DNA from: Acidimicrobiia bacterium | GTDB lineage: Bacteria; Acidobacteriota; Terriglobia; Bryobacterales; Bryobacteraceae | NCBI GenBank assembly: GCA_016871315.1 | Contig: VFZE01000006.1 | Coordinates: 1 to 64,000, forward strand | Length of the DNA stretch: 64,000 nt | Direction of reading: 5' to 3' | Part shown: in pieces, positions 1 to 64,000 of the stretch | Numbering within the stretch: position 1 is the stretch's first letter | Layout: every line of letters starts with the position of its first letter | Notes under the pieces: model-generated | The model's database searches: none | Seen by the model: only the letters and a program-made list of their open reading frames with translations | What the model was told of the DNA's origin: nothing | Made by a program: the position numbers and the translations under genes

Positions 1-1
1 T

Positions 2-418
2 ATCGCCCAGTCCCAGTGGAAACTCATGCGCATCGCAAAAATGGAAACGCGCCTCTTCCTGCCCAGCAAAGACTTGGTCGCCCTCCTCCCGCCCGGCACC
101 GATCCCATCAACATCTCTGCCCACATCTTCTATCAGGACGCCGACGCCGCACAGTCCATCCTCAAACTCTCCCGTTACGAGTCGGCCGCCCGCCGCGCCT
201 ACAACCAGTCCCTGAAACAGCTCTTGCAGCTCCAGGCCCTGCGCCGCAAGCTCGCCCAAACTCCCGCTCCTCAACCGGATACGCGGAATTGCAAAACAAA
301 CCCAATTCCGCCCCCCGAAAGCCCGGAAATCCAGGAATCACTCACCGAATTCCTCCCCCACGGCACGCTCCCGTGGCCCGAAAAGCTCTTCCCAGCCCAA
401 AACCCGCTCCGAAGCTGA
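2..418 (+). CDS. Hypothetical protein, C-terminal part (cut by window start)
   Basis: The reading frame is already open at base 2, so the gene starts outside the window and only about 138 residues are visible. The visible part begins IAQSQWKLMRIAKMET and contains a helical stretch with regularly spaced Arg and Leu (RYESAARRAYNQSLKQL), followed by a low-complexity tail rich in Pro and Asn. The pattern (a short 'W-x-L-x-R-I/V-x-x-M-E-T' segment and then an 'RYE-x-x-x-R-R' helix) resembles a family of small uncharacterised acidobacterial proteins that I remember as common in Solibacter-like genomes. No enzymatic motif is visible and I cannot assign a function. An internal ATG at 26 could be chosen as a start, but the upstream residues fit the family, so I treat the gene as 5'-truncated by the window edge. 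Confidence 0.6.
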   Translation: MAQSQWKLMRIAKMETRLFLPSKDLVALLPPGTDPINISAHIFYQDADAAQSILKLSRYESAARRAYNQSLKQLLQLQALRRKLAQTPAPQPDTRNCKTNPIPPPESPEIQESLTEFLPHGTLPWPEKLFPAQNPLRS

Positions 419-461
419 CTTTTCACGAACGAACCCGGCACTCTCTACCCCCGACGTGTAT

Positions 462-714
462 CTACTGACGCGGCAGGCTCCGCTTCCTCGTCTCCAGCTC
501 CACTTCTTCTGCATCCTCGAGCGCCGCAAAAAAGTCGAACCCGGTCAGCTCCTCCACTTCCCGTACCGTTACCGTGTACTTTGCGGTTCGCATCAAAGCA
601 GATCACAAAGTACTCGTGATCCCACTCCTGCCCCGGACACGCCGGCATCCCAAACCGCCCTGTCTGCGCCACGGCCGGCAGCAGCAGGATCGAGAATACG
701 GTAACCAGTCTCAC
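462..714 (-). pseudogene. NUC1-type DNA/RNA endonuclease relic with internal deletion
   Basis: The ATG at 714 opens a signal peptide (MRLVTVFSILLLPAVAQT) followed by a segment (WDHEYFVICFDANRKV) like the beginning of the secreted DNA/RNA non-specific endonuclease (NUC1) domain. After about 44 codons the +1 frame continues with TVREVEELTGFDFFAALED, which resembles the very end of NUC1 proteins, and stops at TAG 464-462. The middle of the domain, including the catalytic DRGH-type region, is absent. The original gene would have been about 240-260 codons; about 82 remain. Read in one frame from 714, the ORF ends at 445 in meaningless sequence. What is seen is the order head then tail in two frames; that this arose by an internal deletion is my inference. 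A 12-bp inverted repeat lies just upstream (735-762). Confidence 0.7.
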
Positions 715-734
715 ACTCTCTGTATCGGATGAAT

Positions 735-762
735 TAAAACATTTCTTTATAGAAATGTTTTA
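735..762. repeat. AT-rich perfect inverted repeat (12-bp arms, 4-nt loop)
   Basis: Arms taaaacatttct (735-746) and agaaatgtttta (751-762) are exact reverse complements around the loop ttat. The element is strikingly AT-rich in a GC-rich region. It lies between the end of ribF and the start of the NUC1 relic, both on the minus strand. It could be an operator of the lost endonuclease gene or part of a weak terminator for ribF. The symmetry favours a dimeric repressor site, but nothing here identifies the regulator. Confidence 0.6.
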
Positions 763-802
763 TTAAGTCCGCACCGTTGCTGTATCGCTTTACCCCTCGT
801 TT

Positions 803-1765
803 CTATTCCCCGCCCCTACCCGTCCACCGCTTCAGCCGCCGCTGGTACGTCTGTGACCTTCCCACGTCCCGCAGGATCTGCCCCTTCAGCGCCTGCGCAT
901 CGGGGAACTTCCGCTCCGCCCGCAGCCGGTGCAGGAACTCCACCCGGATCCGCTCCGGCGATGGCTCCTCGAACCCCTCCAATAGGAACGTCTCGATGTT
1001 GATCTGCTCATCCCCGCCGAACGTCGGCCGGAACCCCACGTTCGTCACCGACTTCCAATTCCGCCCCCTCGCCGCATCATGCGTCCGCGTCACGTAAACC
1101 CCGCGCGCCGGCAGCACCTCCGCCGCCGGATTCAGATTCAGCGTCGGCACCGTCTGCTTGGACCCCACTCCGTGCCCTCCCACCACCGGCCCCTCCACAG
1201 AGTAGTGACGGCCCAGGAACCGCGCCGCCAGCGCCATTTGTCCCGCCTGCACCAGCCGCCGCACTTCGGTGCTCGATACCATCCGCCCCCGCAGCGTCAC
1301 CGGGCCCGCGATCTCCACCTCAAAGCCGTGCTTCGAGCCCAGCTGCCGCAGCAACGCCGTGTCCCCCGCCTGCCGGTTCCCGAACCGGAAGTTCTCACCC
1401 ACCAGCACGCCCTTGGCTCCCGCCCCTTCTACGAGCACACGCTCCACGAACTCCCCCGGCGATTGCAGCGAGAACTCGCGGTCGAACTCCAGAACCAGCG
1501 CCTGCTCAATCCCGTGCCCGGCCATCCGTTCCATCCGCTGCCCGATCGTCGAGATCAGCTTCGGCGCGCGGTCCGGCGCCACCACGCACGCCGGGTGCGG
1601 ATCAAACGTGATGATCGATGCCTTCACCTTCAACCGCCGGCTCATCTCCACCAGCCGCTTCAGCAGGTGCTGATGTCCCAGGTGAACTCCGTCGAAGTTC
1701 CCCATCGTCACCGCGCTCGGGCCAAACGCGCCCGCCGCTTCCCGCAGCCCACGGTACACACGCAT
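803..1765 (-). CDS. ribF: Bifunctional riboflavin kinase/FAD synthetase
   Basis: The enzyme phosphorylates riboflavin to FMN and adenylylates FMN to FAD in the cytoplasm. The 320-residue length is usual for bacterial RibF. The N-terminal nucleotidyltransferase half shows GNFDGVHLGH, TFDPHP and GENFRFG, and ends in the SSTEVRR turn. The C-terminal riboflavin kinase half shows GVGSKQTVPTLNL, NVGFRPTF and VEFLHRLRAERKF. The kinase motif has SKQ-x-V where many family members have GR-x-LG-x-P, a modest deviation. I chose ATG at 1765 because the frame upstream of it is the shadow of the neighbouring gene and this start lies one base after that gene's stop codon (1769-1767), indicating translational coupling. 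It is the third gene of the run DUF1844, MBL hydrolase, ribF. Confidence 0.95.
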   Translation of the reverse strand: MRVYRGLREAAGAFGPSAVTMGNFDGVHLGHQHLLKRLVEMSRRLKVKASIITFDPHPACVVAPDRAPKLISTIGQRMERMAGHGIEQALVLEFDREFSLQSPGEFVERVLVEGAGAKGVLVGENFRFGNRQAGDTALLRQLGSKHGFEVEIAGPVTLRGRMVSSTEVRRLVQAGQMALAARFLGRHYSVEGPVVGGHGVGSKQTVPTLNLNPAAEVLPARGVYVTRTHDAARGRNWKSVTNVGFRPTFGGDEQINIETFLLEGFEEPSPERIRVEFLHRLRAERKFPDAQALKGQILRDVGRSQTYQRRLKRWTGRGGE

Positions 1766-1766
1766 C

Positions 1767-2546
1767 TCAGCCGTCCACCGTGATTTCCAGACCGTCGTAG
1801 GCCAGCCGCACATGCTCCGGCAGCCGGTTCTCGGTCTCCTCGTGCGCCAGGTCGTGACAGACGTGTGTGAAGTAGGCGCGCCGCGGCCCCAGCCGCTCCA
1901 CATGCTTCAAGCTCCGCTCCACCGTCGAGTGCGTCGGATGCGGCTTGTGCCTCAGCGCGTCCAGAAACAGCACATCCAACCCCTCCAGCATCCCCATCGA
2001 TTGCTCCGGAATCTCGCTATGGTCGGTCAAGTACGCGAAGCCTGGAAACCGGAACCCGTAGATCTCATCCCGCCCATGCAGCAGCGGCACCGGATGCACC
2101 TCCGTCCCGAATAGCTCAAACGGTCCCGAGTTCAAAACCTTCGGTTGCAGCCGCGGTATGTTCGTCTGCCCAGTGCTCTCCGAGAACGCGTAGCGGAAGC
2201 AGGTGAGTACCGCCTCCACCGTCCGCTCCGATCCGTAGATCGGTATCGGCTCCTTCTGCCGGAAGTTGAACGGCCGAACGTCGTCCAGCCCCATGATGTG
2301 ATCGGCGTGCCAGTGCGTGAACAGAATCGCGTCCACCCTCTCGATCCGCGCCCGCAGCGCCTGCTGCCGGAAGTCCGGCGTCGTGTCGATCAGTATGCTC
2401 TTGCCGCCATACCTCACCAGCACCGACGGCCGCAGCCGGTTGTCCCGCGGATCCGTCGACGTACAGACCTTGCAGTGGCACCCGATCGTCGGCACCCCGA
2501 CACTGGTGCCGGAGCCGAGCACGGTGATCTGCAAGCTCTCCGCCAT
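1767..2546 (-). CDS. PhnP-like MBL-fold metal-dependent hydrolase
   Basis: A 259-residue cytoplasmic metallo-beta-lactamase-fold protein. The N-terminus (LGSGTSVGVPTIGCHCKVC) carries the glycine-rich start and the Cys-rich segment typical of PhnP-like phosphodiesterases, and HWHADH (about residues 98-103) is the dinuclear metal-binding signature. Later ligands are plausible at DHSE and HVCHDLAH. PhnP hydrolyses phosphoribosyl cyclic phosphate in phosphonate breakdown, but no phn genes are nearby. A general cyclic-phosphate or other phosphodiesterase role is therefore all that can be supported. The start codon directly abuts the stop of the DUF1844 gene (stop 2549-2547, ATG 2546), and the gene is followed after one base by ribF. 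Confidence 0.85.
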   Translation of the reverse strand: MAESLQITVLGSGTSVGVPTIGCHCKVCTSTDPRDNRLRPSVLVRYGGKSILIDTTPDFRQQALRARIERVDAILFTHWHADHIMGLDDVRPFNFRQKEPIPIYGSERTVEAVLTCFRYAFSESTGQTNIPRLQPKVLNSGPFELFGTEVHPVPLLHGRDEIYGFRFPGFAYLTDHSEIPEQSMGMLEGLDVLFLDALRHKPHPTHSTVERSLKHVERLGPRRAYFTHVCHDLAHEETENRLPEHVRLAYDGLEITVDG

Positions 2547-2831
2547 TCAGGACTGCTTGTCCGATACCTGCACAAACCGGAACCGCAGCTCCGTTACCGA
2601 GTTCTCCAGGTGCCGCTGCTCTTCCAGCGACAGGTTCCCCTTCGTCTTCTCCGCCAGCATCGCCAGCATGTCGATCGAGTGGCGCGCCAGCGGAAGATTG
2701 GCCTCGGGCTCCTTGCCGTCTTCCTCCGCCGGATACATGCCCAGGTGAAACTCCGCCTGCGCCCGCAAACTCGCTACCAGCAGGCCGAAACTCGCCGGAG
2801 GAAGGGGAAAATCCTGCTCATTCTCGCTCAT
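2547..2831 (-). CDS. DUF1844 family small protein
   Basis: A 94-residue protein with an acidic start, a core around FGLLVASLRAQAEFHLGMYP and a helical second half (HSIDMLAMLAEKTKGNLS), matching the layout of DUF1844 proteins found in Acidobacteria and Deltaproteobacteria. Function is unknown. It heads the run DUF1844, MBL hydrolase, ribF and is divergent from truB across 57 bases. On the minus strand a TACAAT hexamer (2846-2841) lies only nine bases before the ATG, so the mRNA may be nearly leaderless. No recognisable -35 accompanies it. Confidence 0.8.
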   Translation of the reverse strand: MSENEQDFPLPPASFGLLVASLRAQAEFHLGMYPAEEDGKEPEANLPLARHSIDMLAMLAEKTKGNLSLEEQRHLENSVTELRFRFVQVSDKQS

Positions 2832-2888
2832 CGATCCACCATTGTAACTCGCCGGGCGCGGCGCCTTCGAATGCTACAGTGAAGGTTC

Positions 2889-3770
2889 ATGGACGGTGTT
2901 TTCGTTATCGACAAGCCCTCTGGCTGGACCTCCCACGACGTCGTCGGCAAGATGCGCCGCATCGCCAACACCCGCCGCGTCGGCCACCTCGGCACGCTCG
3001 ATCCGATGGCCACCGGCGTGCTCCCCTTGGTCGTCAACCGCGCCACCCGCCTCAGCCAGTTCTACGCCAAAAGCGAGAAGGTCTACGACGCCGTCATCCG
3101 CTTCGGCGCTCAGACCGACACCTACGACATCCAGGGCAAGATGCTCGGCGAAGAGGTCCCTTACACCGTGACGCCGGAGCAGATGGAGCACATGATGGCG
3201 CCCCTGCGCGGCAAGATCCAGCAGAAGCCGCCGCCCATCTCCGCCAAGAAGATCGGCGGCACGCCCGCCTATAAGCTCGCCCGTAAGAACATTCCGGTCG
3301 ACCTCGCGCCCGTCGAGGTCACCATCCATTCCATGGAACTGATCGGCTGCGACGGTCCGGAGGCGCGCATCAAAGTCCATTGCTCCGCCGGCACCTACCT
3401 CCGCAGCATCGCCCATGAACTCGGCCTCGCCGCCGGCTGTGGCGCTTATCTGAAATCGCTCGTCCGCCTCGTCTCGGGCGACTTCACGATCGACCAGGCC
3501 CACACGATCGAGGCCCTTGCCAAGCTCGCCGCGGAAGGACGCCTTGAGGAAGCCATAGTTCCCGCCGCGCGCCTGCTTCCCGAGTTTCCCGCCGAGGTCG
3601 TCGATGAGATCACCGCCGGCCAGATCCGCCAGGGCCGCGACTTCCGCACCAGCCCCTTCCGCGTACGCAAGGACGCGCGCTACGTTAAGGCTCTGACACA
3701 GGATGGCGCTCTGCTCGCTATTGGCGAAGCCAAGCTCCCCAACGTCTACCACCCGATCATGGTGCTGTAG
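2889..3770 (+). CDS. truB: tRNA pseudouridine(55) synthase
   Basis: The enzyme isomerises U55 of the T-loop of tRNAs to pseudouridine. Its 293 residues match TruB length. The protein opens with the family start GVFVIDKPSGWTSHDVV, then GHLGTLDPMATGVL with the catalytic Asp in GTLDP, then TDTYD and the later CSAGTYLRSIAHELG segment. A C-terminal PUA-like extension is present. The gene uses C-ending codons and sits on the C-rich plus strand of the left segment. A TACAGT hexamer at 2875-2880, eight bases before ATG, may be a -10 element. The 3' end overlaps the minus-strand phosphatase relic by 14 bases. Confidence 0.96.
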   Translation: MDGVFVIDKPSGWTSHDVVGKMRRIANTRRVGHLGTLDPMATGVLPLVVNRATRLSQFYAKSEKVYDAVIRFGAQTDTYDIQGKMLGEEVPYTVTPEQMEHMMAPLRGKIQQKPPPISAKKIGGTPAYKLARKNIPVDLAPVEVTIHSMELIGCDGPEARIKVHCSAGTYLRSIAHELGLAAGCGAYLKSLVRLVSGDFTIDQAHTIEALAKLAAEGRLEEAIVPAARLLPEFPAEVVDEITAGQIRQGRDFRTSPFRVRKDARYVKALTQDGALLAIGEAKLPNVYHPIMVL

Positions 3771-3850
3771 TCTTCATCACCAGCAACGTCACATCCTCGG
3801 CCAGCCAGCAGCAGCGCCGGGCAGTGGCCCGCATTCACCGCCTTCAGCTT
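3757..3850 (-). pseudogene. RsbU/SpoIIE-type protein phosphatase relic
   Basis: On the minus strand from 3850 one frame reads KLKAVNAGHCPALLL, which resembles the VNAGHxPxLL metal-site motif of PP2C-like SpoIIE/RsbU phosphatases. Within a few codons the +1 frame reads LAEDVTLLVMKTTAP and stops at 3759-3757, resembling the DDVTLLVxK end of the same domain. About 80-100 residues that normally separate the two motifs are missing. The order and orientation are right for one decayed gene whose middle was deleted. I cannot identify its N-terminal part in the sequence up to 3962. The motifs are short, so chance similarity is not excluded. Confidence 0.42.
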
Positions 3851-3962
3851 CTTCCGCGCATGCAGGCGGTGAGCTGCCAGCGTAGCTGGCCCCAGATGCG
3901 CCGGATGAAGGAAGTTTCCGCCATCGGACTCCCTATCGTACGTGGGAAGATAGAAGCACGGG

Positions 3963-5507
3963 ATGCGGAATCTGCTCGCCTTCGCGGTTCTCCTGTCGGC
4001 GGTCCCTGCCGCCGCGGCCCGTTTCCAGATCATCAACCACTACGGCGATGTCGCCATCCAAGTGACCGGCGGCGATCATATGTTGATCGGCAAAAGCAGC
4101 CCGGTAAGGCCGATTCAAACGGAAGATGTCGTGCTTCGCGAGCAGGGCGGAGTGACGGTAGTGGAGGCCAAACCCGCCGATGGCGCGGTGGTGCATCTCA
4201 AGGTGAACCTCCCGTTCCATTCCGACGTCTATGTAAGAACCACGAGCGGCTCCGTTGCCCTGAGCGGACTGTTGCGGCGCGCGGTCGTGAAGACCGATAC
4301 CGGCGCGGTGGCTTTGGAGGCGCCGTGGTCGATGACGCGGCTCCGAGTGCAGTCGCAGCAGGAACCCGGCAAGACGAGGCTGCCTGCCGGCTTTCGCTTC
4401 TCCCGCTCCAAAGAGAGGGATGGCTGGCGTCTGCGCGACCGCATAGATGAGGACCGCGTCTACTATGGCGCGATCGTGGTGGAGGCCGAAGCGCCGCAAG
4501 CGCTCGAACTCGCCGACCTGCCGCCGCCTCCCGATGCACCGGTCAAGATGCCGTGGCAGGCTCCGCTCGTGTTGGAGCAGTTGCGGGGCAGACCGCCTGC
4601 TCCACGTGCCGAGGCGCCTCGTCCCGGCCGCGAAACCGATACCGGTTCCGACGGCATTGTCTTCTCCACCGAGGTGCGCGTGGTCAACCTGACCGTGGCG
4701 GTGAACGATGCCGAAGGCCGCCCGGTGCTCGATCTCGAGCGCGGCGATTTCCTGGTGCTGGAGGACGGCGTGCCGCAGCAGGTCAGCGCCGCCGGTTCCC
4801 ACGATGTCCCCTTCAACCTCGCATTGCTCATGGACCTAAGCGGCAGCACGCAGCGTGACCGAGACGCCATGAAGGAGGCCGCGCGCAGGTTCATCGGGAT
4901 CACACGGCCTCAGGACAAGGTGGCCTTGTACGCACTGGCGAGCGACTGGTTCCAGGTGGTGGAGCGTCTGGCGGCGGACCGCCAGAAGCTCCTCAAGATC
5001 ATCAATGGCATCCCGCCTCTATCGGGCGGTTCGCCGATTTACGACACCATCGTGCTCAGTTACGCCGAGGAGTTCTGGGCTCGCCCATCGGAGCGCAACG
5101 CTCTCATCGTCATCAGCGACGGCATCGATAACCAGATTCAAGGACTAAGAACTCCCTCCGAGACTTCCTTTAAAAAGCTCCGGCAGGCCGCCGAAGGTTT
5201 CCATGCGCTGATTTACCCGATCTTTCTTGATCCCTTCGACAAGCTGCCGCCGCCCGGTTGGTCCAGGAAGGCGAAAACGCAAATGGAGGAGCTGGCCGCG
5301 GCCACCGGCGGCCGCCTGTTTGCCGCGCATTCCCTCCAAGACCTGGAGCCGGTCTATGCGCAAGTGGCCGAGGAGTTGCGCAGCGTCTATAGCGTCGCTT
5401 ACTCTCCGAACAACCAGGACTTCAACGGAGCCTGGCGGCGTATCGAGGTCCGTGTGAACCGGCCTGGAGTGAAGGTGCGAACGCGCCAAGGTTACTTCGC
5501 ACACTAG
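3963..5507 (+). CDS. VWFA-domain protein of the acidobacterial TIGR03436 type
   Basis: A 514-residue exported protein with signal peptide MRNLLAFAVLLSAVPAAAA. Residues about 25-220 form a region of unclear fold. Around residue 240 begins VNLTVAVNDAEGRPVLDLER, an Ig-like lead-in typical of TIGR03436 proteins, followed by a von Willebrand A domain. The MIDAS metal site is visible as DLSGST (Asp about residue 291), with TRPQDKVAL and IVISDGIDN later. The C-terminus (GAWRRIEVRVNRPGVKVRTR) is the usual family ending. These proteins are numerous in Solibacter-like genomes and their ligands are unknown; adhesion or cell-surface binding is the usual guess. It is the last gene before the composition switch at about 5.51 kb. 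Confidence 0.9.
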   Translation: MRNLLAFAVLLSAVPAAAARFQIINHYGDVAIQVTGGDHMLIGKSSPVRPIQTEDVVLREQGGVTVVEAKPADGAVVHLKVNLPFHSDVYVRTTSGSVALSGLLRRAVVKTDTGAVALEAPWSMTRLRVQSQQEPGKTRLPAGFRFSRSKERDGWRLRDRIDEDRVYYGAIVVEAEAPQALELADLPPPPDAPVKMPWQAPLVLEQLRGRPPAPRAEAPRPGRETDTGSDGIVFSTEVRVVNLTVAVNDAEGRPVLDLERGDFLVLEDGVPQQVSAAGSHDVPFNLALLMDLSGSTQRDRDAMKEAARRFIGITRPQDKVALYALASDWFQVVERLAADRQKLLKIINGIPPLSGGSPIYDTIVLSYAEEFWARPSERNALIVISDGIDNQIQGLRTPSETSFKKLRQAAEGFHALIYPIFLDPFDKLPPPGWSRKAKTQMEELAAATGGRLFAAHSLQDLEPVYAQVAEELRSVYSVAYSPNNQDFNGAWRRIEVRVNRPGVKVRTRQGYFAH

Positions 5508-5516
5508 CCGGAGCCA

Positions 5517-6260
5517 GTGGTATCCTGCGAGACTGTGCCGCAGTTAACCGTATTGCAGTGGGTGTTGGCCGTGGTGTGCGCGTTCTCGGTGGGAGTAGCC
5601 AAGACCGGGATGCCGGGGCTGGGGATTTTCGTGGTTCCGACGATGGTGTTGATCGTGGGAGACGCGCGCCAGTCGGCCGGCTGGCTGCTGCCGGTTATGT
5701 GCACCGCGGACGTGGTTGCGATCTACTTCTGGAGACGTCATGCGGCGGCGGGGCGGCTGTTTTCCCTGACGCCATGGGTGGTGGTGGGCATGGTGATGGG
5801 AGCATTCGCGCTGAGCTGGGAGGACCGCGTCTTGCGGCCCGTTGTGGGTGCGATCGTGCTGGTGATGCTGGCGATCTTTCTCTACCGGAGGTTCCGGCCG
5901 TCGCTGTCGCCTTCCTCGGGCGCGTTGCCTTATGGGGTGATGGCGGGCTTTGCGACAACTGTGGCGAACGCAGCCGGTCCGGTGATGAACCTGTACCTGC
6001 TGAGCAAGCGGCTTCCGAAGGAGGAGTTCATCGCAACGGGCGCATGGTTTTTCTTCATCATCAATCTGACGAAGGTTCCGATTTACTTATGGCACGGGCT
6101 GATCACGCCCGTGTCGCTGCGATTTGACGCGGCCATGGCGCCGGCGGTGCTGGCCGGGGCGATCATGGGGCGATGGCTGGTGGAACATATCCCGCTACGG
6201 GTGTTTGAAGGGGCCGTCGTTGCGCTGACGGCGATCTCGACTTTGATGCTGTTCCGATAG
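5517..6260 (+). CDS. TauE/SafE-family membrane permease
   Basis: A 247-residue integral membrane protein with about eight hydrophobic segments, for example LAVVCAFSVGVAKTGMPGL near the N-terminus and GVMAGFATTVANAAGPVMNL in the middle. The two related glycine-rich repeats (GVAKTGMPG and GFATTVANAAGP) are the hallmark of the TauE/SafE sulfite/sulfoacetate exporter family. The substrate is not predictable. The start is GTG at 5517, nine bases after the VWFA stop; a second GTG at 5535 is possible. Despite the close spacing, base composition changes sharply between the two genes. Confidence 0.85.
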   Translation: MVSCETVPQLTVLQWVLAVVCAFSVGVAKTGMPGLGIFVVPTMVLIVGDARQSAGWLLPVMCTADVVAIYFWRRHAAAGRLFSLTPWVVVGMVMGAFALSWEDRVLRPVVGAIVLVMLAIFLYRRFRPSLSPSSGALPYGVMAGFATTVANAAGPVMNLYLLSKRLPKEEFIATGAWFFFIINLTKVPIYLWHGLITPVSLRFDAAMAPAVLAGAIMGRWLVEHIPLRVFEGAVVALTAISTLMLFR

Positions 6261-6268
6261 GAGGGGAC

Positions 6269-6436
6269 ATGGATCGAAGAGATTGGATGCCGCAGGTGCC
6301 GTGCGGGTTCCTGAAGGGAATGGCGGTGGGCTTAAGTTTTCTCGGCCGGCTATATGATGAGGGCGCTCCACTGCGGGTGGCGCTGGCCTATGAGCAAGCG
6401 ACGGATTGGCACAAGAAACACCCGCCGCTCAGTTGA
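6269..6436 (+). pseudogene. Amidase C-terminal tail relic
   Basis: A 55-codon frame from ATG 6269 to TGA 6434-6436, preceded by a purine run gaggggac. The residues VPCGFLKGMAVGLSFLGRLY, then LAYEQATDWH and HPPL, resemble the extreme C-terminus of amidase-signature enzymes (typically VPCG-x-x-x-GLPVGL-x-x-x-G ... A-x-A-x-EQAT-x-x-x-x-x-PP). The Ser-cisSer-Lys catalytic core and more than 400 upstream residues are absent, so the fragment cannot be an enzyme. Its 3' end overlaps the end of the convergent lactonase gene by eight bases. Whether it is still translated is unknown. Confidence 0.7.
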
Positions 6437-7562
6437 GCGGGAGGTACTTGATGCAGACGGGCGCGCCGATTTCGATGTTCTGACCGGTGGGGGTGAGCCG
6501 GCCGGTGGCGGCGTCGATTTTGAAGACAACCATGTTGTCGGTGTTCTGATTGCCGGCGATGAGGAAAGAGCCGCTCGGGTCCATGTTGAAGTTGCGCGGG
6601 ATCTCGCCTTGCGTCGAGGCATGCTGCACCGGGGTGAGTGTGCCCTTGGCGGAATCGATCGCAAAGACGGCGATCGAGTTGTGGCCGCGGTTGGAGCCGT
6701 AAAGGAACTTGCCGGAAGGATGGACGAGCACCTCGGCGGTGGAGTTGTTGGCGGTGAAATCGGCGGGCAGCGAGGTGATGGTCTGCAATTCCGCGAACGA
6801 GCCGGCCTTGGCGTTGTAGGAGAAGGCGGTGACCGTGGATTGCATTTCATTGATCACGTAGGCGAATCGCCCGCCGGGGTGGAAGGAGAAGTGGCGCGGG
6901 CCGGCGCCGGGCTTTACCTTGGCGTAGGGCGGATCGTTGGGTGCGAGCGTGCCTTTGGCGGGATCGAATTTGTAGACGAGGATCTGGTCAAGGCCGAGAT
7001 CGGCGACGACAGCGAAGCGGTTGTCGGCGGATAGATTGACCGAGTGGGCGTGCGGTCCCTGCTGGCGTTTGGGATCCACGCTGGAGCCGGCGTGCTGCAT
7101 AACCGAGGAATGCTCCTTGAGGCTTCCGTCGTTGTTGATGGGAAGCACGGCGGCGCTGCCGCTGCCGTAGTTGGCGGCCAGCAGGTTCTTGCCGGTCTTG
7201 TCGACGTTGAGATGGCAGGGGCCTGTTCCGCCGGAGCCAACCGTATTCAGCAACGTGAGTTTGCCGGTGGACTTGTCAATGGAGTAGGCGTTGATGGCTC
7301 CGGACTTCTGCTCGCTCACCGAGTAAAGAAAGCGCTGGTTGGGATGGATGGCAAGGAAGGAGGGGTTGGCGGTTTCCGCCGCCAGACCGAGCGGGGTGAG
7401 CTTGCCGGCGGAGTCCATGCGGAAGGCGTAGATGCCTTGGCTCTTGCCGCGCGTGTAGGTGCCGACGTAGACGAGGTAATCTTTGGCGGGAAGAGAGGAG
7501 GCGAGGAAGGCGAGGGCGAGCGCGGAGGCGGCCAGGTTGCGGAGTGATCTCATACGTATCAT
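6429..7562 (-). CDS. Lactonase-family (YbhE/Pgl-type) seven-bladed beta-propeller protein, exported
   Basis: A 377-residue protein with an N-terminal signal peptide (AASALALAFLASSLPAKD). The mature part begins YLVYVGTYTRGKSQGIYAF, the standard start of the lactonase family PF10282, and continues with propeller repeats such as NPSFLAIHPNQRFLYSV, GPCHLNVDKTGKNLLAANY, GPRHFSFHPGGRFAYVINE and PRNFNMDPSGSFLIAGNQN. E. coli Pgl hydrolyses 6-phosphogluconolactone in the cytoplasm, whereas this one is exported and probably acts on another lactone or is a structural relative. Two ATGs (7562 and 7553) are possible starts and neither has a clear ribosome site. It lies 33 bases after the last gene of the minus-strand operon at 15996-7596 and may be co-transcribed. 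Confidence 0.88.
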   Translation of the reverse strand: MIRMRSLRNLAASALALAFLASSLPAKDYLVYVGTYTRGKSQGIYAFRMDSAGKLTPLGLAAETANPSFLAIHPNQRFLYSVSEQKSGAINAYSIDKSTGKLTLLNTVGSGGTGPCHLNVDKTGKNLLAANYGSGSAAVLPINNDGSLKEHSSVMQHAGSSVDPKRQQGPHAHSVNLSADNRFAVVADLGLDQILVYKFDPAKGTLAPNDPPYAKVKPGAGPRHFSFHPGGRFAYVINEMQSTVTAFSYNAKAGSFAELQTITSLPADFTANNSTAEVLVHPSGKFLYGSNRGHNSIAVFAIDSAKGTLTPVQHASTQGEIPRNFNMDPSGSFLIAGNQNTDNMVVFKIDAATGRLTPTGQNIEIGAPVCIKYLPLN

Positions 7563-7595
7563 CTAATCGCAGGTTGTGAGGCTCACGCAAGCGGA

Positions 7596-10220
7596 CTACT
7601 GGGGTGTGGCGCGGAAGAGAGTCATTTCGCCGGTGGAAAGGTTCATGGAGGAGAAGAAGACAGCTCCATCGGCGAAGCTGACGTCCTGCACGTCACCCAG
7701 CCATTGGCCGTTGAAGATGCGCTGGCCGGAACGTATGGCGACCAGATCGCGGCCGTCGGTGCGGCGAAGCAGGGCGGTGGGGCCGCCGTCACGCAGGTCG
7801 GCGAGAAAGGCGATGTCGCCGGTGGCCGACACCTTGAACTGGCCGCCGAAATGAAACCACTGCACGGTTCCGCCGAAGGAGAGCCGGTCGCCGTGGGAGA
7901 GCACGGGTTGCCAGCGCGGGCCGTCGTGGACGGAGAACTGCTCGAAGCCGTCATATTGCAGCGACACGTAGAAGCGATTGCCGGAAGCCTGGAGATAGCG
8001 GAACCAGTTCAATCGCCTGCCGCCGGGGCCGGCTTCGCCGATTTCGGCGATCTTGCGGGTGACGCCGTTGTCCCACAGATAAATGCCATTGCCGGTGGGG
8101 CTGCCCGCGACGTAGGCAACGCGGCCTGTTTCATCGATGGCCACCTCGTTCGGCCAGAACAACACAGGGCTGGGCGTCATGACGACGCGGGGAGCGCCGC
8201 CGGATTCCGGGTAAAGCAGCAGGGCGTCCTGGTTGTTGTGATGCGCCAGCGCGGCGACCTGGCCGCGGTTGTTGAGCGCCACTCTTCCGCGGATCTCGCC
8301 CTCGGCGAATTGGCGAAGCTGGCCTCCGGAGAAAACGTAAAGCCGGGAGCCCAGCGTGGTATGGACGGTGATGACGGCGTTTCCGTTGGAAGAGGTGGCC
8401 ATGTCGCCGATGGAATCAACCAGCCCGCCGCCGGGCAGCACGCCGCCGGGGGGAAGAATGACCGAGATGGAGTTACGATCGGCTCGAAGCAGAAGTCCGC
8501 CCGGGGTGCGGAGAAGGCGCGTATTGGCATCTCCCGCGTTGCCCAGGTTGCGTATGTCGAACTGGTAGCGGCCCGAGGATTTGACCGTCTGTCCGGCGTC
8601 GACGACAGTAGAGGTGCCGGAGGAGGAGAGGCGGCTAAGACGAGAGGCGACACCTTGCCCGGCCGCGAGCAGAAGCGTCGAGCCGTCGGCGGCGAGGAGA
8701 GCATCGCGAATGCCGGGAGTATCGCGATGCCAGGCAACGGTTTCCAGTCCCGCGGCATGGAGCCGGAAGAGGCCTGTTCCCTGATCCGTGTTCGCGCTGA
8801 ACAGGATCTCCTGACCGCGCACGCTGTGCAGCTGATTGGGTCCGTGGATCTGAATGCCGCTGAGCAAGCCGCCTTGCATGACGCTGGACCAGGCTCCGCC
8901 ACTGTAGCGGGCGATCATGCTGAAGTTGATACCCCAGACGTGGAGGTAAATGTCCCCGGAGGCGTTCACCAGCGGCTCACCCATGCCGTTGACACGGTTG
9001 CCGAGGAGCGTGTCGCCGCGGGCCAGGAGCCTCCGGAACTCGCGCCCGTCGTATTGGAACAGGGCTTGTTCGGAGTTATTCGATGCGGCAAGAATCACTT
9101 GTCCGGAGCCGTGGAGGGAGGCGGACATGCCGTCGGGGATTCCGAATCCAGGGAGCCTGGAAGTATCGATCCGCTCGATCCGACCGTCGGTGTGGCGCAG
9201 GAAGAGTTGCGCCCTTGCATTGTCGCGGCCAGTGAAAACGAAGCGTCCGTCGGCGCCAATGGCCTCCGAGGAGAGGCCAAGACAACAGTGCCCGTCGGGT
9301 TGCGGGATGGTTTCGGGAGCGCCGGAGGCCGGGTAACGGGCGAGGATCTGCCAGGGCCATTGGTTGAGTTGCAGCAACACGAGAATATCGCCGCGCTCAT
9401 TGGTCGCGAGGTTTTGAATCGACTGGACGAGGGCGCCGGCGGCCACATCGCCGGAGGCAACGACGGAACGAAACTGGCCGCCGTCGTAAACAAGGACCGC
9501 GGCGCTACCATCGGAGAGCACGGACAGCAGGACATGGCGCGAGCCGGCGGGTCTGACGCGGTCCATGCGCAGGAGGCGCACGGGAGAAACGTCTAGGCCA
9601 ACGGAGGGAAAGGCCTCGATGCGGAAATCGGGCCTGGGGCGGACGAGGATAGCGGCCTGCGCGGAGTAAGCGGGCCCAGCGCCAGGGCTTTCGATGCTGG
9701 CTTGAAGGGAAGTGGTTCCGGCGGCGACGCCGCGGACCAGACCTGATGAGTCGACGGCGGCGACGGAAGTGTGACCCGTAGTCCAGCGGAAGGCGATGCC
9801 GGCGATGGCGCGGCCTGCGGCGTCGAGAGCGCGAGCCGTGGCGGGCGCAGACTGGCCTGCCTCCAACTCCACGCGAGCGGGTTCGATCAGGATGCGCGCG
9901 GGCTGCACCCAGACGGTGAATTGAGCGGCGGTGTCACCGGCGGCGGCCTCGATTTCGGCGCGGCCGAGCATCAGGCCACGGATGAGGCCGCTTTCATCCA
10001 CCATTGCCACGGCGGGATTAGAAGTGCGCCACAGTGGCGTGACCGAAGACAGGCTCTCGCCGAAGGGTCCATACGCGCGAGCCTGCAATTGCAGTGTGCC
10101 GGCGCTGAGGAGCCAGTTTCGCGGGGCGGCGATTTCGAGCCAGGCAGGGGAGGATTGCGCGGCCAATGAGCAGGTCAGGGCCAGAAGCAGGCAGGCGCTA
10201 GTTGAGCGGTTCGGCGACAT
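7596..10220 (-). CDS. Large exported protein with Ig-like (Big_2) repeats and propeller-like region, copy 2
   Basis: An 874-residue protein with signal peptide SACLLLALTCSLAAQ. Residues about 30-220 hold bacterial Ig-like (Big_2) repeats, recognisable by the periodic phrases SNPAVAMVDESGLIRG and HTSVAAVDSSGLVRGVAAGT. The rest is a long series of WD/propeller-like stretches (for example GRVAYVAGSPTGNGIYLWDN and SATGDIAFLADLRDGG). I chose ATG 10220 because it gives the signal peptide and overlaps the upstream paralogue's stop by 23 bases; the frame further upstream is shadow. It is similar in architecture and size to the preceding gene, so the pair looks like a tandem duplication. The likely location is periplasm or surface; the function is not known. 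Confidence 0.8.
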   Translation of the reverse strand: MSPNRSTSACLLLALTCSLAAQSSPAWLEIAAPRNWLLSAGTLQLQARAYGPFGESLSSVTPLWRTSNPAVAMVDESGLIRGLMLGRAEIEAAAGDTAAQFTVWVQPARILIEPARVELEAGQSAPATARALDAAGRAIAGIAFRWTTGHTSVAAVDSSGLVRGVAAGTTSLQASIESPGAGPAYSAQAAILVRPRPDFRIEAFPSVGLDVSPVRLLRMDRVRPAGSRHVLLSVLSDGSAAVLVYDGGQFRSVVASGDVAAGALVQSIQNLATNERGDILVLLQLNQWPWQILARYPASGAPETIPQPDGHCCLGLSSEAIGADGRFVFTGRDNARAQLFLRHTDGRIERIDTSRLPGFGIPDGMSASLHGSGQVILAASNNSEQALFQYDGREFRRLLARGDTLLGNRVNGMGEPLVNASGDIYLHVWGINFSMIARYSGGAWSSVMQGGLLSGIQIHGPNQLHSVRGQEILFSANTDQGTGLFRLHAAGLETVAWHRDTPGIRDALLAADGSTLLLAAGQGVASRLSRLSSSGTSTVVDAGQTVKSSGRYQFDIRNLGNAGDANTRLLRTPGGLLLRADRNSISVILPPGGVLPGGGLVDSIGDMATSSNGNAVITVHTTLGSRLYVFSGGQLRQFAEGEIRGRVALNNRGQVAALAHHNNQDALLLYPESGGAPRVVMTPSPVLFWPNEVAIDETGRVAYVAGSPTGNGIYLWDNGVTRKIAEIGEAGPGGRRLNWFRYLQASGNRFYVSLQYDGFEQFSVHDGPRWQPVLSHGDRLSFGGTVQWFHFGGQFKVSATGDIAFLADLRDGGPTALLRRTDGRDLVAIRSGQRIFNGQWLGDVQDVSFADGAVFFSSMNLSTGEMTLFRATPQ

Positions 10221-12837
10221 AGAGGCCGTACCTCCCCATGACATCGGTGGCGCCGAAGAAAATGCGGCCGTCCTCCCGGAGTTGCACCTCCCAGAAACTG
10301 ACGAGCAGGTCGCCCTCCTCGGTTTGGGCGAAGGGCAGATGGATGGAACGGAAGGCGCCGCCGGTGTTGAACTCCAGGGAAGACCCGCCGCCGAAGTTGC
10401 GGTTACTGGCGACGGCGGTGTCGCCGCGGAGGTTGGCGTCAAACCTGGACAGGTTTTGGAACTGGCCGCCATCAGGGAAATTGGCGCCTTCGGTAAGCGC
10501 AGGTCTCAAGGCGGCGCCGTCGTAGTCGGCGAGCTGGCCGGCGATATTGAGATAGAAACGATCGCCACGGGCGATGATGAAGTTGATGTTTCCCAATTGC
10601 CTGCCGGCGAACATGCGGTCGGCACGGGAGAGCAGGGTTTGCCACCTGCCGCCCTGCCAGGCGAGCAGGGCAGAGAAGGGACCTTGATGAGAAACGGTGG
10701 CGAGGATGCGGCCATTGGAGTCCAACGCGAGCTCGTTCCATCTGTCGATAGGCGCCCCGATATCCTGACCGGCGCGCCATAGCAAGGTGAACCTGCCGCT
10801 GTCCCACAAGTAGAGCCGCTGGGGATTGCCGCTGAACGGGGTGACAAAGACAACCGCGCCGCTGTCATTGACGGCGAGCAACTGGAGTTGGTTCAGTACC
10901 ACGCCCGGCTCGATTTCGGCGTGCTGCACGATGATCCGTTCCAGTTGACCGGCTCTGAAGCGGACGATGCCGTTACCGTTGTCGAAAAAGAGATCGCCGG
11001 CGGAGTTGCCGAAGGCGCTGCCCGGGCCGAGGAAGCCGGTGGCGGGGAGGGTGTCTCCGTGAAGCAGCCGTGGAGTCAACAGGCCGGTATCCAGTTCAAA
11101 GATGCTGGAAGGGTTGCCGAGCCGTAGGAGAACCGGACCGGCGCGCAGTCCCGGGATGAGGGTTCCGGAAAAAGGCAGGTTGAGGTTGGCATCGGTCTGA
11201 ACGGGGAGGCCGGCCTGGGCGAGCAGGCTGCCTCGGCCGGCGGTTCTGAACAAGACGAAGCGGTTCTCGGCGGTCTCTGCGTGAACGATGGCGTCGCCCG
11301 AGGAGGTCCAACGGGCGCTGTAGATCTGGGTGAGGGGCTCCCCGTTGGGGGCGATGGCGCCTAGAGAAACGAGCGAGGCGTGCTGCGAGCCTGGCTGCCA
11401 GCGATAGAGGCCGAAGCCAGCCTGGCCCTGGCCTGTGAAGAGCACGGCGGAGCGGTCCACCGATTGGATGTTCACACAGCAGCCCGGAACGGGGCTGGCG
11501 GCGAGGGAACCTGCAATCCGTAGTATCTGCGTGGCGCCGGAGGCGAGGTTGGCTAGTGCCGCGGCCTCGCCTGTGGAGGCGACGGCGAGATTGTGGACGC
11601 GGACGACGCGGGAACCGGCGAAGGAATCGCCCGGTGCGAGGATTTTTTCCGGAGCCTCGCCCCGCCAGCGGAAGAGGGAAGTTTCATTCGAAGAGGGCGA
11701 AGGGCGAGAGATGAAGAAGACGTCGCCGTTGTCGGCATGGCCGAATTCGGAGATGTCGGCGGAGGAAACAAGCTCGATCCTGGTTCCCCCAAGGAGGCGG
11801 AAAAGGCCAGGCTGGTTAACGGAACTGCCTGGAGGCCGGTGGCTGGCCTCCAATAGCAGATCACGGTGAATGTTGAGCGAGTTTCTAGAGAGGCGGGAGG
11901 GGGAGAAGCCGGCAAAGCCGCCTGTTTGGGCGCCGGACACGAGCAGGGTCTGGCGGCGGCCGGCGGAGAAAAGAACCAGCAATGACGGCGAGGTGAATGT
12001 GTTGCAGATCCCAGCGACGTCGGCCCGGGCGTTGATGGCCAACTGGCAATCGGAAAAGTTCTCTCCCGCCGCGGCAGGCTGGAGGCTGCCGTCGTGAATC
12101 ATGACCGAATCGGCAAGCCCGTCAAGGCTCGCGACAAAGGCGGCGTGGCCGCTTTCGTTGAGCGCGACGTTTCTTGCATTGCGGAGCTGGAACTGATGGC
12201 GGACGTCGGCGGAGGAGAGCAGGCGGCGGACGCGGAATTGCCTGGCGGCGCGGATGTTGACCGTGGCGGAGCCCCAGATCTGTTCAATGCGGCCTGGGGC
12301 GAAGGGGTAGTTGAACTGGGCGCGCACGGAGACGCGGGCCGTGCCGCGGGTTTCGAGCATACCATCGCGCGAGATAATGGCGGCATTGATCTGGCCGGCG
12401 TTTGCGCCGAGCACCTGCCAGGTGAAGGCGACGTTGGGAATCGGCTCACCGTTGATGTTGAGAGCGCGTGCGGTGAACTGCTGGGAGTCGCCGACTGTCA
12501 TCTCACGGTCCGGAGGGTCGACTTCAATGCGAAGGGGGATCATTTGCAGTTCGATGGCGCCGCGGACGTTGCCGGACTGGGCAGCGATTTGAGCAAAGCC
12601 CAGATCGGAGGCGGTGACCATACCGGAGGAGTCGACCGAGGCGACGCGGGCGTTGGTGGAGCTCCAGGTGAGGGGCACGTTCGGCATGAGGTCACCGTTG
12701 GCGTTGCGCGCGGTGGCGCGGAACTGGAGACGTTCGCCGACGATGATGCGTGAGACGGCGGCTTCCACGTGAATGCGCGCGGGTTGCTGGGCGAGCGCGG
12801 CCACCGGCAGGAGCAAGGCGAATGGGAGACCTCTCAT
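10198..12837 (-). CDS. Large exported protein with Ig-like (Big_2) repeats and propeller-like region, copy 1
   Basis: An 879-residue protein with signal peptide MRGLPFALLLPVAALAQQ. The first about 230 residues contain two Ig-like units: IIVGERLQFRATARNANGDL with ARVASVDSSGMVTA, and MTVGDSQQFTARALNINGEP. The remainder has repeated phrases of a propeller or sugar-binding-like fold (GHAAFVASLDGLADSVM, GDLFFDNGNGIVRF, FGLYRWQPGS). The start ATG 12837 overlaps the DUF1501 stop as ATGA. Its last 23 bases overlap the start of the paralogous copy 2. Tight coupling to the DUF1549/1553 and DUF1501 genes implies that all four products act together at the cell envelope. I recognise no catalytic motif. 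Confidence 0.8.
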   Translation of the reverse strand: MRGLPFALLLPVAALAQQPARIHVEAAVSRIIVGERLQFRATARNANGDLMPNVPLTWSSTNARVASVDSSGMVTASDLGFAQIAAQSGNVRGAIELQMIPLRIEVDPPDREMTVGDSQQFTARALNINGEPIPNVAFTWQVLGANAGQINAAIISRDGMLETRGTARVSVRAQFNYPFAPGRIEQIWGSATVNIRAARQFRVRRLLSSADVRHQFQLRNARNVALNESGHAAFVASLDGLADSVMIHDGSLQPAAAGENFSDCQLAINARADVAGICNTFTSPSLLVLFSAGRRQTLLVSGAQTGGFAGFSPSRLSRNSLNIHRDLLLEASHRPPGSSVNQPGLFRLLGGTRIELVSSADISEFGHADNGDVFFISRPSPSSNETSLFRWRGEAPEKILAPGDSFAGSRVVRVHNLAVASTGEAAALANLASGATQILRIAGSLAASPVPGCCVNIQSVDRSAVLFTGQGQAGFGLYRWQPGSQHASLVSLGAIAPNGEPLTQIYSARWTSSGDAIVHAETAENRFVLFRTAGRGSLLAQAGLPVQTDANLNLPFSGTLIPGLRAGPVLLRLGNPSSIFELDTGLLTPRLLHGDTLPATGFLGPGSAFGNSAGDLFFDNGNGIVRFRAGQLERIIVQHAEIEPGVVLNQLQLLAVNDSGAVVFVTPFSGNPQRLYLWDSGRFTLLWRAGQDIGAPIDRWNELALDSNGRILATVSHQGPFSALLAWQGGRWQTLLSRADRMFAGRQLGNINFIIARGDRFYLNIAGQLADYDGAALRPALTEGANFPDGGQFQNLSRFDANLRGDTAVASNRNFGGGSSLEFNTGGAFRSIHLPFAQTEEGDLLVSFWEVQLREDGRIFFGATDVMGRYGLYVAEPLN

Positions 12838-14168
12838 CCGAACACTTCCTGAACGGGCACGTAGTCGCCGCGGGAGGCATGCGGGACGTACTCGAACAGA
12901 CGGCCGGTGGGAGTGTCGGTGATGCGTTTGGTCCAATTGATGCCGAGGGCGGAGTAAATGGTGGCGACGATATCTTCCGGGTAGATGGAGCGCTGCTTGT
13001 GCCATCCGGGTTCGATGACGCGTTCGCCGTTGGCGTCGGTGGCTCCGATGACGCGGCCTCCCCGGACGCCGCCGCCGAGCATGGCGACGCTCATGGCGCT
13101 GCGGTGATGATCGCGGCCGCCGCGGGTGTTGAGGGGACCGGGGGTGCGGCCGAACTCGCCCATCATGACGATGAGGGTTTCCGAGAGGTGGCCGGAGTCG
13201 GTGAGGTCTCGGATCAGCGGGCCAACGCCAGAATCAAGAATGTTGCACAGGGTATAGAAATTGTTGGGGTAGCGCGTGTCGAACATGCTCTGGTGCGTGT
13301 CCCAGCCGCCGTTGAAGATGTTGATATAGGCGACGCCGCTGCGGGCGCGGACTGCGTTGCGGGCGATGATGCAGGCGCGGCCGAAGTTGGTATTGCCGTA
13401 GCGCTCGTTGTCCTCGTTCGAGAAACGGAAGACGTTGGCGACGGCCTCGTCGTACATGAGCTGGCGTGCGGCTTCGTAGTAGGCGCCCTGCGTGGCGACC
13501 AGCGGATCGAAGGGAGCCGAGAGAAGCGGGGCTTCCAGTTCACGCAGCATCTTGTACTTCTCTTCGAAGCGGGTCTGGCTGCGGTTGCCGTAGAAGTTGT
13601 GCTGGATGGTGGAGAAGCCGCCGGGATTGGCGGGGGCTTCGAGCGGCTCAAAGCGGCCGCCGAGGAAAGTGGCTCCCTGCCCGCTGCGGCCGTTGAGAGT
13701 AAGGAAGGGAGGAAGGCGGGCGTCGCGGGCAAGCTCGAGAGCGGTGACGGCGCCGATGTGCGGGGTTTCCGCGAGGAAAGCGGGGTTGGCCGGGTGGGCG
13801 GTTTGCAGGTAGAACTGGCCGCGGGTGTGTTCGGCCTCCCAGCTGGAGACGGAACGGAGCAGGCAGAGATCAGAAGTGAAGCCGGAGAGCTGAGGAAAGA
13901 AGGTGCGGCTGAGGACGATGGGGCCGTGCTGCTCCAGGGCGACATCGGGTGCATTCCACTCGGCGTCCTTGACGTCGAAGGTGTCGAGATGGCTGGGGGC
14001 GCCATCCATATTGATAAAGATGCAGACCCTGGCAGTGGACCGTGGAGTGACGGGAATGGAAGTCTCTTGAGCGCGGCCGCGCTCGACCACGGAGGCCAAA
14101 GCACTGAAGGCGCTCATGGCCTGGAGCCATTCGCGACGGGTGAGGTTGGGGAAAGTTCGGTAGCGCAT
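12834..14168 (-). CDS. DUF1501 family protein (sulfatase-like fold), Tat-exported
   Basis: A 444-residue protein with a twin-arginine-like start (NLTRREWLQAMSAF) and alkaline-phosphatase/sulfatase-like DUF1501 signatures: FINMDGAPSHLDTFD near the N-terminus, GWDTHQSM in the middle, and MMGEFGRTPGPLNTRGGRDH near the end. DUF1501 proteins are nearly always encoded beside DUF1549/DUF1553 cytochrome-like proteins, as here, and the biochemical role of the pair is unknown. ATG 14168 is chosen because the longer frame has low-complexity shadow sequence upstream. The gene starts seven bases after the DUF1549/1553 stop and its own stop overlaps the next start (ATGA). Confidence 0.88.
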   Translation of the reverse strand: MRYRTFPNLTRREWLQAMSAFSALASVVERGRAQETSIPVTPRSTARVCIFINMDGAPSHLDTFDVKDAEWNAPDVALEQHGPIVLSRTFFPQLSGFTSDLCLLRSVSSWEAEHTRGQFYLQTAHPANPAFLAETPHIGAVTALELARDARLPPFLTLNGRSGQGATFLGGRFEPLEAPANPGGFSTIQHNFYGNRSQTRFEEKYKMLRELEAPLLSAPFDPLVATQGAYYEAARQLMYDEAVANVFRFSNEDNERYGNTNFGRACIIARNAVRARSGVAYINIFNGGWDTHQSMFDTRYPNNFYTLCNILDSGVGPLIRDLTDSGHLSETLIVMMGEFGRTPGPLNTRGGRDHHRSAMSVAMLGGGVRGGRVIGATDANGERVIEPGWHKQRSIYPEDIVATIYSALGINWTKRITDTPTGRLFEYVPHASRGDYVPVQEVFG

Positions 14169-14175
14169 GGGTGCC

Positions 14176-15996
14176 TCAGTGATTGAAGAGGAATTCGGCG
14201 CGGTTGAGCAGAGCCCAGGCGATGTCGCTGAGCCAGAATTCACGTCGCTCGGCGGGGTTGGCGGAGGGGCTGCGATTTTGGCGGAGAGTTTCCCTTTCCA
14301 GGGAAGTAGGAGGGCGGCCGAGGGTGGCGAGGAAGAGTTCGGTGACGGCTTCGTCGTCGGAGAAAGTGGAGGCAAGAAGACGGCTAACGCGGGTGGGGCG
14401 GCTGAAGAGGGTGCGTTCGACGACGGTGAAATCGTTCATCAGGAAGAGGACCTGGACGGTGCTGCCTTCGGCGGTGGTGGGCAGCTGCCACCAATCGCCG
14501 CGGCCGAAGCGGGTGAGGAAGGTGCGGATCGAAAACGAGGTGCGGGGCTCGGTGGGGTCTGGCAGATCGACAGCGCGCTCGATGGGGTTGTCAAAGCCGA
14601 TGACGGACATGGGCGCCTCGGTGCCGGTGGCGGCGGCCATAGCGTCGTAAATCTCCTCGGCGGAGAGGCGGCGGGGGAAATGCTTGGCGAAGTAGCGGGA
14701 ATACTCGGGACGCCACTGGCCTTCGTACTTGCTGGAGAGCTGATAGGCGCTGGATTCGACGATCAAGCGGATGACGGGGCGGAGGCGGTAGCCGTTGTTG
14801 ATAAAGAAGTCGGCGAGGGCCTCGAGCAGCTCGGGATGAGTGGGCTGCAGGGTCCAGGGCGCCGGAGGGGGACGCTGCGGATTGATGCGGGCGAGGTCCC
14901 AGGCGTTGGCCGGATTGACGATGCCGGTGCGGAAGAAGTGTTCCCAGAGATAGTTGACGGCGGCGCGGGCGAATTGGCGGTCGGCGGTGATGATGCGGGC
15001 GAGCTCGCGGCGCCATTCGCCGCTGGCCGGCTGCTCTTCGGTGAACAGGTAGGAGGGCTCATAGGCGCCGGCGCGAGGAGGGCGGGCGCCGGGATTGTTG
15101 GGGTTGACCTGGCCGTGGTAGACGCCGGAGGGAAGGTCGGTGATGACACCTTTTCGCTGCTGGCCGAAGGCGTCGACGCCGACTTCCTGGATGACCATGC
15201 GGGAGAAGAAGGCGGACTGGCGCATGAAGTCCGTTCGGCGCTTGGAGGTGAGATAGAGGTTGATGTCGTCGAGGAAGCGGCGCCCATCGTGGCAGCTTAC
15301 GCACTGGGTTTGGACGCCGAGGAACTGGCTGGTGACGGCGTTGGTGAGGGTGTCCCAGGTGTCTTGAATGGGGTCACCTTGTTGGATGCCGCGCATGATG
15401 AAGTTGGGCGGAGCGAAGCGGTGGGTGTCGCCGGAGGCGGCAATGAGCTCGCGGGCGAACTGGTCATAAGGGCGGTCGCGCTGGATGAAATCGCGGAGGT
15501 AGTTGTGGAAGAGGTTGCGGCCGTCGATCCCGATGAGGTTGTAGTAGCCGCTGGTGACCTGGAAGCGGTTGGAGAAGTAGAGGGTCCAGTAGCCGGTGTA
15601 GGCGGGGGAGCCGAGGAGGGAATCGATGAGTTGAAGGCGCTTGGAGCCGTCCTGGGAGGCGGTGAACTCGCGGACCTGATCCGGGGAAGGGATGCGGCCG
15701 GTAAGGTCGAGCATGAGGCGGCGGAGGAACTCGGTGTCGGAGCTGAGGGGAGCGGGCTGGATGCCGGCGGCGGCCATCTTGGAGAAGATGTGGTCGTCGA
15801 TGAAGTTGGCGCTGGGGATGGCGGGAGGGCGAGGGGTGCTGCTGTGAGTGGCGGCGAAGCGGGCGAATTCCTTTTCCTGCGTGCGGGCCGATTCCCAGCG
15901 GAGGCGGGTGGGAGTGGGGTAGAGGGGGCAGGATGCGCGGAGGGCGGGCAGGCAAATAGCGAATAGGAATAGCCGGAGTGCCCAGCTTCTGGCCAT
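14176..15996 (-). CDS. DUF1549/DUF1553 (planctomycete-cytochrome-type) exported protein
   Basis: A 606-residue protein with signal peptide ALRLFLFAICLPALRASC. The DUF1549 half includes DLTGRIPSPDQVREF, YWTLYFSNRF and the haem-type motif CVSCHDGRRF (CxxCH). The DUF1553 half shows AAVNYLWEHFFRTGIVNP, THPELLEALADFF and SSAYQLSSKYEG. It lacks the N-terminal PSCyt1 cytochrome domain that many relatives carry, including the homologue at 56337. ATG 15996 is preceded by an AGGA sequence on the minus strand and by the promoter at 16047-16019. It is the first gene of the four-gene operon that runs down to 7596. Confidence 0.88.
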   Translation of the reverse strand: MARSWALRLFLFAICLPALRASCPLYPTPTRLRWESARTQEKEFARFAATHSSTPRPPAIPSANFIDDHIFSKMAAAGIQPAPLSSDTEFLRRLMLDLTGRIPSPDQVREFTASQDGSKRLQLIDSLLGSPAYTGYWTLYFSNRFQVTSGYYNLIGIDGRNLFHNYLRDFIQRDRPYDQFARELIAASGDTHRFAPPNFIMRGIQQGDPIQDTWDTLTNAVTSQFLGVQTQCVSCHDGRRFLDDINLYLTSKRRTDFMRQSAFFSRMVIQEVGVDAFGQQRKGVITDLPSGVYHGQVNPNNPGARPPRAGAYEPSYLFTEEQPASGEWRRELARIITADRQFARAAVNYLWEHFFRTGIVNPANAWDLARINPQRPPPAPWTLQPTHPELLEALADFFINNGYRLRPVIRLIVESSAYQLSSKYEGQWRPEYSRYFAKHFPRRLSAEEIYDAMAAATGTEAPMSVIGFDNPIERAVDLPDPTEPRTSFSIRTFLTRFGRGDWWQLPTTAEGSTVQVLFLMNDFTVVERTLFSRPTRVSRLLASTFSDDEAVTELFLATLGRPPTSLERETLRQNRSPSANPAERREFWLSDIAWALLNRAEFLFNH

Positions 15997-16018
15997 ATCT
16001 GAGATGTCCTTAGGGAGA

Positions 16019-16047
16019 ATCATATGGCCGGGAGGAGCGGAAGGCAA
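16019..16047 (-). promoter_or_regulatory. Sigma-70-like promoter of the DUF1549/1553 operon
   Basis: On the minus strand TTGCCT (16047-16042) and TATGAT (16024-16019) are separated by 17 bases. Transcription would begin about 16 bases before the ATG at 15996. It is divergent from, and about 75 bases away from, the promoter of the TonB-dependent receptor. Confidence 0.6.
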
Positions 16048-16120
16048 GCGGCAAAGAGCGGCATGGCTGGGGTGGCCAAATTAAGTTTTTTGAAGGAGGC
16101 TGCAGAATTTCGGAGCCGGC

Positions 16121-16148
16121 TTGATTTCGGTGAGGGAAGCGATATACT
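16121..16148 (+). promoter_or_regulatory. Sigma-70-like promoter of the TonB-dependent receptor gene
   Basis: TTGATT (16121-16126) and TATACT (16143-16148) are separated by 16 bases and lie 25 bases upstream of the ATG at 16174, leaving a short leader. The two hexamers differ from consensus at two and one positions respectively. Confidence 0.65.
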
Positions 16149-16173
16149 GCGGCAGAACAGCCCAGAGGGCACC

Positions 16174-19100
16174 ATGAAAAAACTACTGTTTGGAATATTG
16201 ACATTAAGCATGTGGGCGGTTTGCGCGCATGCACAGTCCACGTTCGGAGTGATTCTTGGAACGGCGAGAGACGCGACGGGAGCGGTGATAGAGGGCGCGA
16301 CGGTGAAGCTGACCAACGTCGGGGAGAACACGTCGCGGGAAACGAGGACGAACGCGACGGGCGATTACGAATTCCAGAACAGCAAGCCAGGCAGCTATGC
16401 GGTGTCGGTGAGCCGTGCGGGTTTTCGTGCATTTACGGCGACGGGGGTTGTGCTGGCGGCGCGGCAGACGGTGCGGCTGGACGCGATGCTGCAGGTGGGA
16501 GAAGTGACGCAGACGGTGGAGGTGGAAGCGACGGCGGGAGTGATCGCGACCGATTCGCCGGCAATCACCTCGACGCTGACGGCGGTGCGAGTGGCGAATC
16601 TGCCGGCGAACGTGCGTGGGAGCGGGAATACAAGTCCTTATGCCTTGATAGCGACGCTGCCGGGAGTGCAGGCCGACAACGGCAATGCATTTTCGATTCA
16701 GGGCGGGCTGCCGGCGCAATCGGAGTCGAGCGTGGACGGGATCTCGATCACGGCGGTGACGGGGAACAGTCCGAACCGGAACCTGTTTCCGTCGGTGGAG
16801 TCGATCGCGGAGATCAAGGTGCAGGGTGTTGGGAACACGGCGGAATATGGCGCTCCGGGAGACATCACGACGATTTCCAAGTCGGGCGGGAACGAATATC
16901 ACGGGGCGCTGTTCTGGTACCACCAGAACAGCGCGATGGACGCGCGGACGTTCGGGCAGAACCGGCTGCCGTTCAAGATCGGGAACACGTTCGGGGGCAC
17001 GCTGGGCGGACCGGTGAAGGTGCCGGGGGTCTATGACGGGAAGAACCGGACGTTCTTCTTTTTCACCTGGGAATCGCTACGGTTTCCGCGGCAGACAACG
17101 ATTCAGAATTCGGTGCCGACGCCGCGGATGCGGAACGGCGATTTTTCGGCGGAGGGGGTGAACATCCGCGATCCGTTCACGGGGCAAGCTTTTCCGGGGA
17201 ACGTGATTCCCGGCAGCCGGATCAACGCGATACCCAGGGCTATCCTGCCGTTCTACCCGCTGCCAACGGCGGGCGGGGAGCGATTCGCGGCGGCCAATTT
17301 CGTGGACAACCGTTCGGCGAAGCTGAGCTCGGATCAGTGGGACGCGCGAATGGACCATCAGTTCAGCACGCGGCATTCGGTGTTTGGCCGATACACGAGC
17401 AAGAACAATCCCTCGATCCGGCCGAACAATCTGTTGCTTCCCTCCGATACAGGGTTCACCGATCACCGGCAGGCGGTGGTGACCTACACGTACACGATCC
17501 GGCCGAACCTGCTGAACGAATTCCGGGGAGGGATCTCGTATGCGCATTCGGGTTCGGATTTTCCGTTCGACGGGCGGAGCTTCACCAACAGCCTGAATTT
17601 GCGAGACATTCAGCGGGACATCTTTTTTAACGCACTGCCGAATTTTTCGATCGACCGTTTGACAAGCTTCAATAAGGGACGCCCTGGGTTTTCGGTGAGC
17701 TGGAACACGCAGTTCATCGACAATCTGACGTGGATCAAGGGGCGCCACACATTCAAGTTCGGGGCTGACATCCGGCGGCTGAGGGCGGAGACGAACCTGG
17801 GATTCACGACCGGGGACAACTACGGCGACTATATCTTCAACGGGAACTTCAGCGGCGCGCCGTTCGCGGATTTCCTGCTGGGCGTGCCTGTGACCACGTC
17901 GATCGCGGTGGTCAGCAGGGATAACGATGGGCGGGCGACGCATTACAAAGCTTACGCACAGGATTCGTTCAAGCTGACGCCGAGACTGACGCTGGACCTG
18001 GGCGTGCGGTATGAGTTTCATCCGGGGTACACGGACGCGGGGCTGAACATCGCGAACTTCGACCGGACGATTCCGGTGACAGGGCGGGTGCTGATCATGT
18101 CGGATCCGGAGGCGCGTCAGTTTCTCGCGCCGGGAGTGCTGACGTCGGTGAACGCCTGCCCCGGCGCGGCGATTGGAGGTGTGCCATGCACGCCGTTCGT
18201 GACGGCGAAAGAGGCGGGGGTTCCCGAATCGCTGCGGCGGAATTACTATGCGCAGTTCCTGCCGCGGGCGGGATTCGCCTACCGTCTGAACGACAAGACG
18301 ACGATCCGCGGCAGCTATGGGATGTACAACATGATTCTGCTGGGCTCGATTTTCTTTTCGCTCACCGGGACGGTGCAAAGCGACGTGCGCTCGTTCAACA
18401 ACGTGGGCGCCGATGGCCGTCCGGTGTTCCAGCTGCCGGACACGCGGACGCCTGGGAGCGGCATCCGGTCGAGCGCGCTGGGCACGTTCGAGTTCCGCAC
18501 CGCGAACCAGATCGACATCCGGCCGCCTTACATGATGCAGTGGTCGGTCTCGGTGGACCGGCAGGTGAGCAACGACGTGGGGTTGCGATTGTCCTATATC
18601 GCGAACAAGTCGACGAATCTGCCTTGGGCGCCGGACCTGAATCAGCCCGTTGCCTCGACGGAGTTTTTCTCGCGCAGGCCGCTGACGGATCGGCCATTTC
18701 CGAACTGGGGATTGATCTACAGCCGGGACGCGGGAGCGAATTCGCTGTACAACGCGCTGCAAGCGGAGTTGAACCGGCGTTACTTCAAGGGGTTGGCGTT
18801 CACGACGGCCTACACGTTCGCCAAGCATCTGGGGGATAATGCCGGGCCGAATCCGGGAGGCTTCGCGGGAGAAACAGGTGGCGGGCGTGTGACCGATTCT
18901 CACAACCGGCGAGGGGACCGCGGCGACGTGTACGCGACCAGGCGGCACCGTTCGATTTCGACGCTGGTGTACGATTTGCCGTTCGGGAAGGGGAAGCGGT
19001 TCGGAGCGGGTGCGTCGCGGGTGTTGGAGATGCTGATCGGCGGCTGGAGCGGGTCGACGATTCTGTCGCTGCAAACAGGGCCGTTCATGACGCCGGTATT

Positions 19101-19566
19101 TTCCGGCGGCGATCCGTCGGGTACGAACGCGCCGAGGCGGGGCACGCAGCGGCCGGACCGGGTGGGGGAAGGCGCGGTGGCCAATCCTGGAATCGCGCAA
19201 TGGCTGGACCGCAGCGCGTTCCTTTGTCCGGGCCGCGCGGCGGGCGCGCTGCAATTCAACTGTTCAGTGGGCGTGGTTCCGGGGCGCGACCCGGCGCCGA
19301 TCGGACGGTTCGGCAATTCCGGCGTGGGCATCCTGACGGGGCCGGGCACGGTGGGCTGGAACCTGGGATTGTCGAAGCGGCTACAGTGGACGGAGCGGAT
19401 GTCGCTGAAGCTGGAAGGCAGCTTCACGAACTTCATCAACCGGAACAATCTGAATGACCCGATCCTGAACGTGGCCGATAATAATTTCGGGCGGATCACC
19501 TCGGGGCGAGGAATCGAGTTCGGCGGAGGACGCACCGGGCAGGTGGCGGTCAGGGTGGAGTTCTAA
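16174..19566 (+). CDS. TonB-dependent receptor with N-terminal carboxypeptidase-regulatory domain
   Basis: A 1130-residue outer-membrane protein of the acidobacterial Oar-like type. After the signal peptide (MKKLLFGILTLSMWAVCAHA) a carboxypeptidase-regulatory-like beta-sandwich (ATGAVIEGATVKLTNVGEN, TNATGDYEFQNSKPGSYAV) precedes the plug (VDGISITAVTG, EIKVQGVGNTAEYG) and a long beta-barrel (RHTFKFGADIRRL, YAQDSFKLTPRLTLDLGVRY, MQWSVSVDRQVSNDVGL), ending FGGGRTGQVAVRVEF. Such receptors import large substrates such as glycans or peptides, or act in surface organisation; the substrate here is not predictable. I chose ATG 16174 because it gives the signal peptide and follows the promoter at 16121-16148. 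The longer frame from 16024 crosses that promoter. Confidence 0.94.
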   Translation: MKKLLFGILTLSMWAVCAHAQSTFGVILGTARDATGAVIEGATVKLTNVGENTSRETRTNATGDYEFQNSKPGSYAVSVSRAGFRAFTATGVVLAARQTVRLDAMLQVGEVTQTVEVEATAGVIATDSPAITSTLTAVRVANLPANVRGSGNTSPYALIATLPGVQADNGNAFSIQGGLPAQSESSVDGISITAVTGNSPNRNLFPSVESIAEIKVQGVGNTAEYGAPGDITTISKSGGNEYHGALFWYHQNSAMDARTFGQNRLPFKIGNTFGGTLGGPVKVPGVYDGKNRTFFFFTWESLRFPRQTTIQNSVPTPRMRNGDFSAEGVNIRDPFTGQAFPGNVIPGSRINAIPRAILPFYPLPTAGGERFAAANFVDNRSAKLSSDQWDARMDHQFSTRHSVFGRYTSKNNPSIRPNNLLLPSDTGFTDHRQAVVTYTYTIRPNLLNEFRGGISYAHSGSDFPFDGRSFTNSLNLRDIQRDIFFNALPNFSIDRLTSFNKGRPGFSVSWNTQFIDNLTWIKGRHTFKFGADIRRLRAETNLGFTTGDNYGDYIFNGNFSGAPFADFLLGVPVTTSIAVVSRDNDGRATHYKAYAQDSFKLTPRLTLDLGVRYEFHPGYTDAGLNIANFDRTIPVTGRVLIMSDPEARQFLAPGVLTSVNACPGAAIGGVPCTPFVTAKEAGVPESLRRNYYAQFLPRAGFAYRLNDKTTIRGSYGMYNMILLGSIFFSLTGTVQSDVRSFNNVGADGRPVFQLPDTRTPGSGIRSSALGTFEFRTANQIDIRPPYMMQWSVSVDRQVSNDVGLRLSYIANKSTNLPWAPDLNQPVASTEFFSRRPLTDRPFPNWGLIYSRDAGANSLYNALQAELNRRYFKGLAFTTAYTFAKHLGDNAGPNPGGFAGETGGGRVTDSHNRRGDRGDVYATRRHRSISTLVYDLPFGKGKRFGAGASRVLEMLIGGWSGSTILSLQTGPFMTPVFSGGDPSGTNAPRRGTQRPDRVGEGAVANPGIAQWLDRSAFLCPGRAAGALQFNCSVGVVPGRDPAPIGRFGNSGVGILTGPGTVGWNLGLSKRLQWTERMSLKLEGSFTNFINRNNLNDPILNVADNNFGRITSGRGIEFGGGRTGQVAVRVEF

Positions 19567-19589
19567 CCGCCGCCGGCTGTAGGTGGGGC

Positions 19590-21539
19590 TCAGGGTCTCG
19601 GCACGATGCGTGACAGGAGCTTGGAGATATCGAAGCGTGTGCCGACGAAGAAGCGCAGGTCGTCGGTGGCGGGGTCGTCCTTCCCCTTAAACCCGATGTT
19701 GGCGTTGAAGCCGATGTAGAAGGGGGATTGGGGGATCTTGAACCTGCCGCCCAGTTCGGCGCGCCAGGGAACGGGGCGATCCGCGCGGCGGAAATTGGTG
19801 AACTGGCCGAGGGCGACGTCGAGAAAACTGATGAGCTCCGGGGCGACGGTCTGGCGGCGCGGGTCGAGCAGGAAATGGCCGAAGCGGAGGCCATAGCTGT
19901 GCATGGTGTGGAGGCGGCGGAAGAGCGCCGGTGACTCGCGGCCGTCCTTGTCGACCTTGACGGGGCCGGTGGGAGTGGCGAGGACTTGGAAGCGCGCGAG
20001 TGGAGCGAAGAAGAGGGCGTTCTCGCGGCCGTCGAACTTCCAGTTGGCCCAGCGTGGCATCTTGGGGGCGTAGATTTCCACGCCGATGAGGGCGGAGTTG
20101 GACTGCTGGAAAAGCTGGAGGACTTCGGGAGCCGCGGCGGTCCTGCCGCCGGCCACGCCGGCCTGGGCGAGGCGGGCTTCGAAGGCGGTGTTGAGGAGCC
20201 AGCCGCCGGGGACTTCGGAGGGGTCATAGCGTGCGAACTCCTCGAGGGCTTTGTCGAGATTTTCCAGGCGTGCCATCAGGAGAGTTCGGATCGTGCGCAT
20301 GTTGTTTGCCGTGCTGAGTTTCTCTTGATAGGTGTTGTAGATGGTTTGTGTCGTCTGGTAGCCGGCGGTACTCCATCCAATGCTGGTCCCCAGGGAAGTC
20401 ATGTCGAAAAGCCCGACGTGGGATTTGAGAATGGTGATCTGCGCGCGTTCCGAGGCCAGGCATTCGGCGTTGCTGAGGCTGGATTCGAGGTTCTCGATCG
20501 CCTTGGTAAGTACGTCCTGGAAAGCCTTGAGGGCCTGAACGGCAAGACTAACCATCTCGGCGCGTTCCATTGGAGTGGCGTTGTCGCTGGTGAAGTTTGG
20601 GAAGCGCTTGTCGAAGTCATGACCGTCCCAGCGGTCGACTGTTTCCTGAAGCTGTTTGAGTTCCTCGGCGGCGCGGGCGGGGCGGCCGCAGGGGTTGGCG
20701 TAGCGCTCGGGGAGGGTGGAGTGCCAGTTGACGTCGATGTTGAGAGCGAGGAAATAGTCGGCGGAGGTGAATTCGCGCTTGCGCTCCTTCTCTCCGGCAG
20801 CCGTGTTGGTGTCAACGTCCTGGTTGGCGACGGTGGCGCCGGCGCTGAAGTAGGCGCGGACGCGGCCCCAATCGAAGCCGACGGTTTCCACCAGGGCGTA
20901 ATCGGTGGTGGCGCCGATCTCGCCGCCATCTTTGAGTGCGGTGACGCGGACGGTTTGTCCGGCGAAGAGGCGGCGGTTCATGCCTGCGGTGAAGGTTTGC
21001 TGAGGCTGGGTGGCTGTGGCGGCGTTGACGGATGCAGTGTCGAAGTCGGCGAGCGTGCCCTTGGGGTCGAAGACTTCGGCGCGGACCTGGTCGGCGGAGC
21101 CGATGACGGCGCCTTTGATTACCTGGTCGCCTTCCTTGGGAGGCTGGAGCAGTATACGGACGGTGTTTGCCTTGACTTCCACCTTGTCGGATTCTGAACT
21201 GGAGGGTCCGGCAACCCAGACGAGCCAGCCTGCGAGGAGTTTGCCTTCATACTTATCGTCAAGCTTTTTGATGGCGGCGGCGTTATCTGCGCTAACGGAG
21301 CTGAGGGCGAATTCCAGCTGGCCTTGGTTCTCGGCAGTGGCGCTGGCAGTGAGAATGTCCTTGGCTTCAGTTCCCTTGATCTTGATCTGAAGCTTCCACT
21401 CACCCAAGGCGTGGACCTTGGCGCGGATCTTGGATTGTCCGGCAAACAGAGGCGCGTTGATCGCGGGTCTTATCTGGGCGGAAGAGGTTGCCGGGAGCAG
21501 GATCGTGCAGAGAGCAATTAGTTTTCGGAAAGTGGTCAT
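19590..21539 (-). CDS. Exported protein of unknown function (possible outer-membrane barrel end)
   Basis: A 649-residue protein with signal peptide LIALCTILLPATSSAQ. The N-terminal third has two related phrases, LFAGQSKIRAKVHALGEW and LFAGQTVRVTALKDGG, suggesting an internal beta-rich repeat. The middle (about 270-440) is helical (ERAEMVSLAVQALKAFQDVL, TIRTLLMARLENLDKALEEF). The last about 100 residues alternate hydrophobic and polar residues and end SPFYIGFNANIGFKG then FFVGTRFDISKLL, as in small outer-membrane beta-barrels. I do not recognise the family. The start is supported by a strong AGGAGG on the minus strand seven bases before ATG 21539. The start codon overlaps by two bases the ATG of the divergent cupin relic. 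Confidence 0.75.
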   Translation of the reverse strand: MTTFRKLIALCTILLPATSSAQIRPAINAPLFAGQSKIRAKVHALGEWKLQIKIKGTEAKDILTASATAENQGQLEFALSSVSADNAAAIKKLDDKYEGKLLAGWLVWVAGPSSSESDKVEVKANTVRILLQPPKEGDQVIKGAVIGSADQVRAEVFDPKGTLADFDTASVNAATATQPQQTFTAGMNRRLFAGQTVRVTALKDGGEIGATTDYALVETVGFDWGRVRAYFSAGATVANQDVDTNTAAGEKERKREFTSADYFLALNIDVNWHSTLPERYANPCGRPARAAEELKQLQETVDRWDGHDFDKRFPNFTSDNATPMERAEMVSLAVQALKAFQDVLTKAIENLESSLSNAECLASERAQITILKSHVGLFDMTSLGTSIGWSTAGYQTTQTIYNTYQEKLSTANNMRTIRTLLMARLENLDKALEEFARYDPSEVPGGWLLNTAFEARLAQAGVAGGRTAAAPEVLQLFQQSNSALIGVEIYAPKMPRWANWKFDGRENALFFAPLARFQVLATPTGPVKVDKDGRESPALFRRLHTMHSYGLRFGHFLLDPRRQTVAPELISFLDVALGQFTNFRRADRPVPWRAELGGRFKIPQSPFYIGFNANIGFKGKDDPATDDLRFFVGTRFDISKLLSRIVPRP

Positions 21540-22071
21540 GAAGAGCCTCCTGGTTCATCAGACCGTGAAGGGGGCGGCTTTTCCTTCCTGGATCGAGAAG
21601 AAATGTTTAGACCGTGAGGCGAACTTCAACGCCCTGTCGCAGACGGGAGGCAACAAGTCATTCACGCTGCAGTCGACCGAGCTATCCTGGGAGGCGATCA
21701 CACCGCCGGGAGCGCCGCCGGGGCTGATGCAGCGCATGAACGGGGGGAAGGGAACGGTGCGATACCGGCGCGCGTTGCGGCCGGAGGTTTTCCATACCAA
21801 CTGGTCTTATGTGGATCACGCGGTGGCGCCGCCGGGCGCCTCGATAGGCAGGCACCGCCACGAAGGCGTGGAGGAGTTCTATTAGGTGATGGCGGGCGAA
21901 GGCGTGGTGAGCATCGGCAAGGAACAGGCCGTGATCAAGGCGGGCGAGGCCGTGCCCGTGTTCCTGAACGAGGTTCATGGGATGGAGAATCAGGCCGCTG
22001 CGGATTGGGAACTAATGATCGCCGGGGTTGCCCGAACCAAGTGGGCGCTGGACACCACCGACGTGCCGTGA
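21538..22071 (+). pseudogene. Cupin-domain protein gene broken by one in-frame TAG
   Basis: From ATG 21538 the frame reads through RPEVFHTNWSYVDHAVAPPG and IGRHRHEGVEEFY, then TAG at 21883-21885, then continues in the same frame VMAGEGVVSIGKEQAVIKAG, AVPVFLNEVHGMEN to a stop at 22071. HxH...E and the later H are cupin metal ligands and lie on both sides of the stop. Cupins usually read EEFYYVMxGEG here, so the TAG stands where TAC or TAT for Tyr is expected; a single substitution explains it. Without suppression the product lacks the second cupin motif. The start codon shares two bases with the divergent gene's start, so any promoter must lie inside that gene. A sequencing error is also possible. 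Confidence 0.8.
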
Positions 22072-22078
22072 ACGGCCC

Positions 22079-23407
22079 TCAGCCGGAGGAGTGAAATTCA
22101 TCCGCCATGGCGCTGATCCAGCTCTTGAGCAGCCGCCTGTGTTCCTGAAGGACGGAGGAAGCTGCGTCACTCCGAGCCATGTTGTGCGATTCGCCGGGAT
22201 CGGCCAACAGGTCGAAAAGTTGCTCAGGCCGGGCGCCGCCGTTGAAGCGGACGTATTTGTATCGCGAGGTGCGGAGCATGCGGCCTTCGCGGGATTGGCC
22301 GCCGTAGAGGAGCTCGGAGACGACGAAGGGGCGGGTGAGATGTTGTCCGGTGAGGGCAGGGCGGAGGCTGACGCCGCGTTGGTCAGGAGGGGGAGCGATG
22401 GAGGCAAAATCGCAGAGGGTGGGGAGAATGTCGGCGAGGGAGGCGAGGGAGCGGCGGTCGACCTTGCCTTGATCGACGCCGGGGCCAGCGATGATGAGCG
22501 GGACCTTGGCGGTTTCCTCCCAGAAGGCCGCCTTCTGGACCCAGCGGTGCGCGCCCATGCCTTCGCCATGATCGGAGGCGAAGACGACGAGGGTGTTGCG
22601 GTCCAGTTGGGTGTCGTGGAGGGCTTGAAGGACGCGGCCGATTTCGCGGTCGACATCTTCGACGAAGCGGTAGTAGCCGTGTAAGTAGTGGCGGACGTCG
22701 TCGCGGAGCCATTGGGAAGCGATGCCGACGGCCTGCGACATGAGATCGTAGCCGGTGGTGCGGTGGTATTGGAGGAACTCGGGCTCGAGGGGATCGACAG
22801 CCATGTTTGCGGGCGCGGGCGGGAACTTGCCGATGTCGGGGTAGGAGTGGGCGCCGGGATGGGCGCGGATCCAGTCGCAGATGTCGTGGGGGTTGAGGAA
22901 GGAGGCGACCATGAGGAAAGGGTCCTTCTCCTTGCGGTTGCGGAGCCAGGCGGCGCAGTCGGTGGCGAGCGGGCCGTCCATCTGGGCGCCCTTGCCGGAC
23001 TTGGAAGAGATGCGGCGGAAGCCGCGGACGTCGCCGTTGGGGCGGGGAAGATGCCACTTGCCGCCGTAGACGGTTTCATAGCCGGCCTGGGTGAAGAGCT
23101 CGCCCATGGTGGCCATTCCCGCGTGGATGGCCTGGTTGTTGGCGCGGACGCCGGTTTCGTGCGGCATGCGGCCGGTGAAGATGGAGCCGCGCGAGGGCGA
23201 GCAGACGGGATAGGTACAGTAGGTTTCCGAGAAGCTGACGCCGCGAGCGGCGAGCGAGTCCATGGCGGGAGTTTGGAGCCACGGGTTGCCGGCGGCGGAG
23301 AGGGCTTCAGGGGATTGCTGATCGGTGAGGAGGATGAGGATGTTGGGGCGCTCGACGGGTGCGGCCAAGGAAGCCGCCGCGGTGGAAAGAAAGCTCCTGC
23401 GAGTCAT
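22079..23407 (-). CDS. Sulfatase (FGly-type), Tat-exported
   Basis: A 442-residue type I sulfatase with a twin-arginine start (MTRRSFLSTAAASLA). The active-site signature CSPSRGSIFTGR places the formylglycine precursor at Cys69 within C-x-P-x-R. Metal ligands are visible in PNILILLTDQQ and FASDHGEGMG. The C-terminal part ends in the usual LFDLLADPGESHNMA. Substrate specificity cannot be read, and carbohydrate sulfates are typical targets of such exported enzymes. Maturation needs an anaerobic radical SAM activator or an FGE, and none is evident in the window; the adjacent radical SAM protein is of the HemN type, not AtsB-like. It is divergent from the radical SAM operon across 76 bases. Confidence 0.92.
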   Translation of the reverse strand: MTRRSFLSTAAASLAAPVERPNILILLTDQQSPEALSAAGNPWLQTPAMDSLAARGVSFSETYCTYPVCSPSRGSIFTGRMPHETGVRANNQAIHAGMATMGELFTQAGYETVYGGKWHLPRPNGDVRGFRRISSKSGKGAQMDGPLATDCAAWLRNRKEKDPFLMVASFLNPHDICDWIRAHPGAHSYPDIGKFPPAPANMAVDPLEPEFLQYHRTTGYDLMSQAVGIASQWLRDDVRHYLHGYYRFVEDVDREIGRVLQALHDTQLDRNTLVVFASDHGEGMGAHRWVQKAAFWEETAKVPLIIAGPGVDQGKVDRRSLASLADILPTLCDFASIAPPPDQRGVSLRPALTGQHLTRPFVVSELLYGGQSREGRMLRTSRYKYVRFNGGARPEQLFDLLADPGESHNMARSDAASSVLQEHRRLLKSWISAMADEFHSSG

Positions 23408-23435
23408 GATGGCAAGGGTTTCCGCTCATTGTTGA

Positions 23436-23441
23436 TATACT
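23436..23441 (+). promoter_or_regulatory. Candidate -10 element (TATACT) for the radical SAM operon
   Basis: TATACT lies 42 bases upstream of the GTG at 23484 in the 76-base divergent spacer between the sulfatase and the radical SAM gene. I find no good -35 at 16-18 bases upstream, so an activator or an alternative sigma factor may be involved. Confidence 0.4.
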
Positions 23442-23483
23442 GAGCATACCGCAGAGAATTTGGGGAATTGAGGGGCGGCAGCG

Positions 23484-24842
23484 GTGAACCTAGCGGGGCC
23501 TGGCAGGTTACTTGTGACGACAGAACCCAAGATCGAGCGATCCACTGAGGAAGGCACCAAGGCCGGGAATTATTTTGTCTCGAACTACCCGCCATACTCG
23601 TTCTGGAAACGGGAGCATGCAGGTGAAGCGCAGGCTGTGATCGGACGCCCGCCGGCGGTGGATTCGCCGCTGGGGATCTATGTGCACATTCCGTTTTGCC
23701 GGAAGCGGTGCCATTTTTGCTACTTCAAGGTGTACACGGACAAGAACGCCTCCGAGGTGGATGGGTATCTGGATTCGCTGATCGCGGAGATGGAGATCTA
23801 CGCGAGGCAGCCCTATGTTGGCGGGCGGAAGCCGTCGTTCATCTATTTCGGCGGCGGGACTCCTTCCTATATTTCGACGACACAGCTGACCAGGCTGGTG
23901 GAGGGGATGAAGGGGCTGTTGAGCTGGGACGGCGCCGAGGAAGTGGCGTTTGAATGCGAGCCGGGAACGCTGACCGAACCGAAGCTGCGTGTGATCCAGG
24001 AACTCGGCGTGACGCGGCTGAGCCTGGGGATTGAGAACTTTCACGATGAGGTTTTGCAGGCGAACGGCCGGGCACACCTGTCAAAGGAGATTTACGCGAC
24101 ATACAAGCTGGCGCGGGAGATCGGGTTTTCGCAGATCAATATCGATCTGATCGCGGGAATGGTGGGGGAGACGGATGAGAACTGGCGGAATTCGGTGCGG
24201 CGGACGGTGGAGCTTTCTCCGGAGAGCGTAACGATCTACCAGATGGAGATCCCCTACAACACGACGATCTTTCAGGAGATGAAGGTGTTCGGGGAGACGG
24301 TGGCTCCAGTGGCGGGCTGGGCGAAGAAGAGGGATTGGGTCGGCTACGCGTTTGCGGAACTGGAGAAGGCGGGTTACACGGTGTGCAGCGCCTACACGGC
24401 GGTGAAGGATCCGAAGCAGCGGTTTTTGTACCGGGACATGCTGTGGCAAGGGGCGGACATGCTGGGGCTTGGGGTAGCGTCGTTCTCGCATGTGCAGGGG
24501 GTGCATTTTCAGAACGAGCACGAGTTTGAGATTTACCGGGAGCGGATCGCGCGGGGAGAGTTGCCGATATACCGTGCGCTGAAGCCGTCCGATGAGGACC
24601 GGATGATCCGAGAGTTTGTCCTGCAGATGAAGCTGGGGCGTGTAAGGAAGTCGTATTTTCAGGAGAAGTTCGGCGTGGATGTGGAGCAGCGGTTCGCGGC
24701 TCCGCTGGAGAAAATGCAGGACGAGGGAATTCTGAATCTGGAACAGGGCACGCTGAGGCTGAACCGCGAGGGGCTGTTGCGCGTGGATGGACTGCTGCCG
24801 GAGTTTTTCAAGCCGGAACACCGCGTGGCGAGGCGGGTGTGA
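23484..24842 (+). CDS. HemN-like radical SAM protein, probably not a haem enzyme
   Basis: A 452-residue cytoplasmic protein. YVHIPFCRKRCHFCYF carries the radical SAM cluster ligands Cys72, Cys76 and Cys79 in the HemN-type CxxxCxxC spacing. FGGGTPSY (second HemN motif), RLSLGIENF, INIDLIAGM and the C-terminal HemN-like winged domain (PSDEDRMIREFVLQMKLGRV) follow. The N-terminal extension with SNYPPYSFW is unlike HemN or HemW. Its operon partners (halogenase-like flavoprotein, acyl-CoA ligase, antiporter) suggest a role like the class C radical SAM methylases or cyclopropanases, which share this fold, but that is inference. The start is GTG 23484 with a gagggg site upstream; the stop overlaps the next start as GTGA. 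Confidence 0.85.
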   Translation: MNLAGPGRLLVTTEPKIERSTEEGTKAGNYFVSNYPPYSFWKREHAGEAQAVIGRPPAVDSPLGIYVHIPFCRKRCHFCYFKVYTDKNASEVDGYLDSLIAEMEIYARQPYVGGRKPSFIYFGGGTPSYISTTQLTRLVEGMKGLLSWDGAEEVAFECEPGTLTEPKLRVIQELGVTRLSLGIENFHDEVLQANGRAHLSKEIYATYKLAREIGFSQINIDLIAGMVGETDENWRNSVRRTVELSPESVTIYQMEIPYNTTIFQEMKVFGETVAPVAGWAKKRDWVGYAFAELEKAGYTVCSAYTAVKDPKQRFLYRDMLWQGADMLGLGVASFSHVQGVHFQNEHEFEIYRERIARGELPIYRALKPSDEDRMIREFVLQMKLGRVRKSYFQEKFGVDVEQRFAAPLEKMQDEGILNLEQGTLRLNREGLLRVDGLLPEFFKPEHRVARRV

Positions 24843-26122
24843 AGCAGGAGCGGTTTGATGCGATCGTGATCGGCGGCGGCCCGGCGGGGGCGGCGGCGGG
24901 GGCGGTGCTGGCGAGCAAGGGGCGGCGAGTGGTGATCCTGGAGCGCGAAAAGTTCCCACGGTATCACATCGGCGAGTCGCTATTGCCGTACTGCTACTTT
25001 CCGCTGGAACGGCTGGGGTTGATTGAGAAGCTGAAGGCGTCGCACTTTCCGAAGAAGTACAGCGTGCAGTTTGTTAGCACGGAGGGGCGGCTATCGGTGC
25101 CGTTCTACTTTTTCCAGCACTTCGAGCATGACGCATCGATGACGTGGCAGGTGCTACGCAGCGAGTTCGACCAGATGCTGCTGGACAACGCCCGGGAAAA
25201 GAGCGCGGTGGTGCTGGAGGAGACAACCGTGCGGGAGCTGTTGCGGACCAACGGCGCGGTGACGGGAGTGCAGGCGGTTTCGACGGGCGGGAGCAGCGTT
25301 CAGTTTCATGCGCCGGTGACGATTGACGCGACGGGGCGCGATGCGTTCGCGGTAGGGCGGAACGGTTGGAAAGTGCGCGATCCTTATTTGAACAAGATCG
25401 CGGTGTGGACCTACTACAAGGGGGCGGTTCGCGATCCGGGGTTGGATGAAGGGGCGACGACAGTCGCGTTTGTTCCGGAGAAAGGCTGGTTTTGGTACAT
25501 CCCGCTGCCGGAGGACATGGTGAGCGTGGGTGTGGTGGCGGAGAAGGAGTACCTGTACCGGGACGCGCGGGAGCTGGAGACGATCTTTCAGCGCGAGGTG
25601 AAGAACAACCGGTGGATTGAGGATCACCTGGCGCCGGGCGCGCAGACGGGGCAGTATTTTGTGACGGGCGAGTTTTCCTACCGGTCGCGTTATTGCGCAG
25701 AAGATGGATTGGTGCTCACCGGGGACGCGTTCAGTTTTCTGGACCCGGTCTTTTCCTCGGGCGTGTTTCTTGCGCTGCGCGGCGGGGAGATGGCAGCCGA
25801 CGCCGTGGATGAGGCGCTGGCGGCGGGGGATGTGCGGGCGGAGCGGTTCGCCGATTACGGGGCGCGGTTGTGCGAGGGGATTGAAGCGATGCGGAAGCTG
25901 GTGTACGCCTTCTACAACCCGCGGTTCAGCTTCAAGGAGTTTCTGATGGAGTTTCCGCAGCTGCGCGGAGATTTGACGGATTGCCTGATCGGGAACCTGT
26001 ATCGCGATTTCGAGCCGTTGTTTGGGGCGATGGCGAAGTTCGCCGATGTGCCGGCACCGTTGCCGCATGGAGGGGCACAGAAGAAAGAGGCGGGGAATCT
26101 GTCCGGACATGCGGCCGATTGA
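24839..26122 (+). CDS. Flavin-dependent halogenase-like FAD oxidoreductase
   Basis: A 427-residue FAD protein. AIVIGGGPAGAAAG is the dinucleotide-binding start, FPRYHIGESLLP is the halogenase/CndH-type segment, and GDAFSFLDPVFSSGVFLAL is the second FAD motif. GWFWYIP contains the flavin-dependent halogenase signature WxWxIP (W217, W219, I221, P222), and a Lys pair at 72-73 (FPKKYSVQF) lies where the catalytic Lys is expected. CndH-like (variant B) enzymes usually halogenate carrier- or thioester-bound aromatic substrates, which fits the acyl-CoA ligase encoded next. It could instead be a monooxygenase or reductase of the geranylgeranyl-reductase superfamily. It starts at GTG 24839, coupled to the radical SAM gene, and overlaps the ligase gene by 14 bases. 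Confidence 0.82.
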   Translation: MKQERFDAIVIGGGPAGAAAGAVLASKGRRVVILEREKFPRYHIGESLLPYCYFPLERLGLIEKLKASHFPKKYSVQFVSTEGRLSVPFYFFQHFEHDASMTWQVLRSEFDQMLLDNAREKSAVVLEETTVRELLRTNGAVTGVQAVSTGGSSVQFHAPVTIDATGRDAFAVGRNGWKVRDPYLNKIAVWTYYKGAVRDPGLDEGATTVAFVPEKGWFWYIPLPEDMVSVGVVAEKEYLYRDARELETIFQREVKNNRWIEDHLAPGAQTGQYFVTGEFSYRSRYCAEDGLVLTGDAFSFLDPVFSSGVFLALRGGEMAADAVDEALAAGDVRAERFADYGARLCEGIEAMRKLVYAFYNPRFSFKEFLMEFPQLRGDLTDCLIGNLYRDFEPLFGAMAKFADVPAPLPHGGAQKKEAGNLSGHAAD

Positions 26123-27359
26123 AGCGGAGCAACTGAAGAAGCTGCTCGATCTGCTGAAGGCGGTGCGAGCGGGGAATACATTTTACCGGCGGAAGCTGGA
26201 GGCGGTAGGAGGGATCGGCAGCCTGGAGGAGTATTCGCGCCAGATTCCGTTCACAAGGAAGCAGGAGTTGATGGAGGATCAGATACAGCATCCTCCCTTT
26301 GGGACGAACCTGACGTATCCGCTAGCGCGGTATTCGCGGTTCAGCCAGACAAGCGGGTCGACGGGGAAGCCGATGCGGTGGCTGGACACGGCCGAGAGCT
26401 GGGACTGGATGCTGGGGAACTGGCGGCGCGTGTTTGACGCGGCGGGAGTGACAAGGGAGGATCGTATCTTCTTAGCGTTCTCCTTCGGCCCGTTTCTTGG
26501 CTTCTGGACGGCTTTTGAGGCGGCGGCGAGAGTAGGGAATCTTTGCATTCCCGGCGGCGGGATGCCGAGCGCGGCGCGGCTGGGGGTGATCCTGGACATA
26601 GGCGTTACGGTGCTGTGCTCGACGCCGACGTATGCGATTCATCTGGCGGAGGTGGCGGCGGCGGAGGGGATCGACCTGGGCCGGTCGCGGGTGAAGAGCC
26701 TGATCGTGGCGGGGGAGCCCGGCGGGAGCATCCCGGCGACGAGGCGGCGCCTAGAGACTGTGTGGCGCGGCGCGCGCGTGTGGGATCAACATGGGATGAC
26801 GGAGGTGGGTCCTGTGAGCTATCCGTGCCCGGTGCGAGAGGGCGTGTTGCACGTGATGGAGGATGCTTACTACGCGGAGGTGATCGATCCGGCGAGTGGT
26901 GAGGCGGTGGGCGGCCGAGGTGAGTTGGTGCTGACGAACCTGGGACGAACGGGGTCGCCGCTGCTGCGCTACCGAACGGGAGACATCGTGGAGCGGGGTC
27001 AGGAGACGCGCTGCGCATGCGGAACGGAGGATATGGCGCTGGAGGGCGGGATATTGGGGCGGACGGATGACATGGTGGTGGTCCGCGGAGTAAACGTGTA
27101 TCCTGGCGCGGTGGAGGAGATCCTGCGCTCGGCCGGCGGCGTAGCGGAGTACCGGGTGAAGGTAAGCGAAAGACAATCGCTGGTGGAGCTGAGCATCGAG
27201 GTGGAGCCAGAGACGGCGCATCACGGCGATGAGGGGCTGGCGCACCGGCTGGAGGCGGCCCTGCGGGACGCGCTTTCGTTGCGGGTTCCGGTGACGATTG
27301 CGCCGTGCGGGAGTCTGCCGCGGTTCGAGATGAAGGCGCGGCGCTGGGTCAGAGGTTAA
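26109..27359 (+). CDS. PaaK-like acyl/aryl-CoA ligase (adenylate-forming)
   Basis: A 416-residue ANL-superfamily enzyme close to phenylacetate-CoA ligase. It shows the phosphate-binding loop TSGSTGKP (about residues 81-88), HGMTEVG, YRTGDI and the PaaK-type C-terminal hinge GRTDDMVVVRGVNVYP, with a CxCG metal-like pair before it (TRCACGTEDM). The reaction is expected to be activation of an aromatic or short acyl acid to its AMP ester and CoA (or carrier) thioester. ATG 26109 is chosen because it aligns with the family N-terminus (MRPIEAEQLKKLL) and overlaps the halogenase-like gene by 14 bases; the frame upstream is shadow. It is followed after four bases by the antiporter gene. Confidence 0.88.
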   Translation: MRPIEAEQLKKLLDLLKAVRAGNTFYRRKLEAVGGIGSLEEYSRQIPFTRKQELMEDQIQHPPFGTNLTYPLARYSRFSQTSGSTGKPMRWLDTAESWDWMLGNWRRVFDAAGVTREDRIFLAFSFGPFLGFWTAFEAAARVGNLCIPGGGMPSAARLGVILDIGVTVLCSTPTYAIHLAEVAAAEGIDLGRSRVKSLIVAGEPGGSIPATRRRLETVWRGARVWDQHGMTEVGPVSYPCPVREGVLHVMEDAYYAEVIDPASGEAVGGRGELVLTNLGRTGSPLLRYRTGDIVERGQETRCACGTEDMALEGGILGRTDDMVVVRGVNVYPGAVEEILRSAGGVAEYRVKVSERQSLVELSIEVEPETAHHGDEGLAHRLEAALRDALSLRVPVTIAPCGSLPRFEMKARRWVRG

Positions 27360-27363
27360 GCCG

Positions 27364-28656
27364 ATGCAATCGCCGGTGAACGTGCAGATAGAAAGCGTGC
27401 TGCTGACGGTGATTGTGCAACTTGTAGTGATCATCGCGGCGGCGCGGCTGTTTGGGGTGATTTTCCGGAAGATGGGCCAGCCGCAGGTGTGTGGGGAGAT
27501 TGCGGCGGGGTTGATCCTCGGGCCGTCGCTGCTGGGCGGAATGTTCCCGGAATGGTTCGGGAGGATTTTCGATCCGGCGGTGAGCGGCACGTTCAGCGTG
27601 TTGAGCCAGCTGGGGCTGGTGCTGCTGATGTTTCTGATCGGACTGGAGTTCGATTTCGGGCATCTGGATGAGAACCGGCGAACAGCAGTGTCGGTGTCGA
27701 TCGCGGGGATCGCGCTGCCGTTCGCGCTGGGATTCGGGTTGGGGCGTTTTCTGCACGGGCAACTGGGCTTGCAGGTGGCGTGGATCCACTTCGCTCTGTT
27801 CATGGCGGCTGCGATGTCGATCACGGCGATACCGATACTGGGGCGGATCATGATTGAGCTGGGGATCAACCGGACGCGGATCGGGTCGCTGACGATCTCC
27901 GCGGCGGCGATTGACGATGCGGCGGGCTGGATCATTCTGGCGCTGGTGACAACGAGCGTGCGTTCGGCGTTTGACCCGGTGAAGCTGACGGTGATGATTG
28001 GGGCAGTTCTTGTGTTCGCGCTGGTGATGATGATGGCGGTGAGGCCGGCGCTGATTGGGTGGGGGCGGCGTGTGCTGGCGAAGAACGAGGATCTTTCGAT
28101 GAACGCGCTGGCGGGGCTGTTGATTCTGGTGCTGGTGTCGGCGGCGGTGACGAACCTGATCGGGATCTTTTCGATCTTTGGCGCGTTTTTCTTAGGAGCG
28201 ATCCTGTACGATCAGCAGGAGTTGCGGGAGGCGGTGAAGCGGCGGCTCAGCGATTTCGTGACGGTGTTCTTCCTGCCGATTTTCTTCACGTACACGGGAC
28301 TGCGGACCGATATCGGGACGATGAGCGGGGCGGGGATGTGGGGTTACTGCGGGCTGGTGCTGCTGGCGGCGGTGGTGGGCAAGTTCGGCGGCTGCACCTT
28401 GGCGGCGCGCGTGAACGGGCTAGGGTGGCGCGAAGCGTCGATGATCGGAGTGATGATGAACACGCGGGCGCTGATGGAGCTGATCGTGGTGAACATCGGC
28501 TACGATTTGGGAATCATTCCGAAGAACGTGTTCTTCATGCTGGTGTTCATGGCGGTGTTCACGACATACATTACGGCTCCGTTGCTGCGTCGGCTGGTGA
28601 GGCGGAGCGAGGTGGAAGGGCAGTATATGCAGTCGGTTTTTGCGCGATCGCGATAG
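27364..28656 (+). CDS. CPA2-family cation:proton antiporter (Kef/NapA type)
   Basis: A 430-residue polytopic membrane protein with about 12-13 hydrophobic segments. Family marks are QPQVCGEIAAGLILGPSLLG near the N-terminus, LLMFLIGLEFDF, and the ion-binding pair of acidic residues in AAAIDDAAGWIILAL. There is no C-terminal TrkA-N/RCK domain, so it resembles NapA/GerN rather than KefB/C. It exchanges Na+ or K+ for H+. As fourth gene of the tight operon, four bases after the ligase gene, it may provide ion homeostasis or export for the pathway, but simple co-transcription without functional link is also possible. Confidence 0.9.
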   Translation: MQSPVNVQIESVLLTVIVQLVVIIAAARLFGVIFRKMGQPQVCGEIAAGLILGPSLLGGMFPEWFGRIFDPAVSGTFSVLSQLGLVLLMFLIGLEFDFGHLDENRRTAVSVSIAGIALPFALGFGLGRFLHGQLGLQVAWIHFALFMAAAMSITAIPILGRIMIELGINRTRIGSLTISAAAIDDAAGWIILALVTTSVRSAFDPVKLTVMIGAVLVFALVMMMAVRPALIGWGRRVLAKNEDLSMNALAGLLILVLVSAAVTNLIGIFSIFGAFFLGAILYDQQELREAVKRRLSDFVTVFFLPIFFTYTGLRTDIGTMSGAGMWGYCGLVLLAAVVGKFGGCTLAARVNGLGWREASMIGVMMNTRALMELIVVNIGYDLGIIPKNVFFMLVFMAVFTTYITAPLLRRLVRRSEVEGQYMQSVFARSR

Positions 28657-28853
28657 GCAAGTTGGCTGCCTATTATATGCCCAATCCAATCACGGAGAAA
28701 ATGCCGTGGTGCTGGAGCCGGAAGCTAGTCGGCATTATGCACATGGCAACCGAACAAAGGGAGCGGTCTGGCCGCTAACGCTAGCGAGGCGAGAGGCCAC
28801 CAGGCCCGTTGAGCGTTACGCCTCAGCCAGCTCTCCAATGGTGCGTGTGACCG

Positions 28854-29288
28854 TCAGGAGTGAAGGGGATCTGCGACGTCGAGAAAGCCGAAACGGTGGA
28901 AGCCCATGTCGCGGGTGAGGATGGTCCGGATGCCATGCTCGCGCATGAGGATGGCTGTGTGAGCGTCGTGCAGGATGTTGCCGCGGAGATCGGAATGATC
29001 CTTGAAGAGATCGCGCGCCACGGCCGCATGGCGGCCGGTAGGCGAGAGGACCGTTAGGGAAGGGCTGGCTAACAGGGCTTCGACGAAGGCCCATGCATGT
29101 TTCGCGGACCAGGGTTTTGCCAGCACACGGGGATGCGTAACCACGCGGAGGAATTCATAAACGATTGGCCAGGTGAGGAACCAGGGGTCGGGTTTGCCGC
29201 GGATGCCTTCGAGAAGCCGGCGGCAATGGGCGTGCTCGGCGTAGCTCGAGCAGGCAGCGTAGAGCAGGACGTTGGTGTCGAGCAGCAT
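28854..29288 (-). CDS. vapC: VapC-type PIN-domain ribonuclease toxin
   Basis: A 144-residue PIN-domain protein: MLLDTNVLLYA supplies the first catalytic Asp (D4), WPIVYEFLRVVTHP the conserved Glu, and HDAHTAILMREHG the later Asp, with ILTRDMGFHRF at the end. All acidic positions expected for the metal site appear present. It is a putative tRNA or mRNA endoribonuclease neutralised by the antitoxin encoded just upstream; the two genes overlap by one base (TGATG at 29290-29286). The gene ends about 200 bases after the antiporter gene, in the opposite direction. Confidence 0.88.
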   Translation of the reverse strand: MLLDTNVLLYAACSSYAEHAHCRRLLEGIRGKPDPWFLTWPIVYEFLRVVTHPRVLAKPWSAKHAWAFVEALLASPSLTVLSPTGRHAAVARDLFKDHSDLRGNILHDAHTAILMREHGIRTILTRDMGFHRFGFLDVADPLHS

Positions 29289-29518
29289 CAGATCTCTTCC
29301 ATAGCTTGGTAGAGCATGTCGCGGTTGGAGACATCCACCAAAGCCCTGCCGCCGTCGAAAGCGGGCAGCGGAGGCATGTCCGGGGCAGGCTTGGCGCGGG
29401 TCTTAAGATACTGGCGCAGTGCGGCGTCGACAAGGCTGGACATGGTGGTGGACTGTTGGATGGAGAGTTGCTTAAGCCTTTTGAAGACATGGTCGTCAAT
29501 GATGAGGGTAGTCTTCAT
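29288..29518 (-). CDS. vapB: VapB-type ribbon-helix-helix antitoxin
   Basis: A 76-residue protein beginning MKTTLIIDDHVFKRLKQLS, a typical ribbon-helix-helix DNA-binding start, followed by a C-terminal region that would wrap the toxin (ALVDVSNRDMLYQAMEEI). It heads the vapBC pair and should autorepress the operon. I chose the ATG at 29518 rather than the upstream in-frame start at 29554, because a consensus promoter (29554-29526) covers that interval and positions transcription within a base or two of ATG 29518. Confidence 0.85.
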   Translation of the reverse strand: MKTTLIIDDHVFKRLKQLSIQQSTTMSSLVDAALRQYLKTRAKPAPDMPPLPAFDGGRALVDVSNRDMLYQAMEEI

Positions 29519-29554
29519 ATGGAAAACCATACCGCATGGATGGATGTATGTCAA
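29519..29554 (-). promoter_or_regulatory. vapBC promoter (leaderless) with small inverted repeat
   Basis: Minus strand: TTGACA (29554-29549), 17-base spacer, TATGGT (29531-29526), then only seven bases before the ATG at 29518. Transcription is therefore expected to start at or next to the start codon. The sequence atggaaaaccat (29519-29530) has ATGG/CCAT arms that overlap the -10 and could be part of the VapB operator. Confidence 0.65.
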
Positions 29555-29579
29555 GCTCCCAGCCCGCGGCCGAGCATGA

Positions 29580-31142
29580 TCATCCTCGCCGTTGCAGGCG
29601 GACGGTGCGGAAGGGTTGCATGCCGCGGAGGCCGTCTTCGGGTTCGCCTTGTTTCCAGGCGAAGGAGCGGATTTCGATGTGGTCCGGGGTGAAGTCGACG
29701 ATGGAGAAGCCGTTGCGTTCGACGGGCGGGAGGGGCTGTTCGAGTTCGAGGGTGAGGGATGCGAGCGGAGGAGTGCCTCGGGCGGAAGAGGGCCACATGT
29801 TGCGGCCGGTGGAGATGGGGCCGGTGAGCAGTGTTTCGACGGGATTGCGGCGGAGGTCGGCCTTGCCGGTTTGGAAGATGCGGCCGTGGGCGTGGGCGTG
29901 CATGTCGCCGCAAAGGAAGAGCGGGATGCGGTTCATGGCGGAGGCAGCGGCAAGCAGGCGGTCATGCTGCGTGCGCCAGCCTTCCTGCCAGAAGTATTTG
30001 GGCTTGCCGAGGCCGAGCTTGCCGTTGTCCTGAAGAACGTCCGGGTACCAGTCACCCCACTTGCCGGCGCTCCAGGCCAGTGGAAGGGAGGGGACGTTGA
30101 CCAAGTGGGCGGTGTCGCGGGAGGCCATGCGCTGCATGATCCACTTTTCGGCCTCTTCGGGGATGAGCGTGGCGGCGGGTCCGGCGAGGGAGGTGAAGCG
30201 GCGGCAGTCATAGATGAGCAGCTCGGCGAGGTTGCCGTAGCGGAGGGTGCCGAAGCTTTCCGAGAGATTGGCGGCTCCGGGTTCCTGCAACCCGAGCGGG
30301 CGGTTGGGGTCGGGGAGGAATTCCGGATAGAAGAGGCGCTGGGTTGCGCGGGCCATGCGGAGCATGAAGGGGTCTGGAGGGAAGGTGACGATGTGGGGGT
30401 GGGCTTCGTCGTTCTCGAAATAGTCGTGATCGTCCTGGACGAAGAAGACGGGAGTGGAGCGGAAACGGGCGCCGTAGAGGGAGGCGATTTGCGGGTGGAC
30501 GGCTAGCTTTAGTTTGCGCTCGTTATCGGTGCCGAAGACGGGAAGGGAGCGGTCGAAAACGCCGACGCGGGAGAGAGCAAACTTGGATTTGCCGAGGCGC
30601 TCGGCGGCCCAGCCGACGCGAAGGTCCCAGTAGACCTGGTCGCCGATGGCGACGGCGGCGTCGGGCTGAAAGCGGAGACCGTTTTCGAACATGGCCTGGC
30701 GCTGGGCGAGCGGGAGGAAGGCGATGCGCGGGCTGTCATGCTCGGGCAGCTCGGGGTGGCCGCCGGCGCAGGTGTAGATCATGAGACGGAAGCGGCTGAT
30801 ATTGGCGGAGGGGTCGGGGAAGGTTTTGAGCGGCCACTCCTGGCAGAGCGGTTTGCCGCGGGCGTCGAGGAGGCGGAGAGTGTGGGTAGTGGCGGGTTTG
30901 AGGTTGTCGAGGCCGAACGACCAGTAAGTGCCATGCGAGTCGCCGCGTAAGCCTTGCGCGGAGCGAGCGCCGGCGGAGAGTCTGGGCGGTGCGGAGAGCG
31001 GCTGTTTGAAGCTGACCTTGACAAGGATGCGGTTGTGGTTGGCGGCGGGAAGGATGTGATCGACGCTGCCCGAGTCCCAATCGGCGGCGTTGAGGGCAGC
31101 GGCGCCGAGCAGGCCGAGCATCTCTCTGCGATTGATGGTCAT
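29580..31142 (-). CDS. PhoD-like metallophosphatase, Tat-exported
   Basis: A 520-residue protein with a twin-arginine-like start (MTINRREMLGLLGAAAL). It has an N-terminal Ig-like half and a PhoD-type metallophosphatase half with IYTCAGGHPE, AVAIGDQVYWD (GDxxY), FFVQDDHDYFEND (the D-D-H-D metal site), and LFLCGDMHAHAHG (GDxHxH). PhoD enzymes hydrolyse phosphate mono- or diesters in the periplasm using Ca and Fe. The substrate of this branch is not known. ATG 31142 overlaps the stop of the upstream mutarotase-like gene (ATGA), so the two are co-translated. The frame upstream of 31142 is an Arg/Pro-rich shadow. Confidence 0.85.
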   Translation of the reverse strand: MTINRREMLGLLGAAALNAADWDSGSVDHILPAANHNRILVKVSFKQPLSAPPRLSAGARSAQGLRGDSHGTYWSFGLDNLKPATTHTLRLLDARGKPLCQEWPLKTFPDPSANISRFRLMIYTCAGGHPELPEHDSPRIAFLPLAQRQAMFENGLRFQPDAAVAIGDQVYWDLRVGWAAERLGKSKFALSRVGVFDRSLPVFGTDNERKLKLAVHPQIASLYGARFRSTPVFFVQDDHDYFENDEAHPHIVTFPPDPFMLRMARATQRLFYPEFLPDPNRPLGLQEPGAANLSESFGTLRYGNLAELLIYDCRRFTSLAGPAATLIPEEAEKWIMQRMASRDTAHLVNVPSLPLAWSAGKWGDWYPDVLQDNGKLGLGKPKYFWQEGWRTQHDRLLAAASAMNRIPLFLCGDMHAHAHGRIFQTGKADLRRNPVETLLTGPISTGRNMWPSSARGTPPLASLTLELEQPLPPVERNGFSIVDFTPDHIEIRSFAWKQGEPEDGLRGMQPFRTVRLQRRG

Positions 31143-32317
31143 CGCAATTCCAGCTGAACTTTGCCGTCTTTCATCGAGGCGTTGCGGACGCCCCGGAAGC
31201 CTTCGGGGATCTCTTCGAGGAAGATGGTGAACTCGGTGGAGAGTTTTTGGCGGCCACCGATCCAGCGGTAAGAGGGGACGCCGAACAGGGAGCCGCGCTC
31301 GACGCTTTTGCGGAGGCCTTCGGCGAAGGGGGAGCTGCCGAATTCCATGCCGCGGGCGACGGCTTGCGAGTTCCAGGGGATGGTGGCGTTGGAGCGGTTC
31401 TCCTGCCAGTCGGCGAGCCAGAGATTGCCTTCGGTGGGATAGAGGTAGCCGATCAGGAGGCGGTAATCGGAGTGGTATAGGGTGAAGAACTGCTCGGGGC
31501 GGGATTGGTCCATGAGGAGCGCGACGTAGGCGCCTGCGTTGGGCCGGGGCTGGAAGACGCGGAGGTCGGTCTTGTTGCCTTCGTGGTTGATGCCTGTGGG
31601 CCATTCGACGGGCGATTCGGGTTTGAGGGAACGGTTCTCGGGACGGCCGGCGCTGACGAGTCCCTTGGTAGCGGAGGCGTCGAGGTAGTTCTTACCGGGT
31701 TCGATGAAGGGGTTGCCGAAGGTGGCGTGCTGCATCCAGTTGATGGGGCGGTCAAAGGGAGCGAGGTTTTCGATGGATTCCTGGATGCGGACGTGGCGTT
31801 TGCCGCGCTCGAGCGTGACGGTGCGCTCGACGCGGAACTGGGTTTTAGGCAGGTGGGCGGCGTAATGGAAGGTGACGGCGTTTGCCGTAGTGTTGGCGCC
31901 GGTTTTGTGCCATTCAACAATACCCGCTTCGCCGTGATTGCCGAGACCGGCGGCGGCTTCCTCCGGCGATGGCGGGCCGTAAAGAGGGAAGCAGAGCAGG
32001 TGGCCCATGTAGCCGCTATGGAGCCAGCGGTGGGGACCGTCGCCGTAGAGGGCGTCGTGTTTGGCGGGGTCATATTGATAGGGCTCGATGGTGGGGTAAT
32101 GGGGGACGCGCATCGGGTTGATGCTTGTCTTCGGGTTGTTGGAGATAAGGCGGGCATCGGCGATGTGGCCGCCGCCGCGGAGGAGCGCGATGCGAACGAG
32201 GCCGTTGTCGAGCACCCAGGCTCCGCGGCCGTGGAGGGATTCCTCCCGAAGCGCGGGCGCCTGTGAGTAGGAGAGGGTGCAGGCGAGGAGAAGGAGTAAC
32301 CAGGACCGGGGAAACAT
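31139..32317 (-). CDS. Exported galactose-mutarotase-like protein (function unknown)
   Basis: A 392-residue protein with signal peptide SWLLLLLACTLSYSQ. The fold suggested by WVLDNGLVRIALLRGGGHIA, FRVERTVTLERGKRHVRIQE and APFDRPINWMQHATFGNPF is the beta-sandwich of aldose-1-epimerase/galactose-mutarotase-like proteins. These include both carbohydrate epimerases and non-enzymatic sugar-binding domains. I cannot place the catalytic His/Glu pair with certainty. It is encoded directly upstream of, and overlapping (ATGA), the PhoD-like gene, which suggests that a phosphorylated or envelope sugar is the shared substrate, but this is only contextual. Confidence 0.65.
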   Translation of the reverse strand: MFPRSWLLLLLACTLSYSQAPALREESLHGRGAWVLDNGLVRIALLRGGGHIADARLISNNPKTSINPMRVPHYPTIEPYQYDPAKHDALYGDGPHRWLHSGYMGHLLCFPLYGPPSPEEAAAGLGNHGEAGIVEWHKTGANTTANAVTFHYAAHLPKTQFRVERTVTLERGKRHVRIQESIENLAPFDRPINWMQHATFGNPFIEPGKNYLDASATKGLVSAGRPENRSLKPESPVEWPTGINHEGNKTDLRVFQPRPNAGAYVALLMDQSRPEQFFTLYHSDYRLLIGYLYPTEGNLWLADWQENRSNATIPWNSQAVARGMEFGSSPFAEGLRKSVERGSLFGVPSYRWIGGRQKLSTEFTIFLEEIPEGFRGVRNASMKDGKVQLELR

Positions 32318-32340
32318 GCACCTATTGTATTGTGGGTTGG

Positions 32341-32946
32341 ATGAACTGGATTGGGCGGATCTTGCTGGCCGGGGCAATGACTTGCTGCGCCTTTGGCGCG
32401 GAGTGGATTTCCCTGTTCGACGGCAAGACGCTGGAGGGTTGGAAGGAAGCGCCGTTCCGAAGGCGGGGAGAGGTGCGGGTGAAGGACGGGATGATCGTGA
32501 TCGGGAAAGGCCACCTGACAGGGATCACGTGGAAGGGGGAGTTTCCGAAGGCGGGCTACGAGATCCGGTTTGAGGCGGCGCGGCTGGAGGGGAGCGATTT
32601 TTTCGCGGGAATCACGTTTCCGGTGAACGACTCGCATTGTTCGTGGATCAACGGGGGCTGGGGCGGGACGGTTGTGGGGCTTTCGAGCCTGGATGGTGAC
32701 GACGCGTCGGAGAACGATACTTCGACGGTGAGGGAGTTTGTCCAGGGGCGGTGGTACGCGTTCCGGCTGGAGGTGACCAAGAACCGGATCCGCGGCTGGA
32801 TTGATGAATCGCTAGTGATTGACGCCGATATTACGGGGCGCCGTGTGGAACTGCGGCCCGGAGAGATTGATCTGAACGTACCGCTGGGGTTCGCGGCCTA
32901 TTCCACAGTGGCCGGGTTGCGCAAGATAGAGTACCGGCGACTATAA
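32341..32946 (+). CDS. DUF1080 (3-keto-disaccharide hydrolase-like) exported protein
   Basis: A 201-residue protein with a signal peptide (WIGRILLAGAMTCCAFGAE) and the DUF1080 concanavalin-like start WISLFDGKTLEGWKE. Other family features are GYEIRFEAARLEGSDFFAGI and GRWYAFRLEVTKNRIRGWID. DUF1080 members include 3-keto-glycoside hydrolases that work with Gfo/Idh/MocA-type glycoside 3-oxidases, and such an oxidoreductase gene follows 24 bases later. ATG 32341 is used because it gives a clean signal peptide; the divergent mutarotase-like gene starts 23 bases away. Confidence 0.85.
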   Translation: MNWIGRILLAGAMTCCAFGAEWISLFDGKTLEGWKEAPFRRRGEVRVKDGMIVIGKGHLTGITWKGEFPKAGYEIRFEAARLEGSDFFAGITFPVNDSHCSWINGGWGGTVVGLSSLDGDDASENDTSTVREFVQGRWYAFRLEVTKNRIRGWIDESLVIDADITGRRVELRPGEIDLNVPLGFAAYSTVAGLRKIEYRRL

Positions 32947-32962
32947 TACCGAGTGAGCAAGG
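32942..32962 (+). promoter_or_regulatory. Candidate -10 (TATAAT) and ribosome site before the Gfo/Idh gene
   Basis: TATAAT at 32942-32947 overlaps the DUF1080 stop codon, and aaggag about 10 bases before ATG 32971 is a good ribosome site. The best -35 match, TTGCGC at 32917-32922, gives a long 19-base spacer, so promoter strength is uncertain. The oxidoreductase could be read both from the DUF1080 promoter and from here. Confidence 0.4.
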
Positions 32963-32970
32963 AGACATTT

Positions 32971-34272
32971 ATGAACCGACGTTATTTTCTGATGGGTTCG
33001 GCGGCGGCGACGGCCACGCGAGCGGTGCGTGCGGCGCAAAGCGCGAATGAAACGGTGCGCGTGGCGGTAGTAGGCTGCGGCGGGCGCGGCAACAGCCACA
33101 TGGGCGCCTGGACAAGGCTGCCGAACGTGGAACTGGCGGCGCTTGTTGACGTGGACGACTCGCACTCGGAACGATACATCGGAACGCTGCAAAAGCAGGG
33201 CAAGAAGCCGGTGCCGACCTTCCGCGACATCCGCAAGGTACTCGAGGATAAGAATATCGACGCGGTGTCGATCGCGAGCCCGAATCACTGGCACGCGCTG
33301 CAGACGATCTGGGCGTGCCAGGCGGGCAAGGACGTCTACGTCGAGAAGCCGTGCTCGCACAACGTATTCGAGTCGAAGCAGATTGTCGCGGCGGCGCGGA
33401 AATACGGCCGCATGGTGCAGCAGGGCAGCCAAAGCCGGTCCTCGCCGGCGCTGCAGGAAGCGGTGCAGAAGATGCGCGAAGGGGAGTTCGGCGAGATTTA
33501 CATGGCGCGGGGATTATGTTTCAAGGCGCGCAACACGATCGGCAAAACTCCTGTCGAGCCGGTGCCGCCGGGCGTCGATTACGACATGTGGCTGGGGCCA
33601 GCGCCTCTGCGTCCGTTCACCAAGAACCGCTTCCACTACAACTGGCACTGGTTCTGGGATACGGGCAATGGCGACTTTGGCAACCAAGGCATCCACGAAG
33701 TGGATATCGCGCGCTGGGGCCTGGGCGTGACGCATCCGACGAAGGTGAGCGCGATCGGCGGCAAGTTCATGTTCCTCGACGACGACCAGGAGACGCCGAA
33801 CACGATGACCTGCGCGTATGAGTTCATGGTGGACGGCAGGCCGAAGATGATGTCGTTCGAAACGCGGCACTGGTACAGCAATCACGAGGCCGGCATCGGC
33901 GGAGAGCGCGCGGGCAACACCATCGGCAACACGTTCTACGGCTCCAAAGGCTACCTGGTTATCGACGGCTATAACAAGTACTGGAGTTTCATGGGCGCTG
34001 ACGGCAAGCCGGGACCGGCCCGGACCGAGCGCGATGCGCATTTCGAGAACTTCATCGCGGCGGTGCGCAGCCGGAAGCGGGAAGATCTGACAGCGGAGAT
34101 CGAGGAAGGCGCGATGTCGTGCACGCTGATGCACTTGGCCAACGTGTCTTATCGTGTGGGCCGCACGCTGCACTGGGACGAAAAGACGTGGACGGTGAAG
34201 AACGATCCGGAAGCGAACAAGCTGCTGACGCGGGATTATCGCGCGCCGTATATTGTGCCGGCGAAGGTGTAG
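32971..34272 (+). CDS. Gfo/Idh/MocA-family oxidoreductase, Tat-exported
   Basis: A 433-residue NAD(P)-dependent oxidoreductase with a twin-arginine signal (MNRRYFLMGSAAATATRAVRA). The Rossmann start is VRVAVVGCGGRGNSHMG, the family EKP motif appears in DVYVEKPCSHN, and a conserved NQGIHEVDIARW segment lies in the substrate domain. Exported Gfo/Idh proteins of this type typically carry tightly bound cofactor and act on sugars, for example oxidising a glycoside at C3, which would suit the upstream DUF1080 hydrolase. I chose the ATG at 32971 over 32953 for the Tat motif and the aaggag site. The codon mix is less G-ending than the surrounding genes. Confidence 0.9.
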   Translation: MNRRYFLMGSAAATATRAVRAAQSANETVRVAVVGCGGRGNSHMGAWTRLPNVELAALVDVDDSHSERYIGTLQKQGKKPVPTFRDIRKVLEDKNIDAVSIASPNHWHALQTIWACQAGKDVYVEKPCSHNVFESKQIVAAARKYGRMVQQGSQSRSSPALQEAVQKMREGEFGEIYMARGLCFKARNTIGKTPVEPVPPGVDYDMWLGPAPLRPFTKNRFHYNWHWFWDTGNGDFGNQGIHEVDIARWGLGVTHPTKVSAIGGKFMFLDDDQETPNTMTCAYEFMVDGRPKMMSFETRHWYSNHEAGIGGERAGNTIGNTFYGSKGYLVIDGYNKYWSFMGADGKPGPARTERDAHFENFIAAVRSRKREDLTAEIEEGAMSCTLMHLANVSYRVGRTLHWDEKTWTVKNDPEANKLLTRDYRAPYIVPAKV

Positions 34273-34296
34273 CGGGGCGGCGCTATACTGAAGGGG

Positions 34297-34581
34297 ATGC
34301 CGGCTGTTACTGAAATTGGCAGTCTGATATCCCGACGCGAAGACATCCGAGGCGGACGGCCTTGCATTGCGGGGACAGGTGTATCCGTACGTCGAGTGGT
34401 CCAATGGCATCAAATGGGCCAAACGCCGGAGGAGGTCGTGCAGACGCCCGGTGGTCATCTGTCGCTTGCGCAGGTTCATGCCGCTCTTGCTTACTATTAC
34501 GCGAACCAGGCCGAAATCGATGCCGATTTGGCGAACGAGGAACGCGAATCCAAGGCCTTGGAGCGGCAACACAGTCGCTGA
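34297..34581 (+). CDS. DUF433 family protein (antitoxin-like)
   Basis: A 94-residue protein with the DUF433 core GGRPCIAGTGVSVRRVVQW and the partner-typical end LSLAQVHAALAYYYANQAEI. DUF433 proteins are small winged-helix-like proteins commonly paired with DUF5615 PIN-like toxins, exactly the arrangement seen here. A TATACT hexamer (34283-34288) lies eight bases upstream of the ATG with a gaagggg run between them, so the transcript may be leaderless. The toxin partner following at 34591 is broken, so this antitoxin may be orphaned. Confidence 0.85.
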   Translation: MPAVTEIGSLISRREDIRGGRPCIAGTGVSVRRVVQWHQMGQTPEEVVQTPGGHLSLAQVHAALAYYYANQAEIDADLANEERESKALERQHSR

Positions 34582-34590
34582 CCTGGCCCC

Positions 34591-34813
34591 GTGAGCGGCT
34601 ACCAGCTTTACTTCGATGAAGATTCGATGCACAGCGGGCTGGCAGCGGCTCTTCGTTCCCGCGGCATTTTCGTAATTACCGTTCTTGACTCTGGTTTGGT
34701 GTCCGCCTCGGATGGAAGACAGCTGAGCTTTGCGACGGATTCTAAGGGTCCGCGCGGAAGTTGGAGTGGCTGGTATGAGAAATCGGGTAGAGTTCCTGGG
34801 CAACTGGGGCTGA
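34591..34813 (+). pseudogene. DUF5615 PIN-like toxin relic with internal deletion
   Basis: The GTG at 34591 opens a frame whose first about 52 residues (YQLYFDEDSMHSGLAAALRS, VLDSGLVSASDGRQLSFAT) match the N-terminal half of DUF5615 PIN-like proteins. The frame then loses similarity and ends at 34824. In the +1 frame the sequence MRNRVEFLGNWG ends at TGA 34811-34813, resembling the extreme C-terminus of the family (EEMRNRxEFLxxW). The middle segment with the later acidic catalytic residue (typically near a DF-x-x-LH motif) is missing. The toxin is therefore probably inactive. The cyclase promoter overlaps the relic's tail. Confidence 0.7.
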
Positions 34814-34825
34814 TCGCGGCATAAT
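34797..34825 (+). promoter_or_regulatory. Candidate near-leaderless promoter of the cyclase gene
   Basis: CTGGCA (34797-34802), 17-base spacer, CATAAT (34820-34825), then only six bases before ATG 34832. The -10 and -35 match consensus at five and four positions. Transcription starting about seven bases after the -10 would coincide with the ATG. Confidence 0.5.
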
Positions 34826-34831
34826 CAAGCA

Positions 34832-35608
34832 ATGAGGCAATTTGCTTTAGGACTGTCGTTGACGGTGGTGGTGTGTGCGCAGCCGCGGGGTTCGGCGATT
34901 GACCGCGGCAAGCTGGTGGATCTAACGCATGCTTACAATGAGCAGGCGATCTACTGGCCGACGTCACCGCCGTTCAAGTGGAACAAGGATGCGTGGGGGA
35001 AATCGGAGGCTGGATATTGGTATACGTCGGCGACTTTCACCACCTCCGAACACGGCGGGACGCACCTGGACAGCCCGATTCATTTCGCGGAAGGGAAATG
35101 GAATACGGGCGAGATACCGCTGGAGCGGCTGATTGGGCCGGCGGTGGTAATCGAGGTAACGGCGGCGTGCGTGCGGGATAGGAATTACCTATTGAAGCCC
35201 GCCGATATCGAAGAGTGGGAGAAGCGGCATGGGCGGATCGGCGAGGGCGATATCGTGCTGATCCGCACCGGGTGGAGCAGGCATTGGCCGAACCGGATGG
35301 CGTACATGGGATCGGACAAGCCGGGCGATACGGCGTCGCTGAGCTTTCCCGGGATCGGGGCGGAAGCGGCGCGGGTTCTGGTTTCGCGGAAGCCCGCTGG
35401 TGTGGGAATCGACACGGCGAGCCTGGATTACGGGCGGTCGAAGGATTTTCTGACGCACCGGATTCTGAACGGCGCGAACATCTACGGGCTGGAGAACGTG
35501 ACGAACCTGGAGCGTCTGCCGGCGGCGGGCGCGACATTGATCGCGCTGCCGATGAAGATCCAGGAGGGCACCGGAGGGCCGGTGCGGATCGTGGCGGTGC
35601 TGCCGTAG
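34832..35608 (+). CDS. Cyclase-family (kynurenine-formamidase-like) metal-dependent hydrolase, exported
   Basis: A 258-residue protein with a short signal peptide (MRQFALGLSLTVVVCAQ). The family metal-binding signature HGGTHLDSPIHF (HxGTHxDxPxH) is intact, as are DLTHAYNEQ at the start and GIDTASLDYG later. Relatives include bacterial kynurenine formamidase KynB and isatin hydrolase. Because this copy is exported and no tryptophan-degradation genes adjoin it, the substrate is open. It converges directly on the TIGR03437 gene: the two stop codons abut at 35608/35609. Confidence 0.87.
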   Translation: MRQFALGLSLTVVVCAQPRGSAIDRGKLVDLTHAYNEQAIYWPTSPPFKWNKDAWGKSEAGYWYTSATFTTSEHGGTHLDSPIHFAEGKWNTGEIPLERLIGPAVVIEVTAACVRDRNYLLKPADIEEWEKRHGRIGEGDIVLIRTGWSRHWPNRMAYMGSDKPGDTASLSFPGIGAEAARVLVSRKPAGVGIDTASLDYGRSKDFLTHRILNGANIYGLENVTNLERLPAAGATLIALPMKIQEGTGGPVRIVAVLP

Positions 35609-36598
35609 TTATCGAACCGGGATTCTCACTTCGCCGCCCAAGATCCATGCGGCGCTCAGCTGAACGGTGGCCATCCCTGGAGTTGTATCGGCGGGGATGC
35701 GGAAGTTGACTTGATAGTTGTCCGCAGTGTTGGGATAGCCGCCGGCGTAGAGGAACTCGCTTGGGTTTCCGTTGACCAGGACTTCCACGGGGGAAGTTGC
35801 GACATGCACCGCGCCTGCGGGGAACAGCTGTCGCGGATCGATGCCGGGCCGCGTCGGTCCCAGGCCGGAGGCGTAGAGTGTGAGGACTTCTCCGGGCTGA
35901 GCGGGTCTTTGGGCGGTGACCAGGGACGAATCGCTTGCGTGCACGATGGCCGGGGCCGAGCCGGTTAGCAAGACTTCGGGCGTCTTGAAGGGGATCAACT
36001 GGATCACGATTTGCCATTGTCCGCCGGTGAATGTGCGGCGATTGATGGGGTTCTCCATCGTCGTCGTGCCTCTGGCGGCGAAACTGGCGGTGGCCGCCTG
36101 GCCTCGGGCTCCATAGAAAGCCCCGGTGCCACCTGTCACAGCGAAGTTGCCGGTAGGCGCGGATCTAGGCGCTCCTAAGGGGGAGACTCCACCGGTGAGA
36201 CCGGTGAGAACAATGGCGCCGACGCCGGAACCATCAGCCTGCTGGATCTCCATGACGATGTCCATGAGCGCGCCTCGATTCACATCGGCGATGGCCTGGC
36301 TGGCGCTGGGATTGGTGTTCAGGTTGAGGGCGGAGTACCTGGTCATGGTTGTTCCTCGAGCGCGCTGGCCGTTGATGACGGCGATGTCGGCGAGGACGTA
36401 ACCGGGTGAGAAGGTGCCCGGTGGCACGGGGTTGGCTTGCGTGGCGGAGGAAGCATTCCTCGCCGGATCGGCGAAACTCTCATGATAGGCGACGACGTTC
36501 TCCATCTCGATCGTCAGCACCGTAGGGGGTGCGATCTGGGCCTGTGCCTGGAATCCGAGTATCACGGCCAGGATCAGACTTTGTTTAAGTACGTGCAT
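35609..36598 (-). CDS. Exported protein with C-terminal TIGR03437 (Solibacter-type) domain
   Basis: A 329-residue protein with signal peptide LKQSLILAVILGFQAQAQ. The first about 200 residues have no domain that I recognise, although NFAVTGGTGAFYGARGQA resembles an allene-oxide-cyclase/dirigent-like barrel motif (VTGGTGxFxGARG). The last about 110 residues are the TIGR03437 beta-sandwich: RPAQPGEVLTLYASGLGPT, VEVLVNGNPSEFLYAG and YQVNFRIPADTTPGMATVQL. The domain is abundant in Solibacter and function is unknown. A gag-rich site (aggag) precedes ATG 36598 on the minus strand. The gene is divergent from the ToxR-like regulator and shares the region with the four 11-bp repeats. Confidence 0.83.
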   Translation of the reverse strand: MHVLKQSLILAVILGFQAQAQIAPPTVLTIEMENVVAYHESFADPARNASSATQANPVPPGTFSPGYVLADIAVINGQRARGTTMTRYSALNLNTNPSASQAIADVNRGALMDIVMEIQQADGSGVGAIVLTGLTGGVSPLGAPRSAPTGNFAVTGGTGAFYGARGQAATASFAARGTTTMENPINRRTFTGGQWQIVIQLIPFKTPEVLLTGSAPAIVHASDSSLVTAQRPAQPGEVLTLYASGLGPTRPGIDPRQLFPAGAVHVATSPVEVLVNGNPSEFLYAGGYPNTADNYQVNFRIPADTTPGMATVQLSAAWILGGEVRIPVR

Positions 36599-36688
36599 TG
36601 TTGATGCTCCTAATTGAGATTCGGCTCTGCGATCAGGCAGCGCCGGATGGTCTAAACTACCTGGAGGAAGGAGGCTGGGTCCTTAGGG

Positions 36689-36732
36689 AATCCTGAAAGA
36701 GTCCTGAAAGGCTTCTGATAGACTTCTGATGG
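36689..36732. repeat. Four head-to-tail 11-bp direct repeats overlapping a regulator's start codon
   Basis: Consecutive units without spacing are aatcctgaaag (36689-36699), agtcctgaaag (36700-36710), gcttctgatag (36711-36721) and acttctgatgg (36722-36732). They share xxTyCTGAwrG. The 11-bp period is one helical turn, the geometry used by OmpR/PhoB-type winged-helix proteins, and the adjacent gene encodes exactly such a domain. The last unit contains the regulator's ATG at 36729. Autoregulation, and control of the divergent TIGR03437 gene, is inferred. Confidence 0.8.
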
Positions 36733-38501
36733 AGGATAAAGGGCCGGAAACCTATAAGTTCGGGGAGTTTGTGGTGAACCTCTCCGAACGTGTGCTGTAC
36801 CGGGACGGGAGGCTGGTACCGCTGACGCCGAAGGTGTTCGAGACGCTGGCGGTGCTGGTTGAGCGGCAGGGCAAAGTGGTCCACAAGGCGGAGCTGTTGA
36901 AACTTGTGTGGCCGGACAGTTTCGTCGAGGAGAATAGCTTAACGCAGAACATCTCGGCGCTCCGGAAGGTGTTCGAAGACAAGTTCATTGAAACGATCCC
37001 GCGGCGGGGCTATCGTTTCGTCGCGGCGGTGGAGGCGGATAAACATGCCGAACCTCGAAGGCGGAATCGGCGGTGGATCTGGGCTTTGGCCGCACTGGGG
37101 GCGCTGCTGGCTGTCTCGGCCGTGGCGTGGAGGCGAAAAGCAGGTCCAGACCGGCGCGTGGAATCGCTGGTGGTGCTGCCGTTCGTGAATCTGACGGGCG
37201 AGCAGGCGGATGAGTATTTCAGCGACGGACTGACCGAGGAGCTAACGAACAGGCTGGCCCAGATTGCCGGACTGCGGGTTGTGGCGCGGACGACGGCGTA
37301 CCAGTTCCGGAACAAGCCACAGGACATCCGGTCGATTGCGCGGCAACTGGATGTGACGACGGTGATTGAGGGAAGCGTACGGCGAGACAAACAGAAAATG
37401 CGGGTAACGGTGCAGTTGATCGATGCCGGCAGCGGGTACCATCTTTGGTCGCAAACCTACGACCGGGAAGAGGGGGAACTGTTCCGCATTCAGGAGGATA
37501 TTTCCGCCCAGGTTGCGCAGATCATACGTCCGTCAGTTGTCTCCATCCGGCCGGCGGCGGCAATCAAGAACCGGGAGGCTTACAATCTCTACCTGCTGGG
37601 GCGCTATCACTTGAACCAACCCGACGATGAGGCGGTGAGAAAGGCGATTGCCTACTTCCAACAGGCCACCGAAAAGGAGCCTGATTACGCCGGCGCCCAT
37701 GCCGGCCTTGCGGAGTGTTACTTGAAGCTGGCTCAGCACAACGCGATAGGGTCGGTTGAGGCATGGGGGGAGGCGCAGAAGGCCGGGCGCAAGGCAATCG
37801 AGTTGGATGAGAATCTCGCCGAGGCGCATACCACGCTGGGCATCTCACATCTGATTCTGGATTGGAACTGGGAGGCGGCGGAGCGGCGGTTCCGGCGTGC
37901 GATTGAGCTGAATCCGAACGAAGCGAACGCCCATCATTGGTTTTCGCATTACTACAGTGTGTTTGGCCGTTCCAGCGAGTCGTTGCGGGAAAGCCAGGAA
38001 GCGCTGAAGTTGAGTCCGCTGGACCCGCGTATCAGCGGCCACCTGGTGTTTCATTATTTGCGTGCGCGGGATTTTCCCGGAGCGATACGTGCCGGAACGG
38101 AGGCGCTGAATCGTGAACCGGAGAACAGGCTCGCCAAAGTTTTTCTGGCGTATGCGTACGAGTGTGCCGGTGAGTGGGATAACGCGGTGGATGCCTTGAC
38201 ACGATCGGCCGTGCCGCATGCGGAGGAGGCAGCTCTGCGAGCGGCCTTACGGTCGGAGGGTCCGGCGGGCTATTGGCGTGTGAATCGTGATCATCTGGCG
38301 AAGTTGGAAAGGCCGGACCACGTGCGGTTGGCGGTTTGCCACGCGAGGCTCGGCGAACCGGAGAAGGCATTGGCGCAGCTGGAGCAGGCTTTCTGGAGCC
38401 GGCGGCCGGACATGATTCACATCAAACAGGAACCGGCGTTTGATTCCTTGCATGGGCAGCCGCGATTCCGCGCGCTAGTGGAAGCGATGAGGCTTCCGTA
38501 A
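36729..38501 (+). CDS. Membrane winged-helix (ToxR/CadC-like) regulator with TolB-like and TPR regions
   Basis: A 590-residue protein. Residues 1-100 form an OmpR-family winged helix (YKFGEFVVNLSERVLYRDGR, LTPKVFETLAVLVERQG, LTQNISALRKVFED, IPRRGYRFVA). A single membrane segment follows (IWALAALGALLAVSAVAW), then a TolB-N-like domain (VNLTGEQADEYFSDGLTEEL, LDVTTVIEGSVRR), then TPR repeats to the end. Such proteins are common in Acidobacteria and couple an extracytoplasmic sensor with DNA binding without a kinase. The likely target is its own promoter region, where four 11-bp direct repeats overlap the start codon. There is no ribosome site close to the ATG, which again suggests leaderless or repressed translation. 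Confidence 0.9.
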   Translation: MEDKGPETYKFGEFVVNLSERVLYRDGRLVPLTPKVFETLAVLVERQGKVVHKAELLKLVWPDSFVEENSLTQNISALRKVFEDKFIETIPRRGYRFVAAVEADKHAEPRRRNRRWIWALAALGALLAVSAVAWRRKAGPDRRVESLVVLPFVNLTGEQADEYFSDGLTEELTNRLAQIAGLRVVARTTAYQFRNKPQDIRSIARQLDVTTVIEGSVRRDKQKMRVTVQLIDAGSGYHLWSQTYDREEGELFRIQEDISAQVAQIIRPSVVSIRPAAAIKNREAYNLYLLGRYHLNQPDDEAVRKAIAYFQQATEKEPDYAGAHAGLAECYLKLAQHNAIGSVEAWGEAQKAGRKAIELDENLAEAHTTLGISHLILDWNWEAAERRFRRAIELNPNEANAHHWFSHYYSVFGRSSESLRESQEALKLSPLDPRISGHLVFHYLRARDFPGAIRAGTEALNREPENRLAKVFLAYAYECAGEWDNAVDALTRSAVPHAEEAALRAALRSEGPAGYWRVNRDHLAKLERPDHVRLAVCHARLGEPEKALAQLEQAFWSRRPDMIHIKQEPAFDSLHGQPRFRALVEAMRLP

Positions 38502-38565
38502 GCCGGGTGTGAGCAACTGGCTCCCCGTGAATCCGCAGGCTTGCGCTGCTTCTTGTGGGGCCACC

Positions 38566-39999
38566 TTATTGCCGGCGCATCAGGCTGTGCTTGCGGCTGT
38601 AGGTGAAGTAGATGACCAAGCCGATAGCCAGCCAGACGAGCAGGCGCGTCCAGTTCTCCTTGCCGAGGCCGAACATGAGGGCGAGGTTGAACAGGATGCC
38701 GAGGATGGGGACGAGGGGAACCAGCGGGGTCTTGAAGGGGCGCGGGAGATCCGGCTGCTTCTTGCGCATGACGAGGATGCCGCCGCAGACCAGGACGAAG
38801 GCGAACAGGGTGCCGATGCTGGTCATCTCGCCGACGATTTGAATGGGGGCGAAGGCGGCGAACAAGGAGACGAAGACCATGAAGAGAAGATTGGAGAGCC
38901 AGGGGGTCTGGAACTTGGGGTGGACTTTGGAGAACAGGCCGGGGAGCAGGCCATCGCGTGACATGGAGAAGAAGACGCGCGACTGGCCGAGCAGCATGAC
39001 GAGGATGACGGAGGTGTAGCCGGCGATGATGGCCATCTTGACGGCGGTCTTGAGCCAGCCGTAAGGAGTGCGGTCGACGGCGACGGCGACGGGGGCGGCG
39101 TCATCGAGGAGTTTGAAGGGGACGATGCCGGTGAGCACGTGGGCGAACAGTACGTAGAGGACGGTGCAGATGGCGAGCGAGCCGATGATGCCGATGGGCA
39201 TGTCCTTTTGTGGGTTCTTTGTTTCCTGTGCGGCGGTGGAGACGGCGTCGAATCCGATGAACGCGAAGAAGACGACACCGGCGGCGCGAAGCACGCCGCT
39301 GAGCCCGAAGTAGCCGAGCGTGCCGGTATTTTCCGGGATGTAGGGAACGTAGTTGTCCTTGTTGATATAGGCCCAGCCGAAGAGGATGAAGACGATGACG
39401 ACGGAGACCTTGAGGAAGACAATGATGGTGTTGACGCGGGCCGATTCCTGGATGCCTATCATCAGCAGGGTGCTCATGGCGCAAACAACGATGATGGCGA
39501 GGAGGTTGACGACGCCGCCGGCGCTGGAGCCGTCGGGGTTGGTGGCCCAGGGGGAGTTGGCGATGGCGGCGGGGATCTGGTAACCGAAGTCGTTGGCGAG
39601 GGAGACGACATAGCGGGACCAGCTGACGGCGACAGTGGCGGCGCCGACGGCGTATTCCAGCACAAGGTCCCAGCCGATGATCCAGGCCATGAGTTCGCCC
39701 ATGGTGGCGTAGGAGTAGGTGTAGGCGGAGCCGGCGATGGGGATCATCGTGGAGAATTCGCTGTAGCAGAGGCCGGCGAAGGCGCATCCGATGGCGGCGA
39801 TGACGAAGGAGAGAGTGACGGCGGGTCCGGCGTGATTGGCGGCGGCGATACCGGTAAGGGAAAACAGGCCGGCGCCGATGATGGCTCCGATACCGAGCGC
39901 GATCAACTGGGTGGAGCCGAGGGTGCGTTTGAGCTTATGTTCACCCTCTTCGGCCTGGGCCAGGATCTTATCGATGGGTTTGGTCGCAAAAAGGCTCAT
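38566..39999 (-). CDS. APC-superfamily amino acid permease (CAT/YfnA type)
   Basis: A 477-residue transporter with 12 or more hydrophobic segments. The APC signature at TM1, IALGIGAIIGAGLFSLTGIA, is clear, and FFAFIGFDAVSTAAQETKNP is the conserved TM6-loop of cationic amino acid transporter (CAT)-like permeases. The N-terminus (IDKILAQAEEGEHKLKRTLG) is the family start. It probably imports amino acids by proton symport; the exact substrate is unknown. ATG 39999 overlaps the stop of the other permease gene (ATGA), so it is the last gene of a thiE-permease-permease unit. It is convergent with the ToxR-like regulator. Confidence 0.9.
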   Translation of the reverse strand: MSLFATKPIDKILAQAEEGEHKLKRTLGSTQLIALGIGAIIGAGLFSLTGIAAANHAGPAVTLSFVIAAIGCAFAGLCYSEFSTMIPIAGSAYTYSYATMGELMAWIIGWDLVLEYAVGAATVAVSWSRYVVSLANDFGYQIPAAIANSPWATNPDGSSAGGVVNLLAIIVVCAMSTLLMIGIQESARVNTIIVFLKVSVVIVFILFGWAYINKDNYVPYIPENTGTLGYFGLSGVLRAAGVVFFAFIGFDAVSTAAQETKNPQKDMPIGIIGSLAICTVLYVLFAHVLTGIVPFKLLDDAAPVAVAVDRTPYGWLKTAVKMAIIAGYTSVILVMLLGQSRVFFSMSRDGLLPGLFSKVHPKFQTPWLSNLLFMVFVSLFAAFAPIQIVGEMTSIGTLFAFVLVCGGILVMRKKQPDLPRPFKTPLVPLVPILGILFNLALMFGLGKENWTRLLVWLAIGLVIYFTYSRKHSLMRRQ

Positions 40000-41423
40000 G
40001 CGGAGACCTCACTTTTCTTTCGCCATAACAAGTAGACCGGGATGCCCAGCAGCACGATGATGAGTCCGGGCCAAGTGTAGCTGGGCTTGTAGAGCAGCAG
40101 AAGCGCTTCAATCAGGCCGGCGGCGAGCATGTAGAGCAGGGGCAGGAGGGGATAGCCGAAAGCCCGGTAGGGCCGCTCCAATTCAGGGCGTGTGGAGCGG
40201 AGCCGGAAGATGCCAGCGATGGTGAGCACGTAAAAAAGCAAAACAGCGAATATAACATAGTCGAGCAGATCGCTATAGGTGCCGCTGAGGGTGAGCAGGC
40301 AGGCCCAGACGCATTGCACGGCCAGGGAGACATTGGGGGTGTGGCGTTCGGGGTGAACGCGGGCGACGGAGCGGAAAAAGAGGCCGTCGAGGGCCATGGC
40401 GTAGTAGACGCGGGCGCCGGCCAGGATCATGCCGTTCATGCAGCCGAAGGTGGAGATCATGATGGCCACGGCCATGACCTGGACGGCGACGGGGCCGAGG
40501 ATGGCGGAAGCGGCGGCGGTGGCGACGCGGTCTTCCGGAGCAGTCTGAATGGAGGCGAGCGGGAGCACCATCAAGTAGACAAAATTGCAGGCGATGTAGA
40601 GGACGGAGACGATGCCGACGCCGAGGGCGAGCGAGAGGGGAAGGTTGCGTTTGGGGTTGCGGGTTTCCCCGGCGGTGAAGGTGACGTTGTTCCAGGCGTC
40701 GGAGCTGAACAGGGCGCCGACCATGGCGACGCCGACGATGCGGATGGTGGTCCAGCTCCAATCGGCGCCGGCCCAGAAGTCATCGAAGTTGGCCGAGAGC
40801 GCCTCCTGGTTTTTGCCGACGGCGATGCCGAGGGCAACGAGGCCGAGCAGGGCGCCGGTCTTGGCGACGGTGAAGATGTTCTGGATGAGAGCGCCGAGGC
40901 GGACACCGCGGGAGTTGACCCAGCTGAGGAAGACGAGCACGGCGATGCCGAGGAGCTGCTGCGTATTGACCTTGAGCGGGCCGAGCGAGAAGACGATGTT
41001 GGAGGCGGCGAAGAAGGGGAAGAAGACGCCGGTGAACTTGGCGAAGGCGACGGCGACGGCGGCGATGGTACCGGTCTGGATGACGAGGAAGAGCGTCCAG
41101 CCGTAGAGGAAACCGTAGAGGGGTCCGTAGGCTTCGCGCAGATAGACGTACTGGCCGCCGGCGTGCGGCATGGCGGCGGCAAGCTCGCCGTAGCTGAGAG
41201 CGGCGGTCAAGGTGAGTAGCGCGGTAATGACCCAGGTCATCATCATGAGGCCGGGAGAGGCGACCTGGCGGGAGATGTCGGCGGCGACGATGAAGACGCC
41301 GGAGCCGATCATGGAGCCCATGACGATGGTGGTGGCATCGAGCAGGCCGAGGCTTTTCTGAAGGCCGTCGGAGCTTGTGGGAACCGATGTTTGCGAAGAG
41401 ACTAACCGGTCAGACTGCGCCAT
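39996..41423 (-). CDS. APC-superfamily amino acid permease (LAT/SteT type)
   Basis: A 475-residue transporter. TM1 carries TTIVMGSMIGSGVFIVAADI and TM3 AALSYGELAAAMPHAGGQY, the pattern of the LAT-like (SteT) branch of the APC superfamily; DAWNNVTFTAGETRNPKRNL is the conserved loop after TM6. It probably exchanges or imports neutral amino acids. The start at 41423 lies 22 bases inside the 3' end of thiE, and its own stop overlaps the next permease start by ATGA, so the three genes are probably translated from one message. Confidence 0.9.
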   Translation of the reverse strand: MAQSDRLVSSQTSVPTSSDGLQKSLGLLDATTIVMGSMIGSGVFIVAADISRQVASPGLMMMTWVITALLTLTAALSYGELAAAMPHAGGQYVYLREAYGPLYGFLYGWTLFLVIQTGTIAAVAVAFAKFTGVFFPFFAASNIVFSLGPLKVNTQQLLGIAVLVFLSWVNSRGVRLGALIQNIFTVAKTGALLGLVALGIAVGKNQEALSANFDDFWAGADWSWTTIRIVGVAMVGALFSSDAWNNVTFTAGETRNPKRNLPLSLALGVGIVSVLYIACNFVYLMVLPLASIQTAPEDRVATAAASAILGPVAVQVMAVAIMISTFGCMNGMILAGARVYYAMALDGLFFRSVARVHPERHTPNVSLAVQCVWACLLTLSGTYSDLLDYVIFAVLLFYVLTIAGIFRLRSTRPELERPYRAFGYPLLPLLYMLAAGLIEALLLLYKPSYTWPGLIIVLLGIPVYLLWRKKSEVSA

Positions 41424-42034
41424 TCCTGAACACGCCTCCTGATTCTATCGGTGGTGAGATCGTCGGGTAAAAGATCGCTGATGACGGCGACTGAGTCGGC
41501 GCCGGAGTCAAACACGGCGAGGCAGTTTTTCCGTGTGATGCCGCCGATGGCGGCCAGGGGAAGGGAGGTGAGCGTCCGCCATTGCTGAAGTTGGCGGAGG
41601 CCGACCTCGGGGTCTGGGTTGAGTTTGGAGGCGGTGGAAAAGATGGGGCCGAGGGCGAGATAGTTTATAGGCTCGGAAGCGGCGGCGAGCAGCTGCTCGC
41701 GGTTGTGGGTGGAGAAGCCGATGGGTGCGGCTGAGGAGAGGATGCCGCGCGCATGATGAGGAGGGAGGTCATCCAGGCCGAGGTGGAGGCCGGCATCGAG
41801 CAGAAGGGCGAGGTCGGCGCGGTCATTGACGATGAACTGGGCGTGGAAGCGGCGGCAGAGCGCGGCGATCTCTTCGGCATGCTGAAACAAGGCGCGCGCC
41901 GGCGGGAGTTTGCAGCGCCACTGAAGGATTTGCGCGCCGCCGTCGAGCATGGACTGGGCGGCCTTGACGGCGGGAAAGTTGCGCGCCTGGAGGGTTTCCA
42001 CGTCGAGGATGGCGTACAGGCGCGGCAGCGTCAT
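41402..42034 (-). CDS. thiE: Thiamine-phosphate synthase
   Basis: A 210-residue TIM-barrel protein of ThiE/TenI type. It joins HMP pyrophosphate and thiazole phosphate to thiamine phosphate. Visible family features are RLYAILDVETL, ILQWRCKLPP (usually QLRxK), FIVNDRADLALLLDAGLHLG and LGPIFSTASK. The catalytic Arg/Lys and the D of NDR are present; QWRCK and HLGLDDL (usually HLGQxDL) are substitutions that leave room for a TenI-like isomerase or a specialised role. No other thi gene is nearby and no TPP riboswitch fits in the 30 bases separating it from the AAA+/receiver gene upstream. It overlaps the first permease gene by 22 bases. Confidence 0.85.
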   Translation of the reverse strand: MTLPRLYAILDVETLQARNFPAVKAAQSMLDGGAQILQWRCKLPPARALFQHAEEIAALCRRFHAQFIVNDRADLALLLDAGLHLGLDDLPPHHARGILSSAAPIGFSTHNREQLLAAASEPINYLALGPIFSTASKLNPDPEVGLRQLQQWRTLTSLPLAAIGGITRKNCLAVFDSGADSVAVISDLLPDDLTTDRIRRRVQEWRSLTG

Positions 42035-42064
42035 GCAGGCAGACTGTTCATGATAGCAGGCGTT

Positions 42065-43486
42065 CTAGCGGGCGGCGTTGGCGGCGGGCGGGGTTCCCCG
42101 TTCCAGCAGGTCGCGCACGACACCCATGGCATAGCTGGCTAGGAAAGGCTTCTGCATTTGGATAAAGCCATACCGGAGGCAGACGTCTTCGTCGGAGGGT
42201 TCGAGGTGTGCATCGACCATGAGCACCACATGGCATTGCGGGCACTTGTGACGCAGTTTGATACCAAGATCCAGGCCGTTGCCTTCTTCGAGAAGAAAAT
42301 CAATGAGGATTACGGCCGGCTTGATCTTGGCCACTTGTTTCAAGGCCTCGTTGCCGGATTCCACCGTAGTGACGACACAGCCGGCGTCGGTCATCCACTT
42401 ATCGAGAAAGCGGAGCAGGTCGCGATTGTCGTCGACGATCATGATGGCAGGGTGCGCTGGCTCGCTGCGGCGGGCAGTTGCATCGCCGCGGATGAGGAGG
42501 CCGCTGTCTGCCCGTTCGACTTTCACCAGGGCGCCAGGCTCGATTTCCCCTAATGCGACCATCTTGGCCAGGGGTTGGGTGAGGTGGCGGTGGACGGTGC
42601 GCTTGAGTTCACGCGCGCCGTACTTGGAGCTGGTGCCTTGCGCGAGGAGGAACTGGCGGCTGGCCTCCGGCACTTCAATGCGGAAGCAACGCTGCCCGAG
42701 GCGGGTGTTGACGTGCTGCTGGAGCTCTTCGATCTGATGGTTGAGGATTTCGCGATAGGCGTTTTCATCGAGCGGCTGGTAGGTGACAACGGCGTCGATG
42801 CGGTTGACAAATTCCGGGGAGAAGCGCTTGCGCACGGCGGCGAGGGCGATGGCCTGGAGCTTGGAGGCGACCTCGCGCTGGTCGGGAGCAGCGCCGGTGC
42901 GGAAGCCGAAGGTGGGGTCAAGCTCCTTGGTCATCTCCTCGGCGCCGAGGTTGGAGGTCAGGAAGATGAGGCTCTCTTCGAAATTCACGGTGGTGTTGTC
43001 GCCTAGGCGGAGAGTGGCCTTGTCGAGCACGCCGAGCAGGAGGCGGGTGAGCGAGGGCGCGGCTTTTTCGATTTCATCGAACAGGACGATGGAGAGATTG
43101 CAGTGATCGGACGTGGCGGCGCGGAGCTGATTCTGGTTGAGCATGGCCTGGGTTTCGCGGTGGCCGAGATAGCCAGGCGGGGCGCCGATGAGCTTGGCGA
43201 CTTCGTGATCGAGCTGAAACTCGCCGCAGTCGATCCTGACGAAGCTTTTCTCGGAGCCGTGGAGGATTTCGGCGAGGACTTCCACGGTGCGGGTTTTGCC
43301 GGTCCCCGTGGGGCCAAGAAGAAGGAAGATACCGACCGGGCGGCCCGGGGGCGCCAGGCCGGCTTGTGCAATCTGCACGTAAGGAACAATGAATTGAATC
43401 GCTGAGGGCTGACCGACTACTTTCTGACGAAGCAGGGTAACCAGGTCATCCCCTTCAGGGATGGGGCTCCTGGTTGGTGATGACAT
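42065..43486 (-). CDS. AAA+ ATPase (ClpB D2-like) fused to a response-regulator receiver domain
   Basis: A 473-residue protein of unusual architecture. Residues about 15-340 are a single ClpA/B D2-type AAA+ module: Walker A GPTGTGKT (58-65), Walker B IVLFDEIEKA, sensor TSNLGAEE, arginine finger in FVNRID (228-231), and a D2-small domain with sensor 2 YGARELKR (289-296). There is no N-terminal domain, no D1 and no ClpP-binding loop that I can see. Residues 345-455 form a receiver: IMIVDDNRD (D352/D353), phosphoacceptor D396 in ILIDFLLEEG, and K446 in MQKPF. The usual Thr/Ser of the switch is Val424. The fusion suggests an ATPase gated by phosphorylation. It lies 30 bases upstream of thiE. Confidence 0.85.
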   Translation of the reverse strand: MSSPTRSPIPEGDDLVTLLRQKVVGQPSAIQFIVPYVQIAQAGLAPPGRPVGIFLLLGPTGTGKTRTVEVLAEILHGSEKSFVRIDCGEFQLDHEVAKLIGAPPGYLGHRETQAMLNQNQLRAATSDHCNLSIVLFDEIEKAAPSLTRLLLGVLDKATLRLGDNTTVNFEESLIFLTSNLGAEEMTKELDPTFGFRTGAAPDQREVASKLQAIALAAVRKRFSPEFVNRIDAVVTYQPLDENAYREILNHQIEELQQHVNTRLGQRCFRIEVPEASRQFLLAQGTSSKYGARELKRTVHRHLTQPLAKMVALGEIEPGALVKVERADSGLLIRGDATARRSEPAHPAIMIVDDNRDLLRFLDKWMTDAGCVVTTVESGNEALKQVAKIKPAVILIDFLLEEGNGLDLGIKLRHKCPQCHVVLMVDAHLEPSDEDVCLRYGFIQMQKPFLASYAMGVVRDLLERGTPPAANAAR

Positions 43487-43563
43487 CGCTCTCTCCCTAA
43501 GACTGCGGCCTCATGGGCCGGCTTATGGCGGGGCGAACCACCTCCACAAGGGGACCGCCGTGC

Positions 43564-44568
43564 CTACTGCGAACGTCCACCGCCTTCGCCTCCGCGAGGA
43601 GTGGCTGTTTCGGCGCTGCGCGGCGATTCGGCGGGGGCCGATGGGGCCGCCGCGGCTCCCGTGGAGCCGGCAGACGGCGAATAGCCGTCATAGCTGCGCT
43701 GCGAGGTGACCGTATACCCGCGATTGGCGTCATAGCGCGGACCGCTGAAGCCCATCGAAGAGACAGCGGGCGCGGTGACGCGCGGCGCATAAACGGCATA
43801 GACATTTCTCGGGCAAAAATAACCGTAACCGAACGGCGAGTAAAGACCGGCACGGACCGGGACGAAGGTCATCATGCCGTAGAAGGGATTCCACAACCAA
43901 CCGGAAGTGCGCCAGTTGACATCGCTTTGGCGGACGGAGTTGGCGGCGGAGATATTGGCCAGCGCGAGATAGCCGGCGCGGCGGGAACTCCAGCGGTGGA
44001 GCGGGTCGCCGGATTCGGTGTCGAACTTGCTGATCGCATACTGACCATACAGGGCCACGCGCGAGGATTTCTTGGCGGTGAGCTTGCGGTCCCCTCCCAC
44101 CACCTCCGCTGCGCCGTCATAGACGCGCAGCTCGGCAGGCTCACTGTTGATGCGATAGAGGCCGTTTTTGCGGACCATCACCGTGGCTTCGCCGAGGCGG
44201 AGGGAAATGGTGAAATCGGAGAGCACCTCGACCGCTTCGAGAAGAGCCGCGCCGTTGAGCAACTCAAGCTTCGTGTCCTGGAGGCTGTTGTTGATCATCC
44301 GCACAGCGGTGTTCTCGGCGATGCGTAGGAAAACGCCGGGAGCAAGCAGCAGTTCGACGCGGCCGAGCTCGGTGCGCAGCACCTCGCCGGGCTTGACGTC
44401 CTTGAACTGCGTGAAGCCCTTGGTGGGGTCCGGAGTATCGACGGTTTTGCCGGCGAGAAAGACATCGCCTTCGGTGTAGTGGACGAGGCCGGCCTTGGTG
44501 CTGACGACTTGCTGCGCGAGGGCAGCGGCGGTGGTGAGGGCCAGGATGAGGATGCTGAGCTGACGCAT
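43564..44568 (-). CDS. FecR-domain exported protein
   Basis: A 334-residue protein with signal peptide ILILALTTAAALAQQ. Residues about 25-200 contain a FecR-like domain: VHYTEGDVFLAGK, GEVLRTELGRVELLLAPGVF, LRIAENTAVRMI and LYRINSEPAELRVYDGAAEV. The C-terminal third is Tyr/Gly/Pro-rich (FYGMMTFVPVRAGLYSPFGY), followed by a low-complexity Ala/Ser/Pro tail, as in many acidobacterial FecR proteins without a sigma-factor partner. It is not accompanied by fecI or a TonB receptor gene. It is divergent from the M16 peptidase pair and has a clear promoter (44615-44588). Confidence 0.85.
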   Translation of the reverse strand: MRQLSILILALTTAAALAQQVVSTKAGLVHYTEGDVFLAGKTVDTPDPTKGFTQFKDVKPGEVLRTELGRVELLLAPGVFLRIAENTAVRMINNSLQDTKLELLNGAALLEAVEVLSDFTISLRLGEATVMVRKNGLYRINSEPAELRVYDGAAEVVGGDRKLTAKKSSRVALYGQYAISKFDTESGDPLHRWSSRRAGYLALANISAANSVRQSDVNWRTSGWLWNPFYGMMTFVPVRAGLYSPFGYGYFCPRNVYAVYAPRVTAPAVSSMGFSGPRYDANRGYTVTSQRSYDGYSPSAGSTGAAAAPSAPAESPRSAETATPRGGEGGGRSQ

Positions 44569-44587
44569 GGCGCTCCTTCCTTTCTAA

Positions 44588-44615
44588 TACTGCTGGGTTT
44601 GAGGACGCATGTCAA
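44588..44615 (-). promoter_or_regulatory. Candidate promoter of the FecR-domain gene
   Basis: On the minus strand a perfect TTGACA (44615-44610) is followed after 17 bases by a weak -10, cagtat; shifting a few bases gives TATTAG with a longer spacer. A ribosome site aaggag precedes the ATG at 44568. Confidence 0.5.
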
Positions 44616-44660
44616 CGGGTGGCCGTTTCGCTAAGTTGCGAGAAATGTTAACGTTGAGTC

Positions 44661-45995
44661 ATGTTGAAGCGAGAAATGGCGGTGATGGCGGCCACGGCGG
44701 CGCTCCTTTGCGGGCCTCAACTGGCGAGAGGTCAACAACTTAGCATCTCCTCCCAGGAGTTGAAAAACGGGATGAAGGTTCTTCTGCATCCGGACCGCGA
44801 TATTCCCAACGTGGCGATGTATCTGTTCTTCAAGGTGGGTTCGCGCAATGAGCGGCCAGGCGTAACAGGCATGTCGCACTTCTTCGAACACATGATGTTC
44901 AACGGGGCGAAGAAGTATGGTCCCAAGCAGTTCGATATTCAGATGGAGAAGAACGGCGGGCGCAACAACGCCTACACGGCGCGCGATGTGACGGTATATA
45001 CGGACTGGTTTCCGAAGACGGCGCTGGAGCTGATGTTCGATATGGAAGCGGACCGGATTCGCGACTTAGGTTTCGAGGCGAAGATCATTGAAAGCGAGCG
45101 CGGGGTGGTGTATTCGGAGCGGCGCTCGTCGGTGGAGAACAATAACATGGGATTGCTGTTTGAGCAGGTGAACGCGGCGGCGTTCACGGCGCATCCCTAT
45201 GGATGGCCGGTGATCGGGTGGGCGTCGGATATCGAGGCCTGGACGGTGGAGGATCTGAAGCAGCATTTCAAGATGGGCTACGCGCCGAACAATTGCGTGG
45301 TTGTGGTGGCGGGCGATGTGGAGGAGGCGGAAGTGATGCGGCTGGCGCGAAAGTACTTTGAGCCGCTGGAGAGGCAGCCGCCGCCACCGGCGGTGCGGAC
45401 AAAGGAGCCGGAGCAGAAAGGCGAGCGGATGGTGGTGGTGCGCAAGCCGGCGCAACTGGGAATGTTGATGGTGAGTTATCCGATTCCGGAGTCCTCGCAC
45501 GCAGATTATCCGGCGCTGGAGATGCTGGCGGCCGTGCTGACGCAAGGGCGCAGCTCGCGGCTATACCGGAGTTTGGTGGAGGAGAAGCAACTGGTGTTGG
45601 GCGTGAACGCCAACGTCAGGGAGTCCCTGGATCCGGGCCAGTTCATGCTGATGGCGCAGGTTCGGGCGGGTGTGGAGCCTGCGGCGGCGGAGAAGGCCAT
45701 GCTGGAGGAGATGGAGAAGCTGGGACGTGACGGGATCAAGCCGGAGGAGCTGGAGAAAGCGCGCAACCAGATGCTAGTGGATCATTACCGCCAGTTGAAG
45801 ACGATTTCGGGGAAGGCGAACCTGATCGGGCAAGCGGAGGTGTTTTATGGAGGCTACGGGAAGCTGGCGGAGAGGCCGGAGCAGCTGCAAAGAATCAGCG
45901 GCGAGGATGTAAAGCGGGTGGCCGGGACATATCTGGCGCCGGTGCGTCGCACGACGGGGATGCTGATTCCGGAGAAGGCGGAGGCAAAGCGATGA
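44661..45995 (+). CDS. M16-family zinc peptidase (catalytic subunit), exported
   Basis: A 444-residue protein with a signal peptide (MAVMAATAALLCGPQLARGQ). The inverted zinc motif HFFEH (H73, E76, H77) and the distal Glu in IIESERGVVYSER are intact, so this is the active half of a pitrilysin/processing-peptidase-like pair. The next gene encodes the partner, overlapping by ATGA. Together they probably form a periplasmic heterodimeric chamber that degrades or processes peptides. It is divergent from the FecR gene across 92 bases. Confidence 0.92.
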   Translation: MLKREMAVMAATAALLCGPQLARGQQLSISSQELKNGMKVLLHPDRDIPNVAMYLFFKVGSRNERPGVTGMSHFFEHMMFNGAKKYGPKQFDIQMEKNGGRNNAYTARDVTVYTDWFPKTALELMFDMEADRIRDLGFEAKIIESERGVVYSERRSSVENNNMGLLFEQVNAAAFTAHPYGWPVIGWASDIEAWTVEDLKQHFKMGYAPNNCVVVVAGDVEEAEVMRLARKYFEPLERQPPPPAVRTKEPEQKGERMVVVRKPAQLGMLMVSYPIPESSHADYPALEMLAAVLTQGRSSRLYRSLVEEKQLVLGVNANVRESLDPGQFMLMAQVRAGVEPAAAEKAMLEEMEKLGRDGIKPEELEKARNQMLVDHYRQLKTISGKANLIGQAEVFYGGYGKLAERPEQLQRISGEDVKRVAGTYLAPVRRTTGMLIPEKAEAKR

Positions 45996-47377
45996 AGCGG
46001 CTACTGATGGGATTGATTCCGGTTTTGTTGTTGGGGCAGGTAAAGCTTCCCCCGGCGGAGCGGCAGGTGCTGGCGAACGGAGCAGTGTTGGACCTGATGG
46101 CGCGTAAGGATGTGCCGATGGTGAGCCTGCGCGTGGTGATCCGGGGCGGAGGGGAGGCGGACCCGGAAGGCAAGGCGGGATTAGGCTCGATGGTGGCGGA
46201 GCTGTTGCGGCGCGGCACGGCGACGAGGACGGCGGAGCAATTCTCCGAGCAACTGGACGGAATCGGCGCAGTGTTCAACGCGCGCGTGGATGAGCAGAGT
46301 GTGGTGCTGGCGGCGGAGTTTCTTTCCAAGGATGCGGCGGCGGCGCTGTTGCTGATTGGCGATGCGTTATTGAGGCCGTCGTTTCCGGAAGAGGAAGTGA
46401 AGAAGGCGCTGGCTCAGCGCATCGATGCGGCCAAGGCGGCGAAGGACAATCCGGGAATGGCGAATTCGCTGTACTTCCGGCCATTCTTTTTTCCGGCGAG
46501 CCATCCCTACAGCCGGCAATTGAACGGGGATGAGCTGAGTCTTGCGGGCATCTCGCGGGACGATATCGTGGCTCATTACCGGCGGCTTTATGCAGGCAAG
46601 AACATGATCGTGGTGGCGGCCGGGGATTTCCAGGCGGGCTTTGCCAGTGCGCTGAAGGACGTGATAGGCAAGGCGCCGGCCGGGGAGGCGTATGTGTGGC
46701 GCAAGGCTGCGGCGCCGGCGGGGCGGGCGGGAAACCGGCTTTTACTTGTAGACAAGCCGGATGCGACGCAGACCTACTTCCTGATTGCGCAGCCGGGGAT
46801 TCACCGGACGCATCCGGATCGTGTGCCGCTGTGGATCGTGAATACGCTGTTCGGGGGCCGGTTCACCTCGATGTTGAACGATGAACTGCGGGTGAACAGC
46901 GGGCTGACCTACGGTGCGAATTCGCGCTTGCAGCAGGACCGGCTGAGCGGAGCGATCGCCATCAGTTCTTACACGAGGACGGACGCGACAGCGCAAGCGA
47001 TCGATTTGGCGCTGAAGGTGCTGGGCAGGTTGGTGAGCGCGGGGATCGATGCGGAGCAACTGGCTTCGGCGAAAACCTACTTGAAAGGCACGTATCCGCC
47101 GGAGAACCTGGAGACCAGCGATCAACTGGCCGCGGTGTTGGGCGATATTGAGCTGTATGACCTGACGCGCTCCGAGGTGGATGATCTGTTCGCGCGGATT
47201 GACGCGGTGACACTCGAGGAGGCCAACGCGGTGGCGCGGAGGTACTTCAAGGAGAGCGGGCTGCAGTTTTGCCTGCTGGGCAATGCGGGAAAGATTCAGG
47301 AAGCGGTGAAGAAGTATGCGCCCGGGATGCGCGTGGTGAAGGTGTCCGAGCCGGGAATCCGCGTGCCGGAGTTTTGA
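45992..47377 (+). CDS. M16-family peptidase-like protein (non-catalytic partner), exported
   Basis: A 461-residue protein with signal peptide LLMGLIPVLLLGQV. It has the M16 fold (PMVSLRVVIRGGGEADPEGK, GLGSMVAELLRRGT), but the HxxEH motif is replaced by MVAELL, so it lacks the zinc site. The second-half signature FTSMLNDELRVNSGLTYGAN supplies the Arg/Tyr pair that completes the active site of the catalytic partner. ATG 45992 overlaps the catalytic gene's stop (ATGA). It converges with the TPR metallopeptidase gene three bases after its stop. Confidence 0.9.
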   Translation: MKRLLMGLIPVLLLGQVKLPPAERQVLANGAVLDLMARKDVPMVSLRVVIRGGGEADPEGKAGLGSMVAELLRRGTATRTAEQFSEQLDGIGAVFNARVDEQSVVLAAEFLSKDAAAALLLIGDALLRPSFPEEEVKKALAQRIDAAKAAKDNPGMANSLYFRPFFFPASHPYSRQLNGDELSLAGISRDDIVAHYRRLYAGKNMIVVAAGDFQAGFASALKDVIGKAPAGEAYVWRKAAAPAGRAGNRLLLVDKPDATQTYFLIAQPGIHRTHPDRVPLWIVNTLFGGRFTSMLNDELRVNSGLTYGANSRLQQDRLSGAIAISSYTRTDATAQAIDLALKVLGRLVSAGIDAEQLASAKTYLKGTYPPENLETSDQLAAVLGDIELYDLTRSEVDDLFARIDAVTLEEANAVARRYFKESGLQFCLLGNAGKIQEAVKKYAPGMRVVKVSEPGIRVPEF

Positions 47378-47380
47378 GGA

Positions 47381-49090
47381 TCAGCGGAATTCGATGGCGG
47401 TGATTTCGCCGGCGGTGCGGCGGGAGGCGTCGGACTTGGAGATGTACTCGACGGCAACGGGGCGAGGGGTTTGAGGGCCGCAGCGGAATTCGAACGTGAT
47501 GGAGGAGGCGGTTTTCAGCAGCACCTCGCCGGGCTTGTCCACCCACAGGTGAACCGGCTTGCCGGCGGCACGGATTTGAAAGCGTGCCGCGGCGCCCAGG
47601 CATTCAATGTGTTCCAGAACGCCTTCCACGCGCGCATCGCCTTGGGGCATTTTCCAGCTGTCGGGGACGTAGACGGGCGTCTTTGCGGTGGGGGGCACCG
47701 GCGCGGCAGCCGGGCTGGAGGTGAGCTTGAGCGCGGCCTGCGCCATGTCGAGTTCGTGGGAATTGGAGGCGGAGTCGGCGGCCTTGCGGGCGGCTCGGCG
47801 CGCTTGTTCGTTCCGGCCGAGGTGGTGATAGGAGTATGCGAGTGCGTGCCAGAAATAGGATTGTCGGGGAAGGACGGCCACGGCTTGCTCAAAGGCTTCG
47901 ACGGCATCCTGATGGCGGCCTTTCTGGGATTCGGTCAAACCGAGCAGGAAGTGTGCTTCGGCGTGTTTGGGATTGCGGCCGATGGTTTCGCGGAGGTAAC
48001 GTTCGACTTCGGCGGGATCGGCGCCTGATTCGCGCAGCAGCATGGCGTACTCGAACAACGCGTTGGAGGTGGCGCGCCCGGAATCGATGGTGTTGCGGAG
48101 ACGGCGCATGGCCTCCTGGTTGCGTTTCTGGCTGAGATCGATGAAAGCGAGCGCGGTTTCCAGTTCGGCGGGATCGATTCTGCCGGCGGGAAGCTTGCGC
48201 AGGCGCCTTTCGGCTTCCTGCGCGCGACCCATGCGGAGAAGCAGGTCGACGAGGACGAGCTCCGCCCTGCCTTCTTCCATTAGTGTGATCTCGGCTTCCA
48301 TTTCCCGCGGCGGGCGCCAGTAGACCGGGACAGTGGAGAAAGGATTGGCGGCGTAGGCGCGCAGATCGGAAAGGGCGGCGTCGAGGGTTCCACCGAAGGC
48401 TTCTTCAAAGGCGAGAGGCCAGGGGATGGCCTGATCGAGCAGTTCGGCAAAGCGCGGCATGTTCTTGCGGTAGCGCGAGCTGAGATTGAGCATGTGGACG
48501 AGGGCCCAGCTTTGGGCATAAAACACGCCGGCCTTGTTTTGTTCGTTGTAATATTCCGAGTCGCGGGTGACGCGGCTCAGCTCATTGCCGGTGAGCCAGT
48601 TCCTGGAGCCAAGCGTGCGGAGGTGCGCCGGAATGGGGGCTCCGAGCAGGATGCTTTCGCCGCGGGCCTGTAGGGTGGAGTAGAACTCGGCGGTGCCCTC
48701 CTCGAGCCAGCGGGGTAGGGAAGCGGAGCCGTGATGAAGGACCAGGTGAACGTATTCGTGGAATAGGGCGCGGTATTGATCGTCACCGGCGAGGATGACG
48801 ATGTAGTCGCGCTCGGGGCCGCCTTGATAGAAGCCGCGGGCGCTGGGAGACGGGCTGACGGCGCGGAAGTCGCGCTGGGAGGAGAAGAGAAAGACGCGGA
48901 CGGGAAGAGGGGCGGGGCGCGCGACACTCCATTCCAGGAACACGTGGCGGATCTGTTCCAGGTGCGCCAGGGTCTGGCTGCCGGTGCGTTCGCCGGCGTC
49001 GGTGAAGAGTTCAAAGTGGGGAGAGGTGAGTCGCAGCCATGCGCCGTGAACGGAGAAGGTGAGCAGGAGGGCGGCGGCGCAGAGTTTCAT
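47381..49090 (-). CDS. TPR protein with a gluzincin-like (HEYVH) metallopeptidase domain, exported
   Basis: A 569-residue protein with signal peptide LCAAALLLTFSVHGAW. Residues about 20-240 resemble the DUF1570/peptidase-MA-like domain: FELFTDAGERTG, ALFHEYVHLVLHHG with the HExxH zinc motif, and PRWLEEGTAEFYST with the downstream Glu. Residues about 280-470 are TPR repeats (ALFEYAMLLRESGAD, AEAHFLLGLTESQKGRHQ, FWHALAYSYHHLGRNEQAR). The C-terminal about 80 residues form a small beta-domain. ATG 49090 overlaps the DUF6282 stop (ATGA). Zinc protease activity is plausible but the substrate is unknown. Confidence 0.82.
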   Translation of the reverse strand: MKLCAAALLLTFSVHGAWLRLTSPHFELFTDAGERTGSQTLAHLEQIRHVFLEWSVARPAPLPVRVFLFSSQRDFRAVSPSPSARGFYQGGPERDYIVILAGDDQYRALFHEYVHLVLHHGSASLPRWLEEGTAEFYSTLQARGESILLGAPIPAHLRTLGSRNWLTGNELSRVTRDSEYYNEQNKAGVFYAQSWALVHMLNLSSRYRKNMPRFAELLDQAIPWPLAFEEAFGGTLDAALSDLRAYAANPFSTVPVYWRPPREMEAEITLMEEGRAELVLVDLLLRMGRAQEAERRLRKLPAGRIDPAELETALAFIDLSQKRNQEAMRRLRNTIDSGRATSNALFEYAMLLRESGADPAEVERYLRETIGRNPKHAEAHFLLGLTESQKGRHQDAVEAFEQAVAVLPRQSYFWHALAYSYHHLGRNEQARRAARKAADSASNSHELDMAQAALKLTSSPAAAPVPPTAKTPVYVPDSWKMPQGDARVEGVLEHIECLGAAARFQIRAAGKPVHLWVDKPGEVLLKTASSITFEFRCGPQTPRPVAVEYISKSDASRRTAGEITAIEFR

Positions 49091-49968
49091 GGCAGATCCA
49101 GCAGGCGCGCGGGATTGGTTTTCACCATGCGTTCGATCTCGGCTATGGTGAGGCCGGCCTCGCGGAGTCCCGCGAAGATCAGCTCGAGACCGTCGGGGTG
49201 GAGCGGATTGCCGGCTTGGCCGAGGTCGCTCGAGAGGATGCATTGGTCGATGCCGGCGGCCTTCATGGCGCGGGCGTAATCGGCGAAGGCAACGCTGCGG
49301 GTATGGCCGACCATGGCATTGCCGACGAATTCAAGGAACGCGCCCATTTTCGCGGCTTCGCGCATCTGATCGATGCTCATGGAGACGGGGCCGAGCATGG
49401 CGTGGGTGACGACGATTTGCGTTACGCCGCGGCTTCTTGCTTCGCGCACGAGCATGAGGACCTCGGTGGGGCTGGAGTGTCCGGTGGCGAGTACGAGGCG
49501 GTGCTTGGCGATGAGATCGAGCACGGCCAGCACTTCCGGCAGGGGCTTTCCGTCCTTGGAGACGCTGACGAAGGGGCGGTCTTCGCGATTGGCTTTGACC
49601 TGGTTCTCCGCGTCGAAGGTGGGCATCCAGACGAAGCGGCCGTAGCCGCCTTCCACGCGCGTCATGCGCTCGACGGCGGACGGGTTGATGCCGCCGACGG
49701 CGCGGTTGAGGGCGATGCCGCCGAAAGCTTCCAAGCCGGGCGCGCGTTTGCGGGCGAGCCAGGCGAGGCTGGCGGTGGGTTCGTAATGGTTCTTGAGCAC
49801 GACGGCGCGGACACCGCGTGAGCGCATGAGGGCGGAGATTTCCAGCGCGTCAATGGAGCGCGGAACGCTGTCCGGCCCCGAGTGGACGTGGATGTCGACG
49901 ACGCCGGAAAGAGATTGCGCCGATGCGCAGGAGAAAATCGATAAAGTCAACAGAAATAATCGTTTCAT
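49087..49968 (-). CDS. DUF6282-type metal-dependent hydrolase (amidohydrolase-like), exported
   Basis: A 293-residue protein with a signal peptide (MKRLFLLTLSIFSCASAQ). GVVDIHVHSGPDS carries the HxH metal motif, VVLKNHYEPT a further His, ATGHSSP and THAMLGP later His ligands, and CILSSDLGQAGNPLH the final Asp, all in amidohydrolase order. It matches DUF6282, whose substrate is unknown. I chose ATG 49968 over the upstream TTG at 49980. It is followed, with an ATGA overlap, by the TPR metallopeptidase gene. Confidence 0.8.
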   Translation of the reverse strand: MKRLFLLTLSIFSCASAQSLSGVVDIHVHSGPDSVPRSIDALEISALMRSRGVRAVVLKNHYEPTASLAWLARKRAPGLEAFGGIALNRAVGGINPSAVERMTRVEGGYGRFVWMPTFDAENQVKANREDRPFVSVSKDGKPLPEVLAVLDLIAKHRLVLATGHSSPTEVLMLVREARSRGVTQIVVTHAMLGPVSMSIDQMREAAKMGAFLEFVGNAMVGHTRSVAFADYARAMKAAGIDQCILSSDLGQAGNPLHPDGLELIFAGLREAGLTIAEIERMVKTNPARLLDLP

Positions 49969-50074
49969 CCGGTCTTGCAACCAATATAGCCTCGATAGAA
50001 ATTTTAGATTGGACCCATCATGCCGCGCATCTTACCCTGGGAGAGTGATTCCTGTGGAGCCACAATCGGAGCTT

Positions 50075-50779
50075 ATGCCATCAAATCCTCAGCTTGATTT
50101 TCTGCACAGAATCAGCGGGATCGTGAGTTCGGAACGAACGATCGAGGAGATGTTGGGCGAGTTAGTCGGAATGACAGCGCAGGTGACAGGCTGCGACGCG
50201 TGCCTGGTTTATCTGCTGGATAAAGATAACGGAGAGATCGTGTTGCGGGCCTCTCAGGTTCCGCATGCGAAGGAACTGGGCACGCTACGGCTGAAAATCG
50301 GCGAGGGAGTAACGGGGTGGGTGGTGGAGCACAAGTCGGTGGTGGCGCTGCCGGCGAACGCGTCGGCCGATGCGCGCTTCAAGCGGTTCAACGGGCTGGT
50401 GGAGGATACTTATGAGGCATTCCTGTCGGTGCCGCTGGTGAGCGGCGGCGACGTGATCGGCGTGGTGAACGTGCATCACCGTGAGCCGCACCAGCATTCA
50501 AGCGAGGAGATTTCGCTACTGACGTTCATCGGGGAACAGATGGGGAACGCGGTGGCGCGCGCCAACCTGGCGCAGGAGAATGCACGGCTGCAGGAGGAAC
50601 TGGAGACGCGGAAGGTGGTGGAGCGAGCCAAGGGGATCCTGCAACGCAGCCAGAGCCTCAGCGAGGAAGAGGCGTATCTGAAACTGCGCGGGGAAAGCCG
50701 GCGGATGCGGCGGCCGATGAAGGAGCTGGCGGAGGCGATCATCCTGGCCGATGAGCTGAACCGCGAGCGATCCTTTTAA
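50075..50779 (+). CDS. GAF-ANTAR regulator (RNA-binding antiterminator)
   Basis: A 234-residue cytoplasmic protein. Residues about 15-150 are a GAF domain (CDACLVYLLDKDNGEIVLRA, IGEGVTGWVVEHK, FLSVPLVSGGDVIGVVNVHH). A coiled helix then leads to an ANTAR domain (VVERAKGILQRSQSLSEEEA, KLRGESRRMRRPMKELAEAI). ANTAR dimers bind tandem RNA hairpins with hexanucleotide loops to prevent transcription termination. Its own upstream region is short and I see no obvious paired hairpins there, so targets are probably elsewhere. An in-frame GTG at 50045 is an alternative start; ATG 50075 has a ggag four bases upstream. The gene is monocistronic. Confidence 0.85.
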   Translation: MPSNPQLDFLHRISGIVSSERTIEEMLGELVGMTAQVTGCDACLVYLLDKDNGEIVLRASQVPHAKELGTLRLKIGEGVTGWVVEHKSVVALPANASADARFKRFNGLVEDTYEAFLSVPLVSGGDVIGVVNVHHREPHQHSSEEISLLTFIGEQMGNAVARANLAQENARLQEELETRKVVERAKGILQRSQSLSEEEAYLKLRGESRRMRRPMKELAEAIILADELNRERSF

Positions 50780-50919
50780 GGAACTCGCCCGCACAACGGA
50801 GCCTGGCGCGGGCGGGAAGAAACCGGTTCCTTGCCAGTTTGGAGGGCCGCGCCGGCCCTGTGCGGGCTCCTGAGCGCGGCCTGATCGGTTAGCATGGGTT
50901 AAACCGGCGCACGCCGGCA

Positions 50920-53900
50920 ATGGCCTCCGTGAAACTGACCGATAAATACACACAGCAGAGCGGCAACGTCTATCTCACCGGCATCCAGGCGCTGGTGCGT
51001 CTGCCGCTGGAGCAAATGCGGCTGGACCGCGCGGCGGGACTGCGCACGGGCGCGTTCATCTCCGGATATGAAGGATCGCCGCTGGGCGGCTACGACATGG
51101 CGCTCCAGGGATCGATGGGGCTGCTGGAGGAGCATGGCATCCACTTCCAGCCGGCGGTGAACGAGGATTTGGCGGCGACGTCGGTGTTCGGAAGCCAGAT
51201 TTTCCAGGTGCTGGGACAGGGAAAGGTAGATGGGGTCGTGGGGATCTGGTACGGAAAGGGGCCTGGCGTGGATCGCTCGGGCGACGTACTGCGTCACGCG
51301 AACCTGTCGGGTTCGCCGGGGCTGTGCGCGGCGCTGGTGCTGGCGGGAGACGATCATGCCTGCAAGAGTTCCTCGATTCCGCACCAGAGCGATTTCAGTC
51401 TCTATAACGCGGGAATTCCGATTTTGTTTCCGGGCAACACGCAGGAGATTCTCGATTACGGTCTATACGCGATTGCGCTGTCGCGATTCAGCGGGGCGTG
51501 GAGTTCGCTGAAGCTGCTGACGCATATCTGCGACGGCGGCGGGACGGTGGCGGTGGGGCCGGAGCGCCATCGTTTCCGGAACCCTGAAGCGTATGAGAAG
51601 AAGACCGATGCGCGGCTGACGCCACCGCTGACGAACGCGCTGGAGGCGGAGACGCACTGGCGGAGGATCCGCGCGGTGCGCGAGTTCGCGCGCGCGAACC
51701 CAATCAACCGCTGGCATGGCGCGCGGGAGCAGGCGTGGCTGGGACTGGCGACGGCGGGCAAATATTACTACGACCTGATGCAGGCGCTGAGCGATCTGGG
51801 GATCGGGCAGGAGGAGCTGAGGCGGCTGGGGATTCGGCTGGCGAAGTTCGGGATGACGTTTCCGCTGGAGCAGGGGTTTTGCGAGGAGTTCGCGGAGGGG
51901 CTGGAGACGGTTCTGGTGGTGGAGGAAAAGCGCAGCTTTCTGGAGTTGCAACTGCGGGAGGCGCTCTACAATTTGGCCGCGCGGCCACGGATATTGGGCA
52001 AGCAGGATGAAGAGGGCGCGCCGCTGCTGCCGGCATCCTACGAGATGGACCCGGACGGGATCGCGCGGAACATCGCGAAATACCTGACGCGGCGGCAGGG
52101 ACTGGAGAGCGTGGAGCGGCGTTTGCGGCTGGTGGAGGAGATTGCGGCGCGGCCGCGGGAGAAGTTTTTCGTCCGCACGCCGAGCTACTGTCCGGGCTGC
52201 CCGCACAATCGCAGCACGCTGCTGCTGGAGGGGCAAGCAGCGGGCGGCGGCATTGGCTGCCACGGGATGGGGATTCTGATGAAGGATGCCGGGCGCGGCT
52301 ATGAGTTCGCGACACACATGGGAGGCGAAGGGGCGCCGTGGATCGGGATGTCGCCGTTCCTGGAGCGGCGGCATATTTTCCAGAACATGGGCGATGGGAC
52401 GTATTTTCATTCGGGCGCGCTGGCGATTGAGGCGGCGATCGCGGCGGGCGTGAACATCACCTACAAGATTCTCTACAACGGCGCGGTGGCGATGACCGGC
52501 GGACAGGATGCGGTGGGCGCGCTTCCGGTGGCACAGCTGACGAGGAAGCTGGAGGCGGAGGGAGTCCGCAAGATTGTGATCGTGGCCGAGCGGCCGGAGC
52601 AGTACAACGATCCGGGCGAGCTGGCGCGCAACGCGACGGTGAGATCGCGCGAGGAACTGCCGGAGGTGCTGCGGGAGCTGGAGGAGACGGCCGGGGTGAG
52701 CGTGCTGATCTACGACCAGGAGTGCGCGGCGGAGAAGCGGCGGAAGCGCTCGCGCGGCATCTATGCCGAGCCGACAATGCGGCTGGTGATCCACGAGGAG
52801 GTGTGCGAAGGCTGTGGCGATTGTGTGACGCAGTCCAACTGCATGAGCCTGCAGCCGGTGACGACGGCGCTGGGCGAGAAGATGCGCATTCATCAATCGA
52901 GCTGCAACAAGGACTATACGTGCGCGCTGGGCGACTGCCCGTCCTTTGTGAGTGTCCAGATCAAGCCTGGAACGGGACTGCGGCGGCGGCAGTTGCCGGA
53001 GCTGCCGATGGCGGACGTGCCGGAGCCGGCCTACCGGATGGAGGCGGGAAGCGGGTACCGGATACTATCGCCGGGAATCGGCGGCACGGGCGTGCTGACG
53101 ATGAATGCGCTGCTGGCGGCGGCGGCGACGATGGATGGCCTGTTCGTGAGCACGCTGGATCAGACTGGCCTGGCGCAGAAGGGCGGCGCAGTGGTGAGCC
53201 ACCTGACGCTAAGCCGGGAGCCGTGGGAGGCGGCGGCGCGGATCAATACCGGGAACGCAGACCTGATTCTGGGTTTTGATCTCCTCGGCGTCACGCATGC
53301 CGATAATCTGCGCTGCGCGCATGCCAACCGGACGGCGGCGGTGGTGAACACGGACTTGATTCCGACGGCGGGCTCGATCCGGCATCGGGTCGTGATGAGC
53401 GGCGGAGAGCAAAAACTCGAGGAGATCGAGGCCTGCACGAAGGCAAGCGCCAATCTATACGTGGATGCATCGCGGCTGGCGGAGCGGCTGTTCGGCTCCC
53501 ACATGTTTGTCAATATGTTCCTGCTCGGGGCGGCTTGGCAGGCGGGGCTGGTGCCTGTGTCACGCGCAAGCCTGGAGCGGGCGATTCAGCTGAATGGCGT
53601 GGCGGTGGAGCGGAATCTGCAGGCGTTCCTTTGGGGGCGCAAATATGCCGAGGATGGAGAATGGGTGGAGAAGCAAGCAGGTGCGGATCGGGTGGAGAAG
53701 AAGGCGGCCGCCGGTTTCGACCTGGAGGCATATCAGAACGCGGCTTACGCGCGCGAGCATGCCAAGTTTGTGGAGCAGGTAAGGGTAAGGCAGCCGGAAT
53801 TGGCGGAGACGGTTTCCTGGAACCTGGCGAAGCTGATGGCTTATAAGGATGAGTATGAAGTGGCGAGGCTGCTGAGCGGCGAGGAGCTTGAGGGACAAGT

Positions 53901-54309
53901 GAAGGAAATGTGGGAGGCCCCGGTGGGGCTTTCCTACAATCTGCATCCGCCTCTACTGCGCACGTTGGGGTTGAAACGGAAGCTGAAGCTGGGCGGCTGG
54001 TTCCGGTTGCCGCTGCGCGTGCTGTCGGGGATGAAGTGGTTGCGCGGGACCCCGCTCGACGTGTTCGGGTGGCATCCGCACCGGCGGCGGGAGCGAGAGC
54101 TGATCAGCTGGTACCGGCAGTTGGTGGAGCAGGTTCTGGCGGCGGCGAACGAGGAGAATCTGGAGCAGGCGAGGCAGATTCTTGCGTTGCCGGAACAGAT
54201 CCGCGGTTATGACCGTATCAAAGATGGGGCGATCGCGCGGGTGAAGGCCCAGGCTGCCTCGATGGTGGCGCAACTGAATGAAGCTCCCCAGCCGGCCCGT
54301 ATTCTATAG
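50920..54309 (+). CDS. Fused (alpha-gamma) indolepyruvate:ferredoxin oxidoreductase
   Basis: A 1129-residue single-chain 2-oxoacid:ferredoxin oxidoreductase of the aerobic IOR type. Order of parts: PP-type TPP domain (GAFISGYEGSPLGGYDMAL), TPP-binding half with SYCPGCPHNRST and GDGTYFHSGALAI, an iron-sulfur segment (CEGCGDCVTQSNC, then CNKDYTCALGDC), and the gamma-like domain (SPGIGGTGVLTMNALLAAAA). It oxidatively decarboxylates aryl pyruvates from transaminated aromatic amino acids to aryl-acetyl-CoA, reducing ferredoxin. Length agrees with the fused family (about 1150). It is followed by an alpha/beta hydrolase whose start lies 32 bases inside this gene. Confidence 0.92.
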   Translation: MASVKLTDKYTQQSGNVYLTGIQALVRLPLEQMRLDRAAGLRTGAFISGYEGSPLGGYDMALQGSMGLLEEHGIHFQPAVNEDLAATSVFGSQIFQVLGQGKVDGVVGIWYGKGPGVDRSGDVLRHANLSGSPGLCAALVLAGDDHACKSSSIPHQSDFSLYNAGIPILFPGNTQEILDYGLYAIALSRFSGAWSSLKLLTHICDGGGTVAVGPERHRFRNPEAYEKKTDARLTPPLTNALEAETHWRRIRAVREFARANPINRWHGAREQAWLGLATAGKYYYDLMQALSDLGIGQEELRRLGIRLAKFGMTFPLEQGFCEEFAEGLETVLVVEEKRSFLELQLREALYNLAARPRILGKQDEEGAPLLPASYEMDPDGIARNIAKYLTRRQGLESVERRLRLVEEIAARPREKFFVRTPSYCPGCPHNRSTLLLEGQAAGGGIGCHGMGILMKDAGRGYEFATHMGGEGAPWIGMSPFLERRHIFQNMGDGTYFHSGALAIEAAIAAGVNITYKILYNGAVAMTGGQDAVGALPVAQLTRKLEAEGVRKIVIVAERPEQYNDPGELARNATVRSREELPEVLRELEETAGVSVLIYDQECAAEKRRKRSRGIYAEPTMRLVIHEEVCEGCGDCVTQSNCMSLQPVTTALGEKMRIHQSSCNKDYTCALGDCPSFVSVQIKPGTGLRRRQLPELPMADVPEPAYRMEAGSGYRILSPGIGGTGVLTMNALLAAAATMDGLFVSTLDQTGLAQKGGAVVSHLTLSREPWEAAARINTGNADLILGFDLLGVTHADNLRCAHANRTAAVVNTDLIPTAGSIRHRVVMSGGEQKLEEIEACTKASANLYVDASRLAERLFGSHMFVNMFLLGAAWQAGLVPVSRASLERAIQLNGVAVERNLQAFLWGRKYAEDGEWVEKQAGADRVEKKAAAGFDLEAYQNAAYAREHAKFVEQVRVRQPELAETVSWNLAKLMAYKDEYEVARLLSGEELEGQVKEMWEAPVGLSYNLHPPLLRTLGLKRKLKLGGWFRLPLRVLSGMKWLRGTPLDVFGWHPHRRRERELISWYRQLVEQVLAAANEENLEQARQILALPEQIRGYDRIKDGAIARVKAQAASMVAQLNEAPQPARIL

Positions 54310-55153
54310 CGCGCTGGCGGTGGTGTTCCTCGCCATCTCGGGGGGCATGTTGTGCGAGAACGCGATGCACATACCGGCCTCCTTCAGGAAAGTGGATCCC
54401 GAGGCGTGGGTCCGCGGCCTTGGCGTGAAGGGGGAGCATGTGGAGATTCGTTCAGGGGATGGATACCGGCTACGCGGCACTCTTTTCCGGCCCAGGGAGC
54501 CGAATGGAGCAGCGGTGATCGGCCTGCACGGAGTGGCCGATTGGCGGCGGGGAGTTACGGGTCAGGCGTCGCTGCTGCTTCGCCACAACTACACGGTGCT
54601 TGCGCCGGACAGCCGCGGGCATGGATTGAGTGAAGGCGAGCCGGTCACCTACGGAGTGAAGGAGCGCGACGATGTGCGGCGGTGGACGGAGTGGCTGGTG
54701 GAGAGGACGGGCTCGCCGCGTCTGTACGGGTTCGGGCAGTCGATGGGAGCGGCGATCTTAGCCGAGGCGACGGCGGTGCAGCCGCGATTCCGAGCCATCG
54801 TCGCCGACAGTTGTTTCTACGATTTCCTTTCGATCGGCGTGGACCGGCTTGGAGCGAATCGTTTACTGGCGGCGCCGTTTCTTTATCCAGCGCTAATGTA
54901 CGCGCGCGTCCGATATGGGGTGAACTTGACCGAAGTGTCGCCGGTAGCGGCGCTGGGCAGAAGCAGGACGCCTGCGCTGCTGATCCATGGGAGCCGCGAC
55001 AACAACATTCGCCCTTGGCATTCCCAGAGGCTGCACGAAGCACATCCGGAATTCACACAGCTTTGGCAACCGGAGGCGGATCATGTGAACGCGGTGGCAC
55101 TACATGGGGCGGAGTATGAGAGGCAGGTAGTAGAGTGGCTCAGCTTGCACTAG
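54278..55153 (+). CDS. Alpha/beta hydrolase with N-terminal membrane anchor
   Basis: A 291-residue protein with an N-terminal hydrophobic anchor (FYSALAVVFLAISGGMLC). The Ser nucleophile is S155 in GFGQSMGAA (GxSxG), the oxyanion region VIGLHGVADW, the acidic residue probably the Asp of HGSRDNNI, and the His in ADHVNAV. It is closest in pattern to BAAT/YtaP-like or monoacylglycerol-lipase-like hydrolases. ATG 54278 lies within the end of the IOR gene, so the two may be translationally linked. A thioesterase role for IOR products is conceivable but speculative. Confidence 0.85.
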   Translation: MKLPSRPVFYSALAVVFLAISGGMLCENAMHIPASFRKVDPEAWVRGLGVKGEHVEIRSGDGYRLRGTLFRPREPNGAAVIGLHGVADWRRGVTGQASLLLRHNYTVLAPDSRGHGLSEGEPVTYGVKERDDVRRWTEWLVERTGSPRLYGFGQSMGAAILAEATAVQPRFRAIVADSCFYDFLSIGVDRLGANRLLAAPFLYPALMYARVRYGVNLTEVSPVAALGRSRTPALLIHGSRDNNIRPWHSQRLHEAHPEFTQLWQPEADHVNAVALHGAEYERQVVEWLSLH

Positions 55154-55418
55154 CGGCAAGGTGGTAGCGGGACGCATCTTCGCGTTGGGGCTGCGCGGGA
55201 CTCATTAGAAAATCGGCAAGCAGGTCCCGGCGCTGGCGGTACGCTTCCTGAGCCAAGCGTGCCTTGTGACGCTGGATGGCCAGCGAGGCGGTGTCGGACC
55301 CGGTCTCCTGCATGGAATGCAGGCGGCGCAACTGGAGCGCCCAGTTGGCAAAGGCGGCGTCGAATTCGCCGCGGAGGCGCTCGTAATCTCCTCCGTGTGT
55401 GTTTTTCATATTGCCCAT
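55140..55418 (-). CDS. Small helical hypothetical protein
   Basis: A 92-residue, charged, probably all-helical protein (YERLRGEFDAAFANWALQLR, AQEAYRQRRDLLADFL). The pattern YERLRxEFDxAFxxW resembles small uncharacterised acidobacterial proteins. Function is unknown. Two starts are possible, ATG 55418 and ATG 55409, neither with a clear ribosome site. Its 3' end overlaps the convergent alpha/beta hydrolase gene by 14 bases. Confidence 0.55.
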   Translation of the reverse strand: MGNMKNTHGGDYERLRGEFDAAFANWALQLRRLHSMQETGSDTASLAIQRHKARLAQEAYRQRRDLLADFLMSPAQPQREDASRYHLAASAS

Positions 55419-55493
55419 ACCAGTAATACGTACGAACCGAGAAGAAGTTTCCACGCGATGGCTGAAAGGGGAGAATCGGCGGCTGAACGGGCC

Positions 55494-56249
55494 TCAGCCG
55501 CGTCCCACCAAGGGCATTTTGGTAGCCATCACGGTCATGAACTGTACGTTGGCATCCAGCGGCAGTCCGGCCATATAGAGGACCGCGTCGGCAACGTGAC
55601 GCACATCCATGCGCGGCTCGGGCATTAACGTTCCGTTAGCTTGCAGGACGCCGCCTGTCATACGCTGTGTCATTTCTGTCGCGGCGTTTCCGATGTCGAT
55701 TTGACCACAAGCGATGTCATGGGCGCGGCCGTCGAGCGAGAGTGCCTTGGTGAGACCGGTGATGGCGTGCTTTGTTGCGGAGTAGGCGACCTGCTGGGGC
55801 CGGGGAGCATGAGCCGATACGGAGCCGTTATTGATGATGCGGCCGCCGCGCGGTGACTGCTCCTTCATCAAGCGGAAGGCGGCCTGTGCGCAGAGAAAGG
55901 CTCCGGTGAGGTTGACGTTGACGACGCTGCACCAGCTCTCGTAGGGGAGATCTTCCACGGGCGTGGCCGGCGTGTTCATGCCGGCGTTGTTGAAAAGAAC
56001 ATCGAGGCGGCCGAATTCGCGGCGGATAGCGGTAAACAGCGAATCAACTGCGGCAGGATCGGTAATGTCGGTGGGGATCGCAAGCATCCTGCCATCGTCC
56101 GGACTGGCCTGGGCGCAGGTCTTTTCGAGTTCCCACGCGCGCCGGCCGGCCAGCGCCACCGAATAGCCGGCTGCCTGGAGTGCGAGGGCGGCGGCGCGGC
56201 CGATGCCGCTTCCCGCCCCGGTAACAAGAGCGTAACGATTTCCGCTCAT
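55494..56249 (-). CDS. Short-chain dehydrogenase/reductase
   Basis: A 251-residue classical SDR. The cofactor motif TGAGSGIG (10-17), NNAG (87-90), the catalytic Ser near 143-145, and the Tyr156-x-x-x-Lys160 pair in VAYSATKHA are all present. The Arg-rich segment after beta2 ([10 protein letters not shown]) and TDITD near residue 61 favour NADP(H). The substrate is not predictable. On the minus strand a TACACT hexamer (56261-56256) lies six bases before ATG 56249, suggesting a leaderless message. It is divergent from the second DUF1549/1553 gene. Confidence 0.92.
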
Positions 56250-56305
56250 TCAGGTAGTGTATTGCATGGCTCTGGAGAAAAGCTGCAACCGAAGGGGGCA
56301 GGGCG

Positions 56306-56311
56306 TATAAT
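56306..56311 (+). promoter_or_regulatory. Consensus -10 (TATAAT) of the second DUF1549/1553 gene
   Basis: A perfect TATAAT lies 25 bases before the ATG at 56337. The matching -35 position (56283-56288, ctgcaa) is a weak fit with a 17-base spacer. Confidence 0.55.
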
Positions 56312-56336
56312 CCATCTAGTAGTTCGTTTGATCGTC

Positions 56337-58730
56337 ATGAGCAGGGGCTCCATTCTGTACCTTGCGGCAGGCCTGATGCTGCATTTCGCCGGGAGCACCA
56401 GCCACCTTTGTGCCCAGCCGAATTCGCTCGAGAAGGCGGTGGTGGGCCTGCTGGCGGCCAAGTGCATCGTATGCCACGGACAGGCGGCGATGTCGGATCT
56501 CGATATGCGCGAGCGCTCCGGGCTGCTGCGCGGTGGAAAGCGGGGACCGGCGATCGTGCCCGGCAAGGCCGCCGAGAGCACGCTCTACAAAGCGGTTTTG
56601 CGGGAAGGCGAGCTGCAAATGCCGCCTGCGCCTGCTTCCCTCACCGCCGCCGAAGTGAAGATCATCCGGGACTGGATTAACGCGGGCGCACGTTGGGACT
56701 CGGCGCAAGGCGCGAAAGCTGCATGGGGCTGGTGGTCGTTCCACAAGCCCGTCCGCCCGAAGATTCCCGAGGTGAAGAACAAGGGCTGGGTGAGGCAACC
56801 GGTGGACGCGTTTATCCTGGCTGCGATCGAGCGCAGTGGTCTCCAGCCCGCAGCTGGGGCCGGCCGGCGTGTTTTCGCGCGAAGGGCAACCTTTGATCTG
56901 CATGGCCTGCCTCCAGCTCCGGAAGAGGTGGAACGTTTCGTCAAGGACACCTCCGCGGACGCCTATGAGAAACTCATCGACCGGCTGCTCGCCTCGCCGC
57001 GCTACGGGGAGCGCTGGGGGCGGTATTGGCTGGACCTGGTCCGCTACGCCGACACCTCAGGATTCGAGACGGACCACTTCTTCACGACCGCCTGGCGATA
57101 CCGGGACTACATCATCCGCTCCTTGAACCAGGACAAGCCGTACGACGAATTCATCAAGGAGCAAATCGCCGCCGACGAGATTTGGCCGATGAACCTGGAC
57201 TTGGAAGGCACGCTGAAGCTTCCCAAGGAAAAGGAGGAAAACGTCAACAGGCGCGTGGGAACCAGCCTGTTCACGATTGGCTCTTTCCCGATTGAGTTCA
57301 CTTACTACGGCGACCAGTTTCGGGCGGAATGGCAGGCCGACGCCGTGGATACCGTAGGCGCGGCTTTCCTCGGGCTGACCGTCGCATGCGCCCGGTGCCA
57401 TGACCACAAGTTCGATCCGATTTCGCAGCGCGACTACTACCGGATGACAGCGCTGTTCGCCGGCAGCGTCGAGCGCGAAATTCCACTGGTGAGCCTGTTT
57501 GACGTGCAAACCAACTCGCGCAACTTTCCGCTGCTGGCTCATGCCCAGGCTTTGAAGCAGATGGCCGCGCGGCGTGGGAGAGGCCGCGGCCGCGCGCAGG
57601 CCGAACAAGCCGAGAACCAGGAAGGCGAAGAGCCTCCGCGTCAGCCGGGTATGGATCCGGAACGCGCGGCGCTGCTGCAGAAGCTCGCCGAGGCCTACCT
57701 TCGGGCGCCCGAGCGCTACCCCACCGCCAACGTGCTGGCCCACGAGGAGATTATCCCCGACACGCACATTCTGGTTCGCGGCGAGTTCAAGAATAAGGGA
57801 GAGAAAGTCGAGCCCGGTTTCCTGTCGGCCCTCAGCACCGGTCCTGAAATCGTGGAGCCCAAGGGCGTCCTCATCGTGCCGAGGAGGCGAAAGGCGCTCG
57901 CGGAGTGGCTCACCTCGCTAGACAATCCGCTGGTCAGCCGCGTGATGGTGAACCGCATCTGGCAGGGCCATTTCGGCGAAGGCATCGTCAGGTCTCCAAA
58001 CGATTTCGGCCGCCAGGGCGAGCCGCCGACGCATCCCGAGCTGCTCGACTGGCTCGCGGTCGAATTCACCGAGCAGGGCTGGAGCATCAAGAAAATGCAC
58101 CGCATGATCATGCTCTCCAGCGCCTACCGGCTCTCCAGCCTAGCATCGGGGGAGAGCCTGGATAAGGACCCCGAGAATCGCCTTCTGTCGCGCATGAACC
58201 GCCGCCGTTTGGACGGCGACGCCGTGCGCGACAGCATACTGGCCGTAGCGGGCACGCTGAATCTCAGGATGGGAGGAGTGGGCGTGATCCCGCCGCTATC
58301 GGCGGAGGAGATTCAGGCTGCGCGCATGCCTCAATTGTGGCCGGCTCATCCTGATCCGGCCGAGCACAATCGCCGCAGCATCTATCTCCAGATGAAGCGC
58401 TCGCTCACGCTGCCCATGCTGCAGATCTTCGACGCTCCGGATACGGCTGCCAGTTGTCCACGCCGGGAAACCTCCACCGTGGCCCCGCAGGCTCTTTCGT
58501 TGATGAACAGCGAGTTTTCCGGCGCTCAAGCCGGCCATTTCGCCGCAAGAGTTCAGAAACAGGCGGGCGAGGATCCGGCCGCGGCCGTGACCGCCGCCTG
58601 GCGTATCGCCTTCGGCCGCGAACCGGGTCCGGAGGAAGGCAAGATCGCGCTCGACTATCTCCAGCGGAACTCCCTTGCGCGCTTGTGTCTGCTGATCGTG
58701 AACATGAATGAGTTTATCTATGCCGACTGA
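56337..58730 (+). CDS. PSCyt1-DUF1549-DUF1553 (planctomycete-cytochrome-type) exported protein
   Basis: A 797-residue exported protein. After a signal peptide (YLAAGLMLHFAGSTSHLCAQ) comes a PSCyt1 cytochrome-like domain with the haem motif CIVCH and STLYKAVLREGELQMPPAP, then DUF1549 (FDLHGLPPAPEEVERFV, YWLDLVRYADTSGFE, CARCHDHKFDPISQRDYY with a second CxxCH), a variable low-complexity insert (GRGRGRAQAEQAENQEGEE), and DUF1553 (VMVNRIWQGHFGEGIVRSPN, RLDGDAVRDSILAVAGTLN). The pair with DUF1501 is conserved in Planctomycetes and Acidobacteria; the biochemical role is unknown. ATG 56337 follows a TATAAT by 25 bases. Codons are more C-ending than in neighbours. Confidence 0.9.
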   Translation: MSRGSILYLAAGLMLHFAGSTSHLCAQPNSLEKAVVGLLAAKCIVCHGQAAMSDLDMRERSGLLRGGKRGPAIVPGKAAESTLYKAVLREGELQMPPAPASLTAAEVKIIRDWINAGARWDSAQGAKAAWGWWSFHKPVRPKIPEVKNKGWVRQPVDAFILAAIERSGLQPAAGAGRRVFARRATFDLHGLPPAPEEVERFVKDTSADAYEKLIDRLLASPRYGERWGRYWLDLVRYADTSGFETDHFFTTAWRYRDYIIRSLNQDKPYDEFIKEQIAADEIWPMNLDLEGTLKLPKEKEENVNRRVGTSLFTIGSFPIEFTYYGDQFRAEWQADAVDTVGAAFLGLTVACARCHDHKFDPISQRDYYRMTALFAGSVEREIPLVSLFDVQTNSRNFPLLAHAQALKQMAARRGRGRGRAQAEQAENQEGEEPPRQPGMDPERAALLQKLAEAYLRAPERYPTANVLAHEEIIPDTHILVRGEFKNKGEKVEPGFLSALSTGPEIVEPKGVLIVPRRRKALAEWLTSLDNPLVSRVMVNRIWQGHFGEGIVRSPNDFGRQGEPPTHPELLDWLAVEFTEQGWSIKKMHRMIMLSSAYRLSSLASGESLDKDPENRLLSRMNRRRLDGDAVRDSILAVAGTLNLRMGGVGVIPPLSAEEIQAARMPQLWPAHPDPAEHNRRSIYLQMKRSLTLPMLQIFDAPDTAASCPRRETSTVAPQALSLMNSEFSGAQAGHFAARVQKQAGEDPAAAVTAAWRIAFGREPGPEEGKIALDYLQRNSLARLCLLIVNMNEFIYAD

Positions 58731-60147
58731 GGATTCACGCCGCAAATTCCTGGAAACCGCCGGCCTCGGCATCGGCTGGCTGGCGGCGCTGGACCTTTTG
58801 CAGCGCAGCGCCCCGGCCGCCACCGATTCGCTTGCGCCCAAGCCGCCTCCGCAGAAGGCAACCGCGAAGAGCGTCATTTCTCTGTTCATGCAGGGCGGTC
58901 CGAGCCATATCGACACTTTCGATCCCAAACCGCTGCTCAACAAACTCCACGGCAAGAACCCGCCACCCAGTTTCGGCGATGAAGATTTCCAGAACGGGCA
59001 ATTCCGTAATTCCATCATTCTTGGCTCGACGCGGGTTTTCAAAAAGTACGGGCAGTCCGGTATGGAGGTGTCCAACTTGCTGCCCCATACCGCGGAGCGG
59101 GCTGACGACATCGCCGTAATCCGTTCCTGCTATCACGAAGGTTTCACCCATTCCCAGGCGCAGTTCCTGATCAACAACGGCTGGCCCCGCATCGGGCGCC
59201 CGAGCCTGGGATCCTGGATTCTCTACGGACTGGGAACGGAGAACCAGAATCTGCCCGGCTTTGTGGTCTTGCTCGAAGGGGGCGTTCGGTCAGGGCCCGC
59301 CGTCTACGGCCAGGGCTTCTTGCCGGCCGCCTATCAGGGGACGACGTTCCGCCCAGGCCGCAACCCGATCCTGAATCTGAAGCCGCCGGCTGGGATGCAG
59401 CCCGAGCACCAGCGCGACCTGCTCGACACGCTGCGCCGGTTGAACGAGCGCCATATGGATTCCAGGAACGAGGATTCCGAGCTGGCCGCGCGCATCGCCT
59501 CCTACGAACTCGCCTTCCGCATGCAGATGGCCGCTCCCGAGGCGACCGATTACTCTGGCGAAACAGAGGCGACCAAGAGGCTGTACGGACTCGACAATCC
59601 CGTCAGCGCCGACTTCGGCGGGCGGTGCCTCATGGCCCGGCGGCTGGTGGAGCGCGGCGTCCGTTTTGTCCAGGTGTGGTCCGGAAATGGAATGAACGCG
59701 ACCGATTGGGACGGTCACATCGCCTGCGACAAGAACCATGACGCCAAGGCGGCCCAAACCGATAAGGCGGTCGCCGGCCTGCTGATGGATCTGAAATCCC
59801 GTGGGCTGCTGGATTCGACGCTCGTGATCTGGGGGGGAGAGTTCGGCCGCACGCCAACTTCGGATGGCGGCGCGGGAGGATCGGAGGGCCGGGATCACAA
59901 CCCGTACGGCTTCAGCATCTGGCTGGCTGGAGGCGGCGTGAAAGGCGGCCAGGTGATCGGCGGGACCGATGAGCTGGGTTTGCGCGCCGTGGTGGATAAA
60001 GTTCACCTCCATGACCTGCACGCCAGTATCCTCGGTCTGCTCGGGCTCGATCACACCAAAGTCACCTATCGCTACCAGGGCCGCGATTTCCGGCTCACCG
60101 ACGTCGGCGGCAGCACCGATTTGATGCACAAGCTGAGGGGAGCATGA
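58720..60147 (+). CDS. DUF1501 family protein, Tat-exported
   Basis: A 475-residue protein with a twin-arginine signal (SRRKFLETAGLGIGWLAAL). DUF1501 signatures include SLFMQGGPSHIDTFDPKP, SCYHEGFTHSQAQF, FVQVWSGNGMNATDWDGH, IWGGEFGRTPTSDGG and GRDHNPYGFSIWLAGG. It follows and overlaps by 11 bases the DUF1549/1553 gene. ATG 58720 is my choice and an in-frame ATG at 58708 is possible. Its stop overlaps the next ATG at 60144. Compared with the DUF1501 at 12834-14168 it is 31 residues longer and keeps the more canonical Planctomycetes-type motifs. Confidence 0.9.
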   Translation: MPTEDSRRKFLETAGLGIGWLAALDLLQRSAPAATDSLAPKPPPQKATAKSVISLFMQGGPSHIDTFDPKPLLNKLHGKNPPPSFGDEDFQNGQFRNSIILGSTRVFKKYGQSGMEVSNLLPHTAERADDIAVIRSCYHEGFTHSQAQFLINNGWPRIGRPSLGSWILYGLGTENQNLPGFVVLLEGGVRSGPAVYGQGFLPAAYQGTTFRPGRNPILNLKPPAGMQPEHQRDLLDTLRRLNERHMDSRNEDSELAARIASYELAFRMQMAAPEATDYSGETEATKRLYGLDNPVSADFGGRCLMARRLVERGVRFVQVWSGNGMNATDWDGHIACDKNHDAKAAQTDKAVAGLLMDLKSRGLLDSTLVIWGGEFGRTPTSDGGAGGSEGRDHNPYGFSIWLAGGGVKGGQVIGGTDELGLRAVVDKVHLHDLHASILGLLGLDHTKVTYRYQGRDFRLTDVGGSTDLMHKLRGA

Positions 60148-60419
60148 TGCGATTGGCAACAATCCTTCTGGTGGTGTCGAGCGCCTGGCCGGGGCTGGCG
60201 GCCGAACCCGTCGAGTTGGTACGCGAGGCCGCGCTCGGCTGGACGCAAGGAGCCGTGAAGCAGGATTCCGCTGCGCTCCAACGTTTCCTCACCGACGACC
60301 TCCAGCACCCGCAGTTCACGACGCCCAATACGAATCCCGTCAGCACCGCCTTCGGCACGGTTACCGGCGAATTCGCCCGGCCGCGCGTGATTCAGTTCGG
60401 TCTGAAGCTCCTTTTCTAA
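60144..60419 (+). pseudogene. Chimeric relic: DUF4440 start joined to TonB-receptor tail
   Basis: A 91-codon open frame. Residues 1-55 are a signal peptide (LATILLVVSSAWPGLAA) and the first helix of a DUF4440/SnoaL-like protein (REAALGWTQGAVKQD, ALQRFLTDDLQ). Residues 56-91 switch to HPQFTTPNTNPVSTAFGTVT followed by PRVIQFGLKLLF, which resembles the standard C-terminus of acidobacterial TonB-dependent receptors. These two ends never belong to one family, so the frame looks like the product of a deletion that removed the rest of the DUF4440 gene and almost all of a downstream receptor gene. It is the third gene of the DUF1549/1501 operon. It may still be expressed, but as a non-functional peptide. 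Confidence 0.7.
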
Positions 60420-60455
60420 GCATCGCACCGCTTCTCGAGGCGGTTACAGCGATCT

Positions 60456-60526
60456 ATTCACGCTCCCGTGAGTAAGCGGTGGCACGCAGGATTATTCACA
60501 CAGGCTGGTGAGCAAGCGGGTGTGAA
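60456..60526. repeat. Two copies of a 38-bp-spaced repeat with TCAC/GTGA hairpins
   Basis: Copy 1 (60456-60481) and copy 2 (60494-60522) share ATTCAC, then GTGAGyAAGCGG and G-T-G, at a 38-bp period. Each has an internal inverted TCAC...GTGA; copy 2 also has longer arms ttcacac/gtgtgaa (496-502 and 520-526 within the 60 kb block). There are only two units, so it is neither a CRISPR array nor a satellite. It could be a remnant of a repetitive extragenic element lying at the scar beside the chimeric relic. The 184-base spacer has no gene. Confidence 0.55.
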
Positions 60527-60585
60527 CCGGCTGTTTTCAACAAGCTCCTAAGCGTATCGATTAATCAGCCGAAGAGGAAAGCTGT

Positions 60586-60606
60586 AAGGAGAAGTGGCGC
60601 GCTTTG
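60586..60606 (+). promoter_or_regulatory. Ribosome site supporting a TTG start of the hybrid kinase
   Basis: The sequence aaggag at 60586-60591 precedes TTG 60604 by 12 bases. No ATG or GTG in the same frame lies between it and the first beta-strand of the receiver domain (ILVIDDN), so TTG is the only start that keeps the domain complete. Confidence 0.5.
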
Positions 60607-62811
60607 CCCTGCCATGCTGAAAACCGCCGGATCCTGGTGATCGATGATAACCGCTCCGTTCTGGAGGATTTCCGGCGAGTGCTGTGCCCGAAATGGGAAT
60701 CCAACGCGGAGCTGGACCGTTTTGAAGCGGATCTTTTCGGTGAAGCTTCTACCGCGACGCCCCAGCAGCTGCTGGATTTCCAGCTGGACACCGCAAATCA
60801 GGGGCAGCAGGGCTTCGAACTGGTCCGCGCCTCGCTGACGGAGAACCGGCCATACTCGGTTGCGTTTGTGGACATGCGGATGCCGCCGGGCTGGGATGGC
60901 TTGGAAACGGTAACGCGGATCTGGCAGATAGACCTGGACATACAAGTAGTATTCTGCACGGCCTATTCCGATTATTCCTGGATAGAGATGGAGGAGCAAC
61001 TCGGGCGATCAAGCCGGCTGGTGATTCTGAAGAAGCCTTTCGACTCGATTGAAGTACAACAGCTGGCCTATGCGCTAAGCGAGAAGTGGAAGCTGAGGCG
61101 GCAGGCGCGGTTGCGGATGGAGGAAATGGAGCGGCTGGTGGCGCAGCGGACCGAGGCGCTGGCGGCGGAGAACAGGGAACGCCGGCGTGCGGAGAGGGAA
61201 ATGCAGGCGGCCAAGGAGGCGGCCGAGTCGGCCAACCAGGCCAAGAGCACGTTTCTGGCGACGATGAGTCACGAAATCCGGACGCCGCTGAACGGGCTGC
61301 TGGGAGTATCCGATCTGCTGCTGCGGACGGCGTTGACCGAAGAGCAGCGGGAACTGGTGCAGATCGGACAAAACAGCGGTTTGGCGCTGCTGGGCGTCAT
61401 CAATCAGGTCCTGGACTATTCGAAAATCGAAGCCGGGAAACTGATGGTGGAAAAGATCGACTTCGATCTGCTGGATCTTGTGGAGGGCACGATGGAGCTG
61501 CTGGCGGAGAAGGCGCACGAGAAGGGGCTGGAGTTGATCACGAGGATTGAGGATTCGATGCCCGCGAACCTGAAAGGCGATCCGGGGCGGTTGCGGCAGA
61601 TTCTCCTGAATCTGGTGGGCAATGCGATCAAGTTTACACAGGGTGGCGAGGTGCAGTTGGAGGTGAGTGGGAGCGAGGAGCCCGCGGGCGACTGCCGGCT
61701 CTTGTTCCAGGTTCATGACACGGGGATAGGGGTGGATCCGGCCCTGATGGCGGATCTGTTCCAGCCCTTCCGCCAGGGAGAAGCCAACAGTACGCAGTTC
61801 GGGGGGACGGGGTTAGGCTTGGCGATCAGCAAGCGGCTGGTGGAGTTGATGGGCGGGACAATCGGCTACACGCGGCGGGGCGAGTCCGGCTCGACGTTCT
61901 GGTTCGAGGTGGTCTTGGAGAGGCAGGAATTGTCCTTGACGGAGCAACCGGAGGAGTTTCTGCCGCTGGAGGAGCTCTCGGTGCTCATTGTGGAGGATCA
62001 CGCCAGCTACCGGCGGGTGCTGGGACATCAGCTGACGGCCTGGAAAGTGGCCTGGCACGCGGTAGCGGGAATCGACCGCGCGCTGGAACTGATCGGCAAG
62101 CAGCAGGCGGACGGACAACGCTACGACGTGGTGCTGTTCAGCCGGGAGCCGGAGCTGGATGGCGACGTTTCCACCCTTGTGCGGAGACTCCGGCAGCAGC
62201 AGGCGCTGAGCGGATCGCGGCTGATCCTGATGGCGACGATAGCCGATCTGCTGAAATCCACCGAACTGCGCCGCCACGGGCTGGCCGGATGCCTGTTGAA
62301 ACCGGTGAAAAAGCGTCAGCTGTACCGCATGCTGGCCGATGACCGGTTGGACGGGGGGAAGGCAAGCGGCGCCGATAGTGTTTTTGCGGGGAGACCGGAA
62401 ACTGCGCCGGTGCTTGTCGCCGAAGACAACCCGATCAATCAAACGGTGGTGACGCGGTTGCTGGATAAGCTCGGCTACCGGGCAGAAATCGCCGCCAACG
62501 GCCGGGAAGCGGTGGAATCGGCCCGCAGCGGCCGCTACAAGCTAGTGCTGATGGATTGCCAGATGCCGGTGATGGATGGCTTTGAAGCAGCCCGCCGGAT
62601 CCGGGAGAGCTGTCATCAGCCGCCGCGCATCATCGCGCTAACGGCGAACGCGATGCGGGGAGACCGGGACCGGTGTCTGGCGGCGGGCATGGACGATTAT
62701 CTCTCCAAGCCGGTCTCGCTCGAGGATCTGCGCAAGGCGCTGGAGAGAAACCTGCAAGACTGGGCTGAGGACAGCCAAAGCGCCCAAGTCGTGCAGCCTT
62801 CCGCTGTTTGA
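60604..62811 (+). CDS. Hybrid histidine kinase: receiver - HisKA - HATPase - degenerate receiver - receiver
   Basis: A 735-residue soluble signalling protein. Receiver 1 (ILVIDDN, phosphoacceptor D90 in [13 protein letters not shown], Lys143-144) is at the N-terminus. A coiled coil (about 160-215) leads to the HisKA His223 in [13 protein letters not shown], and the HATPase has [19 protein letters not shown] and [14 protein letters not shown] middle receiver ([20 protein letters not shown]) lacks the phosphoacceptor Asp ([12 protein letters not shown]) and is probably structural. The last receiver ([31 protein letters not shown]) is canonical. There is no input PAS or membrane segment, so receiver 1 is the likely input. 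It ends 10 bases before the PAS kinase gene, which suggests a joint pathway. The start is TTG. Confidence 0.9.
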
Positions 62812-62821
62812 GAGACCGATT

Positions 62822-64000
62822 ATGATGGAGACGTTTCCTCCTTGCGACGATGTACAGAATCCAGAAGAGATCGCCCGCCAGCTGCAAGTTCTGCGAGCGG
62901 CGCTGGCGCAAGAAACCTTGCTAAGACAGCGCTTTGAGCAGGAAGCGGCGGAAAGCAAAATCTCTTTTGAAACGCTGGCGGAGAACCTGCCGGTCAGTTT
63001 GTACCGCCAGGATCTGGCGGGCTGTTTTGTATACGGGAACCAGAGGTTTTGCCGCCTGCTGGGCAGGAGCCTGGGTCAAATTGTGGGGCGCACCGATTTC
63101 GATTTTCATCCGCCGGAACGGGCTCGCAAGTACCGCGCCGACGATGAATGGGTGATGCGCAACCGCCGGGTATTTGAGTGCGTGGAGGAGCATCTGGAGG
63201 AGGCCGGTGGGAACCGCAGCTTCGTCCTAATTCTGAAGGCTCCGGTGTTCAACCGGCTAGGCGGATTGACCGGCACGCAAGGCATGCTCTGGGATGTCAC
63301 GGCGCACAAGCAGACCGAGCAAGCGCTGCGGGAACAGGAAGAACTGATACGGAACGTGATCGACACCGTGCCGCACATGATCTTTTTGAAGGATCGCGAA
63401 GGGCGCTATGTGCTGGTGAACAAGGCGATGGCGGATAGTTTCGGCCGGAGCGTGGAGGAAATGACCGGTGCGCTGGAGTCCGAGCTGAATCCGCATGCCG
63501 AGCAGGTGGAGGCATGTCAGCGCGACGACCGGGAAGTGCTGGAGACGCTGCGCGAGAAGTTCATCCCGGAGGAGTCCGGCACCGACAGTCACGGCCGCAA
63601 CTTCTGGCTGGAGACGATCAAAAGGCCGCTGTTCCTGGGGCGTGACAGGAGGCAGCGCCACTTGCTGGGTGTGGCCACAGACATTACGGCCCGTAAGGAG
63701 GCGCAACAGCAGCGCGACGAGCTCCACCAACAGCTCCTGTTGGCATCCCGTCAGGCGGGCATGGCCGAAGTCGCCACCGGCGTGCTGCACAACGTGGGCA
63801 ACGCGCTAAACAGCATCAACGTCGCCACCGAGATGATTGCCAGCCGGATCCGCGGCAGCCGCGCAGGACTGCTGAGCAAGGCCTCTGCGTTGCTGGAGGC
63901 TCACGCCGACGATCTACCTGGCTTTCTCAGCGGTGATCCGCAAGGCAGGAATATGCCGTCCTTTCTTGGAGCGCTGGCGACTCAACTATTGAAGGAGCAG
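62822..64000 (+). CDS. PAS-PAS sensor histidine kinase, 3' end beyond window
   Basis: From ATG 62822 the frame stays open for 393 codons to the window edge. Two PAS domains are visible: ETLAENLPVSLYRQDLAG with FVYGNQRFCRLLGRS, and NVIDTVPHMIFLKDREGRYV with FWLETIKRPLFLGRD, each ending in an ITARK-like linker (LLGVATDITARKEA). A short coiled coil then leads to the dimerisation helix EVATGVLHNVGNALNSINVA, the HNVGN-type phospho-His site of a PAS-kinase subgroup. The ATPase domain must lie to the right. No signal peptide or membrane segment is present. It follows the hybrid kinase by 10 bases, and two ATGs (62822, 62825) are usable. Confidence 0.85.
   Translation, partial: MMETFPPCDDVQNPEEIARQLQVLRAALAQETLLRQRFEQEAAESKISFETLAENLPVSLYRQDLAGCFVYGNQRFCRLLGRSLGQIVGRTDFDFHPPERARKYRADDEWVMRNRRVFECVEEHLEEAGGNRSFVLILKAPVFNRLGGLTGTQGMLWDVTAHKQTEQALREQEELIRNVIDTVPHMIFLKDREGRYVLVNKAMADSFGRSVEEMTGALESELNPHAEQVEACQRDDREVLETLREKFIPEESGTDSHGRNFWLETIKRPLFLGRDRRQRHLLGVATDITARKEAQQQRDELHQQLLLASRQAGMAEVATGVLHNVGNALNSINVATEMIASRIRGSRAGLLSKASALLEAHADDLPGFLSGDPQGRNMPSFLGALATQLLKEQ

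Follow-up and report, generated by a model that had tools for sequence, protein, structure and literature searches.

Do the four closely packed genes of this locus act together and, if so, what might a HemN-like radical SAM protein, a halogenase-type flavoprotein, a PaaK-like ligase and a cation/proton antiporter produce? In the window (the whole stretch of DNA analyzed, 64,000 nucleotides) they follow one another on the plus strand, beginning with the radical SAM gene at positions 23484–24842 (452 aa; open reading frame and Pfam), and continuing with the gene of the FAD protein at 24839–26122 (427 aa; open reading frame, Pfam, AlphaFold2 model and Foldseek), the AMP-forming ligase gene at 26109–27359 (416 aa; open reading frame, Pfam and NCBIfam) and the CPA2-type antiporter gene at 27364–28656 (430 aa). 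Their Pfam domains are, in operon order, Radical_SAM with HemN_C, Trp_halogenase, AMP-binding with AMP-binding_C_2, and Na_H_Exchanger. Direct reading confirmed the tight four-gene operon of the preliminary description, including its motifs and its overlaps, i.e. a 4-base GTGA overlap between the radical SAM and flavoprotein genes, a 14-base overlap between the flavoprotein and ligase genes, and a 4-base gap before the antiporter gene. A promoter and terminator scan yielded nothing firm: 2 promoter-like sites were seen where 1.1 were expected, and 10 terminator-like sites, nearly all of them within genes, where 4.2 were expected.

The radical SAM, flavoprotein and ligase genes are conserved as a single unit across Acidobacteria, Verrucomicrobia, Planctomycetota and Armatimonadota. 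Among 121 genomes of the window's family, 22 carry any of the three genes, 20 of these carry all three, and 99 carry none; taken singly, the radical SAM gene occurs in 21 genomes (E <= 1e-100), the flavoprotein gene in 21 and the ligase gene in 22 (both E <= 1e-80). Pairwise co-occurrence gives Fisher p values of about 1e-20 to 1e-22, by a statistic that ignores genome kinship. One of the two incomplete sets (G039) lies on a 3,133-base contig that ends within a chorismate-lyase-like gene, a point beyond which the radical SAM gene lies in other clusters; in the other (G102, also L021) no flavoprotein was found. Gene order was followed at the best 80 of 370 relatives from a pattern scan, which leaves out more distant members; rows L001 and L002 were dropped before conserved columns and loci were counted, and these L-numbered loci are in part the same assemblies as the 121-genome draw (e.g. 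L004 and G013), making the two sets of counts non-independent. At these 80 loci, the flavoprotein gene lies downstream on the same strand in 64 and the ligase gene in 45; the flavoprotein gene is out of place despite at least 6 kb of downstream sequence in 5 (11 further loci end early), and the ligase gene likewise in 16 (19 end early).

A gene missing from the operon can usually be found elsewhere in the genome. Where the operon lacks the flavoprotein, 6 of 7 genomes keep a 45–48% identical copy with every motif intact, which lies on a separate contig in five and 12 kb off in one, and 12 of the 16 genomes with no nearby ligase have one on another contig (53–64% identity), none being found in the remaining four. 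The flavoprotein was not found in two of nine further genomes (L053 and L067), and at L067 a glycosyltransferase occupies its expected position; seven of the nine loci in that test ended early, and the L235 and L236 flavoproteins, each at the end of a contig, may belong to the lost continuation of the operon and not be separate genes. Absences in L-numbered genomes are to be read with the fact that completeness is given only for the G-numbered genomes of the family draw. The distance matrices of the three proteins also correlate (Spearman 0.50–0.61; 0 of 999 permutations, 39 units). The linkage of the three genes is far beyond chance, and a chance neighborhood was rejected on co-occurrence, linkage and the copies elsewhere in the genome. 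Linkage in relatives had been set beforehand as a test that could refute the earlier reading of the four genes as one functional unit, and it was strongly passed; the unity holds for the first three genes, with the antiporter outside the conserved core. The records carrying the gene set are nearly all metagenome-assembled, and a search of plasmids for the radical SAM protein gave no match at E 1e-60.

The radical SAM protein is 58–72% identical to its 80 relatives (the best 80 of 370), with 135 alignment columns conserved at 97% or more, and only 25–26% identical to E. coli HemN and HemW. Its SNYPPYSFW stretch (23580–23606), previously described as a divergent N-terminal extension, is indeed present and proves to be a family hallmark that aligns with RYTS-YPTALEF in the N-terminal YPT region of E. 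coli HemN; all 81 rows share N34, Y35, P36, P37 and W41. The CxxxCxxC iron-sulfur motif of HemN was also found as claimed (C72, C76, C79; 23697–23720), giving the protein both this motif and the HemN C-terminal domain of class C methylases, and the fourth cysteine of the HemN CxxxCxxCxC is replaced by F81 (F in 79 of 81 rows, Y in 2). The protein matches 20 NCBIfam models and reaches the cut-off of none of them, neither of the best, the hemN equivalog (196.8 bits against 324.95), nor of the HemW equivalog (178.5 against 205.4); the same genome carries a separate HemW (protein L002) that exceeds the latter cut-off with 213.2 bits. The expectation that the protein would not group tightly with HemN or HemW was therefore borne out by scores, identities and the separate HemW. 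On an alignment in which correspondences were counted by eye, the second-SAM residues Y34, Y96, R153, D196 and S225 of NocN, as given in a passage of PMC12871812, are Y66, Y121, R178, D221 and T250 here, four identical and one changed from S to T, all invariant in 81 of 81 rows. These residues are not diagnostic of a class C methylase: all five NocN residues recur in the HemW encoded by the same genome, and Y96 is the sole one of the five positions at which E. coli HemN and HemW have another residue.

The flavoprotein carries every halogenase motif tested, including GxGxxG. K73 (25055–25057), present in 65 of 65 rows, aligns with a lysine of FasV, ChlB4, CndH, PltA and CmlS that we take to be their catalytic lysine; of the two lysines named in the preliminary description it alone is invariant, position 72 being K in 52 rows and R in 13. 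The WxWxIP signature is present as announced, in the context GWFWYIPLP (WFWYIP, W217–P222; 25487–25504), in 62 of 62 rows with letters there and in 58 of 58 rows of a second alignment, and the tunnel motif Fx.Px.Sx.G, described for halogenases in PMC8407142, is found as FLDPVFSSG (F300–G308; 25736–25762) in all 61 rows with letters there. In a Foldseek search with the AlphaFold2 model (pLDDT 92.5), the eleven top rows are all FasV, PltA, ChlB4, CndH, Bmp2 or Mpy16, the nearest folds being FasV, PltA and ChlB4; passages of PMC8407142 place ChlB4 and Bmp2 among the variant B (carrier-dependent) halogenases. As to labels, FasV carries the name "Halogenase", and the other five are called halogenases in their structure titles. 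The CmlS equivalog is missed (192 bits against a cut-off of 900). NCBIfam matches further include QhpG, LodB and GoxB, all below cut-off, and GG-red-SF, which like QhpG is lower-scoring. A geranylgeranyl-reductase-type flavoprotein was rejected on NCBIfam and on the Foldseek ranking, where the geranylgeranyl reductase-like 3oz2 comes at rank 46; the grouping with halogenases first proposed for this protein thus holds.

The ligase exceeds the Pfam gathering thresholds for AMP-binding (39.5 against 29.9 bits) and AMP-binding_C_2 (54.9 against 25), and falls short of two PaaK equivalogs (197.3 against 700 and 174.8 against 646.3 bits) and of flexirubin FlxY (130 against 520). The antiporter passes Na_H_Exchanger (191.7 against 26.2 gathering bits) and misses the narrower NCBIfam TIGR00932 (148.2 against 238.3); it was rejected as a core part, lying downstream on the same strand in 9 and at any position in 12 of the 80 loci (best 80 of 370 relatives).

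In relatives, the set is often joined by genes for a protein of chorismate-lyase fold, a hotdog thioesterase, a glycosyltransferase and a small membrane protein. The chorismate-lyase-like gene, absent from the window, lies within 41 of the 80 loci (best 80 of 370), and within the family, 5 of the 22 genomes with the gene set have it and 0 of the 99 without (p = 1.3e-4). A model of its protein (pLDDT 94) matches the DUF98 structure 2nwi (E 2e-8) and E. coli chorismate lyase 1fw9 (E 4e-5), with Z scores of 16.8 for DUF98, 12.6–13.2 for the UTRA domains of PhnF, DasR and YvoA, and 11.7 for chorismate lyase. The UbiC positions Met34, Arg76, Leu114 and Glu155, which according to passages of PMC7879144 contact 4-hydroxybenzoate (Met34 and Leu114 through the backbone only), are kept in 41, 41, 37 and 41 of the 41 members. 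None of the 41 matches PF04345 or PF01947 at E 0.1, and one matches UTRA weakly (E 0.0088); we predict that these proteins are a subfamily of chorismate lyases which escapes the present Pfam models. In the window's own genome, neither the profile of this family nor PF04345 or PF01947 finds a match. Among 28 operon genomes without an adjacent copy (the window's own and those of 27 chosen loci), 19 have none, and the other nine have a copy at another place in the genome, strong in 8 (in one case with an in-frame TAG) and weak in 1; the context of the separate copies showed no recurrent partner beyond shared lineage. When 33 of the 121 family genomes (20 with the gene set, 13 without) were tested for PF04345 and PF01947, the latter matched in 3 of the 20 and 0 of the 13, which is no significant enrichment (p = 0.21). 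The 21 recurrent ORF families of the clusters resemble enzymes, transporters and beta-propellers, and none is carrier-like; the families were clustered at a minimum of 60 bits and 60 codons, which short carriers may escape, and a carrier may also be encoded elsewhere in the genome. Flexirubin, aryl polyene and dialkylresorcinol clusters were set aside, as no ketosynthase was recognized by eye among the recurrent families.

Based on the conserved linkage, the near-complete co-occurrence, the family motifs and the folds, we tentatively favor, with somewhat less than even confidence, the view that the operon encodes the core of a widespread, previously undescribed small-molecule pathway that turns an aryl acid into a thioester, halogenates it and adds a C1 group. 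The ligase would adenylate a carboxylic acid, for which a hydroxybenzoate made from chorismate is the likeliest candidate, and load it onto a thiol, either CoA or a carrier whose gene lies elsewhere. The flavoprotein would then halogenate the activated ring, as ChlB4 and its kin do, and the HemN-like enzyme would use two SAM to move a one-carbon unit to an sp2 carbon, like NosN on an aryl thioester. In relatives, the acid may be supplied by the chorismate-lyase-like protein, and the product may be released by the hotdog thioesterase, decorated by the glycosyltransferase and exported by the small membrane protein and/or an ABC transporter. The CPA2 antiporter would be an optional helper, perhaps against proton or electrophile stress. 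The aryl-acid tailoring idea of the preliminary description gains independent support for its aromatic acid, because of the chorismate-lyase-like gene in relatives; its halogenation and C1 addition stay tentative.

The same three-gene unit could act on an aromatic acid with different flavin chemistry, i.e. with a monooxygenase or dehydrogenase in place of a halogenase, and its product would then be hydroxylated and C-modified (a redox cofactor, a quinone-like compound or a pigment). Conservation across several phyla suits such a physiological compound as well as a specialized one, and the lower-scoring QhpG and GG-red-SF matches are in line with it, as are flavoproteins of other or unknown function that have good scores further down the Foldseek list, such as 3nix (rank 12) and a Bacillus niacini flavin monooxygenase (rank 34), although they rank behind the halogenases that fill the eleven best rows. 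The invariance of K73, WxWxIP and Fx.Px.Sx.G argues against it, and WxWxIP has been proposed to prevent hydroxylation, its exact role being called unclear in passages of PMC10696468 and PMC8407142; we regard this chemistry as possible but rather improbable. The acid itself might instead be aliphatic, a short hydroxy or acyl acid destined for a lipid or acyl-modified compound, with the chorismate-lyase-like protein serving as a UTRA-type ligand binder rather than an enzyme. The best solved relative of the ligase, 2-hydroxyisobutyryl-CoA synthetase (191 bits; phenylacetate ligase scores 156), does act on an aliphatic acid, and the UTRA domains both outscore chorismate lyase in Z and match one of the 41 members weakly. 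This is nevertheless unlikely given that DUF98 is clearly the best match, that the four 4-hydroxybenzoate-contact positions are kept, and that the protein of L078 encoded at 11302–11874, with 190 aa from a GTG start and 178 of them in the conserved domain, has no room for a DNA-binding domain.

A peptide or protein substrate (a RiPP or a protein-derived cofactor), handled as by the QhpG or LodB flavoproteins that mature redox enzymes, would agree with the sub-cut-off QhpG, LodB and GoxB matches, and with the thiopeptide pathways to which NosN and NocN belong. We consider it very improbable, as the recurrent extra families (ORFs of at least 60 codons) look like enzymes, transporters and beta-propellers, and Pfam finds no domain in the radical SAM protein beyond HemN_C besides the Radical_SAM core. 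An ordinary haem protein (HemN, HemW or HutW) in a chance neighborhood, to which HemN_C and the best-scoring hemN model might point, is already contradicted and has next to no probability left: all listed equivalog scores are below cut-off, F81 replaces the fourth cysteine, HemW is encoded separately, and the gene is patchily distributed, being present in only 21 of the 121 family genomes and tied there to two other genes.

Each enzyme is a member of a known superfamily and the combination is apparently undescribed; in the open-licence PMC literature searched, we found no description of a pathway joining the three. Near-complete co-occurrence and spread over several phyla suggest a product of real physiological or ecological value. 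The host groups are common in soils and have few known metabolites, and if the flavoprotein is a halogenase, the favored pathway would be a bacterial route, open to testing, by which natural chlorinated aromatics could arise in soil. A carrier-free pathway in at least four phyla, leading from chorismate to hydroxybenzoyl-CoA with halogenation and C-methylation on the CoA thioester, is doubtful in our view; if true, it would imply that there is a class of flavin halogenases acting on CoA esters, and that soils and waters receive organohalogens steadily from a biological source.

The proposed pathway can be set beside several known systems. With HemN, HemW and HutW, the radical SAM protein shares the Radical_SAM core and HemN_C, and it differs in its sub-cut-off scores, its patchy distribution and, from HemN, in the missing fourth cysteine. 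The flavoprotein resembles FasV, PltA, ChlB4, CndH, Bmp2 and Mpy16 in fold (TM-score about 0.78–0.86 over the query), GxGxxG, lysine position, WxWxIP and Fx.Px.Sx.G, but is only 28–32% identical to them, is paired with a HemN-like radical SAM protein, and has no carrier protein or synthase family recurring in its clusters. The ligase has the AMP-binding and AMP-binding_C_2 domains of 2-hydroxyisobutyryl-CoA synthetase, phenylacetate-CoA ligase and FlxY, and lies far below the NCBIfam cut-offs of PaaK and FlxY. The chorismate-lyase-like protein shares with UbiC and DUF98/Rv2949c a fold that is also common to UTRA domains, as well as the 4-hydroxybenzoate-contact positions, and differs in its lack of a Pfam match and its place within a gene cluster at 41 of the 80 loci (best 80 of 370). 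In the thiopeptide systems of NosN and NocN, as described in passages of PMC5585349, NosI activates an aryl acid, taking pantetheine and not CoA and requiring the carrier NosJ, and NosN methylates the resulting thioester; passages of PMC12871812 place the physiological NosN step on a peptide-bound acid and describe NocN as being without the HemN trip-wire, whereas the radical SAM protein here has a HemN-type N-terminal motif. Unlike those systems, the present one has no thiopeptide precursor or carrier among ORFs of at least 60 codons, and it adds a halogenase-type gene and, in relatives, a chorismate-lyase-like gene. It shares with them a HemN-like protein beside an acid-activating ligase, compatible second-SAM residues (also found in HemW) and, with NosN, NosI and NosJ, the logic of C1 addition on an aryl thioester (passages of PMC5585349).

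Reading of the sequence confirmed exactly the four open reading frames of the operon (23484-28656, + strand), in the order and with the overlaps given in the preliminary description. Placement with Pfam and NCBIfam identified the products as a HemN-like radical SAM protein, a halogenase-type FAD protein, a PaaK-like ligase and a CPA2 antiporter; among the NCBIfam matches listed (25 of 47 for the flavoprotein, 25 of 26 for the ligase), all four proteins stayed below the cut-offs, and each is a relative rather than a known member. Opposite-strand genes flank the operon on both sides, with a sulfatase (22079-23407) as the upstream border and a PIN-domain protein (28854-29288, - strand) as the downstream border. 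The PIN gene is preceded by that of a VapB-like small protein (29288-29518, - strand; E 0.0009, under the Pfam cut-off), and this pair directly behind the operon (28854-29518, - strand) is likely a VapBC toxin-antitoxin system. Upstream of the operon, a 649-aa ORF (19590-21539, - strand) was without a Pfam match.

A pattern scan with the radical SAM protein, using one genome per species, yielded 370 relatives, and the loci of the 80 top-ranking ones (best-segment identity 59-72%), by record title mostly Acidobacteria, Verrucomicrobia, Planctomycetota, Armatimonadota or subgroups, were studied. Of the 80 loci, 64 have the flavoprotein gene, and 45 the ligase gene, downstream of the radical SAM gene in the same orientation; of the loci remaining in each case, 11 and 19 are cut short. 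Across 121 genomes of the window's family, the radical SAM, flavoprotein and ligase genes were found in 21, 21 and 22 genomes, all three co-occurring in 20 of the 22 genomes that hold at least one, and none being found in 99. One exception, G039, is explained by a contig end (3,133 bases); in the other, G102 (87% complete), the radical SAM gene, the ligase gene and c3, a chorismate-lyase-fold gene of relatives, are present and the flavoprotein was not found.

Copies outside the operon extend this pattern. Six of the seven genomes lacking the flavoprotein at its operon place have another one (45-48% identity), five on another contig and one (L070) 12 kb off on the same contig, all of which keep the halogenase motifs K73, WxWxIP and Fx.Px.Sx.G; this second flavoprotein subfamily occurs in 3 of the 121 family genomes, two of them without an operon copy. 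Similarly, 12 of the 16 genomes without a nearby ligase have a copy on another contig (53-64% identity), and in 11 of these 12 regions (L221, L223-L232) it directly follows c8, a small membrane protein gene of relatives. A separate flavoprotein is paired with a glycosyltransferase in a Chthonomonadaceae genome (L233), found with a glycosyltransferase and a thioesterase in L235, and accompanied by c3 in L236; the latter two regions stand at contig ends and may be mere continuations of cut operons. Since separate flavoprotein and ligase copies exist, the same repertoire is kept while operons break up, and this speaks most strongly for a single pathway. The proposal that the operon is one functional unit is supported for its first three genes, which, given their co-occurrence, linkage and ligase copies elsewhere, almost certainly function together. 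A CPA2 antiporter belonging to the protein family of the window's antiporter adjoins the separate glycosyltransferase-flavoprotein pair of L233 on the other strand (L233:5697-7085), which further hints at a tie between the antiporter and the pathway. An Armatimonadota-type locus (L067) carries the radical SAM gene, c3 and then a glycosyltransferase with no flavoprotein between; a search of its 2.6 Mb genome detected none either, and a pathway variant without the flavoprotein is possible.

Clustering of ORFs over the loci of relatives defined as recurrent partners c3 (41 loci), PQQ-type beta-propellers (34 and 20), a 4HBT hotdog thioesterase (32), a GT4 glycosyltransferase (24), c8 (17), ABC ATPases of mixed type (15) and an FtsX-type permease (6); c3, thioesterase, glycosyltransferase and c8 are all absent from the window. 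A Planctomycetota locus (L078) combines c3, thioesterase, glycosyltransferase, c8, ABC ATPase and permease. Its c8 was without a Pfam match; judged by eye, the c8 sequence looks like a half-size DMT-type transporter. The region upstream of this cluster (L078:4740-8706) encodes an AMP-binding protein, an aldehyde dehydrogenase and an iron-containing alcohol dehydrogenase, which look like an acid-to-alcohol reduction module; both dehydrogenases recur in several loci.

None of the 41 c3 members matched the Pfam chorismate-lyase models, and one matched UTRA weakly (E 0.0088), while the family profile reached the DUF98 protein 2nwi (E 9.5e-4). The AlphaFold2 model of c3 (pLDDT 94) best matched 2nwi (E 2e-8; Z 16.8 over 143 residues), followed by UTRA effector domains and then E. 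coli chorismate lyase, UbiC, itself a good match (E 4e-5; Z 11.7 over 141 residues). UbiC Met34, Arg76, Leu114 and Glu155, described as touching 4-hydroxybenzoate, two of them via backbone amides (PMC7879144), are identical in 41, 41, 37 and 41 of 41 members. Moreover, c3 occurs in 5 of the 121 family genomes, all within the 22 carrying the set (p = 1.3e-4); in 28 operon genomes without an adjacent c3, it was elsewhere in 8, a weak match in 1 and not found in 19 (controls detected 4/4). Fold, contact positions and co-occurrence together suggest that the acid is a hydroxybenzoate derived from chorismate. Searches of the window's genome for c3, PF04345 and PF01947 found none; therefore, the acid is obtained otherwise there, or a different acid is used.

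The flavoprotein model (pLDDT 92.5) is nearest in fold to FasV, PltA, ChlB4, CndH, Bmp2 and Mpy16, and every halogenase motif tested is invariant. In the accounts of PMC10696468 and PMC8407142, Fx.Px.Sx.G borders the tunnel that leads to the halogenation site, and WxWxIP is proposed to block hydroxylation, its role being called unclear. From sequence and modeled fold, we infer that the protein is a halogenase in activity. The radical SAM protein, compared with HemN, HemW and class C methylases, stands apart from the former two, as anticipated, but class C was not singled out. It shares 58-72% identity with its 80 relatives and 25-26% with E. coli HemN and HemW; it has a HemN-like N-terminal motif but lacks the fourth cysteine of HemN, and a separate HemW is encoded in the window's genome. 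NocN, a class C methylase of solved structure, is described as binding a second SAM via Tyr34, Tyr96, Arg153, Asp196 and Ser225 (PMC12871812), which align with Y66, Y121, R178, D221 and T250, invariant in 81 of 81 rows. These residues would fit class C chemistry; they are not specific to it, because all five are as in NocN in the window genome's HemW, and four in E. coli HemN and HemW.

In the proposed pathway, the PaaK-like ligase would convert an aryl acid to a thioester, which the flavoprotein would halogenate and to which the HemN-like enzyme would add a C1 group. This full chain, drawn by analogy and held at slightly short of even confidence, joins two precedents. ChlB4 and Bmp2 are described with tethered substrates (PMC8407142), and with NosI and NosN of nosiheptide an aryl acid is activated before a HemN-like enzyme adds carbon to the thioester; the thiol in that account is a carrier protein rather than CoA (PMC5585349). 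A description of the three-gene set was not found in open-licence PMC papers. Because all of its enzymes belong to known superfamilies, the set can be regarded as a variation on tailoring pathways of familiar kinds.
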